Positions 1-64,000 of a DNA stretch of 64,000 bases are shown here, in pieces (the stretch's first letter is position 1; each line of letters begins with the position of its first letter). Below the pieces are notes generated by a model that was not told the origin of the DNA, searched no databases, and saw nothing but the letters and a program-made list of their open reading frames with translations. The translations under genes were made by a program, and so were the position numbers. Where the stretch lies: assembly GCA_902584445.1 (NCBI GenBank), contig CACHZY010000006.1, positions 1 through 64,000 of the forward strand, given 5' to 3'. Origin of the DNA: an uncultured Bacteroidota bacterium. GTDB lineage: Bacteria; Bacteroidota; Bacteroidia; Flavobacteriales; Flavobacteriaceae.

Positions 1-605
1 TGCGCTCTAATGACCAAATCGTAGATGTATATGGAGGTCCTGTTCTACCCAATACTGATGAAAATATTTCTTCTACAAGCAAACAGCTGGTAACCAATGC
101 AAATGAATCCTTCCGATTTATTAAGTTAAAGTCCAACCTTGAGCCCATTTTTAAGAAGAGATTTTGGAAAAGTAAATTATTTTTTAATCTGATTGCTTCA
201 CCATTCATTTTACTGTTTGCCTTTGTTATGTTTACGAGACGCAACCAGAGAATTTATAATGATGTTGAGGGATCGAGATTGAGGCTAGCAAACCGATTGG
301 CTAAAAAGTATCTTGGTGAGGCAAAAAAGAACATGAGTAATAAACCCCTTTTTTATGATGCTTTAGAACGAGCACTTTACAATTACCTAAAAGCAAAGTT
401 GAAAATTAAAACGGACGATTTTAGCAAAGAAAAAATAACGGAATTATTAGCCGTGAAAAACCTATCTCAAAGTGAAACAAGTGCATTTGTAGCACTTTTA
501 GAGAACTGTGAAATCGCGAGATATTCGCCCGCTACTGATTTTAAAATGCAACAAGACTTTGATCAAGCGCTTCAGGTAATCTCAAATATTGATAAAAAAT
601 TATGA
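1..605 (+). CDS. batD: BatD-like protein, C-terminal part (5' end outside window)
   Basis: The frame is open from base 3, so the N-terminal part of the protein lies upstream of the window. The visible ~200 residues contain one hydrophobic membrane segment (bases ~177-233) followed by basic TRRNQR and a charged helical tail with the segment ALERALYNYLKAKLKI. That is the layout of the C-terminus of BatD, a large membrane protein of the Bacteroidota aerotolerance (Bat) operon whose biochemical role is not settled. Its TGA stop overlaps the ATG of the next gene (ATGA), which is BatE-like; this neighbour supports the call. The first internal ATG at 228 is not the real start, because coding continues upstream of it. 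Confidence 0.85.
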   Translation, partial: RSNDQIVDVYGGPVLPNTDENISSTSKQLVTNANESFRFIKLKSNLEPIFKKRFWKSKLFFNLIASPFILLFAFVMFTRRNQRIYNDVEGSRLRLANRLAKKYLGEAKKNMSNKPLFYDALERALYNYLKAKLKIKTDDFSKEKITELLAVKNLSQSETSAFVALLENCEIARYSPATDFKMQQDFDQALQVISNIDKKL

Positions 606-1369
606 GAAAGCTATTGATATTACTTTTTGTAATACTTTTTATCTCTATGGGTTTTGGACAAGACAATGATCAGACGTTTGAAAACGCCAATACTGCATAC
701 AATGCAGGTCAGTTTGAAAAGGCATTGCTATTGTACAAACAAATTTTAGAATCAGGGGAACACAGCGCAGCTCTTTACTTCAATATGGGAAATTGTTATT
801 ACCGATTAAATAATGTTGCAGAAAGTATTTTCTTTTTCGAAAAAGCCAAAAAATTGAACCCCTTTGACGAAGACATATCAATCAACAGTGCTTTTGCTCA
901 GAATATGGCGATAGATGCGGTAGAGATGTTGCCTATATCTCAAGTCACTAAATTTAAGGACAGCTTAGTTGAATTATTTAACCAAGAAGGCTGGGCTCTG
1001 GTTTTGATACTTTTGTCATGGTTATTGGTTATTTTTTGGGGACTTTATTTGAAAAATAAAACACCCTTATTTAAAAGGATTTTCTTTGTTAGCACAATAT
1101 TAACGGCTTTATTTTTAGCAAGTTCTGTATCTATTTCAATTATTAAATCAGCTGATGAAGCTGCCACTACCTATGGCATCTTGTTTAATGAAAAGATTGA
1201 AGTTTGGGCAGAACCCAATACTAGAGCAGAAGGATTATTTATTCTCCATGAAGGAACTAAAGTTCAGCTTTTGGATGCCCTCCAAGAATGGCAAAAAATT
1301 AGAATTGCTAATGGTTCTGAGGGCTGGATTAAGGACGGTAGCGTTCGAAGCCTTAAAGGATTTAAATAA
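602..1369 (+). CDS. batE: BatE-like TPR and SH3 domain protein
   Basis: 255 residues: signal peptide (1-19, ending GFGQ), TPR-type helices (~25-95, with ALYFNMGNCYYRLNN), two membrane helices (~131-150 and ~160-181) and a C-terminal bacterial SH3 domain (~185-252, with EGLFILHEGTKVQLLD and GSEGWIKDGSV). This order is that of BatE, the last protein of the Bacteroidota Bat operon, linked in the literature to oxygen tolerance and cell-envelope function. The start overlaps the batD stop by four bases, so translation is probably coupled. The 3' end overlaps the convergent cvpA gene by 8 bp, leaving no room for a separate terminator. Confidence 0.88.
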   Translation: MRKLLILLFVILFISMGFGQDNDQTFENANTAYNAGQFEKALLLYKQILESGEHSAALYFNMGNCYYRLNNVAESIFFFEKAKKLNPFDEDISINSAFAQNMAIDAVEMLPISQVTKFKDSLVELFNQEGWALVLILLSWLLVIFWGLYLKNKTPLFKRIFFVSTILTALFLASSVSISIIKSADEAATTYGILFNEKIEVWAEPNTRAEGLFILHEGTKVQLLDALQEWQKIRIANGSEGWIKDGSVRSLKGFK

Positions 1370-1871
1370 GATCATTGGGCAGTTCTTCACTAAACTTACT
1401 ACCCCAATTAAAAAGATACTCTCCCAGCTCGGTGATGGGACCATATAAAATAGACTGATTAATCATTTCCTGGTCGATAATTGTTATCCATTGATTTATT
1501 TTTATAATAAAAAATAGAACAACACTACTTAGCACAGCCCATTTTAAAACGCCAAAAACAGAACCGAGGAACTTGTTGAATAAACCTAAGTAGGCCTGGC
1601 TTAATATTTTCGTCAAACCTTTTGCTAAAACTGATACTCCATAAACAATAAGGATAAATACCAATAAATAGGAAATTGTTTTTATTGCCACGGGGTTCCA
1701 ATCAAAAAAACCTTTAATTTTCTCTCCTATAAAACTGGAAAATTTTACCGCCCCTTGGACTCCTAAAAATAAGGCACCTAGGCTAGCAACTTCAACAACA
1801 AACCCTTTTTTAAAACCTTTGAAAAATCCAAATCCTAGAGCAAGGGTAACAATAATATCAAACACATTCAC
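1362..1871 (-). CDS. CvpA family membrane protein
   Basis: About 169 residues with four hydrophobic helices and the CvpA N-terminal pattern FDIIVTLALGFGFFKGFKKGF. In E. coli CvpA is needed for colicin V production; in Bacteroidota its role is unknown. I place the start at a GTG (1871) giving VNVFDII, because family members begin directly with this stretch. A longer frame from 1943 would add 24 unrelated residues and overlap the divergent gene. The 3' end overlaps batE by 8 bp in convergent orientation. Confidence 0.85.
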   Translation of the reverse strand: MNVFDIIVTLALGFGFFKGFKKGFVVEVASLGALFLGVQGAVKFSSFIGEKIKGFFDWNPVAIKTISYLLVFILIVYGVSVLAKGLTKILSQAYLGLFNKFLGSVFGVLKWAVLSSVVLFFIIKINQWITIIDQEMINQSILYGPITELGEYLFNWGSKFSEELPNDLI

Positions 1872-1925
1872 AATACTAAAGTACTTTATTTTTAGGAAGT
1901 AAGTACTAGATTTTCTTAAAGCAAG

Positions 1926-1933
1926 TATCTTTG
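1926..1933 (+). promoter_or_regulatory. Bacteroidota -7 box (TATCTTTG) for the 1938 gene
   Basis: TATCTTTG matches the Bacteroidota -7 consensus TAnnTTTG. It ends only four bases before the GTG start at 1938, so the transcript would begin at or next to the start codon (leaderless). No clear -33 TTTG is seen. Confidence 0.55.
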
Positions 1934-1937
1934 TAGG

Positions 1938-2306
1938 GTGCAAAAAAATTTAAGTCGAGATCAAAAATTAAAAGACCGATGGGATAATTTGATTATTTTA
2001 TTGAGCGATAAGTTTTCTGATTGCGAAACACTAGATGTTGAAGGTATTCTCTATTTGGTTGGTTTGCAAGAATTGGGGCAAGTGCATCATAAAATGAGAA
2101 AGGATGACAATTTAAACTTAATTCATATTGGAATATGTAGTGTATTAGAGCCCTATGGATATTATCGTTTTGACTACTATGATGAAGATGGTTGGCCTCA
2201 TTTTCAGCTTTTAGAACCATTGCCAGCACTCAAGCCTGGTGAGCAAACTATATTAATGAAAGAAGCATTGGTAACCTATTTTTTAAAACGAGATATAATT
2301 CAATAA
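1938..2306 (+). CDS. conserved hypothetical protein upstream of pheS
   Basis: 122 residues, soluble, no signal peptide or membrane helix. The sequence is rich in acidic and aromatic residues (YYRFDYYDEDGWPHF, then LEPLPALKPGEQ). I do not recognise a characterised family. It reads in the same direction as pheS, which follows after 17 bp, so the two are probably co-transcribed. The GTG start is supported by the TATCTTTG box four bases upstream. It is divergent from cvpA. Confidence 0.75.
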   Translation: MQKNLSRDQKLKDRWDNLIILLSDKFSDCETLDVEGILYLVGLQELGQVHHKMRKDDNLNLIHIGICSVLEPYGYYRFDYYDEDGWPHFQLLEPLPALKPGEQTILMKEALVTYFLKRDIIQ

Positions 2307-2323
2307 ATGTTTATTTTTAAAGG

Positions 2324-3340
2324 ATGATTAAAAAAATTAATAAAAACTTGGAATTGGTTAAGGTATTTAGTGCCGAATCAAAGGAGGAGGCCGAAGCATT
2401 TCGAATTAAGTATTTGGGAAAAAAGGGTATTTTAAATAATTTTTTTACTCAATTTAAAGTGTTACCTCCTTCTGAAAAGAAGGAATATGGGCAGTCATTA
2501 AATCTTCTAAAGAAAGCAGTAACAGAAAAAGTGAAAGCCTTTCAATTAAAAACTGATATTTCCTCTTTAATTGGTAGTTCTGGAGATTTGACTAGACCGG
2601 GTTTCCCCCTTGATTTAGGTTCCAGACACCCTCTGTCCTTGGTTAAAAGTAGAATAGTGGATATATTTACTCAAATCGGATTTAATATTTCTCACGGACC
2701 TGAAATAGAGGATGATTGGCATAATTTCACCGCTCTAAACCTTCCTGAACACCACCCTGCAAGAGACATGCAGGATACCTTTTTTATTCAAACAAGTCCT
2801 GATATATTGTTGCGAACCCACACCTCATCTGTTCAAGTCAGATTTATGGAAAATAATCAACCACCCATACGAACAATTTCTCCTGGGCGAGTTTTTAGAA
2901 ATGAGGCTATTTCTGCAAGATCTCATTGTATATTTCATCAGGTAGAAGGTTTATACATTGATAAAAATGTTTCATTTTCAGATTTAAAGCAAACTTTACT
3001 TTATTTAACTAAAGCTCTATTTGGAAAGTCCAAAATACGCCTAAGGCCCTCTTATTTTCCATTTACGGAACCAAGTGCAGAAGTTGACATATATTGGGGT
3101 TTAGATACGGAAACTGATTATAGAATTACTAAGGGAACTGGTTGGTTGGAAATCATGGGTTGTGGTATGGTAGATCCAAATGTTTTAAAAAATTGTAATA
3201 TTGATCCTGATGTTTATTCTGGGTATGCTTTTGGAATGGGAATTGAGCGCATTGCAATGTTGCTTTATCAAGTAGGTGATATTAGATTATTTTTTGAAAA
3301 TGACGTTCGTTTTTTAACCCAATTTAAATCAGGGATTTAA
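2324..3340 (+). CDS. pheS: phenylalanyl-tRNA synthetase alpha subunit
   Basis: 338 residues, normal length for bacterial PheS. It forms an alpha2-beta2 enzyme with PheT and charges tRNA-Phe. N-terminal coiled-coil arm (~1-90), then the class II catalytic core with motif 2 ([20 protein letters not shown]), [10 protein letters not shown] and motif 3 ([13 protein letters not shown]). PheT is not in the window, as is usual in Bacteroidota where the two genes are unlinked. The stop shares bases with that of gpsA (3337-3340). Confidence 0.96.
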
Positions 3341-4374
3341 TCTAATTTTTTTACTAATTTTTTAAAAACCCTATCCGCATTTTTACCTTCATAAAGAATG
3401 CTGAAGACCGCATCAATAATTGGAATACGTGTAGGATAATCACTGTTGATAATTTTAGCTGACTTTGTTGCATAATAGCCCTCTGCTATCATTTGCATTT
3501 CCGTTTGAGCAGCCTTTACAGAATAACCTTTTCCTATCATGCTACCAAAGGTTCGGTTACGACTAAAAACTGAGTAACTAGTAACTAATAGATCGCCCAA
3601 GTAAGCAGAGTTATTAATGTTACGTTTAAAGTTGTAGACATCTTTTATAAACCTTTTCATCTCTCGGATCGCATTACTCATTAAAACACTTTGAAAATTA
3701 TCCCCATAACCTATTGAATGAGCAATTCCTGCTGCTATTGCATAAATATTTTTGAGCATACTTGCGTATTCAGTTCCAATAATGTCATTGGAAATTTTAA
3801 TACGGATGTAATTAGTATTCAACATTAAGGCAATTACTTTTGCTAAATTAGTATTTGAGCAGGCCACGGTTAGAAATGAAAGTCGTTCCATTGCAACCTC
3901 CTCTGCATGACAAGGACCAGTTATCACGCCAATTTTTTCATATGGAACCTTATATTTTTCATGTAAATGTTTACCAACAATTAACATACTTTGTGGTACA
4001 ACTCCCTTAACTGCTGTAAATATTATTTTTTCATTTATTGAGGTATCAATTTTTGCAAATTCAGACGAAATAAATGCCGATGGAATTGCAATAATTAAAA
4101 TATCAGCATCCACAATTACCTCATTAATGTTGGAACTTATCTTGAGCCGCTTTGTATTGAGACTTATTGAGCTAATGTAATTTGGGTTGTGATGATTTGT
4201 TTTGATAAATTCAATATTGATATCTTTTCGAATATACCACCCAACCTTCCTTTTATTTTCTGTAATAATTTTTATTAAGGCGGTGGCCCAACTTCCTCCA
4301 CCTAATACAGCAATTTTAAGTTTATTTTTTAAAAGTATATGGTTAAAGTAAGGTCTTCTAATCGAGTGATTCAT
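3337..4374 (-). CDS. gpsA: NAD(P)H-dependent glycerol-3-phosphate dehydrogenase
   Basis: Reduces dihydroxyacetone phosphate to sn-glycerol 3-phosphate for phospholipid synthesis. The dinucleotide fold starts with [17 protein letters not shown]. Further family motifs are [13 protein letters not shown] and [19 protein letters not shown], which carries the catalytic lysine region. I chose the ATG at 4374 (MNHSIRRP); an upstream ATG at 4407 would run into the next gene. Either way there is a ~18-residue leader before the Rossmann strand that most GpsA proteins lack. It lies 14 bp behind the upstream membrane protein gene and shares its stop bases with pheS. Confidence 0.93.
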
Positions 4375-4388
4375 AGTTAATGAGTATT

Positions 4389-4826
4389 TTAACGGAAGTT
4401 TTCCCAATGTATTCTCGTTATTGTAAGTAAAAGCCCCAAACCATAGAAAATAGCAATTCTTAGGAATTTTTTTTCTGGGTCACTTTGTTTTTTGTGTACT
4501 GACCATCCCACGGTAATTAAAACAATTGCAATTATATTTAAAAAGGGATGTTCGACTAAATAAAAACGAATTTGACTATTTGACATTACATTCACAAAAC
4601 CAAGTTTAGACCACTGGTTAAACCAAGGTGATACTAAATATAACATTAGTCCGATTAGTAGTTGAAAGTGAGAAAATATTAGTCCAAAAAGGGAAATTCT
4701 AAGATCTTTTGACTCAAAAACTTTACCTTTAATTTTACCCATTAAAGCATTAAAAACAGCATATATTATAACCAACAAAGTTAGATAACTCCAATAATAA
4801 TACAAGATTCTAATTAGTGGATACAT
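4389..4826 (-). CDS. small four-helix membrane protein (cytochrome b-like annotation in relatives)
   Basis: 145 residues with about four hydrophobic segments (~12-30, 47-66, 93-112, 122-138) and histidines near the helix ends (HFQLLIG, EHPFLNI, TRIHWENF). Flavobacterial proteins of this shape are often labelled cytochrome b-like; I see no decisive haem-binding motif. It is the first gene of a likely two-gene unit with gpsA, 14 bp apart. The function is unknown. Confidence 0.7.
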   Translation of the reverse strand: MYPLIRILYYYWSYLTLLVIIYAVFNALMGKIKGKVFESKDLRISLFGLIFSHFQLLIGLMLYLVSPWFNQWSKLGFVNVMSNSQIRFYLVEHPFLNIIAIVLITVGWSVHKKQSDPEKKFLRIAIFYGLGLLLTITRIHWENFR

Positions 4827-4892
4827 CTATAAAAGATTTATGGAATATTTAATTTTTTAAGAGATTAACTTAGATTTTAAATATAAATGCTA

Positions 4893-5339
4893 TCACATCT
4901 TTGAATTATAATAATTAGGATTTCCAGTTACTTCTTTTCCCAGCCAATCTGGTTTTTTAAAAGGTGTATTTTCCATTGGCAATTCGATTTCAGCTAAAAC
5001 TAATCCTTTTTTATGACTTAAAAACTCATCAACCTCAATTGTTAATGAACCATGTGGAATAATATATCTGATTTTTTCAATTGGCATATCCATTGCTAAT
5101 TCAAGTAGTGACTTTGCTTCACTTTTTGGGATAAATTTTTCCCACTCAAGTCTTGATGTACCCTCTTTATTGCTTCTACCCTTAATTGTTAAACACCCCT
5201 CTTCGTTTATAAGCCTAACCCTTACTGTTCTATCGGGATCTTTATTGAGATAGCCTTGTAAAATATGTTTTTTTTCAATAGAGAACTTTTTAAATAGACT
5301 ACCTATAACTAAAAATTTTCTTTCGATTTCTTTTTTCAT
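4893..5339 (-). CDS. CYTH domain protein (triphosphate tunnel enzyme family)
   Basis: 148 residues. It begins with the CYTH signature EIERKFLV (ExExK) and continues with charged alternating strands: RTVRVRL, CLTIKG, LEWEKFIP, TIEVDEF and LVLAEIELP. This is the eight-stranded tunnel fold that binds triphosphates with a divalent metal. Known members are inorganic triphosphatases, thiamine triphosphatases and class IV adenylyl cyclases; the short CYTH-only form is most often an inorganic triphosphatase, but the substrate cannot be read from sequence. It stands alone between pyk and the gpsA unit. Confidence 0.88.
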   Translation of the reverse strand: MKKEIERKFLVIGSLFKKFSIEKKHILQGYLNKDPDRTVRVRLINEEGCLTIKGRSNKEGTSRLEWEKFIPKSEAKSLLELAMDMPIEKIRYIIPHGSLTIEVDEFLSHKKGLVLAEIELPMENTPFKKPDWLGKEVTGNPNYYNSKM

Positions 5340-5512
5340 AAACTAAAAATTAAAATCTATATATTAATTATGAATAAAAAAATACTAATATCAATTTTTT
5401 ATAGTATTCTTAAATTAAAATATTTTTGATTATAAACAAAAAGCAAATTAAACAGGGTCAGAAAAAGAATTTTTTATTCAATATTATTCTTTAAGAGCGA
5501 TGATTAGATCTT

Positions 5513-5527
5513 CTCACTAAAAGTGAG
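5513..5527. other. short inverted repeat downstream of pyk
   Basis: CTCACT-AAA-AGTGAG forms a 6-bp stem with a 3-base loop in the 210-bp gap after the pyk stop. No T-run follows on the minus strand, so it is at best a weak terminator or an RNA 3' end stabiliser. Nothing else was recognised in this gap. Confidence 0.3.
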
Positions 5528-5549
5528 TTATTTAAATATATTTTTTTCC

Positions 5550-6977
5550 TCAAACAATTGAAACCCTTAAAGTGTTTACCATTCCCTTATCTATAATTGG
5601 CATTGCAGTAAGGTTAATTAGCAAGTCTCCTTTATCTACATACCCCTTGTCTTTTGCAATTTTATTTATTTGTTCTACTGTTTTATCAGTGCTTTCAAAG
5701 CTGTCATAAAAAAAAGCTTTTACGCCCCAAATCAAATTTAGTTGAGTGAGTATACGTTTGTTTGAGGTAAATACCAAAATATGTGAATTAGGTCGCCAAG
5801 CTGAAACTTGAAATGCAGTATATCCACTATTAGTTAATGTACAAATAGCTTTTGCTTGAACATCATTTGCAATGTGAACAGCATGGTAGCAAATAGATTT
5901 TGTAACGAACCTTACAGTCCTAATATTTGGTGGTTTTTGAGGAACAGTAATTAATTCGGAATGTTCTACGCTGTGAATAATTGAGCTCATAGTTTGGATT
6001 ACTTCAACAGGATATTTTCCAACTGAAGTTTCCCCGGAAAGCATCACTGCATCAGCTCCATCCATAACAGAATTAGCAACATCATTAACTTCTGCCCTTG
6101 AAGCTGTTAAGCAATCAATCATACTTTCCATCATCTGAGTAGCTATGATTACAGGAATTCTAGCTTTTTTAGCACGCTTGACCAATTCTTTTTGAATTAG
6201 AGGGACTTCAGCGGGAGGAATTTCAACGCCCAAATCACCTCTTGCGACCATTAAGCCGTCACAGTATGAAATAATTTTATCAATATTCTCAATTGCCTCA
6301 GGTTTTTCAATTTTAGCAATAATTGGAATTTTGTGAACGGTATGTTGATCAATCAAATTTTTTAAGTCCATTATATCATTACTGTTTCTTACGAAAGAAA
6401 GGGCAACCCAGTCAACATTTTGTTTAATTGCAAATTCAGCATCAATTACGTCCTTTGCAGTAAGAGCAGGCAATGATAATTTAGTATTAGGAAGGTTAAC
6501 ACCTTTTTTCGATTTTAGACTTCCTCCTTGAATTACTTTTGCTTTAACTATCGATTTTTTATCAGTGGAAACTACCTCAAAAATTAATTTACCGTCATCT
6601 AATAACACTCTTTCTCCAGGCTTAACATCTTTGGAGAAATTTTTATAATTCATATGGACTTTTTGCCTGTCTCCTATAAAAGTTTCACCGTTTTGAAAAG
6701 TGATTAGGTCTCCTGGCTCTAAACTTATTCCATCCTCAACCTTACCAATTCTTAGCTTAGGACCTTGAAGATCAGCTAAAATTGAGGTATTGGATTGAAG
6801 TTTTTCACTTACTTCCCTGATAATTTTAATTCGATTTTCAACTTCACTGTGGTCAGCATGCGAAAAATTAATGCGAAATACATCCACTCCCTCTAAAATC
6901 ATTTTTTTAATTATTAGGGGGGAGTCTGTTGAAGGACCTAAAGTAGCAACTATCTTGGTTTTTTTTCTTTCACTCAT
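5550..6977 (-). CDS. pyk: pyruvate kinase
   Basis: 475 residues. Converts phosphoenolpyruvate and ADP to pyruvate and ATP, the last step of glycolysis. Motifs: TKIVATLGPSTDSP at the N-terminus, FRINFSHAD, the active-site lysine stretch IPIIAKIEKPEAIEN, GLMVARGDLGVEIP and ATQMMESM, followed by the C-terminal allosteric domain. It is the last gene of the acpP-fabF-rnc-IPExxxVDY-pyk run, three bases after the previous stop, an order common in Flavobacteriia. Confidence 0.96.
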   Translation of the reverse strand: MSERKKTKIVATLGPSTDSPLIIKKMILEGVDVFRINFSHADHSEVENRIKIIREVSEKLQSNTSILADLQGPKLRIGKVEDGISLEPGDLITFQNGETFIGDRQKVHMNYKNFSKDVKPGERVLLDDGKLIFEVVSTDKKSIVKAKVIQGGSLKSKKGVNLPNTKLSLPALTAKDVIDAEFAIKQNVDWVALSFVRNSNDIMDLKNLIDQHTVHKIPIIAKIEKPEAIENIDKIISYCDGLMVARGDLGVEIPPAEVPLIQKELVKRAKKARIPVIIATQMMESMIDCLTASRAEVNDVANSVMDGADAVMLSGETSVGKYPVEVIQTMSSIIHSVEHSELITVPQKPPNIRTVRFVTKSICYHAVHIANDVQAKAICTLTNSGYTAFQVSAWRPNSHILVFTSNKRILTQLNLIWGVKAFFYDSFESTDKTVEQINKIAKDKGYVDKGDLLINLTAMPIIDKGMVNTLRVSIV

Positions 6978-6980
6978 TAA

Positions 6981-7451
6981 TCAAAAATTTACACTAAGAT
7001 CAAGGGTTATTTTGCTTTGATGAGGCTGATAACAATATGAGACTTCCTTAATTATCTCTAATTCTTTAATTAATGAAGCTGCATCAATTCCTGAATTAAT
7101 TTTAATTATGTAATCCGCGTCTTTCAAATCTTGAACCAAATATAATTCTTTTGTTTCAGGTATATCAAATAAGCCTCCTCCCTTTTCTAAATCATCTTTA
7201 AATGATAAAGATCGATTTGAGAATAAGTAGCAAGATATTCCCCTAGCTATATCAATCCATTCGAAAATCTGGAATTCAAATTTTGATCCATTTTCGTAAA
7301 CTTTTTTCTTTAATTTAATGAATCTGGAATTGCAAGTTAGATTAATTAGATAAGCTAATTTGAAATCTTCACAGTTTGAATGGATAGATATCAGTTTGAA
7401 TTCCCCTTCATCAATATCTTCTAATATGTAGCGCTTTTTTTTATTCATCAA
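6981..7451 (-). CDS. IPExxxVDY-type conserved protein
   Basis: 156 residues, soluble, no signal peptide. The segment FDIPETKELYLVQDLKDADYIIKI corresponds in position to the motif that names the IPExxxVDY family of Bacteroidota, with IPE kept but VDY changed to LYL. The function is unknown. The gene lies between rnc (4-bp overlap) and pyk (3-bp gap), which is where members of this family usually sit; the context carries much of the weight of the call. Confidence 0.8.
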   Translation of the reverse strand: MMNKKKRYILEDIDEGEFKLISIHSNCEDFKLAYLINLTCNSRFIKLKKKVYENGSKFEFQIFEWIDIARGISCYLFSNRSLSFKDDLEKGGGLFDIPETKELYLVQDLKDADYIIKINSGIDAASLIKELEIIKEVSYCYQPHQSKITLDLSVNF

Positions 7452-8179
7452 ATTTTATATTTGATATTCATGGCATGATAAGCTCGTCGTGCAGATTTTT
7501 CTTCTGATTTTTTTTTGGAAATTTCCCTAGCTTTGACAATTAACCTATTGTTTAAATAAACACTTGTAGTGTAGTTAAATTTAGGATCCAAACCTTTATC
7601 TCTGTCAGTTTTAAATTGAACTATTTTTTTATTTTTTTGTCCCCATTCCAATAGTAAACCTTTGTAGCTAAGTATAGTGTGTTTTAACTGATCTAGGTCA
7701 ACATAATCAGATACTATTTTTTTTAAAATAAATTCTTTACACTTATCATAACCACGGTCAATAAAAATTGCTCCAACTAAAGCTTCCAATAGATTCCCAT
7801 GAATGTTATTTCCCAAATTTGCTTTTATTTCACCATCTATGAATTCAATTAAACCAAGTTTTTTCCCAATATTATTAAGATTTTCGCGACTTACAATTTT
7901 AGCCCTATACTTGGTTAGAGTTCCTTCTTTTGCTTCAGGAAATGATTGAAACAATAGGGCTGATATAACTATACTTAGCATTGAATCTCCTAGAAACTCT
8001 AATCTCTCGAAATTTATTGAGTTGCCATTATCATCTTTTAAGTTTGAAGATCTGTGAGTAAAAGCTTTTTGGTAAATTTCAACATTAACGATTTTTAGGG
8101 AAGTAATTTTCTTTAATCTACCAAAGAACATCCTTTCTTTTGTATTAGATGATCTTAGTATTTTGTTAAGAAAACTCAC
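7448..8179 (-). CDS. rnc: ribonuclease III
   Basis: 243 residues. Cuts double-stranded RNA in rRNA maturation and mRNA turnover. The catalytic domain holds the RNase III signature NFERLEFLGDSMLSIV (~58-73) and the downstream acidic motif GNLLEALVGAIFIDRGYDKC. A C-terminal double-stranded RNA-binding domain follows (~170-240: YKGLLLEWGQKNKK ... KKKSEEKSARRAYHAM). It lies 8 bp after fabF and overlaps the next gene by 4 bp. The acpP-fabF-rnc order is conserved in many bacteria. Confidence 0.95.
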   Translation of the reverse strand: MSFLNKILRSSNTKERMFFGRLKKITSLKIVNVEIYQKAFTHRSSNLKDDNGNSINFERLEFLGDSMLSIVISALLFQSFPEAKEGTLTKYRAKIVSRENLNNIGKKLGLIEFIDGEIKANLGNNIHGNLLEALVGAIFIDRGYDKCKEFILKKIVSDYVDLDQLKHTILSYKGLLLEWGQKNKKIVQFKTDRDKGLDPKFNYTTSVYLNNRLIVKAREISKKKSEEKSARRAYHAMNIKYKI

Positions 8180-8187
8180 ATTCTAAA

Positions 8188-9438
8188 TTAGCTAATTTTT
8201 TTGAAAAGTACACAGGCATTATGCCCCCCAAATCCAAAGGTATTGGAAATTGCAACATTAACTCTTCTTTTCTGTGGTTTTCCAAAAGTAAAATTAATTT
8301 TTGTATCTATTTGATCATCAATAGTTTGGTGATTAATAGTTGGAGGAACTAAATCATTTTGCATTGCCATTATCGATGCAATTGATTCAATTGCTCCTGC
8401 AGCTCCGAGAAGATGACCAGTCATTGACTTAGTGGAGTTTAAATTAATTTTATAAGCGTGCTCACCAAAAACAGATTTAACTGCATTGGTTTCAGCTACA
8501 TCTCCCAAAGGGGTAGAGGTGCCATGCATGTTGATTGTATCAACTTCTTCAGGTTTAATATTAGCATCTTTAAGGCAATTTAACATTACACTTTTTGCTC
8601 CAAGTCCCTCTGGATGAGGAGCAGTCATATGATGAGCATCTGCTGAAAGTCCTCCTCCCGCTAATTCGGCATATATTTTTGCGCCCCTCGCTTTGGCATG
8701 TTCGTATTCCTCAACTATTAATGCTCCAGCACCTTCGCCTAAAACAAAACCGTCTCGATTTTTATCAAATGGCCGAGAAGCAGTTTTGGGGTCATCATTT
8801 CGAGTTGATAAAGCATGCATACCGTTGAATCCCCCAATACCTGCAATAGTAATAGCAGCCTCAGATCCACCAGAAACTAATACATCGGCATAACCCATCC
8901 TAATATAATTTAACGAATCAATTAGTGCATTTGCTGAAGAGGCACAGGCAGATACAGTAGTAAAGTTTGGCCCTCTTAGCCCGTATTTTATAGAAATTAG
9001 TCCAGGAGCTATATCCGCAATCATTTTGGGAATGAAAAAGGGATTAAATCTTGGAGTACCATTTCCAGAGGCAAAGTCAAGAACTTCATTTTGAAAAGTT
9101 TCTAACCCACCTATTCCAGCGCCCCAAATAACCCCTATTCTGTCACAATCCTCTTTTTCAAATATTAAACCTGAGTCGATGATGGCCTCTTCAGCACTTA
9201 CAATAGCATACTGAGCAAAGCGGTCATATTTCCTTGCCTCTTTTCTATCCATAAAGTTTAATGGATCAAAATTTTTTAATTCACAAGCAAATTGTGTTTT
9301 AAACTTTGATGCATCAAAATGTGTGATTGGTCCAGCACCACTGACTCCAGACAATAAACCCCCCCAATATTCAGGGAGGGTATTTCCAATAGGAGTTAAG
9401 GCTCCCAATCCGGTAATTACTACACGTCTTGGTTTCAT
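8188..9438 (-). CDS. fabF: beta-ketoacyl-ACP synthase II
   Basis: 416 residues. Condenses malonyl-ACP with acyl-ACP in fatty acid elongation. The thiolase-fold catalytic triad is visible: the nucleophilic Cys in VSACASSANALID, the first His in MHGTSTPLGD and the second His in SMTGHLLGAAGA. The N-terminus RRVVITGLGALTPIGN is canonical. It sits 13 bp after acpP, its acyl carrier, in one operon. Confidence 0.96.
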   Translation of the reverse strand: MKPRRVVITGLGALTPIGNTLPEYWGGLLSGVSGAGPITHFDASKFKTQFACELKNFDPLNFMDRKEARKYDRFAQYAIVSAEEAIIDSGLIFEKEDCDRIGVIWGAGIGGLETFQNEVLDFASGNGTPRFNPFFIPKMIADIAPGLISIKYGLRGPNFTTVSACASSANALIDSLNYIRMGYADVLVSGGSEAAITIAGIGGFNGMHALSTRNDDPKTASRPFDKNRDGFVLGEGAGALIVEEYEHAKARGAKIYAELAGGGLSADAHHMTAPHPEGLGAKSVMLNCLKDANIKPEEVDTINMHGTSTPLGDVAETNAVKSVFGEHAYKINLNSTKSMTGHLLGAAGAIESIASIMAMQNDLVPPTINHQTIDDQIDTKINFTFGKPQKRRVNVAISNTFGFGGHNACVLFKKIS

Positions 9439-9451
9439 TTAAGCCAAGTAT

Positions 9452-9685
9452 TTATTTTGCTTGATCGATAAATTGAATCGCTTGCCCAACAGTGGCAATA
9501 TTTTCAGCTTGGTCATCCGGAATCTGAATATCAAATTCTTTTTCAAATTCCATAATTAGTTCAACCGTGTCTAAAGAATCAGCACCTAGATCATTGGTGA
9601 AATTGGCTTCAGTAACCACTTCGTTTTCGTCAACACCTAATTTGTCAACGATAATTGCTTTTACTCTTGATGAAATGTCAGACAT
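9452..9685 (-). CDS. acpP: acyl carrier protein
   Basis: 77 residues, acidic, with the 4'-phosphopantetheine attachment serine in [16 protein letters not shown]. It carries growing acyl chains in fatty acid synthesis. I use the ATG at 9685 (MSDISSRV), the usual ACP start, rather than a frame two residues longer. It is first in the operon with fabF, rnc and pyk, and a promoter box lies 29 bp upstream. Confidence 0.97.
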
Positions 9686-9714
9686 AATCAAAATTGATTT
9701 AAAATTACTGTGGA

Positions 9715-9722
9715 CAAAAATA
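9715..9722 (-). promoter_or_regulatory. probable -7 box (TATTTTTG) of the acpP operon
   Basis: Read on the minus strand, TATTTTTG matches TAnnTTTG and ends 29 bases before the acpP ATG. This would give a short leader. No good -33 TTTG is visible at the usual distance. Confidence 0.45.
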
Positions 9723-9834
9723 TAAAACTTTGCATGAAATCACTATTTAGGATAAAAATTATAACTTTTCTTTGTGAAGTTAATTGTTAAATAAAATAAA
9801 GAAACACTGTGTTTAAGCCATTTTGGTAAAAAAT

Positions 9835-10413
9835 ATGGGAGATAAAACTGTTAAAAGAATTATTTTTTTTGCTTCTGGTTCAGGTACTAATGTTGAAAAT
9901 ATCATCAAATATTTTCATGGTAATAAGGCTGTTGAAATAACTTTAATATTGACAAATAATCCCAATGCTGGTGTTATAAGACGCGCAGAAAAACTTATGA
10001 AACCATTAATGTTGTTTTCAAAGCGAGAATTATTCGATCAATCTATTTTAAGAAAGATTATAACAATTAATCCAGATTTGATCATTTTAGCAGGTTTTTT
10101 ACTTAAAATACCAAAGGAATTTGTAAAAGCATTCCCTAAAAGAATAATTAACATTCACCCAGCTTTATTACCTAAATTTGGTGGAAAGGGAATGTATGGA
10201 AATAGAGTTCATCAAAGTGTAAAAGATGCCGGTGAGCAAATAACAGGAATTACAATTCACTTAGTCAACGAATATTTTGATCAAGGAGAGATTATTTTTC
10301 AAGCATCAGTAGACATTGCGAGCCAAGATTCAGTTGAAGAAATAGCTAATAAAGTTCATAAACTAGAGTACACCTATTACCCCAAGCTTATAAATAAGCT
10401 TCTTTTCTATTAG
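9835..10413 (+). CDS. purN: phosphoribosylglycinamide formyltransferase
   Basis: 192 residues from the ATG at 9835. Transfers a formyl group from 10-formyltetrahydrofolate to GAR in purine synthesis. Seen: the phosphate-binding SGSGTNVENII, the catalytic Asn/His segment INIHPALLPKFGGKGMYG and GITIHLVNEYFDQGEIIFQ, which carries the catalytic Asp. A TTG twelve bases upstream is possible but unneeded. It is divergent from acpP and 3 bp ahead of rnhA. Confidence 0.94.
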   Translation: MGDKTVKRIIFFASGSGTNVENIIKYFHGNKAVEITLILTNNPNAGVIRRAEKLMKPLMLFSKRELFDQSILRKIITINPDLIILAGFLLKIPKEFVKAFPKRIINIHPALLPKFGGKGMYGNRVHQSVKDAGEQITGITIHLVNEYFDQGEIIFQASVDIASQDSVEEIANKVHKLEYTYYPKLINKLLFY

Positions 10414-10416
10414 AGT

Positions 10417-10902
10417 ATGTCAAACAGAGTAAATATTTATACTGATGGTTCAGCAATTGGTAATCCTGGTCCTGGTGGATATGGAATTATAATGGAGTGG
10501 GTAAATAAAAAATATATAAAAGAATTTTCTGCTGGATACCAAATGACAACAAATAATCGAATGGAGCTATTAGCTGTAATTATTGCTTTGGAATCACTAA
10601 AAATTCAACCCATGAATGTGATAGTTTTTTCGGATTCAAAATATGTTATTGAGTCTATAGAGAAAAAATGGGTATTTAATTGGGAAAAAAAACAGTTTAG
10701 CGGAAAGAAAAACCAGGACTTATGGCAAAGATATTTATTAATTCATCGTAAACATAGGGTAAGATTTCAATGGGTTAAAGGACATAATAAACATCCTCAA
10801 AATGAGCGATGTGATAGATTAGCAGTAAATGCTGCAAAAGAAAAGAATAAGAAAATTGATCATTATTTTGAGAACAGTATTAAAGGGATTTCAAAGTCTT
10901 AA
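10417..10902 (+). CDS. rnhA: ribonuclease HI
   Basis: 161 residues. Degrades the RNA strand of RNA:DNA hybrids. The four catalytic acids are visible: D10 in YTDGSAIGNPGPGG, E50 in TTNNRMELLAV, D73 in FSDSKYVIES and D133 in NERCDRLA, with the handle segment in between. It follows purN by 3 bp and probably shares its transcript. Confidence 0.96.
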   Translation: MSNRVNIYTDGSAIGNPGPGGYGIIMEWVNKKYIKEFSAGYQMTTNNRMELLAVIIALESLKIQPMNVIVFSDSKYVIESIEKKWVFNWEKKQFSGKKNQDLWQRYLLIHRKHRVRFQWVKGHNKHPQNERCDRLAVNAAKEKNKKIDHYFENSIKGISKS

Positions 10903-10962
10903 GCTGTTAGAAAGTATAAATAAATCATTAAAAAAAATATTTTTAACGCCTAATAACTTTAG

Positions 10963-10970
10963 TAAATTTG
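10963..10970 (+). promoter_or_regulatory. -7 box (TAAATTTG) of the PfkB kinase gene
   Basis: TAAATTTG matches TAnnTTTG and ends three bases before the ATG at 10974, implying a leaderless transcript. A TTTT at ~10941-10944 may be a weak -33 element. Confidence 0.5.
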
Positions 10971-10973
10971 TTT

Positions 10974-11900
10974 ATGAAAAATAAATTATTGATAGTAGGA
11001 ACAATGGCCTACGATGCAATTGAAACCCCTTTTGGGAAAGTAGATAAGATACTTGGAGGGGCGGCAACTTACATAGGGTTATCGGCTTGTCAATTTTCTC
11101 TAGACTCTGCCGTGATTTCAGTTGTTGGTGAAGACTTTGACATGCGACACATCCAATTACTTAAAAATAAGAAAATTGACGTTTCTGGAGTGGAAATAGT
11201 TAAAGGTCAAGAAACTTTTTTTTGGAGCGGAAAGTACCATAAAGATCTTAACACTAGAACAACTTTAGAAACCCGATTAAACGTACTTGAAAATTTTAAC
11301 CCAATTATTCCTGGCAGTCTCAGGTCTCCTGAAGTAGTAATGCTTGGAAACTTATCTCCTGAAATTCAAATTAAAGCACTTGAGCAATTAAAAAATAGGC
11401 CAAACTTGATTATATTAGACACGATGAACTTCTGGATGGATCACTACCGCTCTAAATTAGATCAGGTTATTGAAAAAGTAGATGTAATTTCGATTAATGA
11501 CGAGGAGGCACGTCAATTGACAGGAGAGTATTCCCTGGTTAATGCTGCTAAATTAATTCATCAATTAGGTCCGAAATATGTAATTATAAAAAAAGGAGAA
11601 CATGGTGCATTACTTTTTCATCATAATGAAATTTTTTCTGCTCCAGCACTACCAATAGCTAATGTACTTGACCCTACAGGAGCAGGAGATAGTTTTGCAG
11701 GAGGATTTGCAGGTTACCTAACTCAGACTTTGGATTTTTCATTTAATAATATGAAATCAGCAGTGATTTATGGATCTGCAATGGCTTCTTTTACTGTTGA
11801 GAAGTTCGGAACAGAGAGCTTAATTAATTATTCATATTCAAGTATGGCTAATCGACTAAAAGCCTTTAAAGAATTAACTACCTTTGAAATTGAGTTATAA
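10974..11900 (+). CDS. PfkB family carbohydrate or nucleoside kinase
   Basis: About 308 residues. Ribokinase fold: glycine-rich LGGAATYIGLSACQF near the N-terminus and the C-terminal PfkB signature LDPTGAGDSFAGGFAG with the catalytic Asp. The exact substrate (ribose, adenosine or another sugar) cannot be decided. I use ATG 10974, since the TTG two codons earlier lies inside the TAAATTTG promoter box. It is followed after 23 bp by a PurF-like gene, suggesting a role in ribose or purine metabolism (inference). Confidence 0.88.
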   Translation: MKNKLLIVGTMAYDAIETPFGKVDKILGGAATYIGLSACQFSLDSAVISVVGEDFDMRHIQLLKNKKIDVSGVEIVKGQETFFWSGKYHKDLNTRTTLETRLNVLENFNPIIPGSLRSPEVVMLGNLSPEIQIKALEQLKNRPNLIILDTMNFWMDHYRSKLDQVIEKVDVISINDEEARQLTGEYSLVNAAKLIHQLGPKYVIIKKGEHGALLFHHNEIFSAPALPIANVLDPTGAGDSFAGGFAGYLTQTLDFSFNNMKSAVIYGSAMASFTVEKFGTESLINYSYSSMANRLKAFKELTTFEIEL

Positions 11901-11923
11901 TAAAAAAACAATAATAATAACTT

Positions 11924-13822
11924 ATGAGTGATGCCATTAAACACGAATGTGGGATTGCACTAATCCATTTAAAAAAAGACTTGGCTTATTTTAAAGAGAA
12001 ATATGGCACTTCTATGTTTGCAATAAATAAGATGTACTTGATGATGGAGAAGCAGCATAATCGTGGTCAGGATGGAGCGGGCTTAGGATGTATAAAGTTA
12101 AATGTTAAACCCGGCCAACGTTATATCAGTAGGGTTCGCTCAAATGGCCAACAGCCGATTCAAGACATTTTTAAGAAAATAAATAAAAGAGTATCTCAAG
12201 CAAAAAAAGATTTTCCTGATTTATTAGAAAATCCAGATCTGTTTAAACATGAGGTTCCTTTTGCTGGCGAAATACTTTTAGGTCATCTTAGGTATGGAAC
12301 TTTTGGTAAAAATAGTATCGAAAGTGTTCATCCATTTTTAAGACAAAATAACTGGATGCATCGAAATTTAATTGTGGCAGGAAATTTTAATCTTACAAAT
12401 GTAAATGAGCTATTTGATACTTTAGTTGATTTAGGACAGCACCCTAAAGAGAGGTCAGATACAATTACTGTCATGGAAAAAATTGGACATTTTTTAGATG
12501 ATGCAGTCGCTAAAATATATGAGACTCTCAAGAAAGAGGGTTATAATAAAGCGGATGCCTCCCCCCAGATTGCAGAGCGTTTGAATATGAAAAAGGTATT
12601 AAGAAAAGCTTCAAAAAATTGGGATGGAGGATATACTATTGCAGGAATGCTTGGACACGGGGATTCCTTTGTTATAAGAGATCCAGCTGGAATAAGACCT
12701 GCCTATTACTACGATAATGATGAATTATTAGTAGTTGCTTCTGAACGTCCTGCAATTCAAACTGTTTTCGATATTTCTTTTGATGATGTTCAAGAAATCC
12801 CACCTGGACATGCCCTTTTGACCAAAAAAAGTGGCGCTATGAGTATTAGTAAAATTCAAGAACCAGTTGAGCGAAAATCTTGTTCATTTGAGCGAATTTA
12901 TTTTTCAAGAGGAGGAGATGCAACCATATACAAGGAGAGGAAAAAATTGGGAAGGTTGCTGTTTCCACAAATTCAAAAAGCTATCTCAAACGATTTGGAG
13001 AATACTGTATTTTCATTCATACCCAATACTGCAGAGACTTCTTTTTATGGATTACTTGGAGCAGTACAAGACAATATTGTAAAGTCTTTGTCTGAAGCAA
13101 TAAATAATGAAGATAATATAAAGAACGGTAATTTAAAAAAACTTTTGTCTCTCAGACCAAGAATCGAAAAGATAGCTATAAAAGATGCAAAATTAAGAAC
13201 TTTCATCACTGAGGATGCAAGTAGAGACGATCTTGTTGCCCATATATATGATATAACTTATGGAGTTATTAAACCTACTGATAATTTAGTAATCATTGAC
13301 GATAGTATTGTCAGAGGAACAACTTTGGAAAAAAGTATTTTAAAAATGCTTGATAGACTTAGCCCCAAAAAGATCATCGTCGTCTCTAGCGCTCCTCAAA
13401 TTAGATATCCAGATTGTTATGGAATTGACATGGCCAAAATCCAAAACTTTATTGCCTTTAGGGCTACTTTAAAACTACATGAAGATATGGGGACACTTGA
13501 CAAAATCTTAGATGAAATTTATGATGGCTGTATCAAGAGTATGAAAATTTCATTGGACAAAGTAGAAAATCAATTAAAAGCTCTTTATGAACCCTTCACA
13601 GATAAGCAAATTTCAGATAAGATTGCCTCTATGCTTAAAGGAGAAATTATAAAATCTGATGTTGAGATAATTTTTCAAACAATCGATGGGTTGCACAAGG
13701 CTTGTCCAGAGAATTTAGGGGACTGGTATTTTTCTGGAAACTACCCTACCCCCGGGGGCAATAGAGTTGTTAATAGGGCTTTTATGAATTATTACGAGGG
13801 TAAGTCAGTAAGAGCTTATTAA
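11924..13822 (+). CDS. long-form amidophosphoribosyltransferase (PurF-like)
   Basis: 632 residues, longer than typical PurF (~470-510). An N-terminal class II glutamine amidotransferase domain starts with Cys9 in KHECGIALIHL after an eight-residue leader, so Cys9 could become N-terminal after processing, as in B. subtilis PurF. Further motifs: KQHNRGQDGAG, LGHLRYGTFG and VIRDPAGIRPAYYY. The C-terminal phosphoribosyltransferase domain has the PRPP loop NLVIIDDSIVRGTTLEKS. About 110 residues follow beyond the usual end. Bacteroidota often carry this form beside a standard PurF; whether it makes phosphoribosylamine is not proven. It is adjacent to a PfkB kinase. Confidence 0.85.
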   Translation: MSDAIKHECGIALIHLKKDLAYFKEKYGTSMFAINKMYLMMEKQHNRGQDGAGLGCIKLNVKPGQRYISRVRSNGQQPIQDIFKKINKRVSQAKKDFPDLLENPDLFKHEVPFAGEILLGHLRYGTFGKNSIESVHPFLRQNNWMHRNLIVAGNFNLTNVNELFDTLVDLGQHPKERSDTITVMEKIGHFLDDAVAKIYETLKKEGYNKADASPQIAERLNMKKVLRKASKNWDGGYTIAGMLGHGDSFVIRDPAGIRPAYYYDNDELLVVASERPAIQTVFDISFDDVQEIPPGHALLTKKSGAMSISKIQEPVERKSCSFERIYFSRGGDATIYKERKKLGRLLFPQIQKAISNDLENTVFSFIPNTAETSFYGLLGAVQDNIVKSLSEAINNEDNIKNGNLKKLLSLRPRIEKIAIKDAKLRTFITEDASRDDLVAHIYDITYGVIKPTDNLVIIDDSIVRGTTLEKSILKMLDRLSPKKIIVVSSAPQIRYPDCYGIDMAKIQNFIAFRATLKLHEDMGTLDKILDEIYDGCIKSMKISLDKVENQLKALYEPFTDKQISDKIASMLKGEIIKSDVEIIFQTIDGLHKACPENLGDWYFSGNYPTPGGNRVVNRAFMNYYEGKSVRAY

Positions 13823-13986
13823 AAATAATTCTCCTAATTAGTAAGTTAAAAAATTAATAAACAATTTAGAGAAGAACAATATTTTAAATAAACTATTTGT
13901 GACTTTTTTTTGGTTTTTAAACATTAATCTCTAAATTTACAAATACCAGAACATAAGTAGGTTAAGTTCATGGTAAGATTTGGGGC

Positions 13987-14014
13987 AAAAAGGGAGGATT
14001 TATCCTCCCTTTTT
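13987..14014. terminator. bidirectional rho-independent terminator
   Basis: A perfect 12-bp stem (AAAAAGGGAGGA / TCCTCCCTTTTT) with a four-base loop, A-run on one side and T-run on the other. It can stop the PurF-like transcript from the left and the superoxide dismutase transcript from the right. The rest of the 228-bp gap is AT-rich with nothing recognised. Confidence 0.9.
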
Positions 14015-14050
14015 ATTTATTCCTAAACTTAAACTCTTTTTTAGATATTT

Positions 14051-14659
14051 TTATTTACTAAGATCAAATAATTCCCCTACTTTTTTCCAATTAACTACTT
14101 TAAAAAAAGCTGATATATAATCTGGTCTTCTGTTTTGGTAATTTAGATAGTATGCATGCTCCCAAACGTCAATTCCTAAAATAGGCACTCCAGCGCAACC
14201 AATGCCTGGCATTAAAGGATTATCTTGATTAGCGGAAGAGCAGACTTCTAGTTTTCCACCTTCATGAACACAAAGCCAAGCCCAACCGGATCCAAATCTG
14301 GTAGCCGCAGCATTTGAAAAATCCTCTTTGAAGGAATCAAAAGATCCAAAGGTAATGTCAATAGCTTCTGCTAGAGAACCTCCAGGATTTCCGCCTCCAT
14401 TCGGCGACATGGTTTCCCAAAATAAACAATGATTGAAATAACCTCCACCATTATTTCTTAGCGGGCCATTATTCATATCAATTTTTTTAAGGATATTTTC
14501 GATAGAATCTTCCTCCATTTCAGATCCTTTAAGCGCTGCATTTAATTTTGTAGTATATCCACCGTGGTGTTTTCCGTGATGGATTTCCATTGTTTTAGCG
14601 TCAATATGAGGCGTCAATGCATCATATGAATAGGGTAATTGTGGTAGTTCAAAAGCCAT
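14051..14659 (-). CDS. sodA: superoxide dismutase, Fe/Mn type
   Basis: 202 residues from ATG 14659 ([15 protein letters not shown]). Converts superoxide to peroxide and oxygen. The metal ligands are all visible: His in [12 protein letters not shown], His in [11 protein letters not shown], and the Asp/His pair in [20 protein letters not shown]. An upstream in-frame ATG at 14704 would add 15 residues not found in the family and lies beyond the promoter. Whether it uses Fe, Mn or both cannot be told. No export signal is seen. Confidence 0.95.
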
Positions 14660-14679
14660 AATTTTTTTTTTAGTTAAAA

Positions 14680-14712
14680 CAAAAGTAAAATTTCTTTTGT
14701 TCAATTCGCAAA
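14680..14712 (-). promoter_or_regulatory. promoter of superoxide dismutase gene
   Basis: On the minus strand, TTTG (14712-14709) and TACTTTTG (14687-14680) are separated by 21 bases, matching the Bacteroidota TTTG-N19-21-TAnnTTTG promoter. The leader to the ATG is about 15 bases. This is the only promoter in the window with both elements convincing. Confidence 0.65.
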
Positions 14713-14754
14713 GCTACAAATCAAATCACTTAAATTTAAATAATAAATAAAATA

Positions 14755-17700
14755 GTGATATCTAGTCCTTTTCTTATCATAAACGCAGCAGCCGGATCTG
14801 GTAAAACTTATTCTTTAGTCTATTCCTACCTAAAGAAATTACTTTCGTCAAATAATTCAAATAGTCATCGAAAGATGCTTGCTTTGACTTTTACCAACAA
14901 GGCTGTCCATGAAATGAAGTACAGGATTTTAAAAAGTCTTTATTTGTTGGCCTACAAAATTGACCTTGAAGAAATAAGTGGTTATCGATCCAGTTTACTA
15001 GTTGACTTAGGTATAGATAAAACAGCAATAGAAGAAAAAGCCAGTAGCGTTTTAAAAAAAATTCTTCATGAATATGCCGCATTTGAAGTGATAACTATAG
15101 ATAGTTTTACTCAGAAACTGATTAGAACATTTGCAAAGGATTTAAAAATTCCAGCAAGTTTTGAGGTAACGTTAGAGGCAGATCAATTATTGGAAGAAAT
15201 GATAGAGTCTATTATAGATAAAGCTGGAATTGAAAAAAAACTAACCAAGCTATTGGTGGATTTTAGTTTGAGTAAAACCGCTGAGCTTAAAAGTTGGAAT
15301 ATTGGAATAGACTTATTCGATATTTCTAAACTATTACTCAATGAAAATGACCGTACCCCAATTTTAAGTTTTAAAAACAAGAATTCAGCTGATTTTAAAG
15401 CTCAAAAAACAAAGTTTGATAGGCAATATCAGAATGATTTTGAACAGTTCAAGAAGATTGGAATAGAAGCTTTAAAATTAATTTCCGATAATGGACTGAT
15501 TCAAGATGATTTTTCAAGAAAAGCTGTTTTTAATCATTTTGAAAAAATTTCAAATGGACAATTGGATCGGCTTTATGAAAATAAATTAGATCAGAATTTC
15601 CAGCAGTCTGAAAATATTTACAACAAATCATTAGCAGTAGAAAAAAAGATAAAAATTGATGGAATTCTTCCAGAACTTTTCGATCATTACAAGAATGCAA
15701 AGTTAAAAGTCGGAAGACTTTTTGTATTAAAAAATATTTTGAATCAGTGGACCCCTTTGTCGCTAATTAGTGAAATGGAAAGAGGATTGGAAGCACTCCA
15801 ATTACCTTTTAATAGACTCCTATTAAGTCGTTTTAATGAAATCATTAATAAGGAAATTTCAACTTTAAGCACTCCCTACATATATGAACGTTTGGGTGAG
15901 AAATACCGTCATTATTTTATCGATGAATTTCAAGATACTTCTCGCTTGCAATGGAAAAATTTGATACCACTTATTTCCAATGCTATTGAAAGTCTTGATG
16001 ATTCTCAGACACCGGGATCATTGTTACTTGTTGGGGACCCCAAACAGGCAGTCTATCGGTGGAGAGGCGGAGACAACCAGCAGTTTTTGAATTTGTTAAA
16101 TAGGGAGAGTCCATTTCAGATTAAACCTGAAGTAACTGTTCTTCCTAAAAATTATAGAAGTAAGAAGGCTATAGTTGACTTTAACAATAAGTTTTTTGCT
16201 TTTGTCGGTTCTCAAATTGATAGTTTAGAACAAAGAAAGATGTTTGGTAGGGATGCCCAACAGGGATTTAATGAAAAAGAAGGTGGTCGAGTAGCAATAA
16301 GCTTTATTGAAAAAAAAAGGAGAAAGGAAATAGCGATACCGTTTTATAAGACCCAAACTATAGCCTTTTTAAATGAGGCTAAAGCAGTTAATTTTTCATG
16401 GAGTGATATGGCAGTGTTGGTTAGAAAGAGAGATCAAGCTGCAACTATCGCCTCTGCTTTACAAGAAAATGATATCCCATTTGTTTCCTCGGAATCATTG
16501 TCCCTTGAAAGTTCAATGCATGTTAATTTTTTAATTTCATTGATTCGATTGGTATTGTATCCAGAAGATTATGGAGAAAGAAAGAAGGTAATTGCATTTC
16601 TATATTTAGAAAACGGAAAAAATAAGAATTATGATGTTTTATTAAATGATCTAATTTTTAGTCCATTTTCTTTATTTCAAAAAAAGCTTAACCATGAATT
16701 TGGATTTTTATTTGACTTTGATCATTTTTCAAAAAAACCAATTTATAATGCATTGGAGTATTCCATTGCTAACTTTGGGCTTGAAGCAGATGTAGATGCC
16801 CATTTGAGTGCTTTTCTTGAAAATGTTTTTGAATTCAAAACCAACAATAATTCTGATTTTGCAAGTTATCTTGACTATTGGGAAAAAAAGGGAAGGCATC
16901 AAAGTATTGTTATACCACAGGGCATTGACGCCGTAAAAATTATGACTATTCACAAAGCGAAAGGATTGGAATTCCCTGTTGTCGTTATTCCATTTGCTAC
17001 AGAGGAATTATCCAATCTAGGCAGTCGGAAAGTTTGGTATCCAATTGCTAAAAACTTTGACACCTCTTTCGAATGGGCAAGGATAAGTTTTTCAGATAAG
17101 TTAAAATATTTAGGTAATGAGGGTGAAGATTTTTATGACCAAAAAATAGATGAGGAAAAAATGGATGCACTAAATCTTCTATATGTTGCTCTTACACGTG
17201 CGGTTGCAGAAGTTTACATTATTACTCATTTGGAAAATGATAAACTTTCAGCTGATAAAAGCTATGCTACTCTTCTTAATCACTTCGTTAGGAGTCAAGG
17301 TAATGAACCTTCTGTGGAGCAAGTTTTTCAATGGGGATCAAGTGAGAAAGTTAAATGTCTGGGAAAAGATTTTAGTATACATCAGATCCAGCCGAAATTC
17401 AAAATGGATTCAAAATGGGAAAACAAACTCTGGATCCAACTTTCATTCAAGCATCAAAGACAAGGGGGAGAAGTTCGACAAGAGGGAATATTAATTCACG
17501 ATTTACTGGGGGAAGTTGACCATCAAGAAGAGATTGGTTCGGTAATTGAAAATGCTTTAGCACTAGGAAGGATAAGTCGATCTGAAAAAGTACGCTACAC
17601 CAACCTTTTATTGAATGTAGTTAATCACCCAGAGTTGAAAGCGTATTTTGACAAAGATTTGACTATTTATAAAGAACAAGATATCTTAGTTCCTGAGAAG

Positions 17701-17898
17701 TCCTTTATCCGTCCCGATCGTGTTGTAAAAACTCATTCCCATTGGGCTATCATTGATTATAAGACTGGGAAATATAGTGTTAAACACGAATATCAAATTA
17801 GCCAGTATAGCGAAATAATCCATGATATGACTCAAGAGCAATGCAAAAAGTTTTTGGTTTATATCGGTAAAAAAATTTTTGTAAAACCAGTGTTTTGA
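14755..17898 (+). CDS. AddA-like UvrD helicase-nuclease
   Basis: 1047 residues, GTG start. Superfamily 1 helicase motifs in order: Walker A INAAAGSGKTYSLVYSY (~9-24), DEXX box YFIDEFQDTSRLQW, LLLVGDPKQAVYRWRGGD, LPKNYRSKKAIVDFN, IMTIHKAKGLEFPVVV and LLYVALTRAV. The C-terminus carries a RecB-type nuclease (RPDRVVK ... WAIIDYKTGKY). With the next gene it forms an AddAB-like enzyme that resects double-strand breaks for RecA (family knowledge). It is divergent from sod and 23 bp before its partner. Confidence 0.92.
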   Translation: MISSPFLIINAAAGSGKTYSLVYSYLKKLLSSNNSNSHRKMLALTFTNKAVHEMKYRILKSLYLLAYKIDLEEISGYRSSLLVDLGIDKTAIEEKASSVLKKILHEYAAFEVITIDSFTQKLIRTFAKDLKIPASFEVTLEADQLLEEMIESIIDKAGIEKKLTKLLVDFSLSKTAELKSWNIGIDLFDISKLLLNENDRTPILSFKNKNSADFKAQKTKFDRQYQNDFEQFKKIGIEALKLISDNGLIQDDFSRKAVFNHFEKISNGQLDRLYENKLDQNFQQSENIYNKSLAVEKKIKIDGILPELFDHYKNAKLKVGRLFVLKNILNQWTPLSLISEMERGLEALQLPFNRLLLSRFNEIINKEISTLSTPYIYERLGEKYRHYFIDEFQDTSRLQWKNLIPLISNAIESLDDSQTPGSLLLVGDPKQAVYRWRGGDNQQFLNLLNRESPFQIKPEVTVLPKNYRSKKAIVDFNNKFFAFVGSQIDSLEQRKMFGRDAQQGFNEKEGGRVAISFIEKKRRKEIAIPFYKTQTIAFLNEAKAVNFSWSDMAVLVRKRDQAATIASALQENDIPFVSSESLSLESSMHVNFLISLIRLVLYPEDYGERKKVIAFLYLENGKNKNYDVLLNDLIFSPFSLFQKKLNHEFGFLFDFDHFSKKPIYNALEYSIANFGLEADVDAHLSAFLENVFEFKTNNNSDFASYLDYWEKKGRHQSIVIPQGIDAVKIMTIHKAKGLEFPVVVIPFATEELSNLGSRKVWYPIAKNFDTSFEWARISFSDKLKYLGNEGEDFYDQKIDEEKMDALNLLYVALTRAVAEVYIITHLENDKLSADKSYATLLNHFVRSQGNEPSVEQVFQWGSSEKVKCLGKDFSIHQIQPKFKMDSKWENKLWIQLSFKHQRQGGEVRQEGILIHDLLGEVDHQEEIGSVIENALALGRISRSEKVRYTNLLLNVVNHPELKAYFDKDLTIYKEQDILVPEKSFIRPDRVVKTHSHWAIIDYKTGKYSVKHEYQISQYSEIIHDMTQEQCKKFLVYIGKKIFVKPVF

Positions 17899-17921
17899 AT
17901 GATTAAAAATTATTAAAAAAG

Positions 17922-20651
17922 ATGAAAAGTTTTTTAGATGAGGTAGCGAAAGAAATTATTAATTCAGGTCATTCTTTTAAAGAAATAAAAATTATTGTCC
18001 CTAGTAAGAGAGCTACACTATTCTTAAAAAACTCTATTTCTAATCAAATTAATCGCCCTGCCTTTGCTCCAGAAATCATTAGTATAGAAACATTTGTAGA
18101 AGAAATCTCTGGATTAAAAAAATCCTTGCCGGTTGACCTTATTTACATGCTTTATTCCGTTTACAAGGATAAAACAACTGAAAATAATCGAGATACATTC
18201 GATCAATTTTTGGGATGGTCTAAGATGATTTTATCCGACTTTAATCAGATGGATGCTTATTTAGTGGATCAAAAAACTTTTTTTGATTTTCAGTTTTCTC
18301 TTGAGGAATTACAGCAGTGGGCTAAGAAAGAAGATGTTAACCCGATGATAAAAAATCAACTTGAATTTTGGAGACAAATGCCTGAGCTTTACAGTGGATT
18401 AAAAGAGTTATTGTGGCTAAATCATCAAGGCACTTCAGGAATGCTTTTTCGAGAGGCTGTCAATAACTTAGAGCACTATCTACAAAATAATACTAACCAT
18501 CATTATTTTGTTGGATTCAATGCCCTTAATGAGGCTGAGGAAGTAATTATTCAGGAGTTTTTGACGGCCAGGCAAGGGAATGTAATTTGGGATATCGACC
18601 GTTTTTTTTATGAAGATAAAGTTCATTCTGCAGGAAAATTTATTCGTAAATATTATCGCGATTGGAAAACTTTAAGGGGTTCTAAGGTATCGTTAAAGGA
18701 TAACTTTTCTCAGCCCAAAGTCATTGAAATGATAGGTGTTAGTAAGAATATTACACAAGCAAAATACGCTGGTCAGTTGGCTACAGAATTGTCGGAAAAT
18801 TTTCCAGATGAGAAAACTGCTGTAGTTTTGGGTAATGAGGCTTTACTAATCCCGACTCTATCGGCAATCTCTGATACGTCATTCGATTGGAATGTTACGA
18901 TGGGCTTACCAATTCCAGAAACTTCAGTATCTACATTTTTTGAGGCTTTTTTCAACCTTCATATCAATGCATCTAAAAATTATTTTTTTTACAAAGACCT
19001 TAAGGCACTTTTCACAAGTCCTTGGTGTATGGATTTGCTTAAATCCAGAGGTTTTAATCCCAAATTTAAATTAGAGGAATTAGAAAAAAAGAATCTTTAT
19101 CGATTTCAAAGTAATTATCTGTTTGAGTCCACATCAATGGAATCAATTAACTACTTGTTTTTTGGTGTAACCTCAGATATTGTTGAGTTTCTTAACCGAT
19201 GTATACAAATCAGTGAGGCCTTTATTGAGTTTTTGGATCAATCCAAGGCTGAACTAGCTTATTTAGATCGTTCTTGTTTTCAGCGTTTTAAAGAAATTTT
19301 TAATCAAATGATTTTCACTAATCAAAGTTACAATGCAATTCAGACAATACCAACACTTTTACTTTTACTACGGGAGGTAATTAGGGGAGAAAAAATAAAT
19401 TTTTTTGGAGAGCCTTTGGAGGGAATTCAGTTCATGGGCTTATTGGAAACAAGGCTGCTGGACTTCGAGAACCTTATTATCACTAACGTAAATGAGGGCA
19501 TACTGCCTTCAGGGAAAAAGCATCAATCTTTTCTACCTTTTGATCTCAAGAAAAAATTTAATCTTCCCACATTTCTAGAAAATGATACCATCTACACCTA
19601 TCACTTTTACCGATTACTGCAAAGATCCAAACGTGTTTTTCTCCTATATAATACTGAGAGTGAGGGTTTAAATGCTGGGGAAAAAAGTCGTTTTCTTTAT
19701 CAATTAAAATACCATGCGCTTCCTACTCATCAGATTTTAGAAAAAAAGCTTGTGGTGGATTACCGCCGACCTTTAACCCCTGTTACTGAAGTGGAGAAAA
19801 CAGATTTAATTATGGATCGATTAAAAAGAATTGCTAAAAAAGGATTTTCCCCCTCTTCACTTTCCTTATTTCTCAAAGATCCTTTAGATTTTTATCATCA
19901 AAGAGTATTGGGGATTCGAGAAAATCAAACACTAGAAGTTACCATAAATAATATGGACAAAGGAAACTTAGTTCATGAGGTTTTAGAAACTTTGTATCTA
20001 CCATATCACAATAAGATTTTAAAGGCCTCCGATTTTGATGAAATGCGTTACAAGTTATTTCCTATAATGGAAGATAAATATCAATCAATCTACCATGGAA
20101 ATAATAGGAGAACAGGGCGAAACTACATTATTTTTGAAGTTCTCAAAAAGTCTATTCTAGATTTCCTTGCTATAGAGGAAGCCTCGATTAATCAGGGAAA
20201 TGAGATTAAAATATTAGACCTGGAAAAATCCTTCGAACATAGCATAAATATACCTGAACTTGATTTTCCAATAAAGTTAATTGGTATTGTGGATCGTATG
20301 GATCAATTTAATGGTACTTTGAGAATTATTGATTATAAAACTGGATTAATACAACCCAAACAATTGCGGCTAAAAGATTGGGAAGAATTAAGAGGGGATA
20401 ATGATTTAGCTTATTTATTCCAGATCCTTATCTATTCTTATGTTCACGCAGATACAATTTCACGTTACAAAGAATCCTCTACAGGAATAATTTCTTTTAG
20501 AAATCTCTCTGAATATTTTATGCCCTTTGAACTAAAAATAAATCACAGTTATGCTCTTAGTAATGATAATTTGAACAACTTTGAAAAGGTATTATTTGAG
20601 CTAATAGGTGAAATATTTAATTCAAGAATTCCCTTTAAAGCTAGTATTTGA
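17922..20651 (+). CDS. AddB-like PD-(D/E)XK nuclease
   Basis: 909 residues. The N-terminal segment IKIIVPSKRATLFLKNSI sits where AddB proteins have a helicase-like fold but lacks a Walker A lysine in GKT context, so the helicase part is probably structural. The C-terminal nuclease domain shows GNLVHEVLETLY, LIGIVDRMDQFNGTLRI and IDYKTG, the D-ExK core. I see no clear four-cysteine iron-sulfur staple as in B. subtilis AddB. It is the second subunit of the break-resection pair with the preceding gene. Confidence 0.9.
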   Translation: MKSFLDEVAKEIINSGHSFKEIKIIVPSKRATLFLKNSISNQINRPAFAPEIISIETFVEEISGLKKSLPVDLIYMLYSVYKDKTTENNRDTFDQFLGWSKMILSDFNQMDAYLVDQKTFFDFQFSLEELQQWAKKEDVNPMIKNQLEFWRQMPELYSGLKELLWLNHQGTSGMLFREAVNNLEHYLQNNTNHHYFVGFNALNEAEEVIIQEFLTARQGNVIWDIDRFFYEDKVHSAGKFIRKYYRDWKTLRGSKVSLKDNFSQPKVIEMIGVSKNITQAKYAGQLATELSENFPDEKTAVVLGNEALLIPTLSAISDTSFDWNVTMGLPIPETSVSTFFEAFFNLHINASKNYFFYKDLKALFTSPWCMDLLKSRGFNPKFKLEELEKKNLYRFQSNYLFESTSMESINYLFFGVTSDIVEFLNRCIQISEAFIEFLDQSKAELAYLDRSCFQRFKEIFNQMIFTNQSYNAIQTIPTLLLLLREVIRGEKINFFGEPLEGIQFMGLLETRLLDFENLIITNVNEGILPSGKKHQSFLPFDLKKKFNLPTFLENDTIYTYHFYRLLQRSKRVFLLYNTESEGLNAGEKSRFLYQLKYHALPTHQILEKKLVVDYRRPLTPVTEVEKTDLIMDRLKRIAKKGFSPSSLSLFLKDPLDFYHQRVLGIRENQTLEVTINNMDKGNLVHEVLETLYLPYHNKILKASDFDEMRYKLFPIMEDKYQSIYHGNNRRTGRNYIIFEVLKKSILDFLAIEEASINQGNEIKILDLEKSFEHSINIPELDFPIKLIGIVDRMDQFNGTLRIIDYKTGLIQPKQLRLKDWEELRGDNDLAYLFQILIYSYVHADTISRYKESSTGIISFRNLSEYFMPFELKINHSYALSNDNLNNFEKVLFELIGEIFNSRIPFKASI

Positions 20652-20705
20652 ATGATTTTAAGTCAAATTTTAATATTTACTATTATATATTTTTAAATTT
20701 ATGAT

Positions 20706-21554
20706 ATGGATGAGGAGATAAACAAAAAAGAAAAAGGTATTGAGAAAAAGAAGCTAAATTGGTTTCTCAGAATTATTACTCTCGGTGATCGTTTCTCATA
20801 TCAGGACTTTTACGATAGAATCAAAAAGGGTTTTGTTGAGTTTTTAATTGTATTTTTTGGTGTATTAGTTTCTTTCAGCGTTGAGAATCAAGGTGAAGAA
20901 TTTGGAGATAGAGAAGCTAATATTGATAACCTAGTAAATTTAAGGGATGAGATGAATGATATTAAGAATTATACTCAAGAATATATTGAGGAGAATAGTT
21001 GGGTTAGAAACACCTTTCAGCAATTATATGATAGCTGGGAGATAAAAAATGATAGTGTTTATGTTTGGATTGACGAAAATGATGGTTTACCGTGGTCACC
21101 ATTATCGATTTATAGTAATTATAATCCGTTTAATCCCCCAAGAGTTGTCTATGAAGCAATTAAACTAGATGGGACTTTCAGGTTTTTAGGCTCAGAAATT
21201 GGAAGGGTGGTAAACAACATTTATGACGGAACTGACTTGAAATATTTAATGCTAAATACGGATCGTGAGGAACAATTTTATGTAGATCAGTTTGAAGATA
21301 GAATAGCGACCAAATGGATTTTTGATCTTGATTTTATTGATTTATATGAAATGGATTTTTTTGTAGACAATCGTAAATATATTCAAAAAGATAAATATCT
21401 AAAATACAATCTTTTTAAGAGGCTTAATCTATGGACTCAAGTTTCAGAGCAATTGGTTGACTATGACGTTACATTAACTAAAAGCATAAGGAAACTTGAC
21501 TCTGTAATTAAGGTAAAGGATGATGAAATTACAATTATATGGTGGTGGTTTTAA
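20706..21554 (+). CDS. hypothetical membrane protein, DUF6090-like
   Basis: 282 residues. A lysine-rich cytosolic start (1-45), one membrane helix (~46-60, FVEFLIVFFGVLVSFSVEN) and a long acidic, aromatic, probably helical extracytoplasmic domain. The layout resembles DUF6090 proteins of Bacteroidota, whose function is unknown; the match is by shape and I hold it loosely. The C-terminus WWWF is unusual. The stop shares bases with convergent crtI (21551-21554). Confidence 0.65.
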   Translation: MDEEINKKEKGIEKKKLNWFLRIITLGDRFSYQDFYDRIKKGFVEFLIVFFGVLVSFSVENQGEEFGDREANIDNLVNLRDEMNDIKNYTQEYIEENSWVRNTFQQLYDSWEIKNDSVYVWIDENDGLPWSPLSIYSNYNPFNPPRVVYEAIKLDGTFRFLGSEIGRVVNNIYDGTDLKYLMLNTDREEQFYVDQFEDRIATKWIFDLDFIDLYEMDFFVDNRKYIQKDKYLKYNLFKRLNLWTQVSEQLVDYDVTLTKSIRKLDSVIKVKDDEITIIWWWF

Positions 21555-23008
21555 TTCTTTTCAATTAGTCCAGCAACTAGTTTTCCTGAAATAAGTGCTG
21601 GAGGCACACCAGGTCCTGGAACTGTAAGCTGTCCCGAAAAAAATAAATTTTCAACTTTTTTGCTCTTTAATTTAGGACGAAGAAAAGCAGTTTGAAATAG
21701 GGTATTAGCCATCCCATAAGCATTTCCTTTATAAGAATTGTAAGCGGAGATAAAGTCATTTACACAAAAAGATTCTTTAAACAGAATATCATTTCTAAGT
21801 TGCTGACCAGTTAATTTTTCTAGTCGATTAAAAACGATATCAAAATATTTTTTTCTAAGCGATTCACTATCTTCTAATCCCGGAGCGATTGGTATAAGAA
21901 GAAAACATGTTTCTTTTCCCTCAGGCGCCATATTAGGATCTGAAATAGAAGGGAAATTTGCATAGAAAAGTGGTTCATCTGGCCATTTTGCATTATCATA
22001 AATTGCACTTGCATGGGAGTCAAAATTAACATCAAAAAATAGTGTATGATGGGAAACGTTTTTAACTTTCTTGTCTATGCCTATGTAAAAAAGCAAGGAT
22101 GAGGGAGCAAAAACTTTTTTATCCCAATAGGCCTCACTATATGCCCGGAAATTCGAAGGAATCAGAGTTTCTGTATGGTGATAATCTGCTCCACTCAAAA
22201 TAATATCTGATAAAATTATTTCATTCTTGATTTTAATCCCTATGGCTTTATTTTTTTCTAATAAAATCTCCTCAACAGGGCTATTTAAGAAAATCTTTAC
22301 CCCGAGGCTTTTGGCCAAGCTGACCATTGCTTCCACGATACTATACATTCCGTTTTTTGGGTGCCAAGTTCCCAGACCAAAGTCAGCAAAATTCATAAAA
22401 TTATAAAATGCAGGGGTATCAGCAGGTTTTGCGCCAAGGAACAAAACAGGAAACTGCAGAATTTGAGTTAGTTTAGGGTTTTTAAATTCTTTAGTAACCT
22501 CTTTTTTGACGTTTGAAAAAAAGTAACCAAACTTTTTAATGGTTTCAGGTGTTATAAGTTCAAGTGGTGAAATACCAGGACGATAAACGAGATCATTCAT
22601 CGCTATTTTGTAATTATCTGAAGCTTTTTGAATGAATTTTTTTAATTTCTGTGCACTTCCCTTTTCAACTCCCTCAAATACATTATAAATCTTTTCTAAA
22701 TGGTCTCCAATATAAATAGAATCATTTTTACCAAAGTAAACTTGATAGCCTGGATCTAATCTCTCTAATTCATAGTAATCATCAACTGACTTTCCAAAAT
22801 CATTAAAAAACCTTTCAAATATGTCTGGCATCCAATACCAAGAAGGGCCAATATCAAATATAAATCCATCTTTTTTTAATTGCCTAGCTCTACCACCTGG
22901 GGAACTGTTTTTCTCATAAATATTTACTTTGTGACCTGATTTAGCTAGATAACATGCAGCAGATAAAGATGAGAAGCCAGAACCTATAATGGTGATTTTC
23001 TTTTTCAT
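21551..23008 (-). CDS. crtI: phytoene desaturase
   Basis: 485 residues from ATG 23008. FAD-dependent desaturase that introduces double bases of conjugation into phytoene to give lycopene-type carotenoids. The N-terminal dinucleotide site KKITIIGSGFSSLSAACYLA and SPGGRARQLKKDGFIFDIGPSWYWMP are typical of CrtI; the C-terminal FAD segment is LFFSGQLTVPGPGVPPALISG. The start is set by the TAATTTTG box six bases upstream. crtB, its usual neighbour, is not downstream here. Confidence 0.9.
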   Translation of the reverse strand: MKKKITIIGSGFSSLSAACYLAKSGHKVNIYEKNSSPGGRARQLKKDGFIFDIGPSWYWMPDIFERFFNDFGKSVDDYYELERLDPGYQVYFGKNDSIYIGDHLEKIYNVFEGVEKGSAQKLKKFIQKASDNYKIAMNDLVYRPGISPLELITPETIKKFGYFFSNVKKEVTKEFKNPKLTQILQFPVLFLGAKPADTPAFYNFMNFADFGLGTWHPKNGMYSIVEAMVSLAKSLGVKIFLNSPVEEILLEKNKAIGIKIKNEIILSDIILSGADYHHTETLIPSNFRAYSEAYWDKKVFAPSSLLFYIGIDKKVKNVSHHTLFFDVNFDSHASAIYDNAKWPDEPLFYANFPSISDPNMAPEGKETCFLLIPIAPGLEDSESLRKKYFDIVFNRLEKLTGQQLRNDILFKESFCVNDFISAYNSYKGNAYGMANTLFQTAFLRPKLKSKKVENLFFSGQLTVPGPGVPPALISGKLVAGLIEKN

Positions 23009-23014
23009 TGTATA

Positions 23015-23022
23015 CAAAATTA
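23015..23022 (-). promoter_or_regulatory. -7 box (TAATTTTG) of crtI
   Basis: Minus-strand TAATTTTG matches TAnnTTTG and ends six bases before the crtI ATG, suggesting a leaderless or nearly leaderless transcript. No convincing -33 element. Confidence 0.5.
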
Positions 23023-23083
23023 TTAATTAACTAGTTTATTTAACTAAAGAATTTAGTTTTTAAAATTCAAATATCAGGAACAA

Positions 23084-23794
23084 CTAATTATCTCTATTTT
23101 TACTCCTTCTTTGAGAGTGAATTTCTTCTACAAAAGAGGCGCTAATTATTCCAGTTGGAATAGCAACAACTCCTATGCCTATTAATGAAATTATAGAAGC
23201 AAAGATTTTACCTCCAGCAGTTATTGGATAAACATCTCCATAACCAACTGTAGCCAGAGAAACTGTTGCCCACCAGATTGATTCTGTGATACTTGAAAAC
23301 TTTTCGGGTTGTGCTTCATTTTCTAGATAGTAAATTGCAGAGGCGGAAAATAAGATGGTAAGTATAGATAAGAAAAGCGTAAATTTTAGTTCGCTTTTTA
23401 CAGCTGTTAAAGCTTTTATAAAAAGCTTTAAAGATTCGCTATCTCTACCTAACTTAAATATTCTAGTCAATCGAAATAGTCTAAGTATCCTAAAGAACCT
23501 TCCATCTAACTTTACAAATTGGTTCAAGTAGAATGGTAAAATGGAAATAAGATCAATTAATCCATAGACACTAAAAACATATTTCAATACCCCTTTAAAT
23601 TTTTTTTCTCTGAAGGCTAAATAAACCCTGTATAAGTATTCAAAAGAAAAAATATAAATCGATATCGCTTCAAAAATAAATAAACTATTGCCATAAAGAT
23701 TACTTATATTTTCATGGGACTCTAATATCATCGCAATTACATTCACAATGATTAGCAGGTATATGAATCTATCTAATTTTGAAAAGGACTTCAA
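23084..23794 (-). CDS. voltage-gated potassium channel family protein
   Basis: 236 residues, TTG start. Six membrane helices: S1 ~10-24, S2 ~36-58, S3 ~70-90, an arginine-rich S4 (FFRILRLFRLTRIFKLGR), S5 ~135-155, the pore loop with selectivity filter TVGYGD, and S6 (GIGVVAIPTGIISASF). This is a complete Kv-type channel without a C-terminal RCK domain. It lies between the oppositely directed crtI and crtA-like genes, a location with no obvious link to carotenoids. A tiny ORF ends 4 bp upstream. Confidence 0.92.
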   Translation of the reverse strand: MKSFSKLDRFIYLLIIVNVIAMILESHENISNLYGNSLFIFEAISIYIFSFEYLYRVYLAFREKKFKGVLKYVFSVYGLIDLISILPFYLNQFVKLDGRFFRILRLFRLTRIFKLGRDSESLKLFIKALTAVKSELKFTLFLSILTILFSASAIYYLENEAQPEKFSSITESIWWATVSLATVGYGDVYPITAGGKIFASIISLIGIGVVAIPTGIISASFVEEIHSQRRSKNRDN

Positions 23795-23798
23795 TGTT

Positions 23799-23885
23799 TT
23801 ATTTTTTGGAAATGTCTATGAAAATACCAATTAAAACACCTAAAGTGGTAACTATAACAACAAAGGCTACAAATGATGGAGACAT
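23799..23885 (-). CDS. possible 28-residue single-helix membrane peptide
   Basis: ATG at 23885 opens a 28-codon frame encoding MSPSFVAFVVIVTTLGV, then IGIFIDISKK, i.e. a short N-terminus, one hydrophobic helix and a basic tail. The stop is four bases before the TTG start of the potassium channel, so the two could be translationally coupled. TTATCTTTA, near a -7 box, lies about 15 bases upstream. There is no homology support available; it may be chance in AT-rich sequence. Confidence 0.35.
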   Translation of the reverse strand: MSPSFVAFVVIVTTLGVLIGIFIDISKK

Positions 23886-24142
23886 AATTTTATATTTTCT
23901 TAAAGATAACCAATTTAAAAAAACTCAGAACCCATTTCAAATTCATTTCTTATTTTATTTCACAATTTTTATAAAAACTTTTTAATCATCTTTAAGTTGT
24001 TCGTTTCCTAGTAGTTTACTTGATCCCTTCGCAATTATATCTCATAAAGAGAAATTCTAAAATCCTAACAGAATCATTTTTAAGGACTTAATTTTAATAA
24101 AAATTAAATGATTTATTCATAATTTTATGCTCTTGAATTTTT

Positions 24143-24844
24143 ATGAGGAGGATGGTGAGTTTGACAACAATTACTTTTTTCAAATTTAAAAAAAATAAAC
24201 CCTGGGCTTTTACTCAAATGGGTCTTTTACATCGAAAAATTCAAAAAACAAATGGACTTTTTTTTCTAAAATTGTTGGGAACAGGAGGTGGAAATGGATT
24301 TAGTTTACGACCAGATTTTGGGACTTATGCTCTTTTAGGAGTTTGGGAATCCGAAAACGCAGCTTCTGACTTTTTTGAAAAAAATAAGACAATCAACCGA
24401 TATAAAAGCAAAGCATTTGCAACTAGAACAATAAAAATGATATCTCTAAAAAGTAACGGTTTATGGAGTGGTCAAAATCCATTTCCTGAGCAAAAACCTA
24501 ATAAATGTGCAAAAAAAATGCCAGTAGCTATCATTACCAGAGCCACTTTACGGTTCTCTAAATTGATTTCTTTTTGGAAATCTGTTCCAGCCGCAAGTGC
24601 AGCAATTGAGCAAGCAAAAGGAGTCAAATATTTTAAGGGTATAGGAGAATGGCCCTTTATTCAGCAAGCTACTTTAAGCTTATGGGATAGCTTTGACTCA
24701 GTAAATAATTTTGCATATTCAAGTAAGATTCATTCTGATATTATTAAAAAAACCAGAAAGCAGAAATGGTATAGTGAGGATCTTTTTGCCAGATTTCAGG
24801 TTCTATCGGATACAGGATTCATTAACACTAAAAAAGATTCATGA
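24143..24844 (+). CDS. crtA: CrtA-like spheroidene monooxygenase family protein
   Basis: 233 residues. Resembles CrtA, the haem oxygenase that acts at carotenoid C-2: TTITFFKFKKNKPWAFTQMG, GTGGGNGFSLRPDFGTYALLGVWE and AIITRATLR. In flavobacteria the relative could provide a 2'-hydroxyl or keto group on a monocyclic carotenoid (inference). The start is uncertain: ATG at 24143 and 24152, GTG at 24155 and TTG at 24161 are all in frame; AGGAGG lies nine bases before the TTG, where family similarity also begins. It overlaps crtD by four bases. Confidence 0.82.
   Translation: MRRMVSLTTITFFKFKKNKPWAFTQMGLLHRKIQKTNGLFFLKLLGTGGGNGFSLRPDFGTYALLGVWESENAASDFFEKNKTINRYKSKAFATRTIKMISLKSNGLWSGQNPFPEQKPNKCAKKMPVAIITRATLRFSKLISFWKSVPAASAAIEQAKGVKYFKGIGEWPFIQQATLSLWDSFDSVNNFAYSSKIHSDIIKKTRKQKWYSEDLFARFQVLSDTGFINTKKDS
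24146..24151 (+). promoter_or_regulatory. unusual perfect Shine-Dalgarno AGGAGG
   Basis: AGGAGG is rare in this AT-rich, SD-poor sequence. It sits nine bases ahead of the TTG at 24161, favouring that codon as the start of the crtA-like gene over the ATG at 24143. Confidence 0.4.
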
Positions 24845-26322
24845 GAAAAGCAGTAGTAATTGGAGCTGGCATTGCTGGAATAGCAAGCGCGATAAGACTT
24901 GTAAAGAAAGGTTATAAAGTTGATGTCTTTGAGGCGAATTCATACCCTGGCGGAAAGTTAACCTCATTTCGAATTGGAGATTATCGTTTTGATGCTGGCC
25001 CACCATTATTCACAATGCCAAATTATGTTGATGAACTTTTTCAATTATTTGATGAAAAACCCTCTGATTTTTTTACTTATAAAAAGAAAAGAATTGCTTG
25101 TAAATATTTTTGGGAAGATGGAGTTGAGTTAAGTGCTTATTCAGATAAAATCCTTTTTTTTAATGAAGTTGAGAAAAAGTTAGGTGTTGATTCAAAAGTC
25201 TTAGAAAAATATTTACTCAATGCAAAGCTCAAATATGATTTAACGGCTCCTCTTTTTTTGGAGCAATCACTTCATAAACTTTCGAGTTTTCTAAATAAAC
25301 AAACAATAAAAGCAATCTTAAAATTGAATAGTTTTGAAATAAGTCAAAACTTGCACTCAGTTAATTCTAAACAGTTAAAGGAGCCCCATTTAGTTCAAAT
25401 GTACGATCGATTTGCAACTTACAATGGCTCATCACCATTCAAAACTCCTGGAATTATGACATTGATTCAGCATTTAGAGCAAGAATATGGCACTTTTGTT
25501 CCAGAGGGGGGGATGGTTCAGATTACGAATTCTCTTTTTGAACTTGCGAAAAGAAAGGGAGTGAATTTTAAAATGGGGAGTAAAGTTCAAGAGATAGTTT
25601 TGAAACAAAGTAATGCTGTTGGTATTACTGTCGAAAATAAAAGGAAATTTTATGATTATGTTTTTTCTAACATGGATGTATTTCCTACTTATAAATACCT
25701 TTTGCAAAAGATCAAAGCTCCCAAAAGAATCCTAAATCAGGAGGCCTCAAGCTCAGCAGTAATTTTTTATTGGGGGATAAAAAGTAAATTCAATCAATTA
25801 GATCTCCATAATGTATTTTTTTCCAAAGATTATAAAAATGAATTTCAATCAATTTTCCAGAAAAAAGAGGTTTCAGATGACTTTACAATTTATGTTAATG
25901 TTACTTCAAAAGATGTTCCACAAGACGCTCCAAAGGGATGCGAAAATTGGTTTGTTATGATTAATACTCCTCCCGATTTAGGTCAGGATTGGAATATGAT
26001 AAAAGACGATTTAAGAAAAAAAGTTATTGATAAACTAAGCACTATTTTAAATGTCAAATTAGAAAAAATAATTGAAAAGGAATCTGTAATGACTCCACCA
26101 ATGATTTCTCAGAAAACAGGAAGTCATTTAGGAGCTTTATACGGCAATTCAAGTAATAGTAGGGTAGCTGCTTTCCTTAGGCACCCTAATTTTAGTTCAA
26201 AAATTAAAAATTTATATTTTTGCGGAGGTAGTGTTCATCCTGGAGGAGGGATTCCACTTTGTTTGCTTTCTGCTAAGATTGCAACTGACTTGATACCTAA
26301 TGCATCAAATGTCAAAGATTAA
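24841..26322 (+). CDS. crtD: CrtD-type carotenoid 3,4-desaturase
   Basis: 493 residues, CrtI superfamily FAD oxidoreductase: VVIGAGIAGIASAIRLVKKGYKVDVFEA, YPGGKLTSFRIGDYRFDAGPPLFTMP and C-terminal LYFCGGSVHPGGGIPLCLLSAK. The GPPLF variant and the adjacent cruF point to CrtD, which desaturates C-3,4 of 1-hydroxy-carotenoids, rather than to a second phytoene desaturase. The start overlaps the crtA-like stop (ATGA) and the end overlaps cruF by ~23 bp, so crtA-crtD-cruF is one operon. Confidence 0.87.
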   Translation: MRKAVVIGAGIAGIASAIRLVKKGYKVDVFEANSYPGGKLTSFRIGDYRFDAGPPLFTMPNYVDELFQLFDEKPSDFFTYKKKRIACKYFWEDGVELSAYSDKILFFNEVEKKLGVDSKVLEKYLLNAKLKYDLTAPLFLEQSLHKLSSFLNKQTIKAILKLNSFEISQNLHSVNSKQLKEPHLVQMYDRFATYNGSSPFKTPGIMTLIQHLEQEYGTFVPEGGMVQITNSLFELAKRKGVNFKMGSKVQEIVLKQSNAVGITVENKRKFYDYVFSNMDVFPTYKYLLQKIKAPKRILNQEASSSAVIFYWGIKSKFNQLDLHNVFFSKDYKNEFQSIFQKKEVSDDFTIYVNVTSKDVPQDAPKGCENWFVMINTPPDLGQDWNMIKDDLRKKVIDKLSTILNVKLEKIIEKESVMTPPMISQKTGSHLGALYGNSSNSRVAAFLRHPNFSSKIKNLYFCGGSVHPGGGIPLCLLSAKIATDLIPNASNVKD

Positions 26323-26959
26323 ACTGAATATTGAAAATATTTCCATTGCTTTAATATGGTTGTTTCATGTAAGTGGTCTATTGGGCATTATATATGCCAA
26401 TTCAAATTGGTTCATTTCATTTACACCGCTAAACTTAACCCTCAATTTTATTTTATTATTAATTAATTGTAAGGGAAATAAGCGGGTTCTAACTATTATT
26501 ATTTTAGGTTTTTTTATTGGGATGATCACAGAGATTTTAGGGGTTCAATACGGTTGGATTTTTGGAGATTACCAATACGGTAATCAGCTAGGTACCAAAT
26601 TAATGGGCGTCCCTCTTTTGATAGGAGTTAATTGGGCCATACTAAGTGTTATTACTGGTGCAATTGCCCAACAGTTTTATTTCAATAAATTTATGCGAGT
26701 ACTGATTGGTGCGGGTTTGATGCTTTTTCTAGACTTACTTATGGAGCCTTTAGCTCCAGTTCTTGATTTTTGGGTATTTGAAGGAAAGGAAGCCCCATTA
26801 CAAAATTATTTGGGCTGGGCAGCAGTGGCTATTTTCCTTCAATTTGGATATTATTTTTTAAAAGTAAGAATCAATGGCTCATTTCCATATCATCTCTACC
26901 TATTACAAATAATTTTTTTCAGTGTATTGTTAATTAAACACACGACAGTCGGATTGTAA
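26300..26959 (+). CDS. cruF: CruF-type carotenoid 1,2-hydratase
   Basis: 219 residues, about seven membrane helices. The segment GFFIGMITEILGVQYGWIFGDYQYG, then KLMGVPLLIGVNWAIL and LMEPLAPVLDFW, is typical of CruF, the gamma-carotene 1'-hydroxylase (hydratase) of Bacteroidota and cyanobacteria. It works with CrtD to make the hydroxylated acyclic end of myxol- or saproxanthin-like pigments. The ATG at 26300 or the one at 26309 may be used; both lie inside the 3' end of crtD. Confidence 0.9.
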   Translation: MHQMSKIKLNIENISIALIWLFHVSGLLGIIYANSNWFISFTPLNLTLNFILLLINCKGNKRVLTIIILGFFIGMITEILGVQYGWIFGDYQYGNQLGTKLMGVPLLIGVNWAILSVITGAIAQQFYFNKFMRVLIGAGLMLFLDLLMEPLAPVLDFWVFEGKEAPLQNYLGWAAVAIFLQFGYYFLKVRINGSFPYHLYLLQIIFFSVLLIKHTTVGL

Positions 26960-26964
26960 TTCAC

Positions 26965-26972
26965 TACTTTTG
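26965..26972 (+). promoter_or_regulatory. -7 box (TACTTTTG) of lipoprotein gene
   Basis: TACTTTTG matches TAnnTTTG and ends four bases before the ATG at 26977, another leaderless arrangement. It lies directly after the cruF stop. Confidence 0.5.
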
Positions 26973-26976
26973 AAAT

Positions 26977-27543
26977 ATGTCTGTTTTTAAGAACATCACT
27001 TTATTAACGTTACTTTTTATCTCATGCAATAATAATGCTTTGATAAAAGATCCTAGTGCGGATAAGCTTATAGATTCTTTGTTCATTACTACTCCGGAAA
27101 ATGCAGTTAAGCTCACTCAGTTTACATCTGATTTTATTTTGAAAAATAAGATTGATCAGTGGCCAGACTTTATATTATTTAAAGAGTCTATGGAGGACTT
27201 GTCTAAACTAAATCCCAAGGGTGTTATTATTTTTTTATCAGAACTCTATAAGATCACAAAGCAATTACTACAGTCCCCTTTTCCGAAAACTTTTGATGGA
27301 CTTCCAATCTACAGCAGAATTAAAGTAGTCCAGACCCAAATAATTAAGTGTCATTTTTACGCATCTAATAATCAGAGTCAAAAATTAAATAATTCACTGG
27401 ATGAACTTTATTTGGAATACAATATTTTGTTGAGTCGTATGGTTAGTTTTGTTGAAGAGCGTGAGATTCCTCTAGATAGTTTTGGAAATAATATAATGAT
27501 TAATCACGATTCTAAAACATACCCTGCATTTTCTAAAAAATGA
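26977..27543 (+). CDS. hypothetical lipoprotein
   Basis: 188 residues. Lipoprotein signal peptide with lipobox LFISC (Cys ~17) followed by NNN, then a soluble, mostly helical domain with no recognised family (segments DKLIDSLFITTPENAVKLT, and YSRIKVVQTQIIKCHFYASN). It is directly downstream of cruF but has its own promoter box, so a carotenoid role is not implied. Its 3' end overlaps the convergent gene at 27504 by 40 bp, the largest overlap in the window. Confidence 0.72.
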   Translation: MSVFKNITLLTLLFISCNNNALIKDPSADKLIDSLFITTPENAVKLTQFTSDFILKNKIDQWPDFILFKESMEDLSKLNPKGVIIFLSELYKITKQLLQSPFPKTFDGLPIYSRIKVVQTQIIKCHFYASNNQSQKLNNSLDELYLEYNILLSRMVSFVEEREIPLDSFGNNIMINHDSKTYPAFSKK

Positions 27544-27944
27544 ATATTTTCTTGAATGACTTTAGCGATTTTTTCATTTTGATGTATCAAAATATCGTGG
27601 TTAGGATCAATTTCAAGAGCTTCCCCGTATAATTTAACTAACTTTTTATCTAATTCAATACATTTTTCCAAATGACCTTTTTTAATTATAGTGTTTGATG
27701 AAGCAACAATTTGCTCAAAATTTAATTTATTAATTACAAGATTGTCCATTTCAACATTCATTGATCTAAGTAAAGAGGCGACGTCTTGAAAAAATCGGTT
27801 TCTTAAAGTAGACTGCATATTAAAAAATCTTTTGTTCTGTGGAAGATTGAACCTGTCTGATGCTTTTAAATACTCTAACTTAGAGTTTTTTAAGAAAGTG
27901 AGAATTTTTTCAAGTTTGGCAATAAATTGTGTTTGGCTAGACAA
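27504..27944 (-). CDS. helical protein, possibly DUF2383/PA2169-like
   Basis: 146 residues, TTG start, predicted all-helical with no signal peptide. The pattern of long amphipathic helices with RFFNMQSTLRNRFFQDVASLLRSM and HLEKCIELDKKLVKLYGEAL recalls the ferritin-like four-helix DUF2383 group, but I see no clear metal-ligand set. The function is unknown. The last 13 codons overlap the 3' end of the convergent lipoprotein gene. Confidence 0.6.
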   Translation of the reverse strand: MSSQTQFIAKLEKILTFLKNSKLEYLKASDRFNLPQNKRFFNMQSTLRNRFFQDVASLLRSMNVEMDNLVINKLNFEQIVASSNTIIKKGHLEKCIELDKKLVKLYGEALEIDPNHDILIHQNEKIAKVIQENIHFLENAGYVLES

Positions 27945-27996
27945 ATATTTTTTTATTTAAAAGTAAATATTAAAGATGACTTCAAGATTAATAAGC

Positions 27997-28803
27997 TTAA
28001 TTTAATATTAACAAGTTTTCCACTTTAAACTGGTAATTTGTTAATTTTAAAAGTTTAGATGAGCTTATTTCGCCACGTATTTTACCTTTTTTTTCAAATT
28101 TTGGAGGAGCTAATTTTGCAATTTTTGAAATATTCGTATAATAATCCTTTCTTGTTGGATGGTATTGAGTAACCGCATTAAAAATTTCGTTACCATTCCA
28201 GTTTTCAGATAAATAAAGAGTAATACCCACAGCATCTTTTTGGTGTATCAAATTTATTGGAGACTTTGGATTAGGAAGATTTTGTTTCCCGCTAAGGGAG
28301 TATATCGGATGTCTCCCCGGGCCAATCAATCCTCCGAGTCTAACTATACAACTTTCAAAGGAAGGGTTCTCGAGTAATTTCTTTTCACACATTAAAATTT
28401 TTTTAGCGGAATTAGACATTGGATTTGTCTTGCTTTTTTCAGTAATATTTTCTTTCTGAAATCCATAAACTGATGTGCTACTAGTATAGATTACCTTTTT
28501 TATTCTAAAGTTTACAATTTTTTCAATTACACGCTCCATCATTTCTACATATTTTATATTTCGATTTTTTCGAAACATTGGAGGAATTGTAATTATTAGT
28601 AATTCTATACCATTGAAAAAACTATAATCCTCTATGATTTTTTCCTCAGTCACCTCAATTAGCATTGCTTTAAGTCCGTTTTTCGCAAAAAGACTTTGCT
28701 TTTCCCTAGAAGTTGTACTTACTATAACATTGTGATTATTTTCAGTATATTTTTTAGCCAAAACTGAACCTAACCACCCTGCCCCTAAAATTGCAATATT
28801 CAT
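27997..28803 (-). CDS. NAD(P)-dependent epimerase/dehydratase family protein
   Basis: 268 residues. Rossmann N-terminus MNIAILGAGWLGSVLAKKY, then VIYTSSTSVYGFQKEN, which supplies the Ser and Tyr of an extended SDR active site (the expected YxxxK is not obvious). It resembles the YeeZ group of uncharacterised nucleotide-sugar-epimerase-like proteins; the substrate is unknown. It stands alone between the 27504 gene and the divergent CBS gene. Confidence 0.8.
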   Translation of the reverse strand: MNIAILGAGWLGSVLAKKYTENNHNVIVSTTSREKQSLFAKNGLKAMLIEVTEEKIIEDYSFFNGIELLIITIPPMFRKNRNIKYVEMMERVIEKIVNFRIKKVIYTSSTSVYGFQKENITEKSKTNPMSNSAKKILMCEKKLLENPSFESCIVRLGGLIGPGRHPIYSLSGKQNLPNPKSPINLIHQKDAVGITLYLSENWNGNEIFNAVTQYHPTRKDYYTNISKIAKLAPPKFEKKGKIRGEISSSKLLKLTNYQFKVENLLILN

Positions 28804-28904
28804 TTAAAGCATAATTTTTCTTTAACAACGATATTCATAATTTTTTTAAAAATCAAGAGTAAGCTAAAAAAACCGTATATTTAAAATAAAGATATTAAAC
28901 AATT

Positions 28905-29369
28905 ATGCCTATCAAAAGTTTTCAAGGCCAGCAAGAGCAAAGAGTAAAATCTAAGGCTAAAACCTTATTGGTTGGAGATATAATGAGTAGGAACCTGATT
29001 GTTTTCAAGCCGAACGAAACTATACATGAAGTCATGAGTAAATTTATTAAATATCGTATTTCAGGAGGACCCGTTGTTGATGAAAAAGGAGATTTGATAG
29101 GAGTCATTTCTGAAGCTGATTGTATGAAGGAAGTTTCTGAAAGCCGCTATTTTAATCTTCCTATACTGGACAAGAGCGTAAGTAAATTTATGACTACAAA
29201 AGTGGATACTATTGATGCTTCTAGAACAATTTTTGAGGCAGCATCTAATTTTTTTAAAACTTCTCGAAGGCGGTTTCCAGTTTTAGATAAGGATAAGTTA
29301 GTCGGTCAGATTAGCCGTAAAGATATAGTGATTGCCACCTTAAACATGAAAAGCAATACTTGGCGTTAG
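28905..29369 (+). CDS. tandem CBS domain protein
   Basis: 154 residues with two CBS domains: VGDIMSRNLIVFKPNETIHEVMSKFIKYRISGGPVVD (~27-80) and VSKFMTTKVDTIDASRTIFEAASNFF (~95-150). A Bateman pair usually binds adenine nucleotides and regulates a partner; no partner domain is attached. It shares its stop bases with the convergent deacetylase gene (29366-29369). Confidence 0.9.
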   Translation: MPIKSFQGQQEQRVKSKAKTLLVGDIMSRNLIVFKPNETIHEVMSKFIKYRISGGPVVDEKGDLIGVISEADCMKEVSESRYFNLPILDKSVSKFMTTKVDTIDASRTIFEAASNFFKTSRRRFPVLDKDKLVGQISRKDIVIATLNMKSNTWR

Positions 29370-30265
29370 TAGATTTTTTTTGCTACTCGGTAGGTATTAG
29401 CGTGAGCTTCAATTATCAATTTAATATCTTTTGAGTAACCGCCTCCCATACTACATTGGACAGCAATATCCTCTTCGCGGCAAAGTTTTAGAACCATTTG
29501 GTCACGTTCTTTACAACCTTGTATACTGACCCCCAGACGACCTAAACGATCTGATTTTAAAATATCAACACCTGAAAGATAAAATATGAAATCAGGCTTA
29601 ACATTTTTCAGGAGTTTAGGAAGAACTTCTTTAAGTATTTCTAGATAAGTCTTGTCATTAGTTTTGTCTTCCAAGCCAATATCTAAATCACTTTTTTCTT
29701 TTTTAAAAGGGTAATTTTTTTTTCCATGCATTGAAAATGTAAATACTTGATCTTCTTTTTGAAATATTTCAGCGGTGCCATTACCTTGGTGTACGTCTAG
29801 ATCAATGATTAAAATTTTTTTTGCTAATTTTTTTTCTAACAAATATTGAGCTGCTATGGCTTGATCATTCAGTAAACAAAAAGCCTCGCCATGAGAAGAA
29901 AAAGCATGATGAGTTCCTCCTGCAATATTAAAAGCTATACCGCCCTTTAGAGCTTTTAAAGATCCTGATAATGTTCCTCCAGCGATTATAAACTCTCTAT
30001 CTATAAGTTGTTGGGAAATCGGGAATCCGATTTTTCTTATTTCTGCTTTTGTCAATTCTAAACCCTTTAAATGTTCTACGTAAACCTTATTATGAATAGC
30101 TGTAACAGAGTCATAATCAATTGAAGTAGGAGTGAAAAAATCTTCAGGTTCACACGTGCCTTCATGAATTAATTGTCTGTGAAGAAGTTCATATTTTTCC
30201 ATAGGAAAACGGTGGTTCTCAGGTAGTGGTAAAACGTAAATAGGATCAAAAGCTACAGGAATCAA
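29366..30265 (-). CDS. histone deacetylase-fold family protein
   Basis: 299 residues. Zinc hydrolase of the acetoin-utilisation / HDAC superfamily: catalytic histidines in FNIAGGTHHAFSSHGEAFCLLND, zinc ligands in IIDLDVHQGNGTAEIF and a third acid in YLSGVDILKSDRLGRLGVS. Bacterial members deacetylate small amines, polyamines or proteins; the substrate is not readable. It follows metG by 13 bp and is probably on the same transcript. Confidence 0.88.
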   Translation of the reverse strand: MIPVAFDPIYVLPLPENHRFPMEKYELLHRQLIHEGTCEPEDFFTPTSIDYDSVTAIHNKVYVEHLKGLELTKAEIRKIGFPISQQLIDREFIIAGGTLSGSLKALKGGIAFNIAGGTHHAFSSHGEAFCLLNDQAIAAQYLLEKKLAKKILIIDLDVHQGNGTAEIFQKEDQVFTFSMHGKKNYPFKKEKSDLDIGLEDKTNDKTYLEILKEVLPKLLKNVKPDFIFYLSGVDILKSDRLGRLGVSIQGCKERDQMVLKLCREEDIAVQCSMGGGYSKDIKLIIEAHANTYRVAKKIY

Positions 30266-30278
30266 TTAAAATATTTTT

Positions 30279-31967
30279 TTAAGTATTTAATTTCAATTTT
30301 TCGAGTTGTATTTTAATTTTATCATCTTCAATTTTAGAAAAAAGTAGTTCAGGTTTCCCCAAAAGCGTACCTGCCGTAATCAGAGGATTTTTACAAGTAG
30401 AAACTTCATCCCAACTTAAATCAATATTTAACATTGATTTCATTTTGATTGCAGTAAATGGTAGTAAAGGCTCACTTAATACAGTCAAGCATGCAGCAAT
30501 TTGCAAGGCTAAATTAATTATTGTTTCTACTCTTTCAGGATCTTCATTAATTAATTTCCAAGGTTCCTGGTCAGCCAAGTATTTGTTTCCCAATCGTGCT
30601 AGATTCATTAACTCTTGACTGTAAGCTCTGAAATGGAATTCCTCAATTTCTTTTTCTAGTTTTAGTGGAAATGTTTTTAAAGAAGTTAGAACTTCTTGAT
30701 CAATTTTGTTTAATGACCCAGCTTTTGGAACTTTACCTTTATAATATTTATGAGTTAAAACCATTACCCTGTTAATAAAATTTCCAAAAATAGCTACTAA
30801 TTCACTATTATTACGAGTTTGAAATTCTTTCCACGTGAAATCGTTATCTTTTGTCTCAGGCGCATTAGCAGTCAAAGTGTAACGTAAAACGTCCTGCTTA
30901 TCGGTAAAGTCCTCTAAAAATTCATGTAGCCACACCGCCCAGTTATTTGAGGTTGAAATTTTATTCCCTTCCAGGTTCAAGAATTCATTTGCAGGGACAT
31001 TTTCTGGTAAAATATAACTGCCTGCGTTTTTTAGAATAATGGGAAAAATTATACAATGAAAAACAATGTTGTCTTTTCCTATAAAATGAACCAGTTTCGT
31101 ATCTTGAGATTTCCAATAGGGCTTCCAGTCAATATTTTTTTTCTTTGCCCATTCTTTAGTCGATGAGATATACCCAATGGGTGCATCAAACCATACATAA
31201 AGAACTTTTCCCTCTCCACCCTCTACTGGAACAGGAATTCCCCAGTCCAAGTCACGTGTTACTGCTCTGGACTGAAGTCCATTATCCACCCAAGATTTAA
31301 CTTGACCATAGACGTTAGATTTCCAATCCTTTTTGTGTTGTTTCAATATCCAATCCTTAATGAAATCTTCGTATTGATCAAGAGGTAAAAACCAGTGTTT
31401 AGTTTTTTTAAGTATTGGTTGGCTTCCTGATAATTTAGATTTTGGACTTATTAAATCAGTAGAATTTAATGAACTACCACACGATTCGCATTGATCACCG
31501 TAAGCTTCTTCATTTTGGCAAATGGGACAAGTACCCACAACAAATCTATCTGCAAGAAATAATCTCACTTCAGGGTCATACAATTGCTTTGTTTCTTTAA
31601 TAGAAAACTTCGAATTTTCATGTAATTTGGTGAAAATTTCACTAGCTGTTTTATGGTGAACTTTCCTTGAAGTTCTTGAGTAATTATCAAATGAAATCCC
31701 AAAATCATCAAATGATTTCCGAATGATCCGATCATAATGATCTATAATTTGCTTAGGTGTTTTCTTTTCTTTTTTTGCTTTTATATCAATTGCAACACCA
31801 TGCTCGTCACTGCCGCAAATAAAGGCTACATCTCTCTTTTTCAGCCTAAGATATCTTACATATATATCGGCAGGGACATATACCCCAGCAAGGTGGCCAA
31901 TATGAATTGGCCCATTGGTATATGGTAGGGCAGCTGTAATGGTATAGCGTTTTGGCAGCTTAGACAT
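30279..31967 (-). CDS. metG: methionyl-tRNA synthetase, short form
   Basis: 562 residues. Charges tRNA-Met. Class I signature HIGH in [12 protein letters not shown], a four-Cys zinc knuckle [23 protein letters not shown] equivalent [14 protein letters not shown] and the anticodon-binding helical domain. Most Bacteroidota MetG proteins run to ~680 residues with a C-terminal tRNA-binding (EMAP-like) domain; this one stops before it, and the next gene starts 13 bp on, so nothing is left of the domain here. Confidence 0.95.
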
Positions 31968-31978
31968 GAATTTTTTGT

Positions 31979-31986
31979 CAAAAATA
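31979..31986 (-). promoter_or_regulatory. probable -7 box (TATTTTTG) of metG
   Basis: Minus-strand TATTTTTG matches TAnnTTTG and ends 11 bases before the metG ATG. The leader is too short for a riboswitch. Confidence 0.45.
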
Positions 31987-32248
31987 AGAATTTTATTGCC
32001 CTGCTAAGAATTTTATTTGTGGACTAATAAATCTTTAGTAACAATCATTAATTCACTTTTTTTTCTAGTCATTAAATATATTTTTTGTGTTATGATTATA
32101 ATCTAGCAATACTTTTTGATATTTTACATATCAGTATGTTACTTACCTAAGGAGAATTATTCAATAGTAAATATTGCACAATGTAATCTACAGTACTTTT
32201 TGTGTTTTTCTAAATATGTTGTAAATCAAACATTTTGTTTTATTTAAT

Positions 32249-32256
32249 TAACTTTG
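32249..32256 (+). promoter_or_regulatory. probable -7 box (TAACTTTG)
   Basis: TAACTTTG matches TAnnTTTG and overlaps the first possible TTG start (32254). If used, the real start must lie downstream; TTG at 32281 fits. Confidence 0.45.
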
Positions 32257-32280
32257 ATTATAACAAATCAATCTAAAAAT

Positions 32281-32940
32281 TTGAAAACAATTGCTTCTCA
32301 AGTTTCGGAGTACGTTAAAACGAAACCTTATTTGTCCACTGCATTATCTCAAGGAATTATAAATTTGACATCACTTGCACGTCAAATACAACCTGAAATT
32401 GAAAAAGCTCTCAGAAAGCCAGCAAGAAGTGGTGCAATTGTAATGGCACTTAAAAGAATTTCAGATAATGAAGAATTTCTTTCTACATATCGTATTGTTA
32501 ATGTACTGCGCAATTTGGGAGATATTACAGTGAGATCCTCACTGACGGATTATTGTTTTAAATTAAGTGAGTCTTTGCTTTTGGCACAATCAAAATTTCT
32601 TACCGAAATCAAGGATAAAAAGGATGTGTTTTATACGTCTTCACGGGGGGTTGGAGAATCTAATATTGTGGTTAGCAGTAATATTTCGGGTTTATTGGAG
32701 GAATTTTTTGGACGTGAAATTTGTATTGATAAGCTAGATAATCTTTCCGCTATTACTGTTAAATTACCTACAGATAACGTAAAAATTCCAGGTATTTATT
32801 ATTTTATTTTTCAACGACTTTCATGGGAGGGAGTAAATATCAATCAAGTGATCTCGACTTCTAATGAGTTTACTATTTTGATGGATGAGGACTCTATAAA
32901 TGTAGCCTTTGAGGTAATTAAAAACTTAAAATCACTTTGA
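32281..32940 (+). CDS. ACT-like domain protein (annotated as aspartate kinase in relatives)
   Basis: About 219 residues. An N-terminal helical, winged-helix-like part (~1-75: YLSTALSQGIINLTSLARQIQPEIEKAL) is followed by a C-terminal ACT-type segment (~130-219: LDNLSAITVKLP, then VNINQVISTSNEFTILM). Relatives are sometimes called aspartate kinase, but no kinase domain is present. It may be a ligand-responsive regulator (inference). I choose TTG 32281 because the earlier TTG lies in a promoter box. It overlaps mfd by 9 bp at the 3' end. Confidence 0.7.
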   Translation: MKTIASQVSEYVKTKPYLSTALSQGIINLTSLARQIQPEIEKALRKPARSGAIVMALKRISDNEEFLSTYRIVNVLRNLGDITVRSSLTDYCFKLSESLLLAQSKFLTEIKDKKDVFYTSSRGVGESNIVVSSNISGLLEEFFGREICIDKLDNLSAITVKLPTDNVKIPGIYYFIFQRLSWEGVNINQVISTSNEFTILMDEDSINVAFEVIKNLKSL

Positions 32941-35900
32941 TTTTAATATAATTTCTAACCTTTTATGTAGAGCTTTAATAGAATCAATATGATCAATTAA
33001 TACAACTAATCTAAGGCCTTTTCGGGTTTGTTTTTCTTTTATTTTGAATGATTGAGAATTATTTTGAACAGCTAATAGAATTTTTTTAAAAACTTTAGAT
33101 TTGAAAAATTTACTTTTTTGATCAGCCAAAAAGTAGGCCACACACTTTTTATTTTTTACAATTAATCTTTCTAGCCCCAATTGAGATGCAAGCCATTTTA
33201 AACGGATAGTATTCAATAATTCTATACCCTGAGGTGGAATTTTACCGAACCGATCTTCCATATTTTTTTTGAACCTGTCCAGTTTTTCTTCATCTTTTAT
33301 GTTACTCAATTCATTATATAAGGCCAAACGCTCACTAACTACATTGACATAATCGTCAGGTAATAAAAGTTCAATATCTGTATCAATTTGAACTTCTTTT
33401 ATATAGTTTATTTTGTCAATGGTTTCTTTTTTGTCGAATAGGGTTTTAAATTCATTCTCCTTCAATTCATCAATTGCTTCCTCTAGAATTTTTTGGTAGG
33501 TTTCAAATCCAATTTCGTTTATAAACCCACTCTGTTCCCCACCTAATAAATCCCCTGCTCCCCTTATCTCTAGATCCTTCATGGCAATATGCATACCTGC
33601 TCCCAGCTCAGAATATTGCTCAATTGCTTTAATTCTTTTTTGCGCATCTGAAGCCAATGCAGTTAGTGGGGGGGTTATAAAGTAACAGAAAGCTTTTTTG
33701 TTACTTCTGCCTACCCTCCCCCTCATTTGGTGAAGATCGCTTAGTCCAAACCTTTGTGCATCATTTATAAAAATGGTATTAGCATTGGGGACGTCCAATC
33801 CGTTTTCAATTATAGTTGTAGCGATTAAAATATCGTATTTTCCTTCCATGAACCCTAGCAAGGTTTTTTCTAATTTATTTCCTTCCATTTGCCCATGACC
33901 AATTGTAACTCTAGCATCCGGGACCAATCGTTGTATCATACCGGCCACTTCCAAAATATTTTCTACACGATTGTGGATGAAAAAAATTTGTCCTCCTCTT
34001 TGTAATTCATATTGAATTCCATCTCGGATAAAGGACTCATTAAACCTTACTATATCACTTTCAATGGGATAGCGATTTGGTGGGGCTGTAGCAATTACGG
34101 ATAAGTCTCTTGCTGCCATTAAGCTGAATTGTAATGTTCTAGGGATTGGAGTGGCAGTTAGGGTCAAGACATCTACATTGGTTTTTATATCCCTTAATTT
34201 TTCTTTTACTGCAACTCCAAATTTCTGTTCCTCGTCAACAATTAAAAGTCCTAAATCTTTAAATTTTACGGATTTATTTACTAATTGATGGGTACCAATT
34301 AATATATCAATCTTCCCTTGTTCGAGCTCTTCTAAAATTTTTTTTCGATCTTTTGGAGATCGGAATCGATTTAAATAATCAACCCTAACTGGAAAGTCTT
34401 TCAACCTTTTGGAGAAAGTATTTTGATGTTGAAATGCCAATATGGTTGTTGGGACCAAAACTGCTACTTGCTTACTATCATCTACTGCTTTAAAAGCAGC
34501 TCGAATCGCAACTTCAGTTTTTCCAAACCCTACATCTCCACAAATCAATCGATCCATTGGCTTACTGTTTTCCATATCGGTTTTTACTGCGGCTGTAGTC
34601 TTACTTTGATCAGGGGTGTCTTCAAAAATAAAGGAAGCCTCCAGTTCTAATTGGAGGTAACTATCTGGGGGAAAAGCGTGACCTATTTTCTCTCTTCTTT
34701 TGGCGTAAATTTTGATAAGGTTAAAAGCGATATCCTTTACCTTGGATTTGGCTTTTTGTTTTAAAATTTTCCAAGCTTTAGATCCGAGTTTATACAGTTT
34801 AGGAATATGCCCTTCTTTACCGTTAAACTTAGTAATTTTATGAAGTGAGTGAATACTGAGATAAAGAATATCCCTATCTCCATAGTTAAGTTTTATTGCC
34901 TCTTGTTGAACGCCTTCTACGTCGATTTTTTTTAATCCACCAAACTTTCCTATTCCGTGATCAATATGAGTGACAAAATCACCAATTTTAAGGTTTGTCA
35001 ATTCTTTGAGGGTAAGTATTTCTTTTTTAGCGACTGAGGAACGGATCTTATATTTATGATAGCGTTCAAAAATTTGATGATCCGTAAAACAGGCAAGCTT
35101 TGCTTCTAAATCTTCAAAACCCTCATAAAGTGAACATAACCCGGTCTTATAATGAATAGTACTTTCATTTTCCTCAAAAATATCATTTAGACGTTTTATT
35201 TGAGACTCATTGGAGCAAAAAATAAAATTTTCAAATCCAGACTTATGGTTGTCATTTAAAATTTGAATCAGTCTGTCAAATTGCTTATTGATTGATGGTT
35301 GGGGACTTTGCTTAAAGCTTATTTTTTCATGGTAGTTAAACTTTTCGGAACTATTTATCAACAGTAAGGATTTGTTTTCCAATTCATCAATCAAACCTTG
35401 TTGGTTTAAAAATAAAGTTTCTGGGGGATATTGGATGGTGGTTTCAAGAGTTTCAAACTGTTTTTGCGCTTTTTTAAATAAATTTCCAAGACGATCCAAA
35501 CAAATATCGAGTTGGTTGATTATCAATCCGCATTCATCAGAAAGGGACTCTATTATCGACTTTCTTTTATCTCTAAATGAAATCTTTGAAGTGTTAGGCA
35601 ATATATCTATTTTAGAAAGACTGCTTATAGAGAGTTGAGTATTGACATCAAAACTCCTTAGGCTTTCAATTTTTTCATCAAAAAACTCTATCCGGTATGG
35701 GTGTTGGTGAGAAAATGAAAATACATCTATGATACCTCCTCTAACAGAAAATTCCCCCGGTTGTGTGACGAAATTCACTCTTTCAAAATCATATTCAAAT
35801 AAGGTCTCATTGATGAAATCTAAGCCTATATTTTCTCCTAGTTTCAGAGGTAAGGTTTTTCTTTTAAGTGTTTTTTGAGAGATTACTTTTTCAAACAAGG

Positions 35901-36300
35901 CTTCCGGATAGGTAACAATAATTTTCTTTTTTTTATTGTTACCTAATTTCTTAAGTACCTCAGAACGTTGCAATACATTCGCATTATTAGTAGCTTCAGG
36001 ACGATACGCTTCACGGTAGCTAGCGGGAAAGTAAAAAACCTGAGTTGTATTCAATAACTGTTCTAGGTCATTGAAATAATAAGCAGCTTGCTCAGCGTTA
36101 TCCATTACTAAAAGTAGGTTAAGATCAAGTTTATGGAAGGCTGTAACTAATCTAAAACTTAAGCCTGATCCTACAATTCCTTTAATTAGGGTACAAGTTT
36201 TTTTTAAAAGTGCCTTTTCAATGGCCTTTTGCGAAGAGGTTTGAGAAAATTTATCAAACAGTTGTTCGATAATTATATTTTTTACTAAAGATACTATCAA
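32932..36300 (-). CDS. mfd: transcription-repair coupling factor
   Basis: 1122 residues. Removes stalled RNA polymerase and recruits UvrA. N-terminal UvrB-like region (GSGLSFRLVTAFHKL, YFPASYREAYRPEA), RNA polymerase interaction domain (FVTHIDHGIGKFGGLKKI), then RecG-type translocase motifs: GDVGFGKTEVAIRAA, VPTTILAFQHQ, IVDEEQKFGV, TATPIPRTLQFSL and NDAQRFGLSDLHQMRGRVGRS. Slightly shorter than the ~1150 of E. coli. The convergent neighbour overlaps its end by 9 bp. Confidence 0.96.
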   Translation of the reverse strand: MIVSLVKNIIIEQLFDKFSQTSSQKAIEKALLKKTCTLIKGIVGSGLSFRLVTAFHKLDLNLLLVMDNAEQAAYYFNDLEQLLNTTQVFYFPASYREAYRPEATNNANVLQRSEVLKKLGNNKKKKIIVTYPEALFEKVISQKTLKRKTLPLKLGENIGLDFINETLFEYDFERVNFVTQPGEFSVRGGIIDVFSFSHQHPYRIEFFDEKIESLRSFDVNTQLSISSLSKIDILPNTSKISFRDKRKSIIESLSDECGLIINQLDICLDRLGNLFKKAQKQFETLETTIQYPPETLFLNQQGLIDELENKSLLLINSSEKFNYHEKISFKQSPQPSINKQFDRLIQILNDNHKSGFENFIFCSNESQIKRLNDIFEENESTIHYKTGLCSLYEGFEDLEAKLACFTDHQIFERYHKYKIRSSVAKKEILTLKELTNLKIGDFVTHIDHGIGKFGGLKKIDVEGVQQEAIKLNYGDRDILYLSIHSLHKITKFNGKEGHIPKLYKLGSKAWKILKQKAKSKVKDIAFNLIKIYAKRREKIGHAFPPDSYLQLELEASFIFEDTPDQSKTTAAVKTDMENSKPMDRLICGDVGFGKTEVAIRAAFKAVDDSKQVAVLVPTTILAFQHQNTFSKRLKDFPVRVDYLNRFRSPKDRKKILEELEQGKIDILIGTHQLVNKSVKFKDLGLLIVDEEQKFGVAVKEKLRDIKTNVDVLTLTATPIPRTLQFSLMAARDLSVIATAPPNRYPIESDIVRFNESFIRDGIQYELQRGGQIFFIHNRVENILEVAGMIQRLVPDARVTIGHGQMEGNKLEKTLLGFMEGKYDILIATTIIENGLDVPNANTIFINDAQRFGLSDLHQMRGRVGRSNKKAFCYFITPPLTALASDAQKRIKAIEQYSELGAGMHIAMKDLEIRGAGDLLGGEQSGFINEIGFETYQKILEEAIDELKENEFKTLFDKKETIDKINYIKEVQIDTDIELLLPDDYVNVVSERLALYNELSNIKDEEKLDRFKKNMEDRFGKIPPQGIELLNTIRLKWLASQLGLERLIVKNKKCVAYFLADQKSKFFKSKVFKKILLAVQNNSQSFKIKEKQTRKGLRLVVLIDHIDSIKALHKRLEIILKSK

Positions 36301-36418
36301 TTCCAGTTTATTATTAAAAAAACATTTTCCAAAGCAAAGTTTTTCAGTTGATAACTCATAATAAAACCTTTTCAGTTTACACTTTCAAAGTGCTATTTTT
36401 AATTTATAAAACTTTAGT

Positions 36419-39400
36419 ATGTTTTTAATTTTTGATACTGAAACTACTGGTTTACCTAGAAACTGGAATGCACCTCTTACTGATACTGAAAATTGGCCTC
36501 GATGCGTTCAGATTGCTTGGCAGCTTCATGATAAAAATGGTATTTGTATCTCTCATGAAGACTTTTTGGTAAAGCCAGATGGCTATACAATTCCCTATGA
36601 TTCTGAAAAGATTCATGGTATTTCTACAGCATTGGCAGAACAACAGGGGATTTCATTAGTTGAAGTTTTAGAAAAATTTAATTTGGCCCTGGATCAAAGT
36701 GAATTTGTAGGAGGACATAATGTAAAGTTCGACCTTAATATTATTGGGGCTGAATTTTTTCGAATGGGTCAAAAAAACTCCCTTGAAAAAGTCTCAATTA
36801 TTGACACCTGTACAGACCAAACAGCCTCCTTGTGTAAGTTGCCAGGAGGTAGAGGAGGAAAGTTTAAACTACCTACTCTAAGTGAACTTCATCATTATCT
36901 TTTTGGGATAGATTTTCAAGAGGTTCATAATGCAACAGCTGATGTAGAGGCAACTACAAGATGCTTCTTTGAGCTTTTTAGAAAAGGACTTATTCAACCT
37001 GAAACATTAAAAAATCAAACGAATATTTTAAATAATCTCAAAGAAGTCTTAAAACTACCTGTTCAAGGGATTGGATTAAATCACCAAAATCTAAAGAAAG
37101 CTTCTTTAAAGCTTGCTATGTCTGACCTGGAGGAGCAAATACCTAGGGAATTTAATGAGTCAGATGAGACGTTATTAAATCAAGCTATATTTAATCATCT
37201 TCATACCCATTCTCAATTTTCTGTTCTACAGTCTACCTCTCGGATAAATGATTTGATTAAGACTGCCTCCAATGACGGAATGAGCGCCCTTACTTTGACA
37301 GATCATGCTAATATGATGGGGGCTTTTCATTTTATAAAAGCCATAAAAAAACACAATTCCGATTTAGAAGAGGGGAAGCAAGCTTTAAAAGCTATTTTGG
37401 GGTGTGAGTTTTTCATATGTGATGACCACAAAGATCGTTCTCGAAGAGACAATGGTTATCAAATTGTTTTTATTGCAAAAAATAAAAAGGGCTATGAAAA
37501 TTTGTCCAAAATGAGTTCAATTGCTTACACCGAAGGGTTTTATTATGTCCCTAGAATAGATCGAAATATTGTTAAGCAATTCAAATCTGATTTGATTGTA
37601 CTTACTGGAAACTTGTATGGTGAAGTTCCTTCAAAAATATTAAATGTTGGTGATCGACAAGCCGAAGATGCTTTAATATGGTGGCAAAATCAATTTGGGG
37701 AAGATTTATATATTGAATTGATGCGTCACAATCAAGAGGATGAAACGCGAGTAAATAAAGTTTTATTGGATTTGGCAAAAAAACACGAAGTTAAGATTAT
37801 AGCTACCAATAATTCCTATTACACCTCAAAAGCAGAGGCTAATGCACATGATATTTTATTATGTGTTAAGGAAGGAGAAAAGCAATTGACTCCCATAGGA
37901 AAAGGAAGAGGCTTCAGATATGGTTTTCCTAATCAAGAGTACTATTTCAAATCTCAAAAGGAAATGAAAATACTCTTTGCTGATCTCCCCAAGGCAATTA
38001 TTAACATTCAAGAAATAGTTGATAAGGTCGAGGTCTTTGACCTTGCTCGAGAAGTGTTACTCCCTAAATTTGAAATTCCAAACGATTTTACAACAAAACA
38101 AGAATTTAAAAATAATGCAAAAGAAAATGCTTATTTACGTTTTTTAACCCTAGAAGGTGCAAAGAAAAGATATGGTGAAATTAATAATTCAATTAAAGAA
38201 AGATTAAATTTTGAATTAGAAGTCATTGCTAATACGGGATATCCAGGCTATTTTTTAATTGTACAAGATTTAATCGCTGCGGCAAGATCTATGGGGGTTT
38301 CTGTTGGCCCAGGAAGAGGTTCTGCCGCTGGTTCTGTAGTAGCTTATTGTTTGAGAATAACTAATTTGGATCCTATTAAGTATGATTTGCTTTTTGAGCG
38401 CTTTTTAAATCCAGATCGAGTAAGTATGCCTGATATCGATATTGATTTTGATGATGAGGGGAGAGGAAAAGTAATGGATTATGTAATTGAAAAATATGGG
38501 GCTAATCAGGTAGCTCAGATCATTACATATGGAACAATGGCAGCAAAATCATCAATTCGTGACACTGCAAGGGTTCTTGATTTGTCCCTTGGGGATGCAG
38601 ACCGTATTGCTAAATTAGTTCCCAATATTAAACTTGCTACTATTTTTTCTTTAAATGACAACGAGCTCAAAGGGAAGTTAAGATCAGATGAATTTACTCA
38701 TGTTAAAGAGCTACAAGAGATTTTTCAGGGAGATGATTTGGCAGGTCAGACCTTACAACAAGCAAAAGTGTTGGAAGGATCCTTGAGAAATACTGGAATT
38801 CACGCCTGTGGAGTTATTATAACCCCAGATGATATAACTCAGTTTGTCCCAATTGCCACTGCAAAAGATTCTGAACTCTATGTAACTCAATTTGATAATT
38901 CAGTGGTAGAGGAGGCTGGGCTATTAAAAATGGATTTTTTGGGTCTTAAAACTTTGACTTTGATTAAGGATACTGTAAAATTAGTAAAACACCTTCACGA
39001 TATTGAATTAATTCCAGATGAATTTCCATTAGATGATCAATTGACCTATGAATTATTCCAAAGGGGAGATACCGTTGGTATTTTTCAATATGAATCTATA
39101 GGAATGCAGAAGTATTTGAAAGATTTAAAACCTAATTTTTTTGCAGATTTGATAGCAATGAATGCATTGTATCGTCCAGGACCTTTAGAATATATTCCAA
39201 GTTTTGTTGCACGCAAACATGGAGATGAAGAAATTAAATATGATTTACCAGAGATGGAAGAATATCTCCAAGAGACATATGGAATTACAGTCTATCAGGA
39301 GCAAGTAATGTTATTGTCTCAAAAGTTAGCTGGATTTTCTAAAGGCGAAGCTGACCTACTTCGAAAGGCCATGGGGAAAAAGATTTTCGAACTATTGGAA

Positions 39401-40747
39401 AAACTAAAGCCAAAATTTATTCAGGGAGGAATAGCGAATAATCATCCCAGAGAAATTTTGGGTAAAATATGGAAAGATTGGGAAGCCTTTGCTTCTTATG
39501 CATTTAATAAATCTCACTCTACTTGTTATGCTTGGATTGGATATCAAACAGCTTATTTAAAAGCCCATTATCCTGCTGAGTATATGGCAGCTGTTTTATC
39601 AAATAACATGAATGATATCAAGCAGGTTACTTTTTTTATGGAGGAATGTAAACGAATGGGATTAAATGTTTTAGGCCCAGATGTAAATGAATCTTTTTAC
39701 AAGTTTACTGTAAATGAAGACAATGCTATTCGATTCGGGATGGGAGCAATAAAGGGTGTTGGTAAGGGTGCGGTGGCGACGATTATAGAAAATCGCAGGA
39801 AAGAAAAATACCAAAATATATTTGATTTAGTCAAAAAAGTTGACTTAAGAGCAGCAAATAAAAAAACATTGGAAAACCTTGCCTTAGCAGGAGGTTTTGA
39901 TTCTTTTGATAAGACTCACAGGGCTCAGTATTTCAATCCAGATGGTGATGGAATCATTTTTTTGGAAAGAGTAATTCGATTTGGTGCTAGGTACCAGGAG
40001 AACCTAAATTCTGCTCAAACTAGCCTATTTAGTGAACAATCAGATGAAGTTTATCAGGAACTTATCATTCCTAATGCACCAGAATGGCAAAATTTAGAAC
40101 AGTTAAAAAGGGAAAAAGAGGTCGTTGGTATATACCTTTCAGGTCACCCGTTAGATAATTTTAAAAAGGAGATGCACTGGTTTACTAATGGGGTACTTTC
40201 AAATCTTAAAGACTTGAAACCTTTGATTAATAAAAATATTAACGTTGCAGGGATTATTAATGAAGTTGAATTTTTAGAATCTAAAAATGGGAGGCAATGG
40301 GGGAAGTTTACCCTAGAAGACTTTTCGGAGCAGTATGAATTCAAGATTTTTGGAGAGGAATTTCTTAAGTTTAAACACTTCATCAACATCAACCAATTTG
40401 TTAGATTAAAATTAAATATCAGGGAGGGATGGCGAAATCAAGATACTGGAAGAACTGGTGATCCTCGTATTCAATTTCTGTCATTTGAAATGCTTCACGA
40501 TGCCATAAACAATAATTCAAAAAAAATTACTCTTGAATTTGATATACGAAAATTGCAAGCCAAAAGAATTTTAAGGTTAAAAAGCGAGCTAAACAGATTC
40601 AGAGGAGATAAACCAATATGTTTTGATATAATTGACTCTGAGAAATCTTTAAAGCTAACCCTAAATAGCAGAAAACAAAAAGTCGGTATTTCTCCAGAGC
40701 TTTTAGATCATCTAGATAACAACGATTGGATTTACAAGTTGAATTAG
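36419..40747 (+). CDS. dnaE: DNA polymerase III alpha subunit with fused proofreading exonuclease
   Basis: 1442 residues. N-terminal DEDD exonuclease (~1-185: FLIFDTETTGLPRNW, VGGHNVKFDLNIIG, EVHNATADVEATTRCFF), then a PHP domain (~260: FNHLHTHSQFSVL, LTDHANMMG), the C-family polymerase core (GPGRGSAAGSVVAYCL, MPDIDIDFDDEGRGKVMDYV with catalytic acids), tau-binding region and an OB fold (NINVAGIINEVEFLESKNGRQW). Fusion of the epsilon-like exonuclease to DnaE is characteristic of Bacteroidota, so it is not a novelty here. Divergent from mfd. Confidence 0.96.
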   Translation: MFLIFDTETTGLPRNWNAPLTDTENWPRCVQIAWQLHDKNGICISHEDFLVKPDGYTIPYDSEKIHGISTALAEQQGISLVEVLEKFNLALDQSEFVGGHNVKFDLNIIGAEFFRMGQKNSLEKVSIIDTCTDQTASLCKLPGGRGGKFKLPTLSELHHYLFGIDFQEVHNATADVEATTRCFFELFRKGLIQPETLKNQTNILNNLKEVLKLPVQGIGLNHQNLKKASLKLAMSDLEEQIPREFNESDETLLNQAIFNHLHTHSQFSVLQSTSRINDLIKTASNDGMSALTLTDHANMMGAFHFIKAIKKHNSDLEEGKQALKAILGCEFFICDDHKDRSRRDNGYQIVFIAKNKKGYENLSKMSSIAYTEGFYYVPRIDRNIVKQFKSDLIVLTGNLYGEVPSKILNVGDRQAEDALIWWQNQFGEDLYIELMRHNQEDETRVNKVLLDLAKKHEVKIIATNNSYYTSKAEANAHDILLCVKEGEKQLTPIGKGRGFRYGFPNQEYYFKSQKEMKILFADLPKAIINIQEIVDKVEVFDLAREVLLPKFEIPNDFTTKQEFKNNAKENAYLRFLTLEGAKKRYGEINNSIKERLNFELEVIANTGYPGYFLIVQDLIAAARSMGVSVGPGRGSAAGSVVAYCLRITNLDPIKYDLLFERFLNPDRVSMPDIDIDFDDEGRGKVMDYVIEKYGANQVAQIITYGTMAAKSSIRDTARVLDLSLGDADRIAKLVPNIKLATIFSLNDNELKGKLRSDEFTHVKELQEIFQGDDLAGQTLQQAKVLEGSLRNTGIHACGVIITPDDITQFVPIATAKDSELYVTQFDNSVVEEAGLLKMDFLGLKTLTLIKDTVKLVKHLHDIELIPDEFPLDDQLTYELFQRGDTVGIFQYESIGMQKYLKDLKPNFFADLIAMNALYRPGPLEYIPSFVARKHGDEEIKYDLPEMEEYLQETYGITVYQEQVMLLSQKLAGFSKGEADLLRKAMGKKIFELLEKLKPKFIQGGIANNHPREILGKIWKDWEAFASYAFNKSHSTCYAWIGYQTAYLKAHYPAEYMAAVLSNNMNDIKQVTFFMEECKRMGLNVLGPDVNESFYKFTVNEDNAIRFGMGAIKGVGKGAVATIIENRRKEKYQNIFDLVKKVDLRAANKKTLENLALAGGFDSFDKTHRAQYFNPDGDGIIFLERVIRFGARYQENLNSAQTSLFSEQSDEVYQELIIPNAPEWQNLEQLKREKEVVGIYLSGHPLDNFKKEMHWFTNGVLSNLKDLKPLINKNINVAGIINEVEFLESKNGRQWGKFTLEDFSEQYEFKIFGEEFLKFKHFININQFVRLKLNIREGWRNQDTGRTGDPRIQFLSFEMLHDAINNNSKKITLEFDIRKLQAKRILRLKSELNRFRGDKPICFDIIDSEKSLKLTLNSRKQKVGISPELLDHLDNNDWIYKLN

Positions 40748-40851
40748 TTTGAAATTTAAATTCAGTAATGATTTTTTAGTTAAAATTGATTGATTCTAAA
40801 AGGATAAAATTATTTAATTGATTAATTTTACACTAAATAAACCAATTAAAT

Positions 40852-41169
40852 ATGGCATTAGAAATAACAGATTCAAATTTTGAAGAACTGGTCTTAAAGT
40901 CTGAAAAACCTGTGATGGTTGATTTTTGGGCAGCTTGGTGCGGCCCTTGCAGAATGGTTGGGCCAATCATTGACGAAATCAGCAATGATTATGATGGTAA
41001 AGCCATTGTTGGTAAACTTGATGTAGATGCTCATCAGGACTACGCAGCCAAGTTTGGCGTTAGAAATATTCCTACTGTTTTACTTTTTGATAAAGGTGAA
41101 TTGGTCGGAAGACAAGTTGGAGTTGCTCCAAAAAAAGCCTACTCTGATGCCATAGATGCAGTTTTGTAA
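40852..41169 (+). CDS. trxA: thioredoxin
   Basis: 105 residues, cytoplasmic, with active site WAAWCGPCRM and the cis-proline in RNIPTVLLF. General disulfide reductant for ribonucleotide reductase, peroxiredoxins and others. It stands 104 bp behind dnaE with an AT-rich gap. No signal peptide. Confidence 0.96.
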   Translation: MALEITDSNFEELVLKSEKPVMVDFWAAWCGPCRMVGPIIDEISNDYDGKAIVGKLDVDAHQDYAAKFGVRNIPTVLLFDKGELVGRQVGVAPKKAYSDAIDAVL

Positions 41170-41378
41170 TCTTCTCTAATAGTTTGCCATTATAAAATTT
41201 GAAAAATAATGATCCAATTGCAAAGCGAGTAAGCTTATAAAAACAAACACTCCTCTAAATAATCTATTTTTGTTTTGAGACTTTTTCACTCCCTTTAATA
41301 TTATTAAACCTATTTTAACTCAGAATTTTATTTTAGATTAGTGAAATATACTTTTTTCAAATTTCAGTAACTAAACTT

Positions 41379-42764
41379 ATGATTGAGATAAATGAGAACC
41401 TTAAGATTGATGACTTTAAGAGTAAAATTAAATTACTTTGGAGTTTATCGGGAGAAAAAATTCACAAAATAGTTTCTGAGTATGATGAGTCAAAAGGGGC
41501 TCCTGTTTTTACTATAAATGGAAAGTATGCTACACGCGGATGGACTGAGTGGACTCATGGTTTTCAATTTGGCTCGGCTGTTTTGCAGTTCGATGCTACT
41601 GGGGAATCTAGCTTTATAGATCTAGCTAAAGAACAAATTATTGATAAAATGGCAACTCATGTTAGCCATATTGGAGTTCATGACCATGGTTTTAATAATT
41701 TAAGTACCTATGGAAATTTATTGCGCTTGATGCATGAAGAAAAAATAGAATATAATAAGTGGGAGGCTGATTTTTATAAGCTGGCAATAAAAATTTCAGG
41801 AGCAGTTCAATCCTCTCGATGGACAGAATTACCTTTAGGGGGTTTTATTAGTTCTTTTAATGGACCTCATTCATTATTTGTTGATACCATTAGATCTTGT
41901 AGGATTTTAGTCGTAAGCCATCTGTTAGGACACACTTTTCATGGTGAAGGAGATAAAAAAATATCACTTTTAGATCGCGCTATTGATCATATAAAGGCTA
42001 CTGCAAAATATTCCATTTATTATGGAGACGGAAGGGATCAATACGATATTAGGGGGAGAACTGCTCATGAGAGCATATTCAATGTAAATGATGGTCAGTA
42101 TAGATGCCCAAACTCACAGCAGGGCTATACAGGATTTACCACGTGGACCCGAGGGTTAGCATGGGCAATGCTTGGTTTTGCTGAGGAATTAGAAGCATTT
42201 GAATTAATTGGTGATGAAGAATTTAAACACCTTGGAGGAGTTGAAAAGATCACTCAAATAATGCTTGAAGGTGCTAAAGCTACTTGTGATTTTTACATTG
42301 AACAGACCCCAACTTGTGGTGTGACATACTGGGATACTGGAGCACCTAATCTCCATAAATTAGGTGATTATCTTAATAACCCTGCTGATCCATTTAATGA
42401 TTGGGAGCCGGTGGATAGTTCTGCAGCTGCAATCGGTGCACAGGGATTATTACGGTTGGGTAACTATCTCATTAATAAGGACCAAAAGGAACAAGCAAAA
42501 AAATACTGGCAAGCCGGACTGACAGTCTTCAATTCTCTTTTACAAGAACCTTATCTAAGCACTGATACTTCTCATCATGGTTTGTTATTACATACAATAT
42601 ATCACCAGCCTAACGGTTGGGATCATATCCCAAAGGGAAGTAAAATTGCAAATGGGGAGTCTTGCATGTGGGGGGACTATCATTTTAGAGAATTGGCTAT
42701 TTATGTTGAGAAAATTATTAATAGTGAATCATACTACCAATTCACAAATTGTATCAAAAATTAA
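41379..42764 (+). CDS. GH88-like unsaturated glucuronyl hydrolase family protein
   Basis: 461 residues, no signal peptide, so cytoplasmic. (alpha/alpha)6-barrel features of GH88: GVHDHGFNNLSTYGNLL near the first catalytic-Asp position, YTGFTTWTRGLAWAMLGFAEE, VTYWDTGAPN and EPVDSSAAAIGAQGLLRL. GH88 enzymes hydrate the 4,5-unsaturated uronic acid left by polysaccharide lyases. It leads a run of six same-strand genes ending in a sodium symporter, so the substrate is probably an imported small uronide (inference). Divergence from classical GH88 leaves the exact reaction open. Confidence 0.82.
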   Translation: MIEINENLKIDDFKSKIKLLWSLSGEKIHKIVSEYDESKGAPVFTINGKYATRGWTEWTHGFQFGSAVLQFDATGESSFIDLAKEQIIDKMATHVSHIGVHDHGFNNLSTYGNLLRLMHEEKIEYNKWEADFYKLAIKISGAVQSSRWTELPLGGFISSFNGPHSLFVDTIRSCRILVVSHLLGHTFHGEGDKKISLLDRAIDHIKATAKYSIYYGDGRDQYDIRGRTAHESIFNVNDGQYRCPNSQQGYTGFTTWTRGLAWAMLGFAEELEAFELIGDEEFKHLGGVEKITQIMLEGAKATCDFYIEQTPTCGVTYWDTGAPNLHKLGDYLNNPADPFNDWEPVDSSAAAIGAQGLLRLGNYLINKDQKEQAKKYWQAGLTVFNSLLQEPYLSTDTSHHGLLLHTIYHQPNGWDHIPKGSKIANGESCMWGDYHFRELAIYVEKIINSESYYQFTNCIKN

Positions 42765-42767
42765 ATT

Positions 42768-43601
42768 GTGATTATACCTTCAAATAAAGACTTTTCTAAA
42801 CTTTGTATTCATACTCAAACTACAAAACCGTGGACTTTAGAAGAGTGTATAATAAATTTTGCATCAGCTGGAGTTAAGGGAATCTCAATATGGAGACATC
42901 TTTTAGAGGGAAAAGATCTTGATAAAATAAAGTTATTATTGGATTCAAATCGAATGGATGTGGTCTCTCTTGTTAGAGGAGGATTTTTCCCTTCAGTAGA
43001 TCCAAAAAAAAGATTATCAGCCATTGAAGATAATCAATTGGCAATCGAACAGGCTTCTGCCCTTGGGGCTCCATTAGTAGTCCTAGTTTGTGGTGCTGAG
43101 CCTAAACAATCTTTAGAGTCATCTCGTCAACAAATTAAAGAGGGTATAACCGCATTAATTCCTTTAGCTGAAAAGAGAAAGGTAAAGTTAGCCATTGAGC
43201 CTCTTCACCCAATGTATGCTGCAGAAAAATCTGCTATTTTGACTCTTGGTCAGGCGAATGAGATGTGTGAGTTGATTAATTCGCCTTGGGTTGGCATCGC
43301 AATTGATGTATACCATTTATGGTGGGATGATCAGCTAAAGAATGAAATCATTAGGTGTGGAAAAAATAAAAATATTTTAGCTTTTCATATTTGTGACTGG
43401 CGTGTAAATACGATTGATTTTTTAACTGATAGAGGGCTAATGGGTGAAGGATGTATTGATATTAAAAAAATTAGAGGATGGATTGAGGCGGCTGGTTTTG
43501 ATGGCTACAATGAAGTTGAAGTTTTTTCAGAACGATTGTGGAGTGGAGACCAAAAACAATATTTAAAAGACATAAAAAAATCTTACATAAATTACTGTTA
43601 A
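42768..43601 (+). CDS. sugar phosphate isomerase/epimerase, TIM barrel
   Basis: 277 residues, GTG start. Xylose-isomerase-like (AP endonuclease family 2) barrel. The four metal ligands are visible: Glu in LAIEPLHPM, Asp in IAIDVYHLWWD, His in LAFHICDWRVN and Glu in YNEVEVFSE. Members isomerise or epimerise keto-sugars or keto-acids. It starts 3 bp after the GH88-like gene and 7 bp before the oxidoreductase. Confidence 0.88.
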   Translation: MIIPSNKDFSKLCIHTQTTKPWTLEECIINFASAGVKGISIWRHLLEGKDLDKIKLLLDSNRMDVVSLVRGGFFPSVDPKKRLSAIEDNQLAIEQASALGAPLVVLVCGAEPKQSLESSRQQIKEGITALIPLAEKRKVKLAIEPLHPMYAAEKSAILTLGQANEMCELINSPWVGIAIDVYHLWWDDQLKNEIIRCGKNKNILAFHICDWRVNTIDFLTDRGLMGEGCIDIKKIRGWIEAAGFDGYNEVEVFSERLWSGDQKQYLKDIKKSYINYC

Positions 43602-43608
43602 TATCTTT

Positions 43609-44757
43609 ATGAAAACACATAAAATAGGAATTATCATGAATGGGGTTACCGGTAGAATGGGAACCAATCAACATTTAATTCGTTCTCTCGCAGCTATTAT
43701 TGCTGAAGGGGGTTTAAAAGCTACCGAAAACGATATCATTTTACCTGATTTGGTTCTAGTGGGACGTAATAAAAATAAACTTAAAAAACTTGCAGAAAGA
43801 GTTCAAATAGAAAACTGGACTACCAATTTGGAGGAGGTTTTAGCAGATAAAAATTATAAAATCTATTTCGATGCTCAAACCACTGGTAGAAGAGCTGATG
43901 CAATAAAAAAAGCAGTTGCTGCAGGAAAGCATGTCTATTGTGAAAAGCCCATAGCTACTTCAACTGAAATAGCACTTGAACTATACCGAGAGTGTGAAAA
44001 AGCTGGAGTTAAGCACGGTGTTGTACAGGATAAGCTTTGGCTACCTGGAATGCTAAAGTTGAAGGGTTTAATTGAAGATGATTTTTTTGGAAAAATTCTA
44101 TCAGTCAAGGGAGATTTTGGCTATTGGGTTTTCGAGGGGCATAAAATTCCTGCTCAAAGACCTAGTTGGAACTACAGAAAAGAGGATGATGGAGGTATAA
44201 TTGTTGATATGCTTTGTCACTGGAGATATGTGTTAGATAATATTTTTGGTCAAGTCAAGGGAGTTTTTTGTCTAGGCGCCACACATATTTCTGAGCGTAT
44301 TGATGAAAATGGAAAACCTTATAATTGTACTGCCGATGATGCTGCCTATTCAATTTTTGAGCTTGAGGGAGGTATTATTGCTCAATTTAACTCTTCTTGG
44401 ACAACCCGAGTAAGAAGAGATGACCTTTTAACCTTGCAGGTTGACGGGACCAAAGGATCTGCTGTAGTTGGTTTAAGGGACTGCTGGATTCAAGACTATG
44501 ACAGTACTCCAAAGCCTGTTTGGAATCCAGATATACCTAATCCAATAAACTTTAAAGAGGGTTGGACAAAAGTATCTGAGCATAAAGAATTCGAGAATGC
44601 ATTTAGGGCTCAGTGGGAACTATACCTTAAACACATATTGATTGACACGCCTTTTCCATGGAATCTAATGGAGGGGGCTAAAGGAATTCAGTTGGCTGAG
44701 TTAGGAATAGAAAGTTGGGAGAAAAAGACATGGATTAATATACCAGATTTACAATGA
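43609..44757 (+). CDS. Gfo/Idh/MocA family oxidoreductase
   Basis: 382 residues. N-terminal nucleotide-binding fold starting KIGIIMNGVTGRMG, an atypical glycine motif with a long insertion before LVLVGRNKNKLKKLAERV. VYCEKPIATS carries the catalytic Lys of the EKP motif. The C-terminal substrate domain has DDGGIIVDMLCHWRYVLDNIFG. Probably oxidises or reduces a sugar hydroxyl or ketone in the pathway. It overlaps the SDR gene by four bases. Confidence 0.87.
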   Translation: MKTHKIGIIMNGVTGRMGTNQHLIRSLAAIIAEGGLKATENDIILPDLVLVGRNKNKLKKLAERVQIENWTTNLEEVLADKNYKIYFDAQTTGRRADAIKKAVAAGKHVYCEKPIATSTEIALELYRECEKAGVKHGVVQDKLWLPGMLKLKGLIEDDFFGKILSVKGDFGYWVFEGHKIPAQRPSWNYRKEDDGGIIVDMLCHWRYVLDNIFGQVKGVFCLGATHISERIDENGKPYNCTADDAAYSIFELEGGIIAQFNSSWTTRVRRDDLLTLQVDGTKGSAVVGLRDCWIQDYDSTPKPVWNPDIPNPINFKEGWTKVSEHKEFENAFRAQWELYLKHILIDTPFPWNLMEGAKGIQLAELGIESWEKKTWINIPDLQ

Positions 44758-45524
44758 AAAATGCAGCTCTAATTACTGGTGGTTCCAGAGGTATAGGTCT
44801 AGGAATTGCCAAAGCACTTGTAAAGGAAGGTTATCGCGTTGCAATAAATGGAGTAAGGCCAATTCAACAGATTAAAGAAACTCTAAATGACCTCAAAGCA
44901 GATGGCGGTGAGGTGATATACTGTCAAGGTGATATTGGAAACTCTGATGAGCGTAAAAAAATTGTAGAAGAAATTAAAAATCAATGGGGTCATCTTCATG
45001 TTTTAGTTAACAATGCTGGTATTGCTCCACATGAGAGAAAAGATATTTTGGAAGCAGATGAAAAAAGTTTTGATAGATTAATTAATGTTAATCTTAAAGG
45101 CCCTTATTTTCTTACTAAGCAGGTAGCAAATTGGATGATAAAACAAAAAATTAAAAATCCTAAAAATGTATTTTCTATCATCAATATATCCTCTGTCTCA
45201 GCAACTGTAGCTTCAGTTAATAGAGGAGACTATTGTATTTCTAAGGCTGGCATGAGTATGTCTACAAAACTTTGGGCTGCTAGATTAGGAGAATATGATA
45301 TCCCTGTATATGAAATTCAACCGGGAGTTATCCGTACAGATATGACAGCTGGAGTGATTGAAAAATACGATAAATTAATAGCTGAGGGACTTACGGTTCA
45401 AAAGCGATGGGGAAAACCCGAGGATCTGGGTAAAACAGTTGTTGCCTTAGCCACAGGAATGATAGCTTATGCTACAGGTCAAATCATAAAAACTGATGGT
45501 GGAATGACCATACAAACCCTTTAA
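44754..45524 (+). CDS. short-chain dehydrogenase/reductase (3-ketoacyl-ACP reductase-like)
   Basis: 256 residues. Classical SDR: ALITGGSRGIGLGIAKAL (cofactor), LVNNAGIAPHE, INISSVSATVASVNRGDYCISKAG (Ser, Tyr-x3-Lys active site), IQPGVIRTDMT. The label FabG-like is by similarity; context points to sugar metabolism rather than fatty acids. Starts inside the end of the oxidoreductase gene (ATGA). Confidence 0.88.
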   Translation: MKNAALITGGSRGIGLGIAKALVKEGYRVAINGVRPIQQIKETLNDLKADGGEVIYCQGDIGNSDERKKIVEEIKNQWGHLHVLVNNAGIAPHERKDILEADEKSFDRLINVNLKGPYFLTKQVANWMIKQKIKNPKNVFSIINISSVSATVASVNRGDYCISKAGMSMSTKLWAARLGEYDIPVYEIQPGVIRTDMTAGVIEKYDKLIAEGLTVQKRWGKPEDLGKTVVALATGMIAYATGQIIKTDGGMTIQTL

Positions 45525-45526
45525 TT

Positions 45527-45754
45527 ATGAATTTAAAAAATATATGGAGAATTATTGTTATTGCAGTTTTTTTGTGTTCAGCTATTCAATTTTCGCCCTT
45601 GGTTATGGATGAAAATAAAATAGCTCCAAATTTTCTTGGGATGCCTTTTACTTTATGGTTTGGTATTTTAATTAGTCTATTAATAATTATTTTAACAGCA
45701 ATAGGAGGATATGTTTTTTCAAGACTTAAATCTGAGGAACTAAAAGAAGATTAG
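45527..45754 (+). CDS. small two-helix membrane protein preceding symporter (DUF3311-like)
   Basis: 75 residues with two hydrophobic helices (~7-25 and ~42-67) around NFLGMPFTLWFGILIS. Small proteins of this kind (DUF3311) often precede sodium:solute symporters and may be accessory subunits. It ends two bases before the symporter start and follows the SDR by 2 bp. Confidence 0.75.
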   Translation: MNLKNIWRIIVIAVFLCSAIQFSPLVMDENKIAPNFLGMPFTLWFGILISLLIIILTAIGGYVFSRLKSEELKED

Positions 45755-45755
45755 T

Positions 45756-47147
45756 ATGCTGAATTATCTTCTTATAATTGGAACAGTTTACATATTAGTT
45801 TTAATGTTTTTTTCATGGAGAACTAAAAAAAATATTAAAAACTCTACGGATTTTATGCTTGGTGGAAGTAAGATTGGAGTTGCAATTGGTTTAATGACTT
45901 TCGCAGCAACATTATTTAGCACATTTACCCTTTTGGGGATGCCAGACTTTTCAAGAGTTCATGGTGTTGGCGCTTGGATATTTCTTGCTTTTTCCGATGC
46001 GGTTATGGTTTTTTTAATTTTATGGTTCGGTTTTTATTTGAGGAAAAGAGTTGGGAATTCTCCTTATCAAGGAATGTCTGCATTACTTCAAAACTGTTAT
46101 CAAAATCGTTTGGCAGGCTATCTTTACTTTACAGCAGTATTTTTATTTCTTACCCCTTATATAGCAATACAAATTAGGGGTGTAGCGATCTTTTTAGTTT
46201 CTGCCTTCCCTAATTTTATTCCTGTCTGGGGATGGTCGATTGGTATAGTTTTGATAATGTTAATTTATTCAGAATTAGGCGGCTTGAAAGCAATTATTTA
46301 TGCCGACTCTTTACAGGGAACACTTTTATTAATTGTAGTTTGGATTGTAGCATTTAATTGTTTGAATGAGGTAGGTGGGTGGAGTGCACTTTTTGATAAA
46401 GTGGCTTCTGTAGACAAAAAATTACTTTCTACTCCAGGACCGACGGGATTGTTAAGTCCCCAATTTTTAATTGCCTCAGCTTTGGCTATTCTCATGATTC
46501 CAGTAACTCAACCTCAATTATCAACCCGTTTGGTAATAATGAAAAATTACAATGCTTTAAAAAAGATGGCTACCTCTGTTGGTTTTTTTGCTATTCTTGT
46601 TATCCTACCTACGATTATAATTGGAATGTATGGAGCAATTTTTTATGCTGAGGTAAGTACAGCAGAATTTTTAGGTGCTGTATTGTTAAATGAGCAACAT
46701 GAAATGATTGCTGCGCTTATAATTATTGGACTTTTTGCTGCCGCTATGTCAACTTCTGACTCACAATTATTTGCAATGGGAAATGAAATTAAGGGACTTT
46801 TAAGGTTAAAGGAAAATGATAATTTACGTCCCATAAGATTAGTAATACTTTTGTTTGCAATATCAGCATTAATTTTTTCTCTATTAAGTTCAGACGAGTT
46901 AGTACTTTTAGCGCGATTAAGTTTTTCTGGCACTGCCCTTATGGGCCCAATGATTTTACTGGGGATTTTTTCTCAAAAACCTCAAGGCTTTACAATGATA
47001 TTTCTCTCTTCTATTGGACTCTTGATTTTTATTTTTTCAAATTTGAACTTGTTTCCTAAAGAAATTTTTTCCCTTAGAACAGATCTCTTTCTCATGTTAT
47101 TTCTTGGTTTTTCTGCCCTTGTTAATTATTATTTATATAAAGAATAA
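45756..47147 (+). CDS. sodium:solute symporter family protein
   Basis: 463 residues with about 12-13 membrane helices. SSS family features: early STDFMLGGSKIGVAIGLMTFAATLFSTFTLLG, YSELGGLKAIIYADSLQGTLLL and AAAMSTSDSQLFAMGNEIKG. Probably imports the substrate handled by the preceding five genes (inference). It closes the operon; the tRNA-Asp gene follows 118 bp later. Confidence 0.92.
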   Translation: MLNYLLIIGTVYILVLMFFSWRTKKNIKNSTDFMLGGSKIGVAIGLMTFAATLFSTFTLLGMPDFSRVHGVGAWIFLAFSDAVMVFLILWFGFYLRKRVGNSPYQGMSALLQNCYQNRLAGYLYFTAVFLFLTPYIAIQIRGVAIFLVSAFPNFIPVWGWSIGIVLIMLIYSELGGLKAIIYADSLQGTLLLIVVWIVAFNCLNEVGGWSALFDKVASVDKKLLSTPGPTGLLSPQFLIASALAILMIPVTQPQLSTRLVIMKNYNALKKMATSVGFFAILVILPTIIIGMYGAIFYAEVSTAEFLGAVLLNEQHEMIAALIIIGLFAAAMSTSDSQLFAMGNEIKGLLRLKENDNLRPIRLVILLFAISALIFSLLSSDELVLLARLSFSGTALMGPMILLGIFSQKPQGFTMIFLSSIGLLIFIFSNLNLFPKEIFSLRTDLFLMLFLGFSALVNYYLYKE

Positions 47148-47265
47148 CATATAATTTTTACATATTGAATCCTTCTATTAATCAATTGACACTGATTTTT
47201 TCTTTTATTAATTATAAATTTGTGAAACATAAAATGCAATGTATATTTGCAATCGTTTATTATAA

Positions 47266-47339
47266 GGTCTGGTAGTTCAGTTGGTTAGAATACATGCCTG
47301 TCACGCATGGGGTCGCGGGTTCGAGTCCCGTCCAGACCG
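47266..47339 (+). tRNA. tRNA-Asp (GTC)
   Basis: A 74-nt cloverleaf. Acceptor stem GGTCTGG/CCAGACC, D-loop with AGTTCAGTTGGTTAGAAT, anticodon stem CATGC/GCATG with loop CTGTCAC (anticodon GTC at 47300-47302), T arm CGGGTTCGAGTCCCG, discriminator G; CCA is not encoded. A degenerate copy of its 3' part occurs 3.8 kb downstream. Confidence 0.97.
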
Positions 47340-47470
47340 CTAAAATAAATATTAAACCCTTAAGGTTGAACACTTTAGGGGTTTTGTTTTTTCAAATAGG
47401 GATAAATAGGGGGACAAATTTAGGTATAAGCGACTTTAAATTTTAATTGTTCGCACGAACTTTTATGATA
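47326..47470. repeat. left copy of the tRNA-Asp 3'-end direct repeat
   Basis: Starts in the tRNA T arm and matches 51136-51280 base for base in register (offset 3,810). The first 24 bases are identical; the remaining ~120 are imperfect but gap-free, including the terminator, two GGACAAATA-like units (47397-47420) and the GTATAAG/ACTTTAAAT stretch. Similarity fades after ~47470. This is the structure expected of an attL site or of a segmental duplication. Confidence 0.8.
47354..47392 (+). terminator. rho-independent terminator of tRNA-Asp
   Basis: A 12-bp stem (AAACCCTTAAGG with CTTTAGGGGTTT, two G-T pairs), loop TTGAACA, followed by TGTTTTTT. It lies 14 bp after the tRNA. Confidence 0.85.
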
Positions 47471-47564
47471 AATAATCATCTCAAGTTTTTCATCGGTTTA
47501 TACCATTCTTTTATGAATCATCTCACTAGGATTACTTCGGTTTTAACTTATGTTCGCGCGAACA
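47449..47564. repeat. pair of GTTCG-N2-CGAAC palindromes
   Basis: GTTCGCACGAAC at 47449-47460 and the perfect 14-base palindrome TGTTCGCGCGAACA at 47551-47564, centres 103 bp apart. In this AT-rich DNA two such GC-rich palindromes are striking. The first lies inside the duplicated flank and has a decayed counterpart near 51260. They could be protein-binding or recombination sites; no protein can be named. No gene is seen in 47343-47772 apart from these, the terminator and the repeats. Confidence 0.6.
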
Positions 47565-47736
47565 AAAGTCTTTAAATTGTAAAAAAACTATTAATTTTTT
47601 AAATATTCAATTTAAAGAAATCTAATTGATATATATGATTCAACAGTCTTTATCCCTATTGATTTTAATGGGATATCAATTTATCTGAATTATTCTCCCA
47701 CCTGCTTTTCAGTTCCACAATATTTTGCATTAACCA

Positions 47737-48337
47737 GTGAATTGATTTACATAAATTTTCCAGTAGAGAACTTTATATCCTATTATCACAATCACAATTA
47801 GGATTCAATTTCTCACAATAATCATATAGGGAAATACCTTTATGCAATTTGAATGAATTTTCAAACATTTTCTTGCTCTTAAATCCAGAAATTTTCCAAA
47901 CAAGATGAAGATCATTATTGATTTTTTTCGAATCTTTAGAAGATATCAGTTTATCAACTATTGAAATTGCATAAAGAAGTTTTGACTTGTTTAATTGATA
48001 GGTAATTTCTTTTTCTTCGAATTCCAATTGGTTAAAATTTGGATTTTTAAGATAAAAAAACTTTTTAATTCTATCAAATTAATTAATTTGATTTTCTTGC
48101 GAGTCCGGTCTTTTCAATTAATTTTTATTCGGGCCTATGAAAGAGAGCCTTTTTTCTATAATCACTCTTTACATTTTCAAATATATTTTTTGTAAAAGTA
48201 AAACCTAATCCAGGACCGATATATTAAGTTCTTTTTCATATGTTTCATTTTTTTTAGTCGTTATTTTTACATTCATCCGTGAATTGATTTACATAAACTT
48301 ATCTAAGTTTTAACTTTAAATTAATTTATGTAAATCA
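47737..48337. repeat. three copies of the TGATTTACATAAA motif
   Basis: GTGAATTGATTTACATAAA occurs identically at 47737-47755 and 48279-48297. Its core TGATTTACATAAA recurs inverted as TTTATGTAAATCA at 48325-48337, so 48285-48337 forms a 13-bp inverted repeat with a 27-base spacer just before the 48366 gene. They flank the AraC-like remnant. The 48082-48365 stretch contains no other recognised feature. Confidence 0.65.
47773..48078 (-). pseudogene. AraC-type HTH remnant
   Basis: An open frame of ~101 codons with no ATG; a TTG at 48027 would give 84 residues. The C-terminal part WKISGFKSKKMFENSFKLHK, then GISLYDYCEKLN, matches the second helix-turn-helix of AraC regulators (GF-S-x3-F-x3-FK-x3-G-S-x2-Y). 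The first recognition helix and any sensor domain are missing. It may be a decayed regulator or a tiny protein. It lies in the segment between the tRNA-Asp repeats. Confidence 0.45.
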
Positions 48338-48365
48338 TGTTTTCTTTTATTTTAATAAAATATTT

Positions 48366-49202
48366 ATGACAAAAGTTCGGCCTATAGATCTTTTAGTAAT
48401 ATCTGATGTACATCTAGGAACCTACGGATGTAATGCAAGAGAATTACTTCTCTATTTGAAATCAATTGATCCTAAAATAATTATTTTAAATGGTGATATA
48501 ATTGATATTTGGCAGTTCAAGAAACGATATTGGCCCAAATCTCACATGAAAGTAATCAAATACATACTTAAGTGGATTACTAATGGAAAGGAAATTTATT
48601 ATGTTACTGGAAATCATGATGAAATGCTCCGGAAATTTAAAGGATTTAAAATGGGAAAATTTGTCATTGTCAATAAAGTAATTTTAAATCTCGATGGACA
48701 AAAAGCTTGGTTTTTCCATGGAGACATTTTTGATGTCACTATGCAATATTCAAAATGGATTGCTAAACTTGGTGGAGTTGGTTATGACTTTCTGATCTTA
48801 ATAAACAGTTCCATCAATTTTATTTTGGAAAAAACAGGACGTAATAAAATGTCATTTTCCAAAAAAATTAAAAACAGCGTAAAGGGTGCTGTAAAATATA
48901 TCAATCGATTTGAAAAAATTGCTGTTGAAATTGCCTCATCTAATAATTTCAAATATGTGGTTTGTGGACACATACACCACCCCAAAATCGAAAAATTTAA
49001 AACAGTAAACAATACTGTTACCTACTTGAATTCAGGAGATTGGGTAGAGAATTTAACAGCATTAGAGTATAATAATACTAAATGGTCAATTTATAAACAT
49101 GATCAATCACATTTTGAAAAATTCGAAATGATTGATGAAGAAAAATCAAATAAGGAATTATTTGAAGAAATGATGACTGAATTTAATATTCTAAAGAAAT
49201 AA
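48366..49202 (+). CDS. LpxH-like metallophosphatase (UDP-2,3-diacylglucosamine diphosphatase family)
   Basis: 278 residues. Calcineurin-like phosphoesterase motifs: VISDVHLGT, ILNGDIIDIW, VTGNHDE, WFFHGDIFD and VVCGHIHHPK, all five metal-binding blocks. Similar proteins are annotated as UDP-2,3-diacylglucosamine pyrophosphatase. Being longer than LpxH (~240) and paired with a glycosyltransferase, it may act in another glycolipid pathway. It overlaps the next gene by one base. An inverted repeat precedes it. Confidence 0.85.
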   Translation: MTKVRPIDLLVISDVHLGTYGCNARELLLYLKSIDPKIIILNGDIIDIWQFKKRYWPKSHMKVIKYILKWITNGKEIYYVTGNHDEMLRKFKGFKMGKFVIVNKVILNLDGQKAWFFHGDIFDVTMQYSKWIAKLGGVGYDFLILINSSINFILEKTGRNKMSFSKKIKNSVKGAVKYINRFEKIAVEIASSNNFKYVVCGHIHHPKIEKFKTVNNTVTYLNSGDWVENLTALEYNNTKWSIYKHDQSHFEKFEMIDEEKSNKELFEEMMTEFNILKK

Positions 49203-50227
49203 TGAAGGTACTATATGCAATTCAATCTACTGGGAATGGGCATATTTGTCGTGCTAAAGAACTTATTCCCCACATGAGTCGTCGTTTTCAGTTTGATGTT
49301 ATTATCAGTGGACCAAAACCTCAATTAGATTTAGGTTATCCAATCAAAAAACACCTTAAGGGATTAACATTATACCATAACAAAAAAGGAGGTATGGATT
49401 GGACGAAAATCCTATTTAAGAATAATTTATTTTTGTTTTTTCGGGACGTAATCTCTCTAAGAGTTCAAGATTACGACCTGGTTATTAATGATTTTGAGCC
49501 AATCTCAGCATGGTCATGTAAATTAAAAGGGGTTCTCTGTTTTGGAATAAGTAACCAACTATCTCTTTGGAAAAAAGGTATTACAAAACCTAAAAAACGG
49601 TTTAGATTTACAATTCGTTTTCTAAAATATTTTGCACCAGTTAAAATAGGATATGGCTTACATTATCAAAAATTCAACAAAAAAATTTATCATCCTATCA
49701 TTCGATCAAAAGTGAAGAAGTTAAAAACCTTCAATGGTAACGGTATTGTCGTTTATTTACCTGCTTATGAAGACAAATCTATCCTTGAGATTACTAATCA
49801 GCTACCCTACCGAAAGTGGCATATTTTTTCAAGAAATGTATCACAAAAAAAGACAATTGGTTGTACTCATTTATACCCAATAAATGAAGATATTTTTTTA
49901 AAACTTTTATCAGGTGCGGATGGAGTAATTACAAATGCTGGATTTACTACAACCTCTGAGTCGTTGTTTTTGAATAAACCTTTGTTAGTAATCCCAATGA
50001 AGGATCATATTGAACAGATCTATAACGCTTTTTCCCTAAACAAAATGGGAGTTAAAGTCTTAAAAAAATTCTCTTTAAAACAATTAGACGAGATTGATGA
50101 GTGGTTAAAAAATCCACAAAGTATCAAAATTAAATTTGAAAATGAACTATCGGGATTGATAGACCAAGTAGCTCTTGATTTCATCAAGCAAAAATTTGAT
50201 CAAGATTCCCTAGTGAAAGTAAATTGA
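49202..50227 (+). CDS. MurG/MJ1255-like glycosyltransferase
   Basis: 341 residues, GT-B fold without membrane helices. Starts MKVLYAIQSTGNGHICRAKELIPHM, like the family that includes MJ1255, with GADGVITNAGFTTTSESLFLNKPLLVIPMKDHIEQIYNA as nucleotide-sugar binding C-terminal half. Likely transfers a sugar to a lipid or surface glycan acceptor. Its start is inside the stop of the phosphatase gene (TAATG), so the two proteins probably act together. Confidence 0.85.
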   Translation: MKVLYAIQSTGNGHICRAKELIPHMSRRFQFDVIISGPKPQLDLGYPIKKHLKGLTLYHNKKGGMDWTKILFKNNLFLFFRDVISLRVQDYDLVINDFEPISAWSCKLKGVLCFGISNQLSLWKKGITKPKKRFRFTIRFLKYFAPVKIGYGLHYQKFNKKIYHPIIRSKVKKLKTFNGNGIVVYLPAYEDKSILEITNQLPYRKWHIFSRNVSQKKTIGCTHLYPINEDIFLKLLSGADGVITNAGFTTTSESLFLNKPLLVIPMKDHIEQIYNAFSLNKMGVKVLKKFSLKQLDEIDEWLKNPQSIKIKFENELSGLIDQVALDFIKQKFDQDSLVKVN

Positions 50228-50363
50228 AACGACTTTTTTATTCAAAATTTAATCTACTATTATTTAATATTTATTTAAAGTTAAAATAACACAACTGTTT
50301 GGTTTATAATTTAATATTGTACTGATTTATTAACCATAAATTAATTCATTATTGTTTGGTTTT

Positions 50364-50391
50364 GGACCCTCATTTACCTGAAGGAGGGTCC
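50364..50391. terminator. hairpin after the glycosyltransferase gene
   Basis: GGACCCTC and GAGGGTCC form a perfect 8-bp stem with a 12-base loop, followed by ATTTAATT rather than a real T-run. It lies 137 bp after the glycosyltransferase stop. Probably a weak terminator or the start of a leader for the DUF6428 gene. Confidence 0.5.
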
Positions 50392-50484
50392 ATTTAATTC
50401 CATCTCGTAGAGTTTTATAAATCAGGTTTATCAAGTTTTTACACTTTTTAAAATCTTATAATAAAATTTAAGTAGGAATTAAGT

Positions 50485-50946
50485 ATGAGACTTTCAACTT
50501 TTAAAAAAATACTTAGTGAATTAGATATCCTAAAGTTCCAACTTCCCGACGGTCATTTTGTGCCTCCACATTTTCATATTACTGAAGTAGGAAATGTAAC
50601 ACGTAACTATATAGATTGTGGTGGTACTCTACGTCAAGAAAACAAACTAAACATCCAGCTTTGGGTGGCCTCGGATAAAGACCATAGACTAAAGCCTGGT
50701 AAAGTGATAGATATACTGAAATTAGCTGAAAAACAGTTTGAATTTTCAAATATAGATGTGGAAGTAGAATACCAACAAAGCACTATTGGTCGTTTTAAAT
50801 TGGCCTTTGACGGCTCTGTGTTTCAACTTATTTATACCCAAACGACTTGCCTTGCTCAAGAACAATGCGGTATATTGCAGGAAAAGCCTCGGGTACGTCT
50901 TACTGCAGATGGTTTAAGCTGTAATCCTAAATCGAATTGCTGTTGA
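50485..50946 (+). CDS. DUF6428 family protein
   Basis: 153 residues. HFHITEVGNVTRNYIDCGGT, then NIQLWVASDKDHR near the middle and a cysteine-rich C-terminus (TTCLAQEQCG ... LSCNPKSNCC) match the DUF6428 layout as I recall it. In Bacteroidota this gene is often beside arsR and arsenate-resistance genes; none are present here, so it looks like an orphan. The cysteines may bind metal or metalloid (inference). It is the last gene before the right-hand tRNA-Asp repeat. Confidence 0.75.
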   Translation: MRLSTFKKILSELDILKFQLPDGHFVPPHFHITEVGNVTRNYIDCGGTLRQENKLNIQLWVASDKDHRLKPGKVIDILKLAEKQFEFSNIDVEVEYQQSTIGRFKLAFDGSVFQLIYTQTTCLAQEQCGILQEKPRVRLTADGLSCNPKSNCC

Positions 50947-51021
50947 ATAGGACAAGTAATGATGCAATAATTCCATTTTGTAGGTTTTTATACATTTGGT
51001 TCATCGGTTTTGTTAAATCGT

Positions 51022-51066
51022 TTGTCCCCAGTAAGGGGATAACTTTTATCCCTATGGTAGGGATAA
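51022..51066. other. two adjacent stem-loops
   Basis: GTCCCC-AGTAA-GGGGAT (51024-51040) and TTATCCCTA-TGG-TAGGGATAA (51046-51066, 9-bp perfect stem). The second shares ATCCCTA/TAGGGAT with the first's arm sequence. They lie in the 503-bp stretch without genes after the DUF6428 gene, which otherwise holds only the tRNA remnant and its flank. Confidence 0.5.
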
Positions 51067-51092
51067 GAAAAATAAACCGAGAATGTAAAATA

Positions 51093-51149
51093 TTGGTTAT
51101 GAATGGATTAAGAGGTTGGGTTTCACCGGTTTAGTTCCCGTCCAGACCG
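51093..51149 (+). pseudogene. degenerate tRNA-Asp remnant
   Basis: The last 14 bases (TCCCGTCCAGACCG) equal the tRNA-Asp 3' end. Further upstream, ACCGGTTTAGT resembles the T arm and TTGGTTATGAAT resembles the D-loop TTGGTTAGAAT at nearly the same distance. The anticodon arm and 5' acceptor strand are gone, so it cannot be a tRNA. Confidence 0.6.
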
Positions 51150-51280
51150 CTAAAATAAAGATTAAACCCCTATGGTTCAACACTTTAGGGGTTTTGTTTT
51201 TCCAAAGGTGGACAAATAGGTGGACAAATTCAGGTATAAGCAACTTTAAATTATAATTTTTCGCACAAGCTTTTGTAAAA
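51136..51280. repeat. right copy of the tRNA-Asp 3'-end direct repeat
   Basis: Partner of 47326-47470. It includes two near-perfect tandem units GGTGGACAAATA / GGTGGACAAATT (51207-51230), clearer than in the left copy. Corresponds to an attR-like site or the original tRNA flank. From 51281 to 51449 no feature is recognised. Confidence 0.8.
51164..51202 (+). terminator. duplicate of the tRNA-Asp terminator
   Basis: Same hairpin as at 47354-47392 with one mismatch in the stem (AAACCCCTATGG with CTTTAGGGGTTT) and TGTTTTT after it. Confidence 0.75.
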
Positions 51281-51449
51281 TAAATTTTTTGATGGAAAAA
51301 GTAGGGCCTTCTTCATTTTAAGCGGTTTTATATAAATACTAATTTATAATTTTTAAAATGAACCAATTTCGATATTTTAAATTTTTAATTTCTTTGAGTA
51401 AACTTATAACTGAGAATAATCTAAAATTCAATAATGATAAATTATTGAT

Positions 51450-52913
51450 TTAAGTAGAATTTTTATTTAAGTAACTTATTAATTTAAAAATAGAACCAGT
51501 AAGGAAAATAGTTATCGTCCCAATAACAATAGTTAAATAAGGATGTGCCAAGCCTTCTTCAGTTTCATTAATTACAGGATATATTGTTAAAAATATAATC
51601 ATAATGATTCCTGAAAATAGACCTACAACTCCTGATCTGTTATCAGTTTTTGTGAAAACTCCCAGTAAGAATAAACCTAACATTCCTCCACTCAAAATTG
51701 AAGCGTATTTCCACCATATATCTAAGACACTTTTAGCATTAACCATAGCAAGCGCTACAAATACACTCAATATTGCAATTATTATAGAACTTAAATACAA
51801 AAAAATCATACTATTTCTCTCTGATTTGTTTTTTCTAAACAAGCGATTGTAGTAATCTTCCAGTAGAATCGTTGAAGAGCTATTAAAGCTTGTAGAAATT
51901 GTACTCATTCCAGCGGCAAAAATAGACGCTATGAGTAGTCCAGAAACTCCTACTGGAATATAATTAACAATAAAAAAAGGAAAAACTTTATCGCTCATTA
52001 CTTTATATTCATCGGGTAACCCGCCCTGAACACTAAAGAAAGCGTATAAAGATGTACCAATTAGTAAAAAAAATGCTGATACAGGAATATATAGTAGCCC
52101 CCCTGCTAGAGCAGAAGCTTTTGCTTTTTTGTCAGATTTTGAAATTAGATAGCGTTGAATGTAATTTTGATCAATTCCATAGTTTTGAAGATTAATAAAA
52201 ACTCCATAGATAAGAACAACCCAAAATGTTGATTCGGTTAATGAGGAAGAAAAGCTTCCCAGGCTAAACTTATCATCATTAAATGCAATATCATAAATTT
52301 GAGAGGGGCCGTTAGGCATTTTTAAATGAATTAATATTAAACATATAATAGCTCCAATAATTAAAATTATACCTTGGATTGCATCTGTCCATAAAACTGC
52401 AGTAATTCCTCCTAAAAGTGAATAGATTAGAACAAAAACCCCAGTCAATATTATTACCATGTTTATTTTCCACCCCAAAATAAAATTAAGGGAAATTGCA
52501 AGTAAATATAAAATTGTCCCAACCCTAACAATCTGAGTTAGTATATAGCATAAAGAGGCGTAAATTCTTGCCCATAAACCAAATCTATTTTCTAGATAAG
52601 AGTATGCCGATGTGCTTTTCATTCTTCGATAAATAGGAACAAAAAATATAATTGCCATTATTGAAGCAAGAGGAATAGATAAGCTAAATACAAAAGGATT
52701 CCAATTATTATTGAATGAGCTTCCAGGAAGAGCCAAGTAGCTAATACTACTAACAAAAGTTGCAAAAATTGACATTGAAACAACCCAATTAGGAATGTTA
52801 CCATGACCAAGTATAAATGACTTTGCACTACGTTTTTTTTTGTAAAAGAAGAAGCTCAATAGAAGAATAAAGATTAAGTATGCTAAAAAGACAATCAAAT
52901 CAACTGATTCCAT
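51450..52913 (-). CDS. sodium:solute symporter family protein
   Basis: 487 residues, about 13 membrane helices. SSS features: KKRSAKSFILGHGNIPNWVVSMSIFATFVSSISYL, YSLLGGITAVLWTDAIQGIILI and SIFAAGMSTISTSFNSSSTILLEDYY. Follows a sialidase-like gene by 12 bp on the same strand, so it may import the sugar that enzyme handles (inference). Only distantly like the symporter at 45756. Confidence 0.92.
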   Translation of the reverse strand: MESVDLIVFLAYLIFILLLSFFFYKKKRSAKSFILGHGNIPNWVVSMSIFATFVSSISYLALPGSSFNNNWNPFVFSLSIPLASIMAIIFFVPIYRRMKSTSAYSYLENRFGLWARIYASLCYILTQIVRVGTILYLLAISLNFILGWKINMVIILTGVFVLIYSLLGGITAVLWTDAIQGIILIIGAIICLILIHLKMPNGPSQIYDIAFNDDKFSLGSFSSSLTESTFWVVLIYGVFINLQNYGIDQNYIQRYLISKSDKKAKASALAGGLLYIPVSAFFLLIGTSLYAFFSVQGGLPDEYKVMSDKVFPFFIVNYIPVGVSGLLIASIFAAGMSTISTSFNSSSTILLEDYYNRLFRKNKSERNSMIFLYLSSIIIAILSVFVALAMVNAKSVLDIWWKYASILSGGMLGLFLLGVFTKTDNRSGVVGLFSGIIMIIFLTIYPVINETEEGLAHPYLTIVIGTITIFLTGSIFKLISYLNKNST

Positions 52914-52925
52914 AATTTGATTGAG

Positions 52926-53960
52926 TTAATAGGTAAGAATAACGTGTTTAATATTTTTTCTATCGTAGGTGTATGAGATATGAATTTTACCATCACTGGA
53001 TTCTATTACTGCAGGATAGCTAAATTCAAATCCTTTTTTTTCTTCTAAAATAATCTGGTCCTCCCAATCTATTCCGTTTTTTGATACCGCTACTGATAAC
53101 TTTTTCCTATCATCACCACCATTTTTAAGTGGGTTATATACTAAAAGGTGGTAACCGTTTTTAAGTGTAATTGCATCTGTTCCAGAATTTGGATTTGGAA
53201 GTTTAGTTCTCGTTACTTTTCCCCATTTCAGACCATTATCATTAGAATATACTTGCATCAATGAATTATTTCTACTCCGGCATAACAATTGTAATCTTCC
53301 CTCATCATGAATTAATACACTTGGCTGAATTACATCAAATTTTGTTTTTTGATCTATTGGAATCTTCTTCCAATTAGCTCCATCATCATGACTCATTTCG
53401 ACGTGAATTTTCCATGAAAGCCCTTCTTCATTTTTAATTTCAGTGCTAGAGGGGGAAATTATTATTCCATTTTCAAGCTGGATAGGTTTATTTTTAATCG
53501 GTCCTAATATTCCATATGGTAATCTTGTACTTGAACTCCAGTTTTTTCCATTATCTGATGATGTTTTATACATCCCCCACCATTCTCTAGGGCTAGGACC
53601 AACCTTGTAAAAAAGAGTTAATTTCCCAGATCTAGACTTGAATAAAACTGGATTCCAACAGGGATAATCTATTCCATCTGACGAAGTACCTGTATCTATC
53701 ATTTTTGGTTTTAACCAATTATTATCAAGGTTTTTAGAAAGCCATATCGAAACGTCTTTATTCCCCTCTTTAGAACCACCAAATGCAGCGATTAGAAATC
53801 TATTTTTTTCTACTTCAACAATTGTAGATGCATGGCATTCTTTAAATGGAGGAAATACATATACCATTTTTTCGCTCACCTTTTGAAGTTTTATTTGAGC
53901 ATTTACTTCAGAAATGATCGCTATGTTTAAAATTATGATAAGATAAATTAAAACTGGCAT
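52926..53960 (-). CDS. exported BNR-repeat sialidase-like protein
   Basis: 344 residues from ATG 53960, with a signal peptide ending VNAQ (~22). Six-bladed beta-propeller of the BNR_2 type: HASTIVEVEKNRFLIAAFGG near the N-terminus and Asp-box-like SSDNGKNW, SHDDGANW and SNDNGLKW. A canonical FRIP motif is not visible, so true sialidase activity is uncertain; relatives act on various glycans. First gene of a two-gene unit with the symporter. Confidence 0.82.
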   Translation of the reverse strand: MPVLIYLIIILNIAIISEVNAQIKLQKVSEKMVYVFPPFKECHASTIVEVEKNRFLIAAFGGSKEGNKDVSIWLSKNLDNNWLKPKMIDTGTSSDGIDYPCWNPVLFKSRSGKLTLFYKVGPSPREWWGMYKTSSDNGKNWSSSTRLPYGILGPIKNKPIQLENGIIISPSSTEIKNEEGLSWKIHVEMSHDDGANWKKIPIDQKTKFDVIQPSVLIHDEGRLQLLCRSRNNSLMQVYSNDNGLKWGKVTRTKLPNPNSGTDAITLKNGYHLLVYNPLKNGGDDRKKLSVAVSKNGIDWEDQIILEEKKGFEFSYPAVIESSDGKIHISYTYDRKNIKHVILTY

Positions 53961-53975
53961 CAAATTATTTTACAC

Positions 53976-54079
53976 TAATGTAATAAAAACATTTTGCTAC
54001 ATTAAATCAATCTTTTTCAAATATATTTCATGAACTATTTTTTCAGCGGACCATTACATTAATTTTTTTTATTACATTA
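53976..54079. promoter_or_regulatory. cluster of four TACATTA half-sites
   Basis: TAATGTA (53976-53982) and TACATTA (53998-54004) form an inverted pair; TTACATTA recurs at 54054-54061 and 54072-54079, exactly 18 bp apart. They fill the gap between the divergent sialidase-like and antiporter genes and could be an operator for a regulator. In AT-rich DNA chance is possible. Confidence 0.4.
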
Positions 54080-54180
54080 CTAAATATAATTAATTAAAAA
54101 TCCTAGTTATCTATTTTAGTAATTTGTAACTAGACTTTTAATTAGTTTGAAGGCTTAAATTATATTTTAAAAATCGTAAA

Positions 54181-55449
54181 ATGGGTATTCTAGAACTTTC
54201 AACCATACTATTGACACTTGCTTCAATTTTTTCATTAATTAATATTAGAATTTTAAAATTACCACAAACTATAGGTCTAATGATTTTAGCCCTTTGCTTG
54301 TCGGTTGTAACAACAATTTTAGGAGCTATTTTTCCAAATTTTCTTAATAGTGTAATTGAGATTACCAAAAAATTTGATTTTAGTGAATTACTTGTTAATG
54401 TTATGCTGCCTTTCCTTTTATTTGCTGGGGCTATGAGTGTTAATGTTCATGAGCTATTAAAGGATAGACTTACCATTTTACTTTTAGCTAGTTTTGGAGT
54501 AATCTTTTCAACTTTTGCAGTAGGTTCTGGAGTTTTTTGGATTATTAATCAACCATTTTTTGGTCTTTCCCAAATGGGCCTATCATATATAGATTGTCTT
54601 TTATTCGGTGCGTTAATTGCACCAACTGATCCTATAGCAGTACTAGCAATGATCAAAAAAATGAATTTATCCACTGTAACAGAAACAAGGATTGCAGGGG
54701 AATCATTATTTAATGACGGAATAGGGGTAGTTGTTTTTTTAACCCTTCTTGCGATAAAGCAAGATGGTGTAGAAAATATCACAGCAGCTGCGGTAGCCTC
54801 CCTCTTTGTAACTGAAGTTATAGGTGGTATAGCACTAGGCTCATTAATGGGTTATTTTGGACTTAAGCTTCTCAAATATATTGAAAACGAGCACACGGAA
54901 TTAGAAGTATTAATTACGATTTCAATGGTTTTAATCCTACCTATAATTTCTCATTATTTTCATTTTTCCGCTGTTCTTGGAGTCGTTATGATGGGGTTAT
55001 TTTTGAATCAAAACCTTGATGTGGATAAAAAAGAAGAAGGAGTTCAAAAGGCTATGGGCGATTATGTTTATAAATTTTGGCATCTTCTTGATGAAACTTT
55101 AAATGCTATTTTATTTATATTGATAGGTTTAGAGATCATTGTTGTTTTTGAATCCTTTCAATTTCAATTTATAACTGTGTCTATTTTAGTAATTATTTTG
55201 GTTGTTCTCTCTAGGGGTGTAGGAGTTTCTATTCCAATTGCAATCCTTTCAATTTTTAAAAAATTTGAGAGGAAAACAGCTTTAATAATTACCTGGGGAG
55301 GTTTAAGGGGTGGACTAAGTGTTGCCCTTGCATTGAACCTGCCCGATTCGATTGGAGAAGGGAAAGGACTTATACTATTTATAACTTACATTGTAGTATT
55401 ATTCACAATTTTAGTTCAAGGATTAACACTTAAAAAAATTGTGAAATAG
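54181..55449 (+). CDS. CPA1 family Na+/H+ antiporter
   Basis: 422 residues, ~12 membrane helices. The core motif LFGALIAPTDPIAVLAM and AGESLFNDGIGVVVFLTLLA carry the conserved Asp residues of NhaP/CPA1 exchangers; C-terminal ITWGGLRGGLSVALALNLP is also typical. Expels Na+ in exchange for H+, fitting a marine cell that uses sodium symporters. Monocistronic. Confidence 0.93.
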   Translation: MGILELSTILLTLASIFSLINIRILKLPQTIGLMILALCLSVVTTILGAIFPNFLNSVIEITKKFDFSELLVNVMLPFLLFAGAMSVNVHELLKDRLTILLLASFGVIFSTFAVGSGVFWIINQPFFGLSQMGLSYIDCLLFGALIAPTDPIAVLAMIKKMNLSTVTETRIAGESLFNDGIGVVVFLTLLAIKQDGVENITAAAVASLFVTEVIGGIALGSLMGYFGLKLLKYIENEHTELEVLITISMVLILPIISHYFHFSAVLGVVMMGLFLNQNLDVDKKEEGVQKAMGDYVYKFWHLLDETLNAILFILIGLEIIVVFESFQFQFITVSILVIILVVLSRGVGVSIPIAILSIFKKFERKTALIITWGGLRGGLSVALALNLPDSIGEGKGLILFITYIVVLFTILVQGLTLKKIVK

Positions 55450-55502
55450 GTTTTTATAAATCTAATTAACGAGAATAGCTTTGTTCTTACTCTTTTAATG
55501 AG

Positions 55503-56804
55503 TTAAAAATCAACGTGTTTTTTCCAGCTCTCCATTTCCTTCAACATTTCCTTAATTAATTCAGGTTTTTCTTCTGCCATGTTAGAAGTTTCTCCCAGAT
55601 CATCTTGAAGATTATAAAGTTCGGGAATTTTATTTTTTCTTCCAATTACCATTTTCCATTGATTCTTTCTCATAGCTAAATTGGAATTAAATTCCCAGAA
55701 AAGCGATCTTTCTCTAATCTTTTCTCCTATAAGCAAGTGATTTTTAAAACTTAATCCATCAATGTCCTCGGGTGTAACTGCTCCGATTAAATCGCTAACC
55801 GTAGGATAAATATCCATTGTCATAATAGTTTCGTTACTAATTCTCCCAGCTTCTATTAATTCAGGAGACCAAACCAGTGCTGAAACTCTATGGCCACCCT
55901 CATAAACACTTCCTTTATATGCCCGAAGCTTACCATTATTTCCTAGCTTTGTTCCCCCATTGTCAGAAAAGAAAAATACGATGGTTTTCTTATCTAAATT
56001 CAATTCACTTATAGTATTAATAATTTTACCTATCCCATCATCCATTACCTCAACCATTTCTTTATAAATCTTAGGTTTATTTTTTTCAGAGCCATGGGCT
56101 ATAAATTTTTTACTGCCAATTTCTCTATCTGCAGGAGAAGCTCTTCCTTGAATAGGGTAGTGAGGAGCTTCATGAGCAATATATAACAAGAAGCTTTCAT
56201 TCTTGTTTCTTTCTATGAAATCAATAGCGTGTTGATTAATTAAATCTGTGCTGTATCCAGATTCTTTTTTTAGCTTGCCTTGCGACCACCAATCTTCAAA
56301 GCCTTCTTGATCCACATGAGAGTGATAATCTACATTCCCGGATACAAATCCTATGTATTCGTCAAACCCCTGTTCAATTGGATTAAACTTTGGGTCATAT
56401 CCTAAATGCCACTTTCCAAATATGGCTGTTTTATACCCAACTTCTTTTGCAGTTTCTGCAAAAGTTTTTTCCTCCAAAGGAAGACCAATATGACGGTGAT
56501 TTTTTGCGGTAATTACGCCTTTTACTCCAACTCTATGTTGGTATTTCCCAGTTAATAAAGCAGCACGAGTAGGACTGCAAACGGTGCCATTAGAATGAAA
56601 ATCCGTCAATAATAATCCATTTTTTCCAAGAATATCAATATTTGGAGTTTGTATGGTTTTATTGTTGTAAATCGACAAGTCGCCATACCCAAGGTCATCT
56701 GCCATAATAATGATGATATTTGGGCGATTATTTTCAAAATTATTGTAAAAACAACTTATAAAACATGTAATTATAATAAAACATAAAAATTTTTTTGAGT
56801 TCAT
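55503..56804 (-). CDS. S1-type sulfatase, lipoprotein
   Basis: 433 residues. Lipoprotein-like signal with FISC (~19), then NIIIIMADDLGYGDLSIY (metal Asp pair) and the formylglycine site VCSPTRAALLTGKYQHRVG, with Cys in CxPxR context so it needs the FGE-type maturase. Removes sulfate from a sulfated sugar, probably of algal origin (inference). It follows the SDR-DUF2867 gene by 12 bp; no polysaccharide-utilisation SusCD genes are nearby. Confidence 0.92.
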   Translation of the reverse strand: MNSKKFLCFIIITCFISCFYNNFENNRPNIIIIMADDLGYGDLSIYNNKTIQTPNIDILGKNGLLLTDFHSNGTVCSPTRAALLTGKYQHRVGVKGVITAKNHRHIGLPLEEKTFAETAKEVGYKTAIFGKWHLGYDPKFNPIEQGFDEYIGFVSGNVDYHSHVDQEGFEDWWSQGKLKKESGYSTDLINQHAIDFIERNKNESFLLYIAHEAPHYPIQGRASPADREIGSKKFIAHGSEKNKPKIYKEMVEVMDDGIGKIINTISELNLDKKTIVFFFSDNGGTKLGNNGKLRAYKGSVYEGGHRVSALVWSPELIEAGRISNETIMTMDIYPTVSDLIGAVTPEDIDGLSFKNHLLIGEKIRERSLFWEFNSNLAMRKNQWKMVIGRKNKIPELYNLQDDLGETSNMAEEKPELIKEMLKEMESWKKHVDF

Positions 56805-56816
56805 TTTTCAAAAAAT

Positions 56817-58172
56817 CTATTTTAAACTTTTGAGTTCCTTTTCAAATCTTTTCATTACATATAGGTGCATTTTAGCTTGGGTTAGCCTGTAGATCATCCA
56901 TGGTAATTTTGGCACATACTCATGAATTGCGGTAATTATATATTCATTTTTTAAAATCGATCTAAATTCTAACCACCCTAGGTCTTTTCTCTTTGTCAAT
57001 ACTCCCCCAGTAATGTAAAAAAGCTGACGATTAGGTGTGCTTCTATCTTCAATTAATTTAAGCTCTAATAAATTAATACCAAGTAAATTAAATCTTAAAA
57101 AACTTCCGTCAAATACTGGGTTAATTATTCCTGCAAATTTTTTACTAAGCCATACAGGGTAATATTTAGCTACCCATTGGGCATTTTGTTTTTTTGGGTT
57201 TAAAATACGTTGTACGCTTCTCACGGTATTTTTTTCAGTATTTGAATAGTAAAAAGAAGGTAAACTTGGTGGTTTTTCATTTAGAGCTCTTTTAATACTT
57301 TTTTCGATGGGTGTAAATTGGATATTATATAATTGACTACAATCGCTATTTGGAGTCATTCTGTGCTTAAGGCTTTCCACAAGTGGAGATACAAAGTCTA
57401 TATTTGTTCCCGTAAAAATACTCACCCACCATTTAGATAATCCAACGGTAAAAAACGGAATAGAAAAGATCCACCTCTTTTTATTCATTTGTTTTGAGGT
57501 CATTCTTAGTAAATCCATATAACTCATTACCTGATCGCCCCCAATTTCAATGTTTTTACTATAAGTTTTGGGATTTCCCATACACTGTTTTAATAATGAT
57601 AAAATATCAAATACGTCAATGGGTTGGTTTTTTGATTTTGTCCATTGGGGGCATGCCATCACTGGAAGGTTTTTTACAAGGTTCTTGACAATTTTGAATG
57701 AGGATCCACCAGGTCCAATTATAATCCCGGCTCTTATTGCTGTAAGAGGGGTGTCTCTTGATCCCAATGTTTTTTCAACTTCATATCGAGACAAAAGATG
57801 ATTTGAAATTTTATGTTTGTCTTTAGGTAGAATTCCACCTATGTAAATAATTTGCTTTAGATTATTTTTTTGAGCCGCACGAGAAAAGTTATCGGCTAAA
57901 AGTAGATCAGTGTCTTCAAATTTCCCCTGATTTAACCTAGTTGAAGGCAACATTGAGTGAACAAGATAAATCGCAATGTCAGCACCTTCTAGAGCAAGCT
58001 CAGTACTCGACATGGAGTACAAATCAACCTCTTTCCAAAGTATATTTTGGTTAGGATTATTTTTTACTTTTTTTCTACTTAACGCTATGATTTGAAAATC
58101 ATTTTGGAACACCTCAATTATCCATCTTCCAATGAATCCAGTGGCACCTGCCAAAACAATTTTTTGCCTCAT
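56817..58172 (-). CDS. SDR-type NAD(P)-binding protein with C-terminal DUF2867
   Basis: 451 residues. N-terminal atypical SDR fold (KIVLAGATGFIGRWIIEVF, VYLVHSM-like IYLVHSMLPSTRLNQG), then a C-terminal DUF2867/START-like domain (LGINLLELKLIEDRSTPNRQLFYITGG, GWLEFRSIL). Such fusions are common in Bacteroidota; the function is unknown, perhaps lipid or quinone related. A TAATTTTG box lies seven bases before its ATG. Confidence 0.85.
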   Translation of the reverse strand: MRQKIVLAGATGFIGRWIIEVFQNDFQIIALSRKKVKNNPNQNILWKEVDLYSMSSTELALEGADIAIYLVHSMLPSTRLNQGKFEDTDLLLADNFSRAAQKNNLKQIIYIGGILPKDKHKISNHLLSRYEVEKTLGSRDTPLTAIRAGIIIGPGGSSFKIVKNLVKNLPVMACPQWTKSKNQPIDVFDILSLLKQCMGNPKTYSKNIEIGGDQVMSYMDLLRMTSKQMNKKRWIFSIPFFTVGLSKWWVSIFTGTNIDFVSPLVESLKHRMTPNSDCSQLYNIQFTPIEKSIKRALNEKPPSLPSFYYSNTEKNTVRSVQRILNPKKQNAQWVAKYYPVWLSKKFAGIINPVFDGSFLRFNLLGINLLELKLIEDRSTPNRQLFYITGGVLTKRKDLGWLEFRSILKNEYIITAIHEYVPKLPWMIYRLTQAKMHLYVMKRFEKELKSLK

Positions 58173-58179
58173 CTTCCTT

Positions 58180-58187
58180 CAAAATTA
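58180..58187 (-). promoter_or_regulatory. -7 box (TAATTTTG) of the SDR-DUF2867 gene
   Basis: Minus-strand TAATTTTG, identical to the crtI box, ends seven bases before the ATG at 58172, giving a leaderless or nearly leaderless transcript. Confidence 0.5.
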
Positions 58188-58365
58188 CGTATTATACTTT
58201 ACTCATGTAAGTAAATAATCACAAGATAATTTTAGATTGCAATTGTTTGAAATTAAAATTACTTAACTTAGCATTAATTAAGAAGAAAAGGGTTTAATAA
58301 CCTTCAATTATAAAGACGTTGTGTGTTGTTAATCTTGGGAAACCAATGAAATAGCAACCTTTGAG

Positions 58366-58394
58366 AAGCTTTCCAGTTTACCGGAGAGCTTTTT
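58366..58394 (+). terminator. terminator-like hairpin, plus strand
   Basis: AAGCTTTCC and GGAGAGCTT form a 9-bp stem (one G-T pair) with an 8-base loop, followed by TTT. On the plus strand it resembles an intrinsic terminator, but no plus-strand gene is upstream. On the minus strand it lies just after the lipid-kinase-like gene but has no T-run there. The rest of the 245-bp gap shows nothing. Confidence 0.45.
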
Positions 58395-58417
58395 GTATTT
58401 AAGGAAAATTTTAAAAA

Positions 58418-59305
58418 TCAACTTTCTGAAACAATAAGGCTTAGTTTTTCATTAAATACTCTGATTTCTAATGATTTTTTATTAGTCTCAAAAAATTCTC
58501 CATCAATTTCGTATTCAATTGATCCCCCTTTCAAATTAGTTATTCTCATTTTTGAAAATGACTGCCTGTGAACCTCATTCAAGGGAATCTCTTTCCTTTG
58601 AATAACAAAAATTAATAACTTCAAAATTTGAAAAATATTTATTTTCTTAATGTAAACCATATCTAGATTTCCATCATTACTTTTTGCATTTGGAGTCAAA
58701 GTAAAATTGTAACCCTGTTGATTTAAATTTGAAATCAATAATACAAGAGGTCTCAGTACCATTTCATTTAATTGCCATTCAATTTTAAATTTTGGATAAA
58801 TGAAGCCCTTAATTGATTTAAATAACGCAATACAGTAGGCAAAAAATCCGTGTAATCCTTTTTCATTGTAATTTTTAATAAAGATTGATTCTAGCCCAAA
58901 ACCAAGGTTTCCTAAAAAAATTTTTTTATCAAAAAACCCAACATCCATTTTGATTCTGTAATCACTAAATATTATATTGATAGCATCTGACAAATTTGAT
59001 GGTATACCAAAATGACCAGCAATGCCATTTCCTGAGCCCATTGGAATAATTCCCAATGGAGTTTTTTTATCAATTAAAACTCTTGCAATTTCATTTATTG
59101 TACCATCTCCTCCACAGGCAACAACTGCATAAGCTTTTTCATCGATAGCATTTCTTGCTAGTACAAGGGCATGTCCTCTGTAAGTAGATCTTAATATTTC
59201 AAAGTCTACATTATGCTTACTAGCCTGATTCGATATTTCCTTTTTCAGTCTTATAAATTTTTTTTGACTGATCAGGTTAACTATAAAGTATATTTTTTTT
59301 CTCAT
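58418..59305 (-). CDS. diacylglycerol kinase family lipid kinase
   Basis: 295 residues. Catalytic-domain motif AVVACGGDGTINEIARVL (GGDGT), IPMGSGNGIAGHFGIP and the C-terminal EYEIDGEFFET. Soluble DgkB/YegS-type enzyme that phosphorylates diacylglycerol or a similar lipid. It starts 10 bp after the LTA-synthase-like gene, whose reaction class releases diacylglycerol; recycling is a plausible link (inference). Confidence 0.9.
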   Translation of the reverse strand: MRKKIYFIVNLISQKKFIRLKKEISNQASKHNVDFEILRSTYRGHALVLARNAIDEKAYAVVACGGDGTINEIARVLIDKKTPLGIIPMGSGNGIAGHFGIPSNLSDAINIIFSDYRIKMDVGFFDKKIFLGNLGFGLESIFIKNYNEKGLHGFFAYCIALFKSIKGFIYPKFKIEWQLNEMVLRPLVLLISNLNQQGYNFTLTPNAKSNDGNLDMVYIKKINIFQILKLLIFVIQRKEIPLNEVHRQSFSKMRITNLKGGSIEYEIDGEFFETNKKSLEIRVFNEKLSLIVSES

Positions 59306-59315
59306 TACCTAAGGC

Positions 59316-61232
59316 CTAGTTTTTACTAGTCATTAAAGTATTGAAATAGTTTTCAAGGAAAAGACTACATTTTTTTTCCAAGTCAACCATTAGTTGATTT
59401 TTTTGGTCAATTATATTGTCTTCGAAATTCTTGTCATTTAATTCATAAAAACCAATAGCTTCAAAACCATTGTGGACACAGATATAGTTTTCATCCATTA
59501 TATAATAACCACCACTAAAATAATTAACTACAAATGGCTCAGCTGTATTGTCAGAAATCAAGCTTCTACCCCAACTTCTAAATGGCTTTGGATAATCTAT
59601 TAGATCTGCAACTGTAGGAAAAATATCCATGTGACTGGCCAAACGTTTGTCTACTCCTACTAAATTGCTATTGGGTTTGTAAATCATCAAAGGATTTGCA
59701 AACCTATTTACCATTTTTTTATAAAAAGGATAATAGGTTTGATTTCCATGATCAGCAGTAAAAATAAAAATAGTATCATCAAACCAATCACTTTTTTTAC
59801 TTGATTCAAAGAATTTCTTAAGTGCAAAATCTGTATATCCAACACACTGATGCATCTTTAGATCACCTTTATCAAACATACCTTCATACTTTTTTGGAAT
59901 GATATAGGGTTCATGAGAGGTGATAGTGAAAATTGTACTTAAAAAGGGTGTTTTTTTCTTGTCTAAGACAGATTTAGTAAACAAGAAAAAGGGTTCATCC
60001 CAGATCCCCCAAAATCCGTCAAATTCATTATCATTATTAAATTCTGTCCTTCCGTAATACTCTTCATAACCCAAAGTATTAGCAAATCCAGATAGGCCCA
60101 TTGAGCCATTGGCAGCTCCGTGAAAAAATGAAGTATCATAATCTAGTGCTTTGGCAACTGAAACAACTGATTCAACTTTTTGCCTTGAATACATTGAAGA
60201 GCTATAGGAAGTCTCAAAAGAGGGAATTCCCGCTAAAATTGATGGCATCCCGTGAATCGTTTTTCTGCTAGTTGCAAAATGATTTGGGAAGATTAAACTG
60301 TGCTGCGCCAAAGAGTCTAAAAAAGGCGTGTAACTTTTAAAGCCTGGGATATCATATGATGCATTCATTGAACCCCAGTATTCTCTAGCCATGCTTTCAA
60401 GGATGAAAATAATGACATTGGGCTTTTTCCCAAAGCGGTTATTTTCACTATAGTGCTTAACGGGATTTAGGACTGCATTAATTTCCTCCTCACTGAACCG
60501 ATCTGTTTTTTTTACCTTGTTCATGCCAAGGGTTTTTATCACAGTAAAAGTACTATTAAGAACTACATCGGAGTGCTGTGGGGTTTTAACATCATTCATT
60601 GCGTCTATAATAGTAATAGGTCGTGTACTTTTTTTAAAATCTCCTCCTCGAGCCGCTAAAACAAATAGAGCAATAGTCCCGAAAAAAAGAATGACAGAAC
60701 TTAACGAATAACGGAAGTAATTGTCAATTATGATTGGATAAATCTTAACTTTTTTATAAGCCCAACCGAGAATAAAAATCATAGTAAAAAAGAAGACAAT
60801 TAAGTAGAAATAGACTTCAATAAAGTGGAAAAATAAGACCAATTTATTAGTTTCAAATTCTATTACTTCAAGGAAATTACTCATCAGCCTATTATTATTA
60901 AACCTGTAATACGCCATATCAATAAAATTTAAACTCAGAAAAAAAGTATTACAACTCAGAAAAACCAAGAAAACTATTTTCTGATAAGCAGCGAAAGTTG
61001 TTCCCTTCCATGGTGCAATTGACATAAGTATAAAAATCAAGTTGGAATATACAATTGCCACGTTGTCAAACCGAATTCCGAGGTAACACAAATCAGCTAG
61101 TTCTGAAAAACTTTCAATCTGAGTAATATCGTTATTGAAATAAACAAAGAGAATTCTACAAATAGTATAACATATATAGACTAGAAAAATCCTGTAGAAT
61201 AGGGCTATGAATTCTTGAAATCTAAAATTCAT
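59316..61232 (-). CDS. LTA synthase family sulfatase-fold membrane enzyme
   Basis: 638 residues. About five membrane helices (~8-230), then an extracytoplasmic alkaline-phosphatase-fold domain: KPNVIIFILESMAREYWG (metal Glu), the nucleophile Thr in ATSRKTIHGMPSILAGIP, and FIFTADHGNQTYYPF. Family members transfer phosphoglycerol or phosphoethanolamine to glycans or lipids. In a Gram-negative cell the product is more likely a modified lipid A or glycan than lipoteichoic acid. Divergent from the lipoprotein gene. Confidence 0.88.
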   Translation of the reverse strand: MNFRFQEFIALFYRIFLVYICYTICRILFVYFNNDITQIESFSELADLCYLGIRFDNVAIVYSNLIFILMSIAPWKGTTFAAYQKIVFLVFLSCNTFFLSLNFIDMAYYRFNNNRLMSNFLEVIEFETNKLVLFFHFIEVYFYLIVFFFTMIFILGWAYKKVKIYPIIIDNYFRYSLSSVILFFGTIALFVLAARGGDFKKSTRPITIIDAMNDVKTPQHSDVVLNSTFTVIKTLGMNKVKKTDRFSEEEINAVLNPVKHYSENNRFGKKPNVIIFILESMAREYWGSMNASYDIPGFKSYTPFLDSLAQHSLIFPNHFATSRKTIHGMPSILAGIPSFETSYSSSMYSRQKVESVVSVAKALDYDTSFFHGAANGSMGLSGFANTLGYEEYYGRTEFNNDNEFDGFWGIWDEPFFLFTKSVLDKKKTPFLSTIFTITSHEPYIIPKKYEGMFDKGDLKMHQCVGYTDFALKKFFESSKKSDWFDDTIFIFTADHGNQTYYPFYKKMVNRFANPLMIYKPNSNLVGVDKRLASHMDIFPTVADLIDYPKPFRSWGRSLISDNTAEPFVVNYFSGGYYIMDENYICVHNGFEAIGFYELNDKNFEDNIIDQKNQLMVDLEKKCSLFLENYFNTLMTSKN

Positions 61233-61317
61233 AAAGAATATTTAAAATAAAATTAATGTAAAGGTAGGGTATTGTATCTTTAGATCGGGTTATGAGTGTA
61301 ATCTAAAATTTGAAACT

Positions 61318-62238
61318 ATGAAAATTAAAAAATTAACAATTATTATAATGTCTGTTGGACTTTTCTTCTCTTGTTCTGAAGACAATACTAGCGGCTTTTC
61401 AGAAAATTTAAGTACAACAACTGTTTTAGAGACCATAAATGCAATATCATTCGATGAGGATATGGAGGAATTAGTTTCTGAAACACTTGAACTCCGTTCA
61501 AGCTCTTTATCAGCAAGAAATATAGAATCTTCGGATAAAGGTCCCAAAAAGTTTGATGGGAATAAATATGGCGACTGTGCAACTGTTGAAGTGGATGAAG
61601 AGAATAATGTTAAAACTGTTACTTTTTCTGGAACCTGTTATGGTAAAAGAGGTCAAAGTAGAAGTGGAACAATGATAATTAGCTATTCTGATGTTCGCAA
61701 TGAGGCTGGGAGTTTCCGTCAAGTGGAATATTCAGACTTTTATATGAACGATATTAAGATAGAGGGTACTAGAAGAACTGAGGTGATATCTGTAGACGAA
61801 AATGGAAATAAAACAATGAAAACTACATTATCTGACGGGAAGATGATTTATGAAGATGGAACATTTAAAACTAAAAACTCTGAAATGATTCGTTTTACTT
61901 ACATGGAGGACAATAAAAAAGTCTATAGTACTTTAACTGGATCTTCATCAGGAGTTAGTACTGAAGGGATTGATTTTAGTATGCAAATTACTACGCCAAT
62001 TAAATTTTCTTACGATTGCCTTATGGATGGTAAAATGAAAAAAGGTAAAGTTCCTGTTGAGGGAATCAAGGTAACTACTGACGGTGATAGTTCAATAATT
62101 ACAGACTTTGGCGATGGCACTTGCGACTCTTTGGTTGAGGTAACCAAAGATGGAGAGATAGAGACAGTCGATCTAAAAGACATAAAAAGGGGGGACCGTT
62201 TTAAAAACATACTGAAAAGTAAAAATAAAAAGAAATAA
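61318..62238 (+). CDS. hypothetical lipoprotein upstream of ECF sigma operon
   Basis: 306 residues. Lipoprotein signal MKIKKLTIIIMSVGLFFSC with Cys19, then a beta-rich domain with repeated polar strands (YGDCATVEVDEENNVKTVTF, GTMIISYSDVR). The two paired cysteine regions (YGDC..GTC and YDC..GTCDS) resemble each other, suggesting an internal duplication. I recognise no family. It is 69 bp ahead of the sigma factor gene and may belong to its regulon or transcript. Confidence 0.75.
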   Translation: MKIKKLTIIIMSVGLFFSCSEDNTSGFSENLSTTTVLETINAISFDEDMEELVSETLELRSSSLSARNIESSDKGPKKFDGNKYGDCATVEVDEENNVKTVTFSGTCYGKRGQSRSGTMIISYSDVRNEAGSFRQVEYSDFYMNDIKIEGTRRTEVISVDENGNKTMKTTLSDGKMIYEDGTFKTKNSEMIRFTYMEDNKKVYSTLTGSSSGVSTEGIDFSMQITTPIKFSYDCLMDGKMKKGKVPVEGIKVTTDGDSSIITDFGDGTCDSLVEVTKDGEIETVDLKDIKRGDRFKNILKSKNKKK

Positions 62239-62307
62239 GTTTTTTAATTAAATATTATATTTCTCTTACAATTCCTTTGATAATTTTATCTTGGGAATTG
62301 TATTTAA

Positions 62308-62802
62308 TTGAATAAATTGACTTCAGAAGATTTTAAAATGATATATGACAATCACTTTGATAACCTAAGACGATATCTCTATTATCGATCTGGAGATCAA
62401 GATTTATCAGCAGACATTGCTCAAAATGTTTTTATGAAAATATGGAAGAAAAAAATTGATATTTCTAAGGGAAATATAAAGAGTTTACTTTTTAAAATGG
62501 GTACAGATGAATTTATCTCGAACTACAGAAGATCAAAAATAGAAAGAGATTATGTAAACTCTCAGGATTTTAAATTAGTTCATGAAACTAATGATCAAAA
62601 TGATTTTGCTGAAAAGAAACAAAAATTTGAAAAAGCTCTAATGACTCTTACCGATAAACAAAGAGTCGCATTACTGATGAATAAAATGGAAGGGCTTACC
62701 TATAAAGAAATTGCAAAAAGCTTAAATTTGTCTCAGAAGGCAATAGAGAAAAGAATTAGTCTGGCGTTAAGCGCATTGAAGAACAACTTAAATGACTTAT
62801 GA
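62308..62802 (+). CDS. ECF-type RNA polymerase sigma factor
   Basis: 164 residues, TTG start. Region 2 with FKMIYDNHFDNLRRYLYYRSGD and DLSADIAQNVFMKIWKKK; region 4 with LTDKQRVALLMNKMEGLTYKEIAKSLNLSQKAIEKRISLALSALK. Directs transcription of a small regulon. The next gene starts in its stop codon (ATGA), which fits a membrane anti-sigma partner. Confidence 0.92.
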   Translation: MNKLTSEDFKMIYDNHFDNLRRYLYYRSGDQDLSADIAQNVFMKIWKKKIDISKGNIKSLLFKMGTDEFISNYRRSKIERDYVNSQDFKLVHETNDQNDFAEKKQKFEKALMTLTDKQRVALLMNKMEGLTYKEIAKSLNLSQKAIEKRISLALSALKNNLNDL

Positions 62803-63185
62803 ATAAACAACCTAAATTTTCTGATCAAAATATAAATGATTTTCTTTCTAAGGCCGACGTCCCTTTAAAAAAGGATAAGGAGCTTATTTGGACTGAAAAA
62901 TTTAGTTCGTTGATTGCTCCTGAAAATAAACCTCAGCCGGATACAATCTCTTGGTTTAACTTTAATTGGCAATATGGTATTGCTGCTTCTATAGCTATTA
63001 TAATTGCTTTTACAATCTACCTAAAACCTCTTGAGAAAATGCAAGCTAGAACAGAATTTGTTGAATTGAGTGTGCCTGAAGATGAGCTTTTAGCTGACGA
63101 GAAGATGATTGAATCCCTTTTTGTTGAGGATAGTGAATTCGATGATTGGTTTGAGGAACGTTATGTATTAAACACATTAAATTAA
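62799..63185 (+). CDS. putative anti-sigma factor, single membrane helix
   Basis: 128 residues: a cytosolic N-terminal half (1-55, with NDFLSKADVPLKKDKELIW), one membrane helix (~67-83, YGIAASIAIIIAFTIYL) and an acidic periplasmic tail (PEDELLADEKMIESLFVEDSEFDDW). No zinc-type anti-sigma motif is seen. The call rests on translational overlap with the sigma gene and topology. Confidence 0.7.
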   Translation: MNKQPKFSDQNINDFLSKADVPLKKDKELIWTEKFSSLIAPENKPQPDTISWFNFNWQYGIAASIAIIIAFTIYLKPLEKMQARTEFVELSVPEDELLADEKMIESLFVEDSEFDDWFEERYVLNTLN

Positions 63186-63715
63186 TGCTGATGGGAAAAA
63201 ATACACGCGTAATTTTTCTTTTTTCATTAGCTTTTTTCAACAGCTTTTTGATATTGGCCCAAGATGTTCTTCCAACACCTGAAAAGATCTACACCCCAAA
63301 TCAGCTAGAAATGATAAAAGCTCAAAGAGATATGGTGAAAAAAAACAGAGAAATTTTTAGAAATTCACTCTCCGATGAACAAAAATCTATCCTAAAAAAC
63401 AATAAACTTTCTATAAACGAGAGGCAATCAGCATTGATGAAATCCTTATCAGAAAATCAAAAAGAAGTTTTAAAAGGTAACCGCGAGTCTGTTAGAAAAC
63501 TTAAGGAGTCATTTTCTAAGTCTTTGACCAACAAACAAAAAATGGTTTTAAAAAGACGAAGAGATGATCTAAAGGATAAAAGAGAAAAGTTAAAAGACTA
63601 TAAGTCAGGTTCAAATGAGCGTAGAGATAAATTAAAGCAAAAACAACAGAATTTCAAGGATCGCTCCAAAAAACAAAAAAATAACCTTCAACCGAATAAA
63701 AAATTCGGGAGTTAA
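63185..63715 (+). CDS. secreted LTxxQ-repeat protein, Spy/CpxP-like
   Basis: 176 residues: signal peptide (1-25, ending ILAQ), then three copies of a ten-residue motif exactly 26 residues apart: SLSDEQKSIL (61), SLSENQKEVL (87), SLTNKQKMVL (113), with a degenerate fourth, IYTPNQLEMI, at 35. The core LTxxQ / LSxxQ is the hallmark of Spy/CpxP periplasmic chaperones and metal sensors. The last ~50 residues are very rich in Lys and Arg. It starts in the stop of the anti-sigma-like gene (TAATG), tying it to the ECF operon. Confidence 0.75.
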   Translation: MLMGKNTRVIFLFSLAFFNSFLILAQDVLPTPEKIYTPNQLEMIKAQRDMVKKNREIFRNSLSDEQKSILKNNKLSINERQSALMKSLSENQKEVLKGNRESVRKLKESFSKSLTNKQKMVLKRRRDDLKDKREKLKDYKSGSNERRDKLKQKQQNFKDRSKKQKNNLQPNKKFGS

Positions 63716-63744
63716 AAGTTCAAGCCTTTTACTATATTTAGCTA

Positions 63745-64000
63745 ATGAAAAAAATAATTTTCATTAGCTTTTTTCTTCTTTCTTATATCGCATTCTCTCA
63801 GACCGATGATGAAGATGTTATTTTAAATGGCGTCTTAGATGAACTTTTTAATATGGACAGTCCTCTAGTTGATTTTGATCGGTCAGATTATCTCTATGCT
63901 ACCTTCTCTTTTGACGATAAAGTTTACTTTGCTGGAAGGGATTTTGGGATTAATCAACATAGTTTTTCCCCAAATATTAGCTACATGAGAGGTCAAAACT
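63745..64000 (+). CDS. secreted protein of unknown function (3' end outside window)
   Basis: Starts ATG 63745 with signal peptide MKKIIFISFFLLSYIAFSQ and continues to the window edge (85 codons). The mature part (LNGVLDELFNMDSPL, then YLYATFSFDDKVYFAGRDFGIN) looks like the beginning of an outer-membrane beta-barrel or other exported beta protein. It follows the LTxxQ gene by 29 bp and is probably the last or next member of the ECF operon. Confidence 0.7.
   Translation, partial: MKKIIFISFFLLSYIAFSQTDDEDVILNGVLDELFNMDSPLVDFDRSDYLYATFSFDDKVYFAGRDFGINQHSFSPNISYMRGQN

Follow-up and report, generated by a model that had tools for sequence, protein, structure and literature searches.

The 64,000-nucleotide stretch of an uncultured member of the Flavobacteriaceae analysed here (hereafter, the window; genome G000) contains a 3.8-kb segment bounded by two direct copies of the 3' end of tRNA-Asp and its flank, which raises the question of how this segment came to the locus and whether it is a relic or a mobile unit. 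An earlier note on this DNA proposed either an element integrated at tRNA-Asp that has lost its integrase, or a tandem duplication filled by insertion. Our best reading of the comparisons described below is that bases 47341-51150 represent a small non-autonomous integrative element, that is, a gene cassette, in the 3' end of tRNA-Asp; its likelihood is assessed jointly with the helper model. The features of the locus are listed in Table 1.

Table 1. Features of the tRNA-Asp locus and of the putative cassette (window coordinates).
Feature	Position	Strand	Evidence or comment
tRNA-Asp (gtc), intact	47266..47340	+	Integration target (ARAGORN); 3' end is the element-borne att copy by the present reading
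Left att copy	47326..47349	+	24 nt identical to 51136-51159
Attachment core GTCCAGACCGC	47330-47340	+	Within left att copy
Element left-end module	47341..47569	+	90% identical to G013:C46:93527-93756, ahead of different cargo
Terminator-like hairpin and T-run, element left end	47354..47394	+	Read by eye
Two arm-like repeats, GGGATAAAT and GGGGGACAAAT	47399..47419	+	Sequence; last 8 bases 12 bp apart
84-aa ORF (earlier "AraC remnant")	47773..48027	-	Open; matches 80-aa ORF elsewhere in genome
Calcineurin-like metallophosphoesterase, 278 aa, cargo	48366..49202	+	Pfam PF12850/PF00149
Glycosyltransferase, 341 aa, cargo	49202..50227	+	PF13528; TIGR00661-like, under the TIGR00661 cut-off
DUF6428 protein, 153 aa, cargo	50485..50946	+	PF20001, E 8e-55
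Element right-end module	51000..51139	+	Found in elements whose cargo differs; terminates in TTTCACCGGTTTAGTTCC followed by C
Arm-like sites TTTGTCCCC, GGGGATAA, TTATCCCTA, TAGGGATAA in right module	51021..51066	.	By eye
Right att copy	51136..51159	+	Core 51140-51150
Flank that predates the insertion	51151..51280	+	Pairs with single flank of empty G007 (88%)

The ungapped repeat and its 24 identical bases, described in the earlier note, are real. Paired at an offset of 3,810, the two flank copies form a 152-nt family with 86% identity, and blastn aligns them at 88.5% over 139 nt (E 6e-48), with the next best match to the repeat within the window reaching only E 1.1. The stretch 47326-47470 differs from the right copy at 19 of 145 positions, and the fully identical stretch measures exactly 24 nt; an intact tRNA-Asp is accompanied by direct repeats of its 3' end at both borders, as in integrative elements. 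The degenerate tRNA reported ahead of the right copy did not rise above shuffled sequences, its score being reached by 36 of 300 shuffles here and by 270 of 300 for the copy in G006; this stretch is really part of the right-end module common to the elements.

The segment is indeed AT-rich, with a GC content of 29.2% compared to a mean of 32.5% and a minimum of 30.4% among 28 other 3.8-kb windows. The reported pair of a phosphoesterase and a glycosyltransferase, encoded by genes that overlap by one base, was recovered along with the DUF6428 gene, whereas the LpxH label of the former was not, its scores falling far under both LpxH cut-offs (52.1 against 134 bits and 43.3 against 190 bits). The supposed AraC remnant is an open frame without a Pfam match at E 0.01 and with 82% DNA identity to its counterpart elsewhere in the same genome. 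PADLOC gave no matches for 8 cargo proteins, so no defence role is claimed for the cargo. Reading frames of the element were listed down to 35 aa, and the domain scan took in those of at least 84 aa; no recombinase domain was detected by Pfam in the four main ORFs, none of which, accordingly, is the integrase gene expected of an autonomous element.

The same locus in a close relative, G007, carries a single flank and no element, and thus represents the empty, pre-insertion site that the earlier note predicted for an integrated element. Another relative, G006, carries the same element in the same place. The element bodies of G000 and G006 (47561-50946) differ at 13 of 3,386 positions (99.6% identical), and the flanks at 884 of 18,814 positions (4.7%); in 500-bp windows, identity reaches at least 99.2% in 7 of 7 element windows and in 0 of 36 background windows, with 2 border windows assigned to neither group. 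Because G007, with its empty site, is about as close to G000 (95.0% on the left, 96.8% on the right) as G006 is (95.1% on both sides), the element has probably moved between lineages. The earlier note held that relatives with these genes at the same place but no repeat would speak against insertion; this arrangement was not seen. The phosphoesterase-glycosyltransferase pair is also present in four other members of the genus (G005, G010, G016, G021), without the tRNA-Asp core on the fetched stretches.

The ends of the element recur with other cargo. The right-end module was found in 9 copies in 8 genomes, the window included, and 8 of these copies adjoin a tRNA-Asp core. In a collection of genome contigs, the right-end 18-mer is present in 16 stretches; the 7 titled Flavobacteriaceae or Bacteroidetes contain 8 matches, 7 of them followed by the core, and the 9 remaining stretches lack it. 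A survey of 395 genomes of the order with the right end, in which 2 candidates were scored per genome, yielded just short weak matches beyond the genome itself, and the core pattern had a match in 180 of the 395; 20 stretches, most of them among the core matches listed, were selected by eye. Three cargoes of the element family are known: different genes lie within the same ends in the inner element of G013 (1.6 kb) and in L198, L203 and L208 (0.76-0.77 kb), the smallest element, of 0.77 kb, carrying a single DsrE/SaoD-type gene. Elements are arranged in tandem at the site in L198 and G013, and other inserts of about 1 kb occupy it in G009 and G019, so that different cassettes occur at one site singly or in tandem, as in additive islands. 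The L198 and L208 elements are identical at 752 of 757 positions (99.3%), compared to 224 of 315 (71%) for the host trxA genes, which suggests that small blocks of genes, in some cases of just one gene, are passed between distantly related hosts at the tRNA-Asp site. None of the 6 complete elements (window, G006, G013 inner, L198 second, L203, L208), with the three cargoes among them, encodes a recognisable recombinase; hence, non-autonomy may be the normal state of the family, and the loss of an integrase proposed in the earlier note is not demonstrated by these comparisons. In f11, another family of the order, some cassettes close with a stop codon that lies 6 bases ahead of the core.

The flanks beyond the core often contain a hairpin and two short repeats; by eye, the arrangement of hairpin and T-run in other core flanks is similar to that in the window. 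In 23 of 45 core flanks, the spacing at which the repeats score best is exactly 12 bp, compared to 3.6 expected from the 8.1% in shuffled sequences; the left end of the window has its own best score at spacing 10, and the G006 copy at 12. By its layout, with a hairpin and GGTGGACAAAT twice at 12 bp, the right flank 51151-51280 appears to be itself an older left end. The match between left and right arm motifs is weak in the window (reached by 10 of 200 shuffles) and in G006 (12 of 200), was reached by 0 of 200 shuffles for three relatives, and does not exceed chance for 4 of the 5 f11 cassettes that lack an integrase, the shuffle version of this test comprising 17 results. When left ends were compared with all right ends, the element's own partner was the best only in the second element of L214 (32.0 v 10.4) and, slightly, in L024 (11.2 v 10.4); in the window, as in most elements, the own partner was not singled out, and some of the best others for the window type belong to its own family.

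The same flank layout is found in integrase-bearing elements at tRNA-Asp, tRNA-Met and tRNA-Phe, one of which, in the present genome, has tRNA-Met, a hairpin, the GGGTACTA repeat at 12 bp and a gene for a 533-aa integrase. Contigs of the relatives L214, L215 and L220 combine the tRNA-Asp core with Arm-DNA-bind_5 integrases, followed in L214 by an HTH_17 gene; in the second element of L214, one 28-nt repeat is present both at the left end and next to the integrase gene. The tyrosine recombinase that the earlier note suggested might lie between the same repeats in relatives did not come to light, as no integrase-bearing element with the ends of the window element was found. Three right-end patterns gave 0 matches in IMG/VR, and the element ends, searched with blastn, gave none in plasmids and only short weak matches in phages (3 and 18 records, best E 0.01). 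Across the genus, none of 67 integrase-domain (PF00589) matches lies on the same contig as any of 29 core copies, which is weak evidence of absence given that many of these contigs end at the tRNA; the 15 of these 67 loci that were fetched with their surroundings all lack the core. The present genome is 69% complete, so a helper resident in it could have gone undetected. Paired GGACAAAT, searched as a general pattern, occur in at least 120 stretches; among the stretches listed there are 7 integrase-like matches, 3 of them within 1.5 kb of the repeat, and ARAGORN found no tRNA on the stretches of those 3. The core-plus-GGACAAAT pattern was discarded as a lead to a helper: it occurs in 2 stretches, with both matches inside ORFs.

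These observations bear on other routes by which the locus might have arisen. The similarity of the two flanks (86-88% across some 140-150 nt) would follow if the tRNA flank had been duplicated in tandem and an unrelated insertion had later filled the duplication. However, the flank is single and unduplicated in G007, the left flank of the window shares 90% identity across 229 nt with the left end of a different G013 element but only 87% across 124 nt with the right flank of the window, and copies of the right-end module accompany other elements as well; we therefore reject this proposal of the earlier note as highly improbable. Exchange by homologous recombination in conserved chromosomal flanks, rather than site-specific recombination, would account for the spread of the element shared by G000 and G006 and is compatible with the windows 46001-47000, in the SSS gene, which are also 98.4-99.0% identical to G006, the high identity starting about 1.2 kb upstream of the tRNA. 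Such recombination may have contributed on the left, but identity drops to 88% in window 51001-51500, starting near the right att copy. Moreover, the host gene adjoining the tRNA is only 71% identical between L198 and L208, and the sequences to the right of the element differ, so that flank homology is an unlikely carrier of the 0.77-kb element. With the first insertion and the tandem arrays also left unexplained, we consider homologous recombination an improbable account of the spread.

A further possibility is that the segment is a fixed, immobile remnant, in the strict sense of a CIME, left by a larger ICE, island or prophage after the loss of its integrase, with the repeats produced by accretion of decayed elements. 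The lack of a recognisable integrase, the resemblance of the right flank to an older left end and the decayed core at one of the two right ends in G013 all fit this scenario. Yet in other genomes compact cargo of a different kind lies within the same ends, the 0.77-kb copy is nearly identical between hosts with divergent trxA, and the element body is far more similar between G000 and G006 than the lineages themselves; such near-identity combined with varied cargo is unexpected of immobile remnants, and this explanation appears unlikely.

Taken together, the comparisons of genomes show that the insertion is precise, that an empty site exists, that the site has been used repeatedly and in tandem, that the same ends surround different cargo, and that elements in diverged hosts can be nearly identical. 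The empty G007 site, the presence of this element in G006 and the recurrence of its ends around other cargo elsewhere support that part of the earlier proposal which holds that an integrase-less element was inserted at tRNA-Asp. We consider it likely that these elements are non-autonomous gene cassettes mobilised at tRNA-Asp by a tyrosine integrase supplied in trans. Site-specific recombination would occur at the core, inside the 24-nt identity block. On its left side the element would carry a tRNA 3' end of its own along with a terminator-like hairpin and short repeats that are putative arm-type integrase sites, and similar putative sites would lie in the conserved right-end module. Since the element would bring the tRNA 3' end with it, the tRNA would be rebuilt intact, and the displaced 3' end and old flank pushed to the right. 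The recombination would be catalysed by the tyrosine integrase of another element, and the cassette would presumably move as an excised circle. More tentatively, and with considerable reservation, tRNA-Asp in such flavobacteria could be a shared dock for interchangeable cassettes, each with one to a few genes and nothing but end modules besides, an integron-like arrangement without integrons, in which a pool of tyrosine integrases from autonomous elements, of various arm specificities, would act in trans and cassettes would pass between distant hosts.

The closest known systems resemble the tRNA-Asp cassettes in part, CIMEs and the tRNA cassettes of additive islands most nearly. CIMEs, as described in the cited account, are decayed ICEs or IMEs onto which another element accretes (PMC5704250); like them, the present element has flanking att copies, lacks detected integration and transfer genes, and belongs to a family that occurs in tandem with other elements, whereas here the same ends surround different compact cargoes, down to one gene, with no neighbouring ICE or IME on the contigs read. 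Additive-island cassettes are reported at tRNA genes of Ca. Actinomarinales, with direct repeats of a part of the tRNA and transfer between genera (PMC7771536), in tRNA-Lys islands of Ca. Methylopumilus, of 330 bp-42 kb and bounded by direct repeats of a part of the tRNA (PMC10872708), and in Alteromonas fGI1, with cassettes added at a tRNA (PMC4119200). Addition at a tRNA is common to all of these, and repeats of a tRNA part to the first two; however, the cited descriptions present the cassettes without common end modules, arm-type repeats or a helper integrase, whereas the ends are defined here, and the inter-genus example given for Actinomarinales is about 75% similar (PMC7771536), compared to 99.3% in the element pair. 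The ssrA islands of Dehalococcoides are likewise tandem, with repeats of an RNA-gene 3' end and, in some, no integration module, but involve a serine recombinase and a tmRNA target, with sixteen described as having their own integration module (PMC3146451). CALIN arrays consist of integrase-less gene cassettes that can be mobilised in trans (PMC11389934); the site here is instead a tRNA 3' end with arm-like repeats. Tycheposons are also tRNA-associated cargo carriers of aquatic bacteria, but are given as 4-200 kb long with a tyrosine recombinase (PMC10872708), compared to 3.8 kb (0.8 kb in relatives) and none recognisable here. Use of tRNA-Asp among several tRNAs is reported for ICEEaIII (PMC8694125), and our literature search found no account of tRNA-Asp cassettes of the present kind in flavobacteria.

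Integrase-less gene blocks are easily mistaken for decayed islands. The defined ends, the empty site, the varied cargo and the near-identical 0.77-kb single-gene copy in diverged hosts suggest an active role for such blocks as gene carriers in bacteria of small genome size. Ends defined in this way provide a handle for finding more cassettes, for identifying the helper integrase through the arm sites, and for testing mobilisation in trans directly.

The 3.8-kb block between the two attachment-site (att) copies is an insertion. Direct copies of the tRNA-Asp 3' end and its flank, as described in the earlier note, are indeed present: 24 bases recur exactly, and the flanks around both copies align without gaps (152 nt at 86%; 139 nt at 88.5%, E 6e-48), the second-best match to the flank inside the window having an E value of 1.1. 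That note also called for comparison of the locus in relatives. Within the genus group of 22 genomes, tRNA-Asp in G007 likewise stands between two SSS transporter genes, but with a single tRNA flank and no element, and G006 carries the element of the window at the identical place. No recombinase was recognisable among the four main ORFs of the element (84 aa and longer; the ORF listing itself went down to 35 aa).

Features of the tRNA-Asp locus in the window
Feature	Coordinates	Strand	Remarks
Five-gene block	41379-47147		between trxA and tRNA-Asp
tRNA-Asp	47266-47340		the one intact copy in the window
24-nt repeat, left	47326-47349		identical to right copy
Element	47341-51150		
84-aa ORF	47773-48027	minus	inside element
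Metallophosphoesterase-glycosyltransferase gene pair			cargo, between att copies
DUF6428 gene			cargo, between att copies; solitary
24-nt repeat, right	51136-51159		identical to left copy

The element probably moved recently. Between G000, the genome of the window, and G006, the element body (47561-50946) differs at 13 of 3,386 positions and the flanks at 884 of 18,814; all 7 of the 500-bp windows in the element, against 0 of 36 in the background, are at least 99.2% identical, with two border windows left out of both groups. Inheritance of the element from a common ancestor of these two genomes is unlikely on this sequence comparison, because G000 is roughly as close to the empty G007 as to G006. 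The picture is complicated by the SSS gene upstream of the tRNA, in whose final kilobase G000-G006 identity is also 98.4-99.0%, the high-identity tract beginning about 1.2 kb 5' of the tRNA; on the right side, identity falls to 88% in the 500-bp interval that starts at 51001.

The right flank in G000 corresponds to the lone flank of G007 (88%) and itself has the left-end layout, with two repeats at 12-bp spacing, so that the site was probably used before the present insertion. The counterpart of the five-gene block in G008 is found on the far side of the right att copy, and tRNA-Asp is immediately preceded by a trxA-like ORF in several members of the genus; the block may have changed sides relative to the tRNA. 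The sources of G006, G008 and G013 are presumably marine.

The element belongs to a family defined by its ends. The right-end module is present in 4 of the 22 genus genomes, in five copies. A search of the genome_contigs collection (84,980 species) with the right-end 18-mer TTTCACCGGTTTAGTTCC yielded 16 stretches, of which 7, containing 8 matches, have Flavobacteriaceae or Bacteroidetes in the title and 9 do not; GTCCAGACCGC directly follows in 7 of these 8 matches and in none of the 9 other stretches. Including the window, there are nine copies of the module in eight genomes, eight with the core attachment sequence and the ninth (G013) with a decayed one. Three cargoes are known within the shared ends: that of the window, in G000 and G006; a 1.6-kb element in G013 encoding a 153-aa protein with no Pfam match above the cut-off; and a 0.76-0.77-kb element with a single DsrE/SaoD-type gene (NF040913, tested on L203) in loci L198, L203 and L208. 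The cargo of the G008, outer G013 and L199 copies falls off the contig. Elements occur in tandem in L198 and G013. The small elements of L198 and L208 are identical at 752 of 757 positions and trxA, the host gene adjoining the tRNA, at 224 of 315; this element, devoid of a recognisable recombinase, looks to have been transferred between distant hosts, perhaps of different genera.

Left ends comprise the tRNA core, a hairpin with a T-run (by eye) and two short repeats, the sequence of which varies from element to element. Flanks beyond the core were compared at 40 loci (45 of 55 after removal of redundancy, some being final flanks and not left ends belonging to complete elements). The best repeat spacing is exactly 12 bp in 23 of the 45, compared with 8.1% in shuffles (the binomial 5e-14 is too strong, the flanks being partly related), and 22 attain a repeat score matched by at most 5 of 100 shuffles. 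The best-scoring spacing is 10 at the left end in the window and 12 in its G006 copy. In G012 (L033, contig C21), which has a single core copy, a GGTGTCGGTT repeat at 12-bp spacing and a series of small uncharacterised ORFs come after tRNA-Asp.

Integrase-bearing elements share this plan. In L214 and L215, relatives from f11, another family of the order, the tRNA-Asp core is followed by a hairpin, GGTGCCTAAATAGGTGCAC at 12-bp spacing (by eye, beyond most of the stretch scored for spacing) and an integrase; in L220 (f11, tRNA-Asp), the integrase is at the right end. The integrases of L214 (two), L215 and L220 all contain Arm-DNA-bind_5, SAM_5 and Phage_integrase domains. In G000 itself, a hairpin, a GGGTACTA repeat at 12-bp spacing and a tyrosine integrase of 533 aa come after tRNA-Met (L098:8119-9930, contig C3), and similar elements occupy tRNA-Met in G019 (L112) and tRNA-Phe in G016 (L111, repeat by eye). 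Arm-type sites are a known feature of tyrosine integrases and, given that the second L214 element has the same 28-nt repeat at its left end and adjoining the integrase gene, we infer that the short repeats are such sites. Left-right sharing of repeats, assessed in 17 elements against 200 shuffles each, was equalled by no shuffle for the second L198 element, L203, L208 and both L214 elements, by 3 for L024, 7 for G013, 9 for L210, 10 for the window, 12 for G006 and 29 for the first L198 element, and by 106-196 for the remaining six; set against the right ends of other elements, most own partners were not singled out. Some relatives thus provide good evidence, the window suggestive evidence, and several elements none.

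The cargo genes also occur elsewhere. The phosphoesterase-glycosyltransferase pair is found in four other genus members at different locations (glycosyltransferase identity 47-86%; the pair in G010 matches at 88% over 1,961 nt), with no core on the fetched stretches. Of 100 genomes searched, 50 have DUF6428 matches; in three of four relatives (L162, L165 and L171, not L177), DUF6428 adjoins genes that look like those for ArsR, arsenate reductase and an ACR3-type transporter. The 84-aa ORF matches an 80-aa chromosomal ORF of the same genome (L134:7074-7316) flanked by genes read by eye as fadB/SCP2-like and etfB-like, and the G005 copy of the gene pair appears to sit in the same interval. In f11, an ORF stops exactly 6 nt before the core in 5 of 14 core copies lacking an intact tRNA (L210, L211, L212, L219; 2 of the 14 are too near the contig start to tell); one such ORF has a T9SS sorting domain and one is plastocyanin-like.

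A helper integrase that could move the cassettes in trans was not found in the own genome, the genus, or viral, phage and plasmid collections, where searches with the element ends gave nothing usable. In G000, which is 69% complete, PF00589 matches twice, once in the tRNA-Met element and once in a 309-aa ORF of Xer-like appearance. Across the genus there are 67 integrase matches and 29 core copies, and no contig carries one of each, though several contigs end at the tRNA. A family of 347-349-aa integrases in five genus members adjoins tRNA-like fragments (L101-L105, by eye), its G006 member having an 11-bp tandem repeat, ACGTGCCAAAA, upstream.

Cis-mobilizable elements (CIMEs), as defined in PMC5704250, resemble the element in having both att copies without an integrase, tandem accretion and tRNA targeting, and cassette addition at a tRNA has been described for Ca. 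Actinomarinales, Ca. Methylopumilus and Alteromonas (PMC7771536, PMC10872708, PMC4119200). The present family adds two defined end modules that enclose interchangeable cargo, a one-gene element almost identical between distant hosts, and a layout common to cassettes and integrase-bearing elements. The defined ends of the tRNA-Asp cassettes offer a direct route to testing trans-mobilisation.
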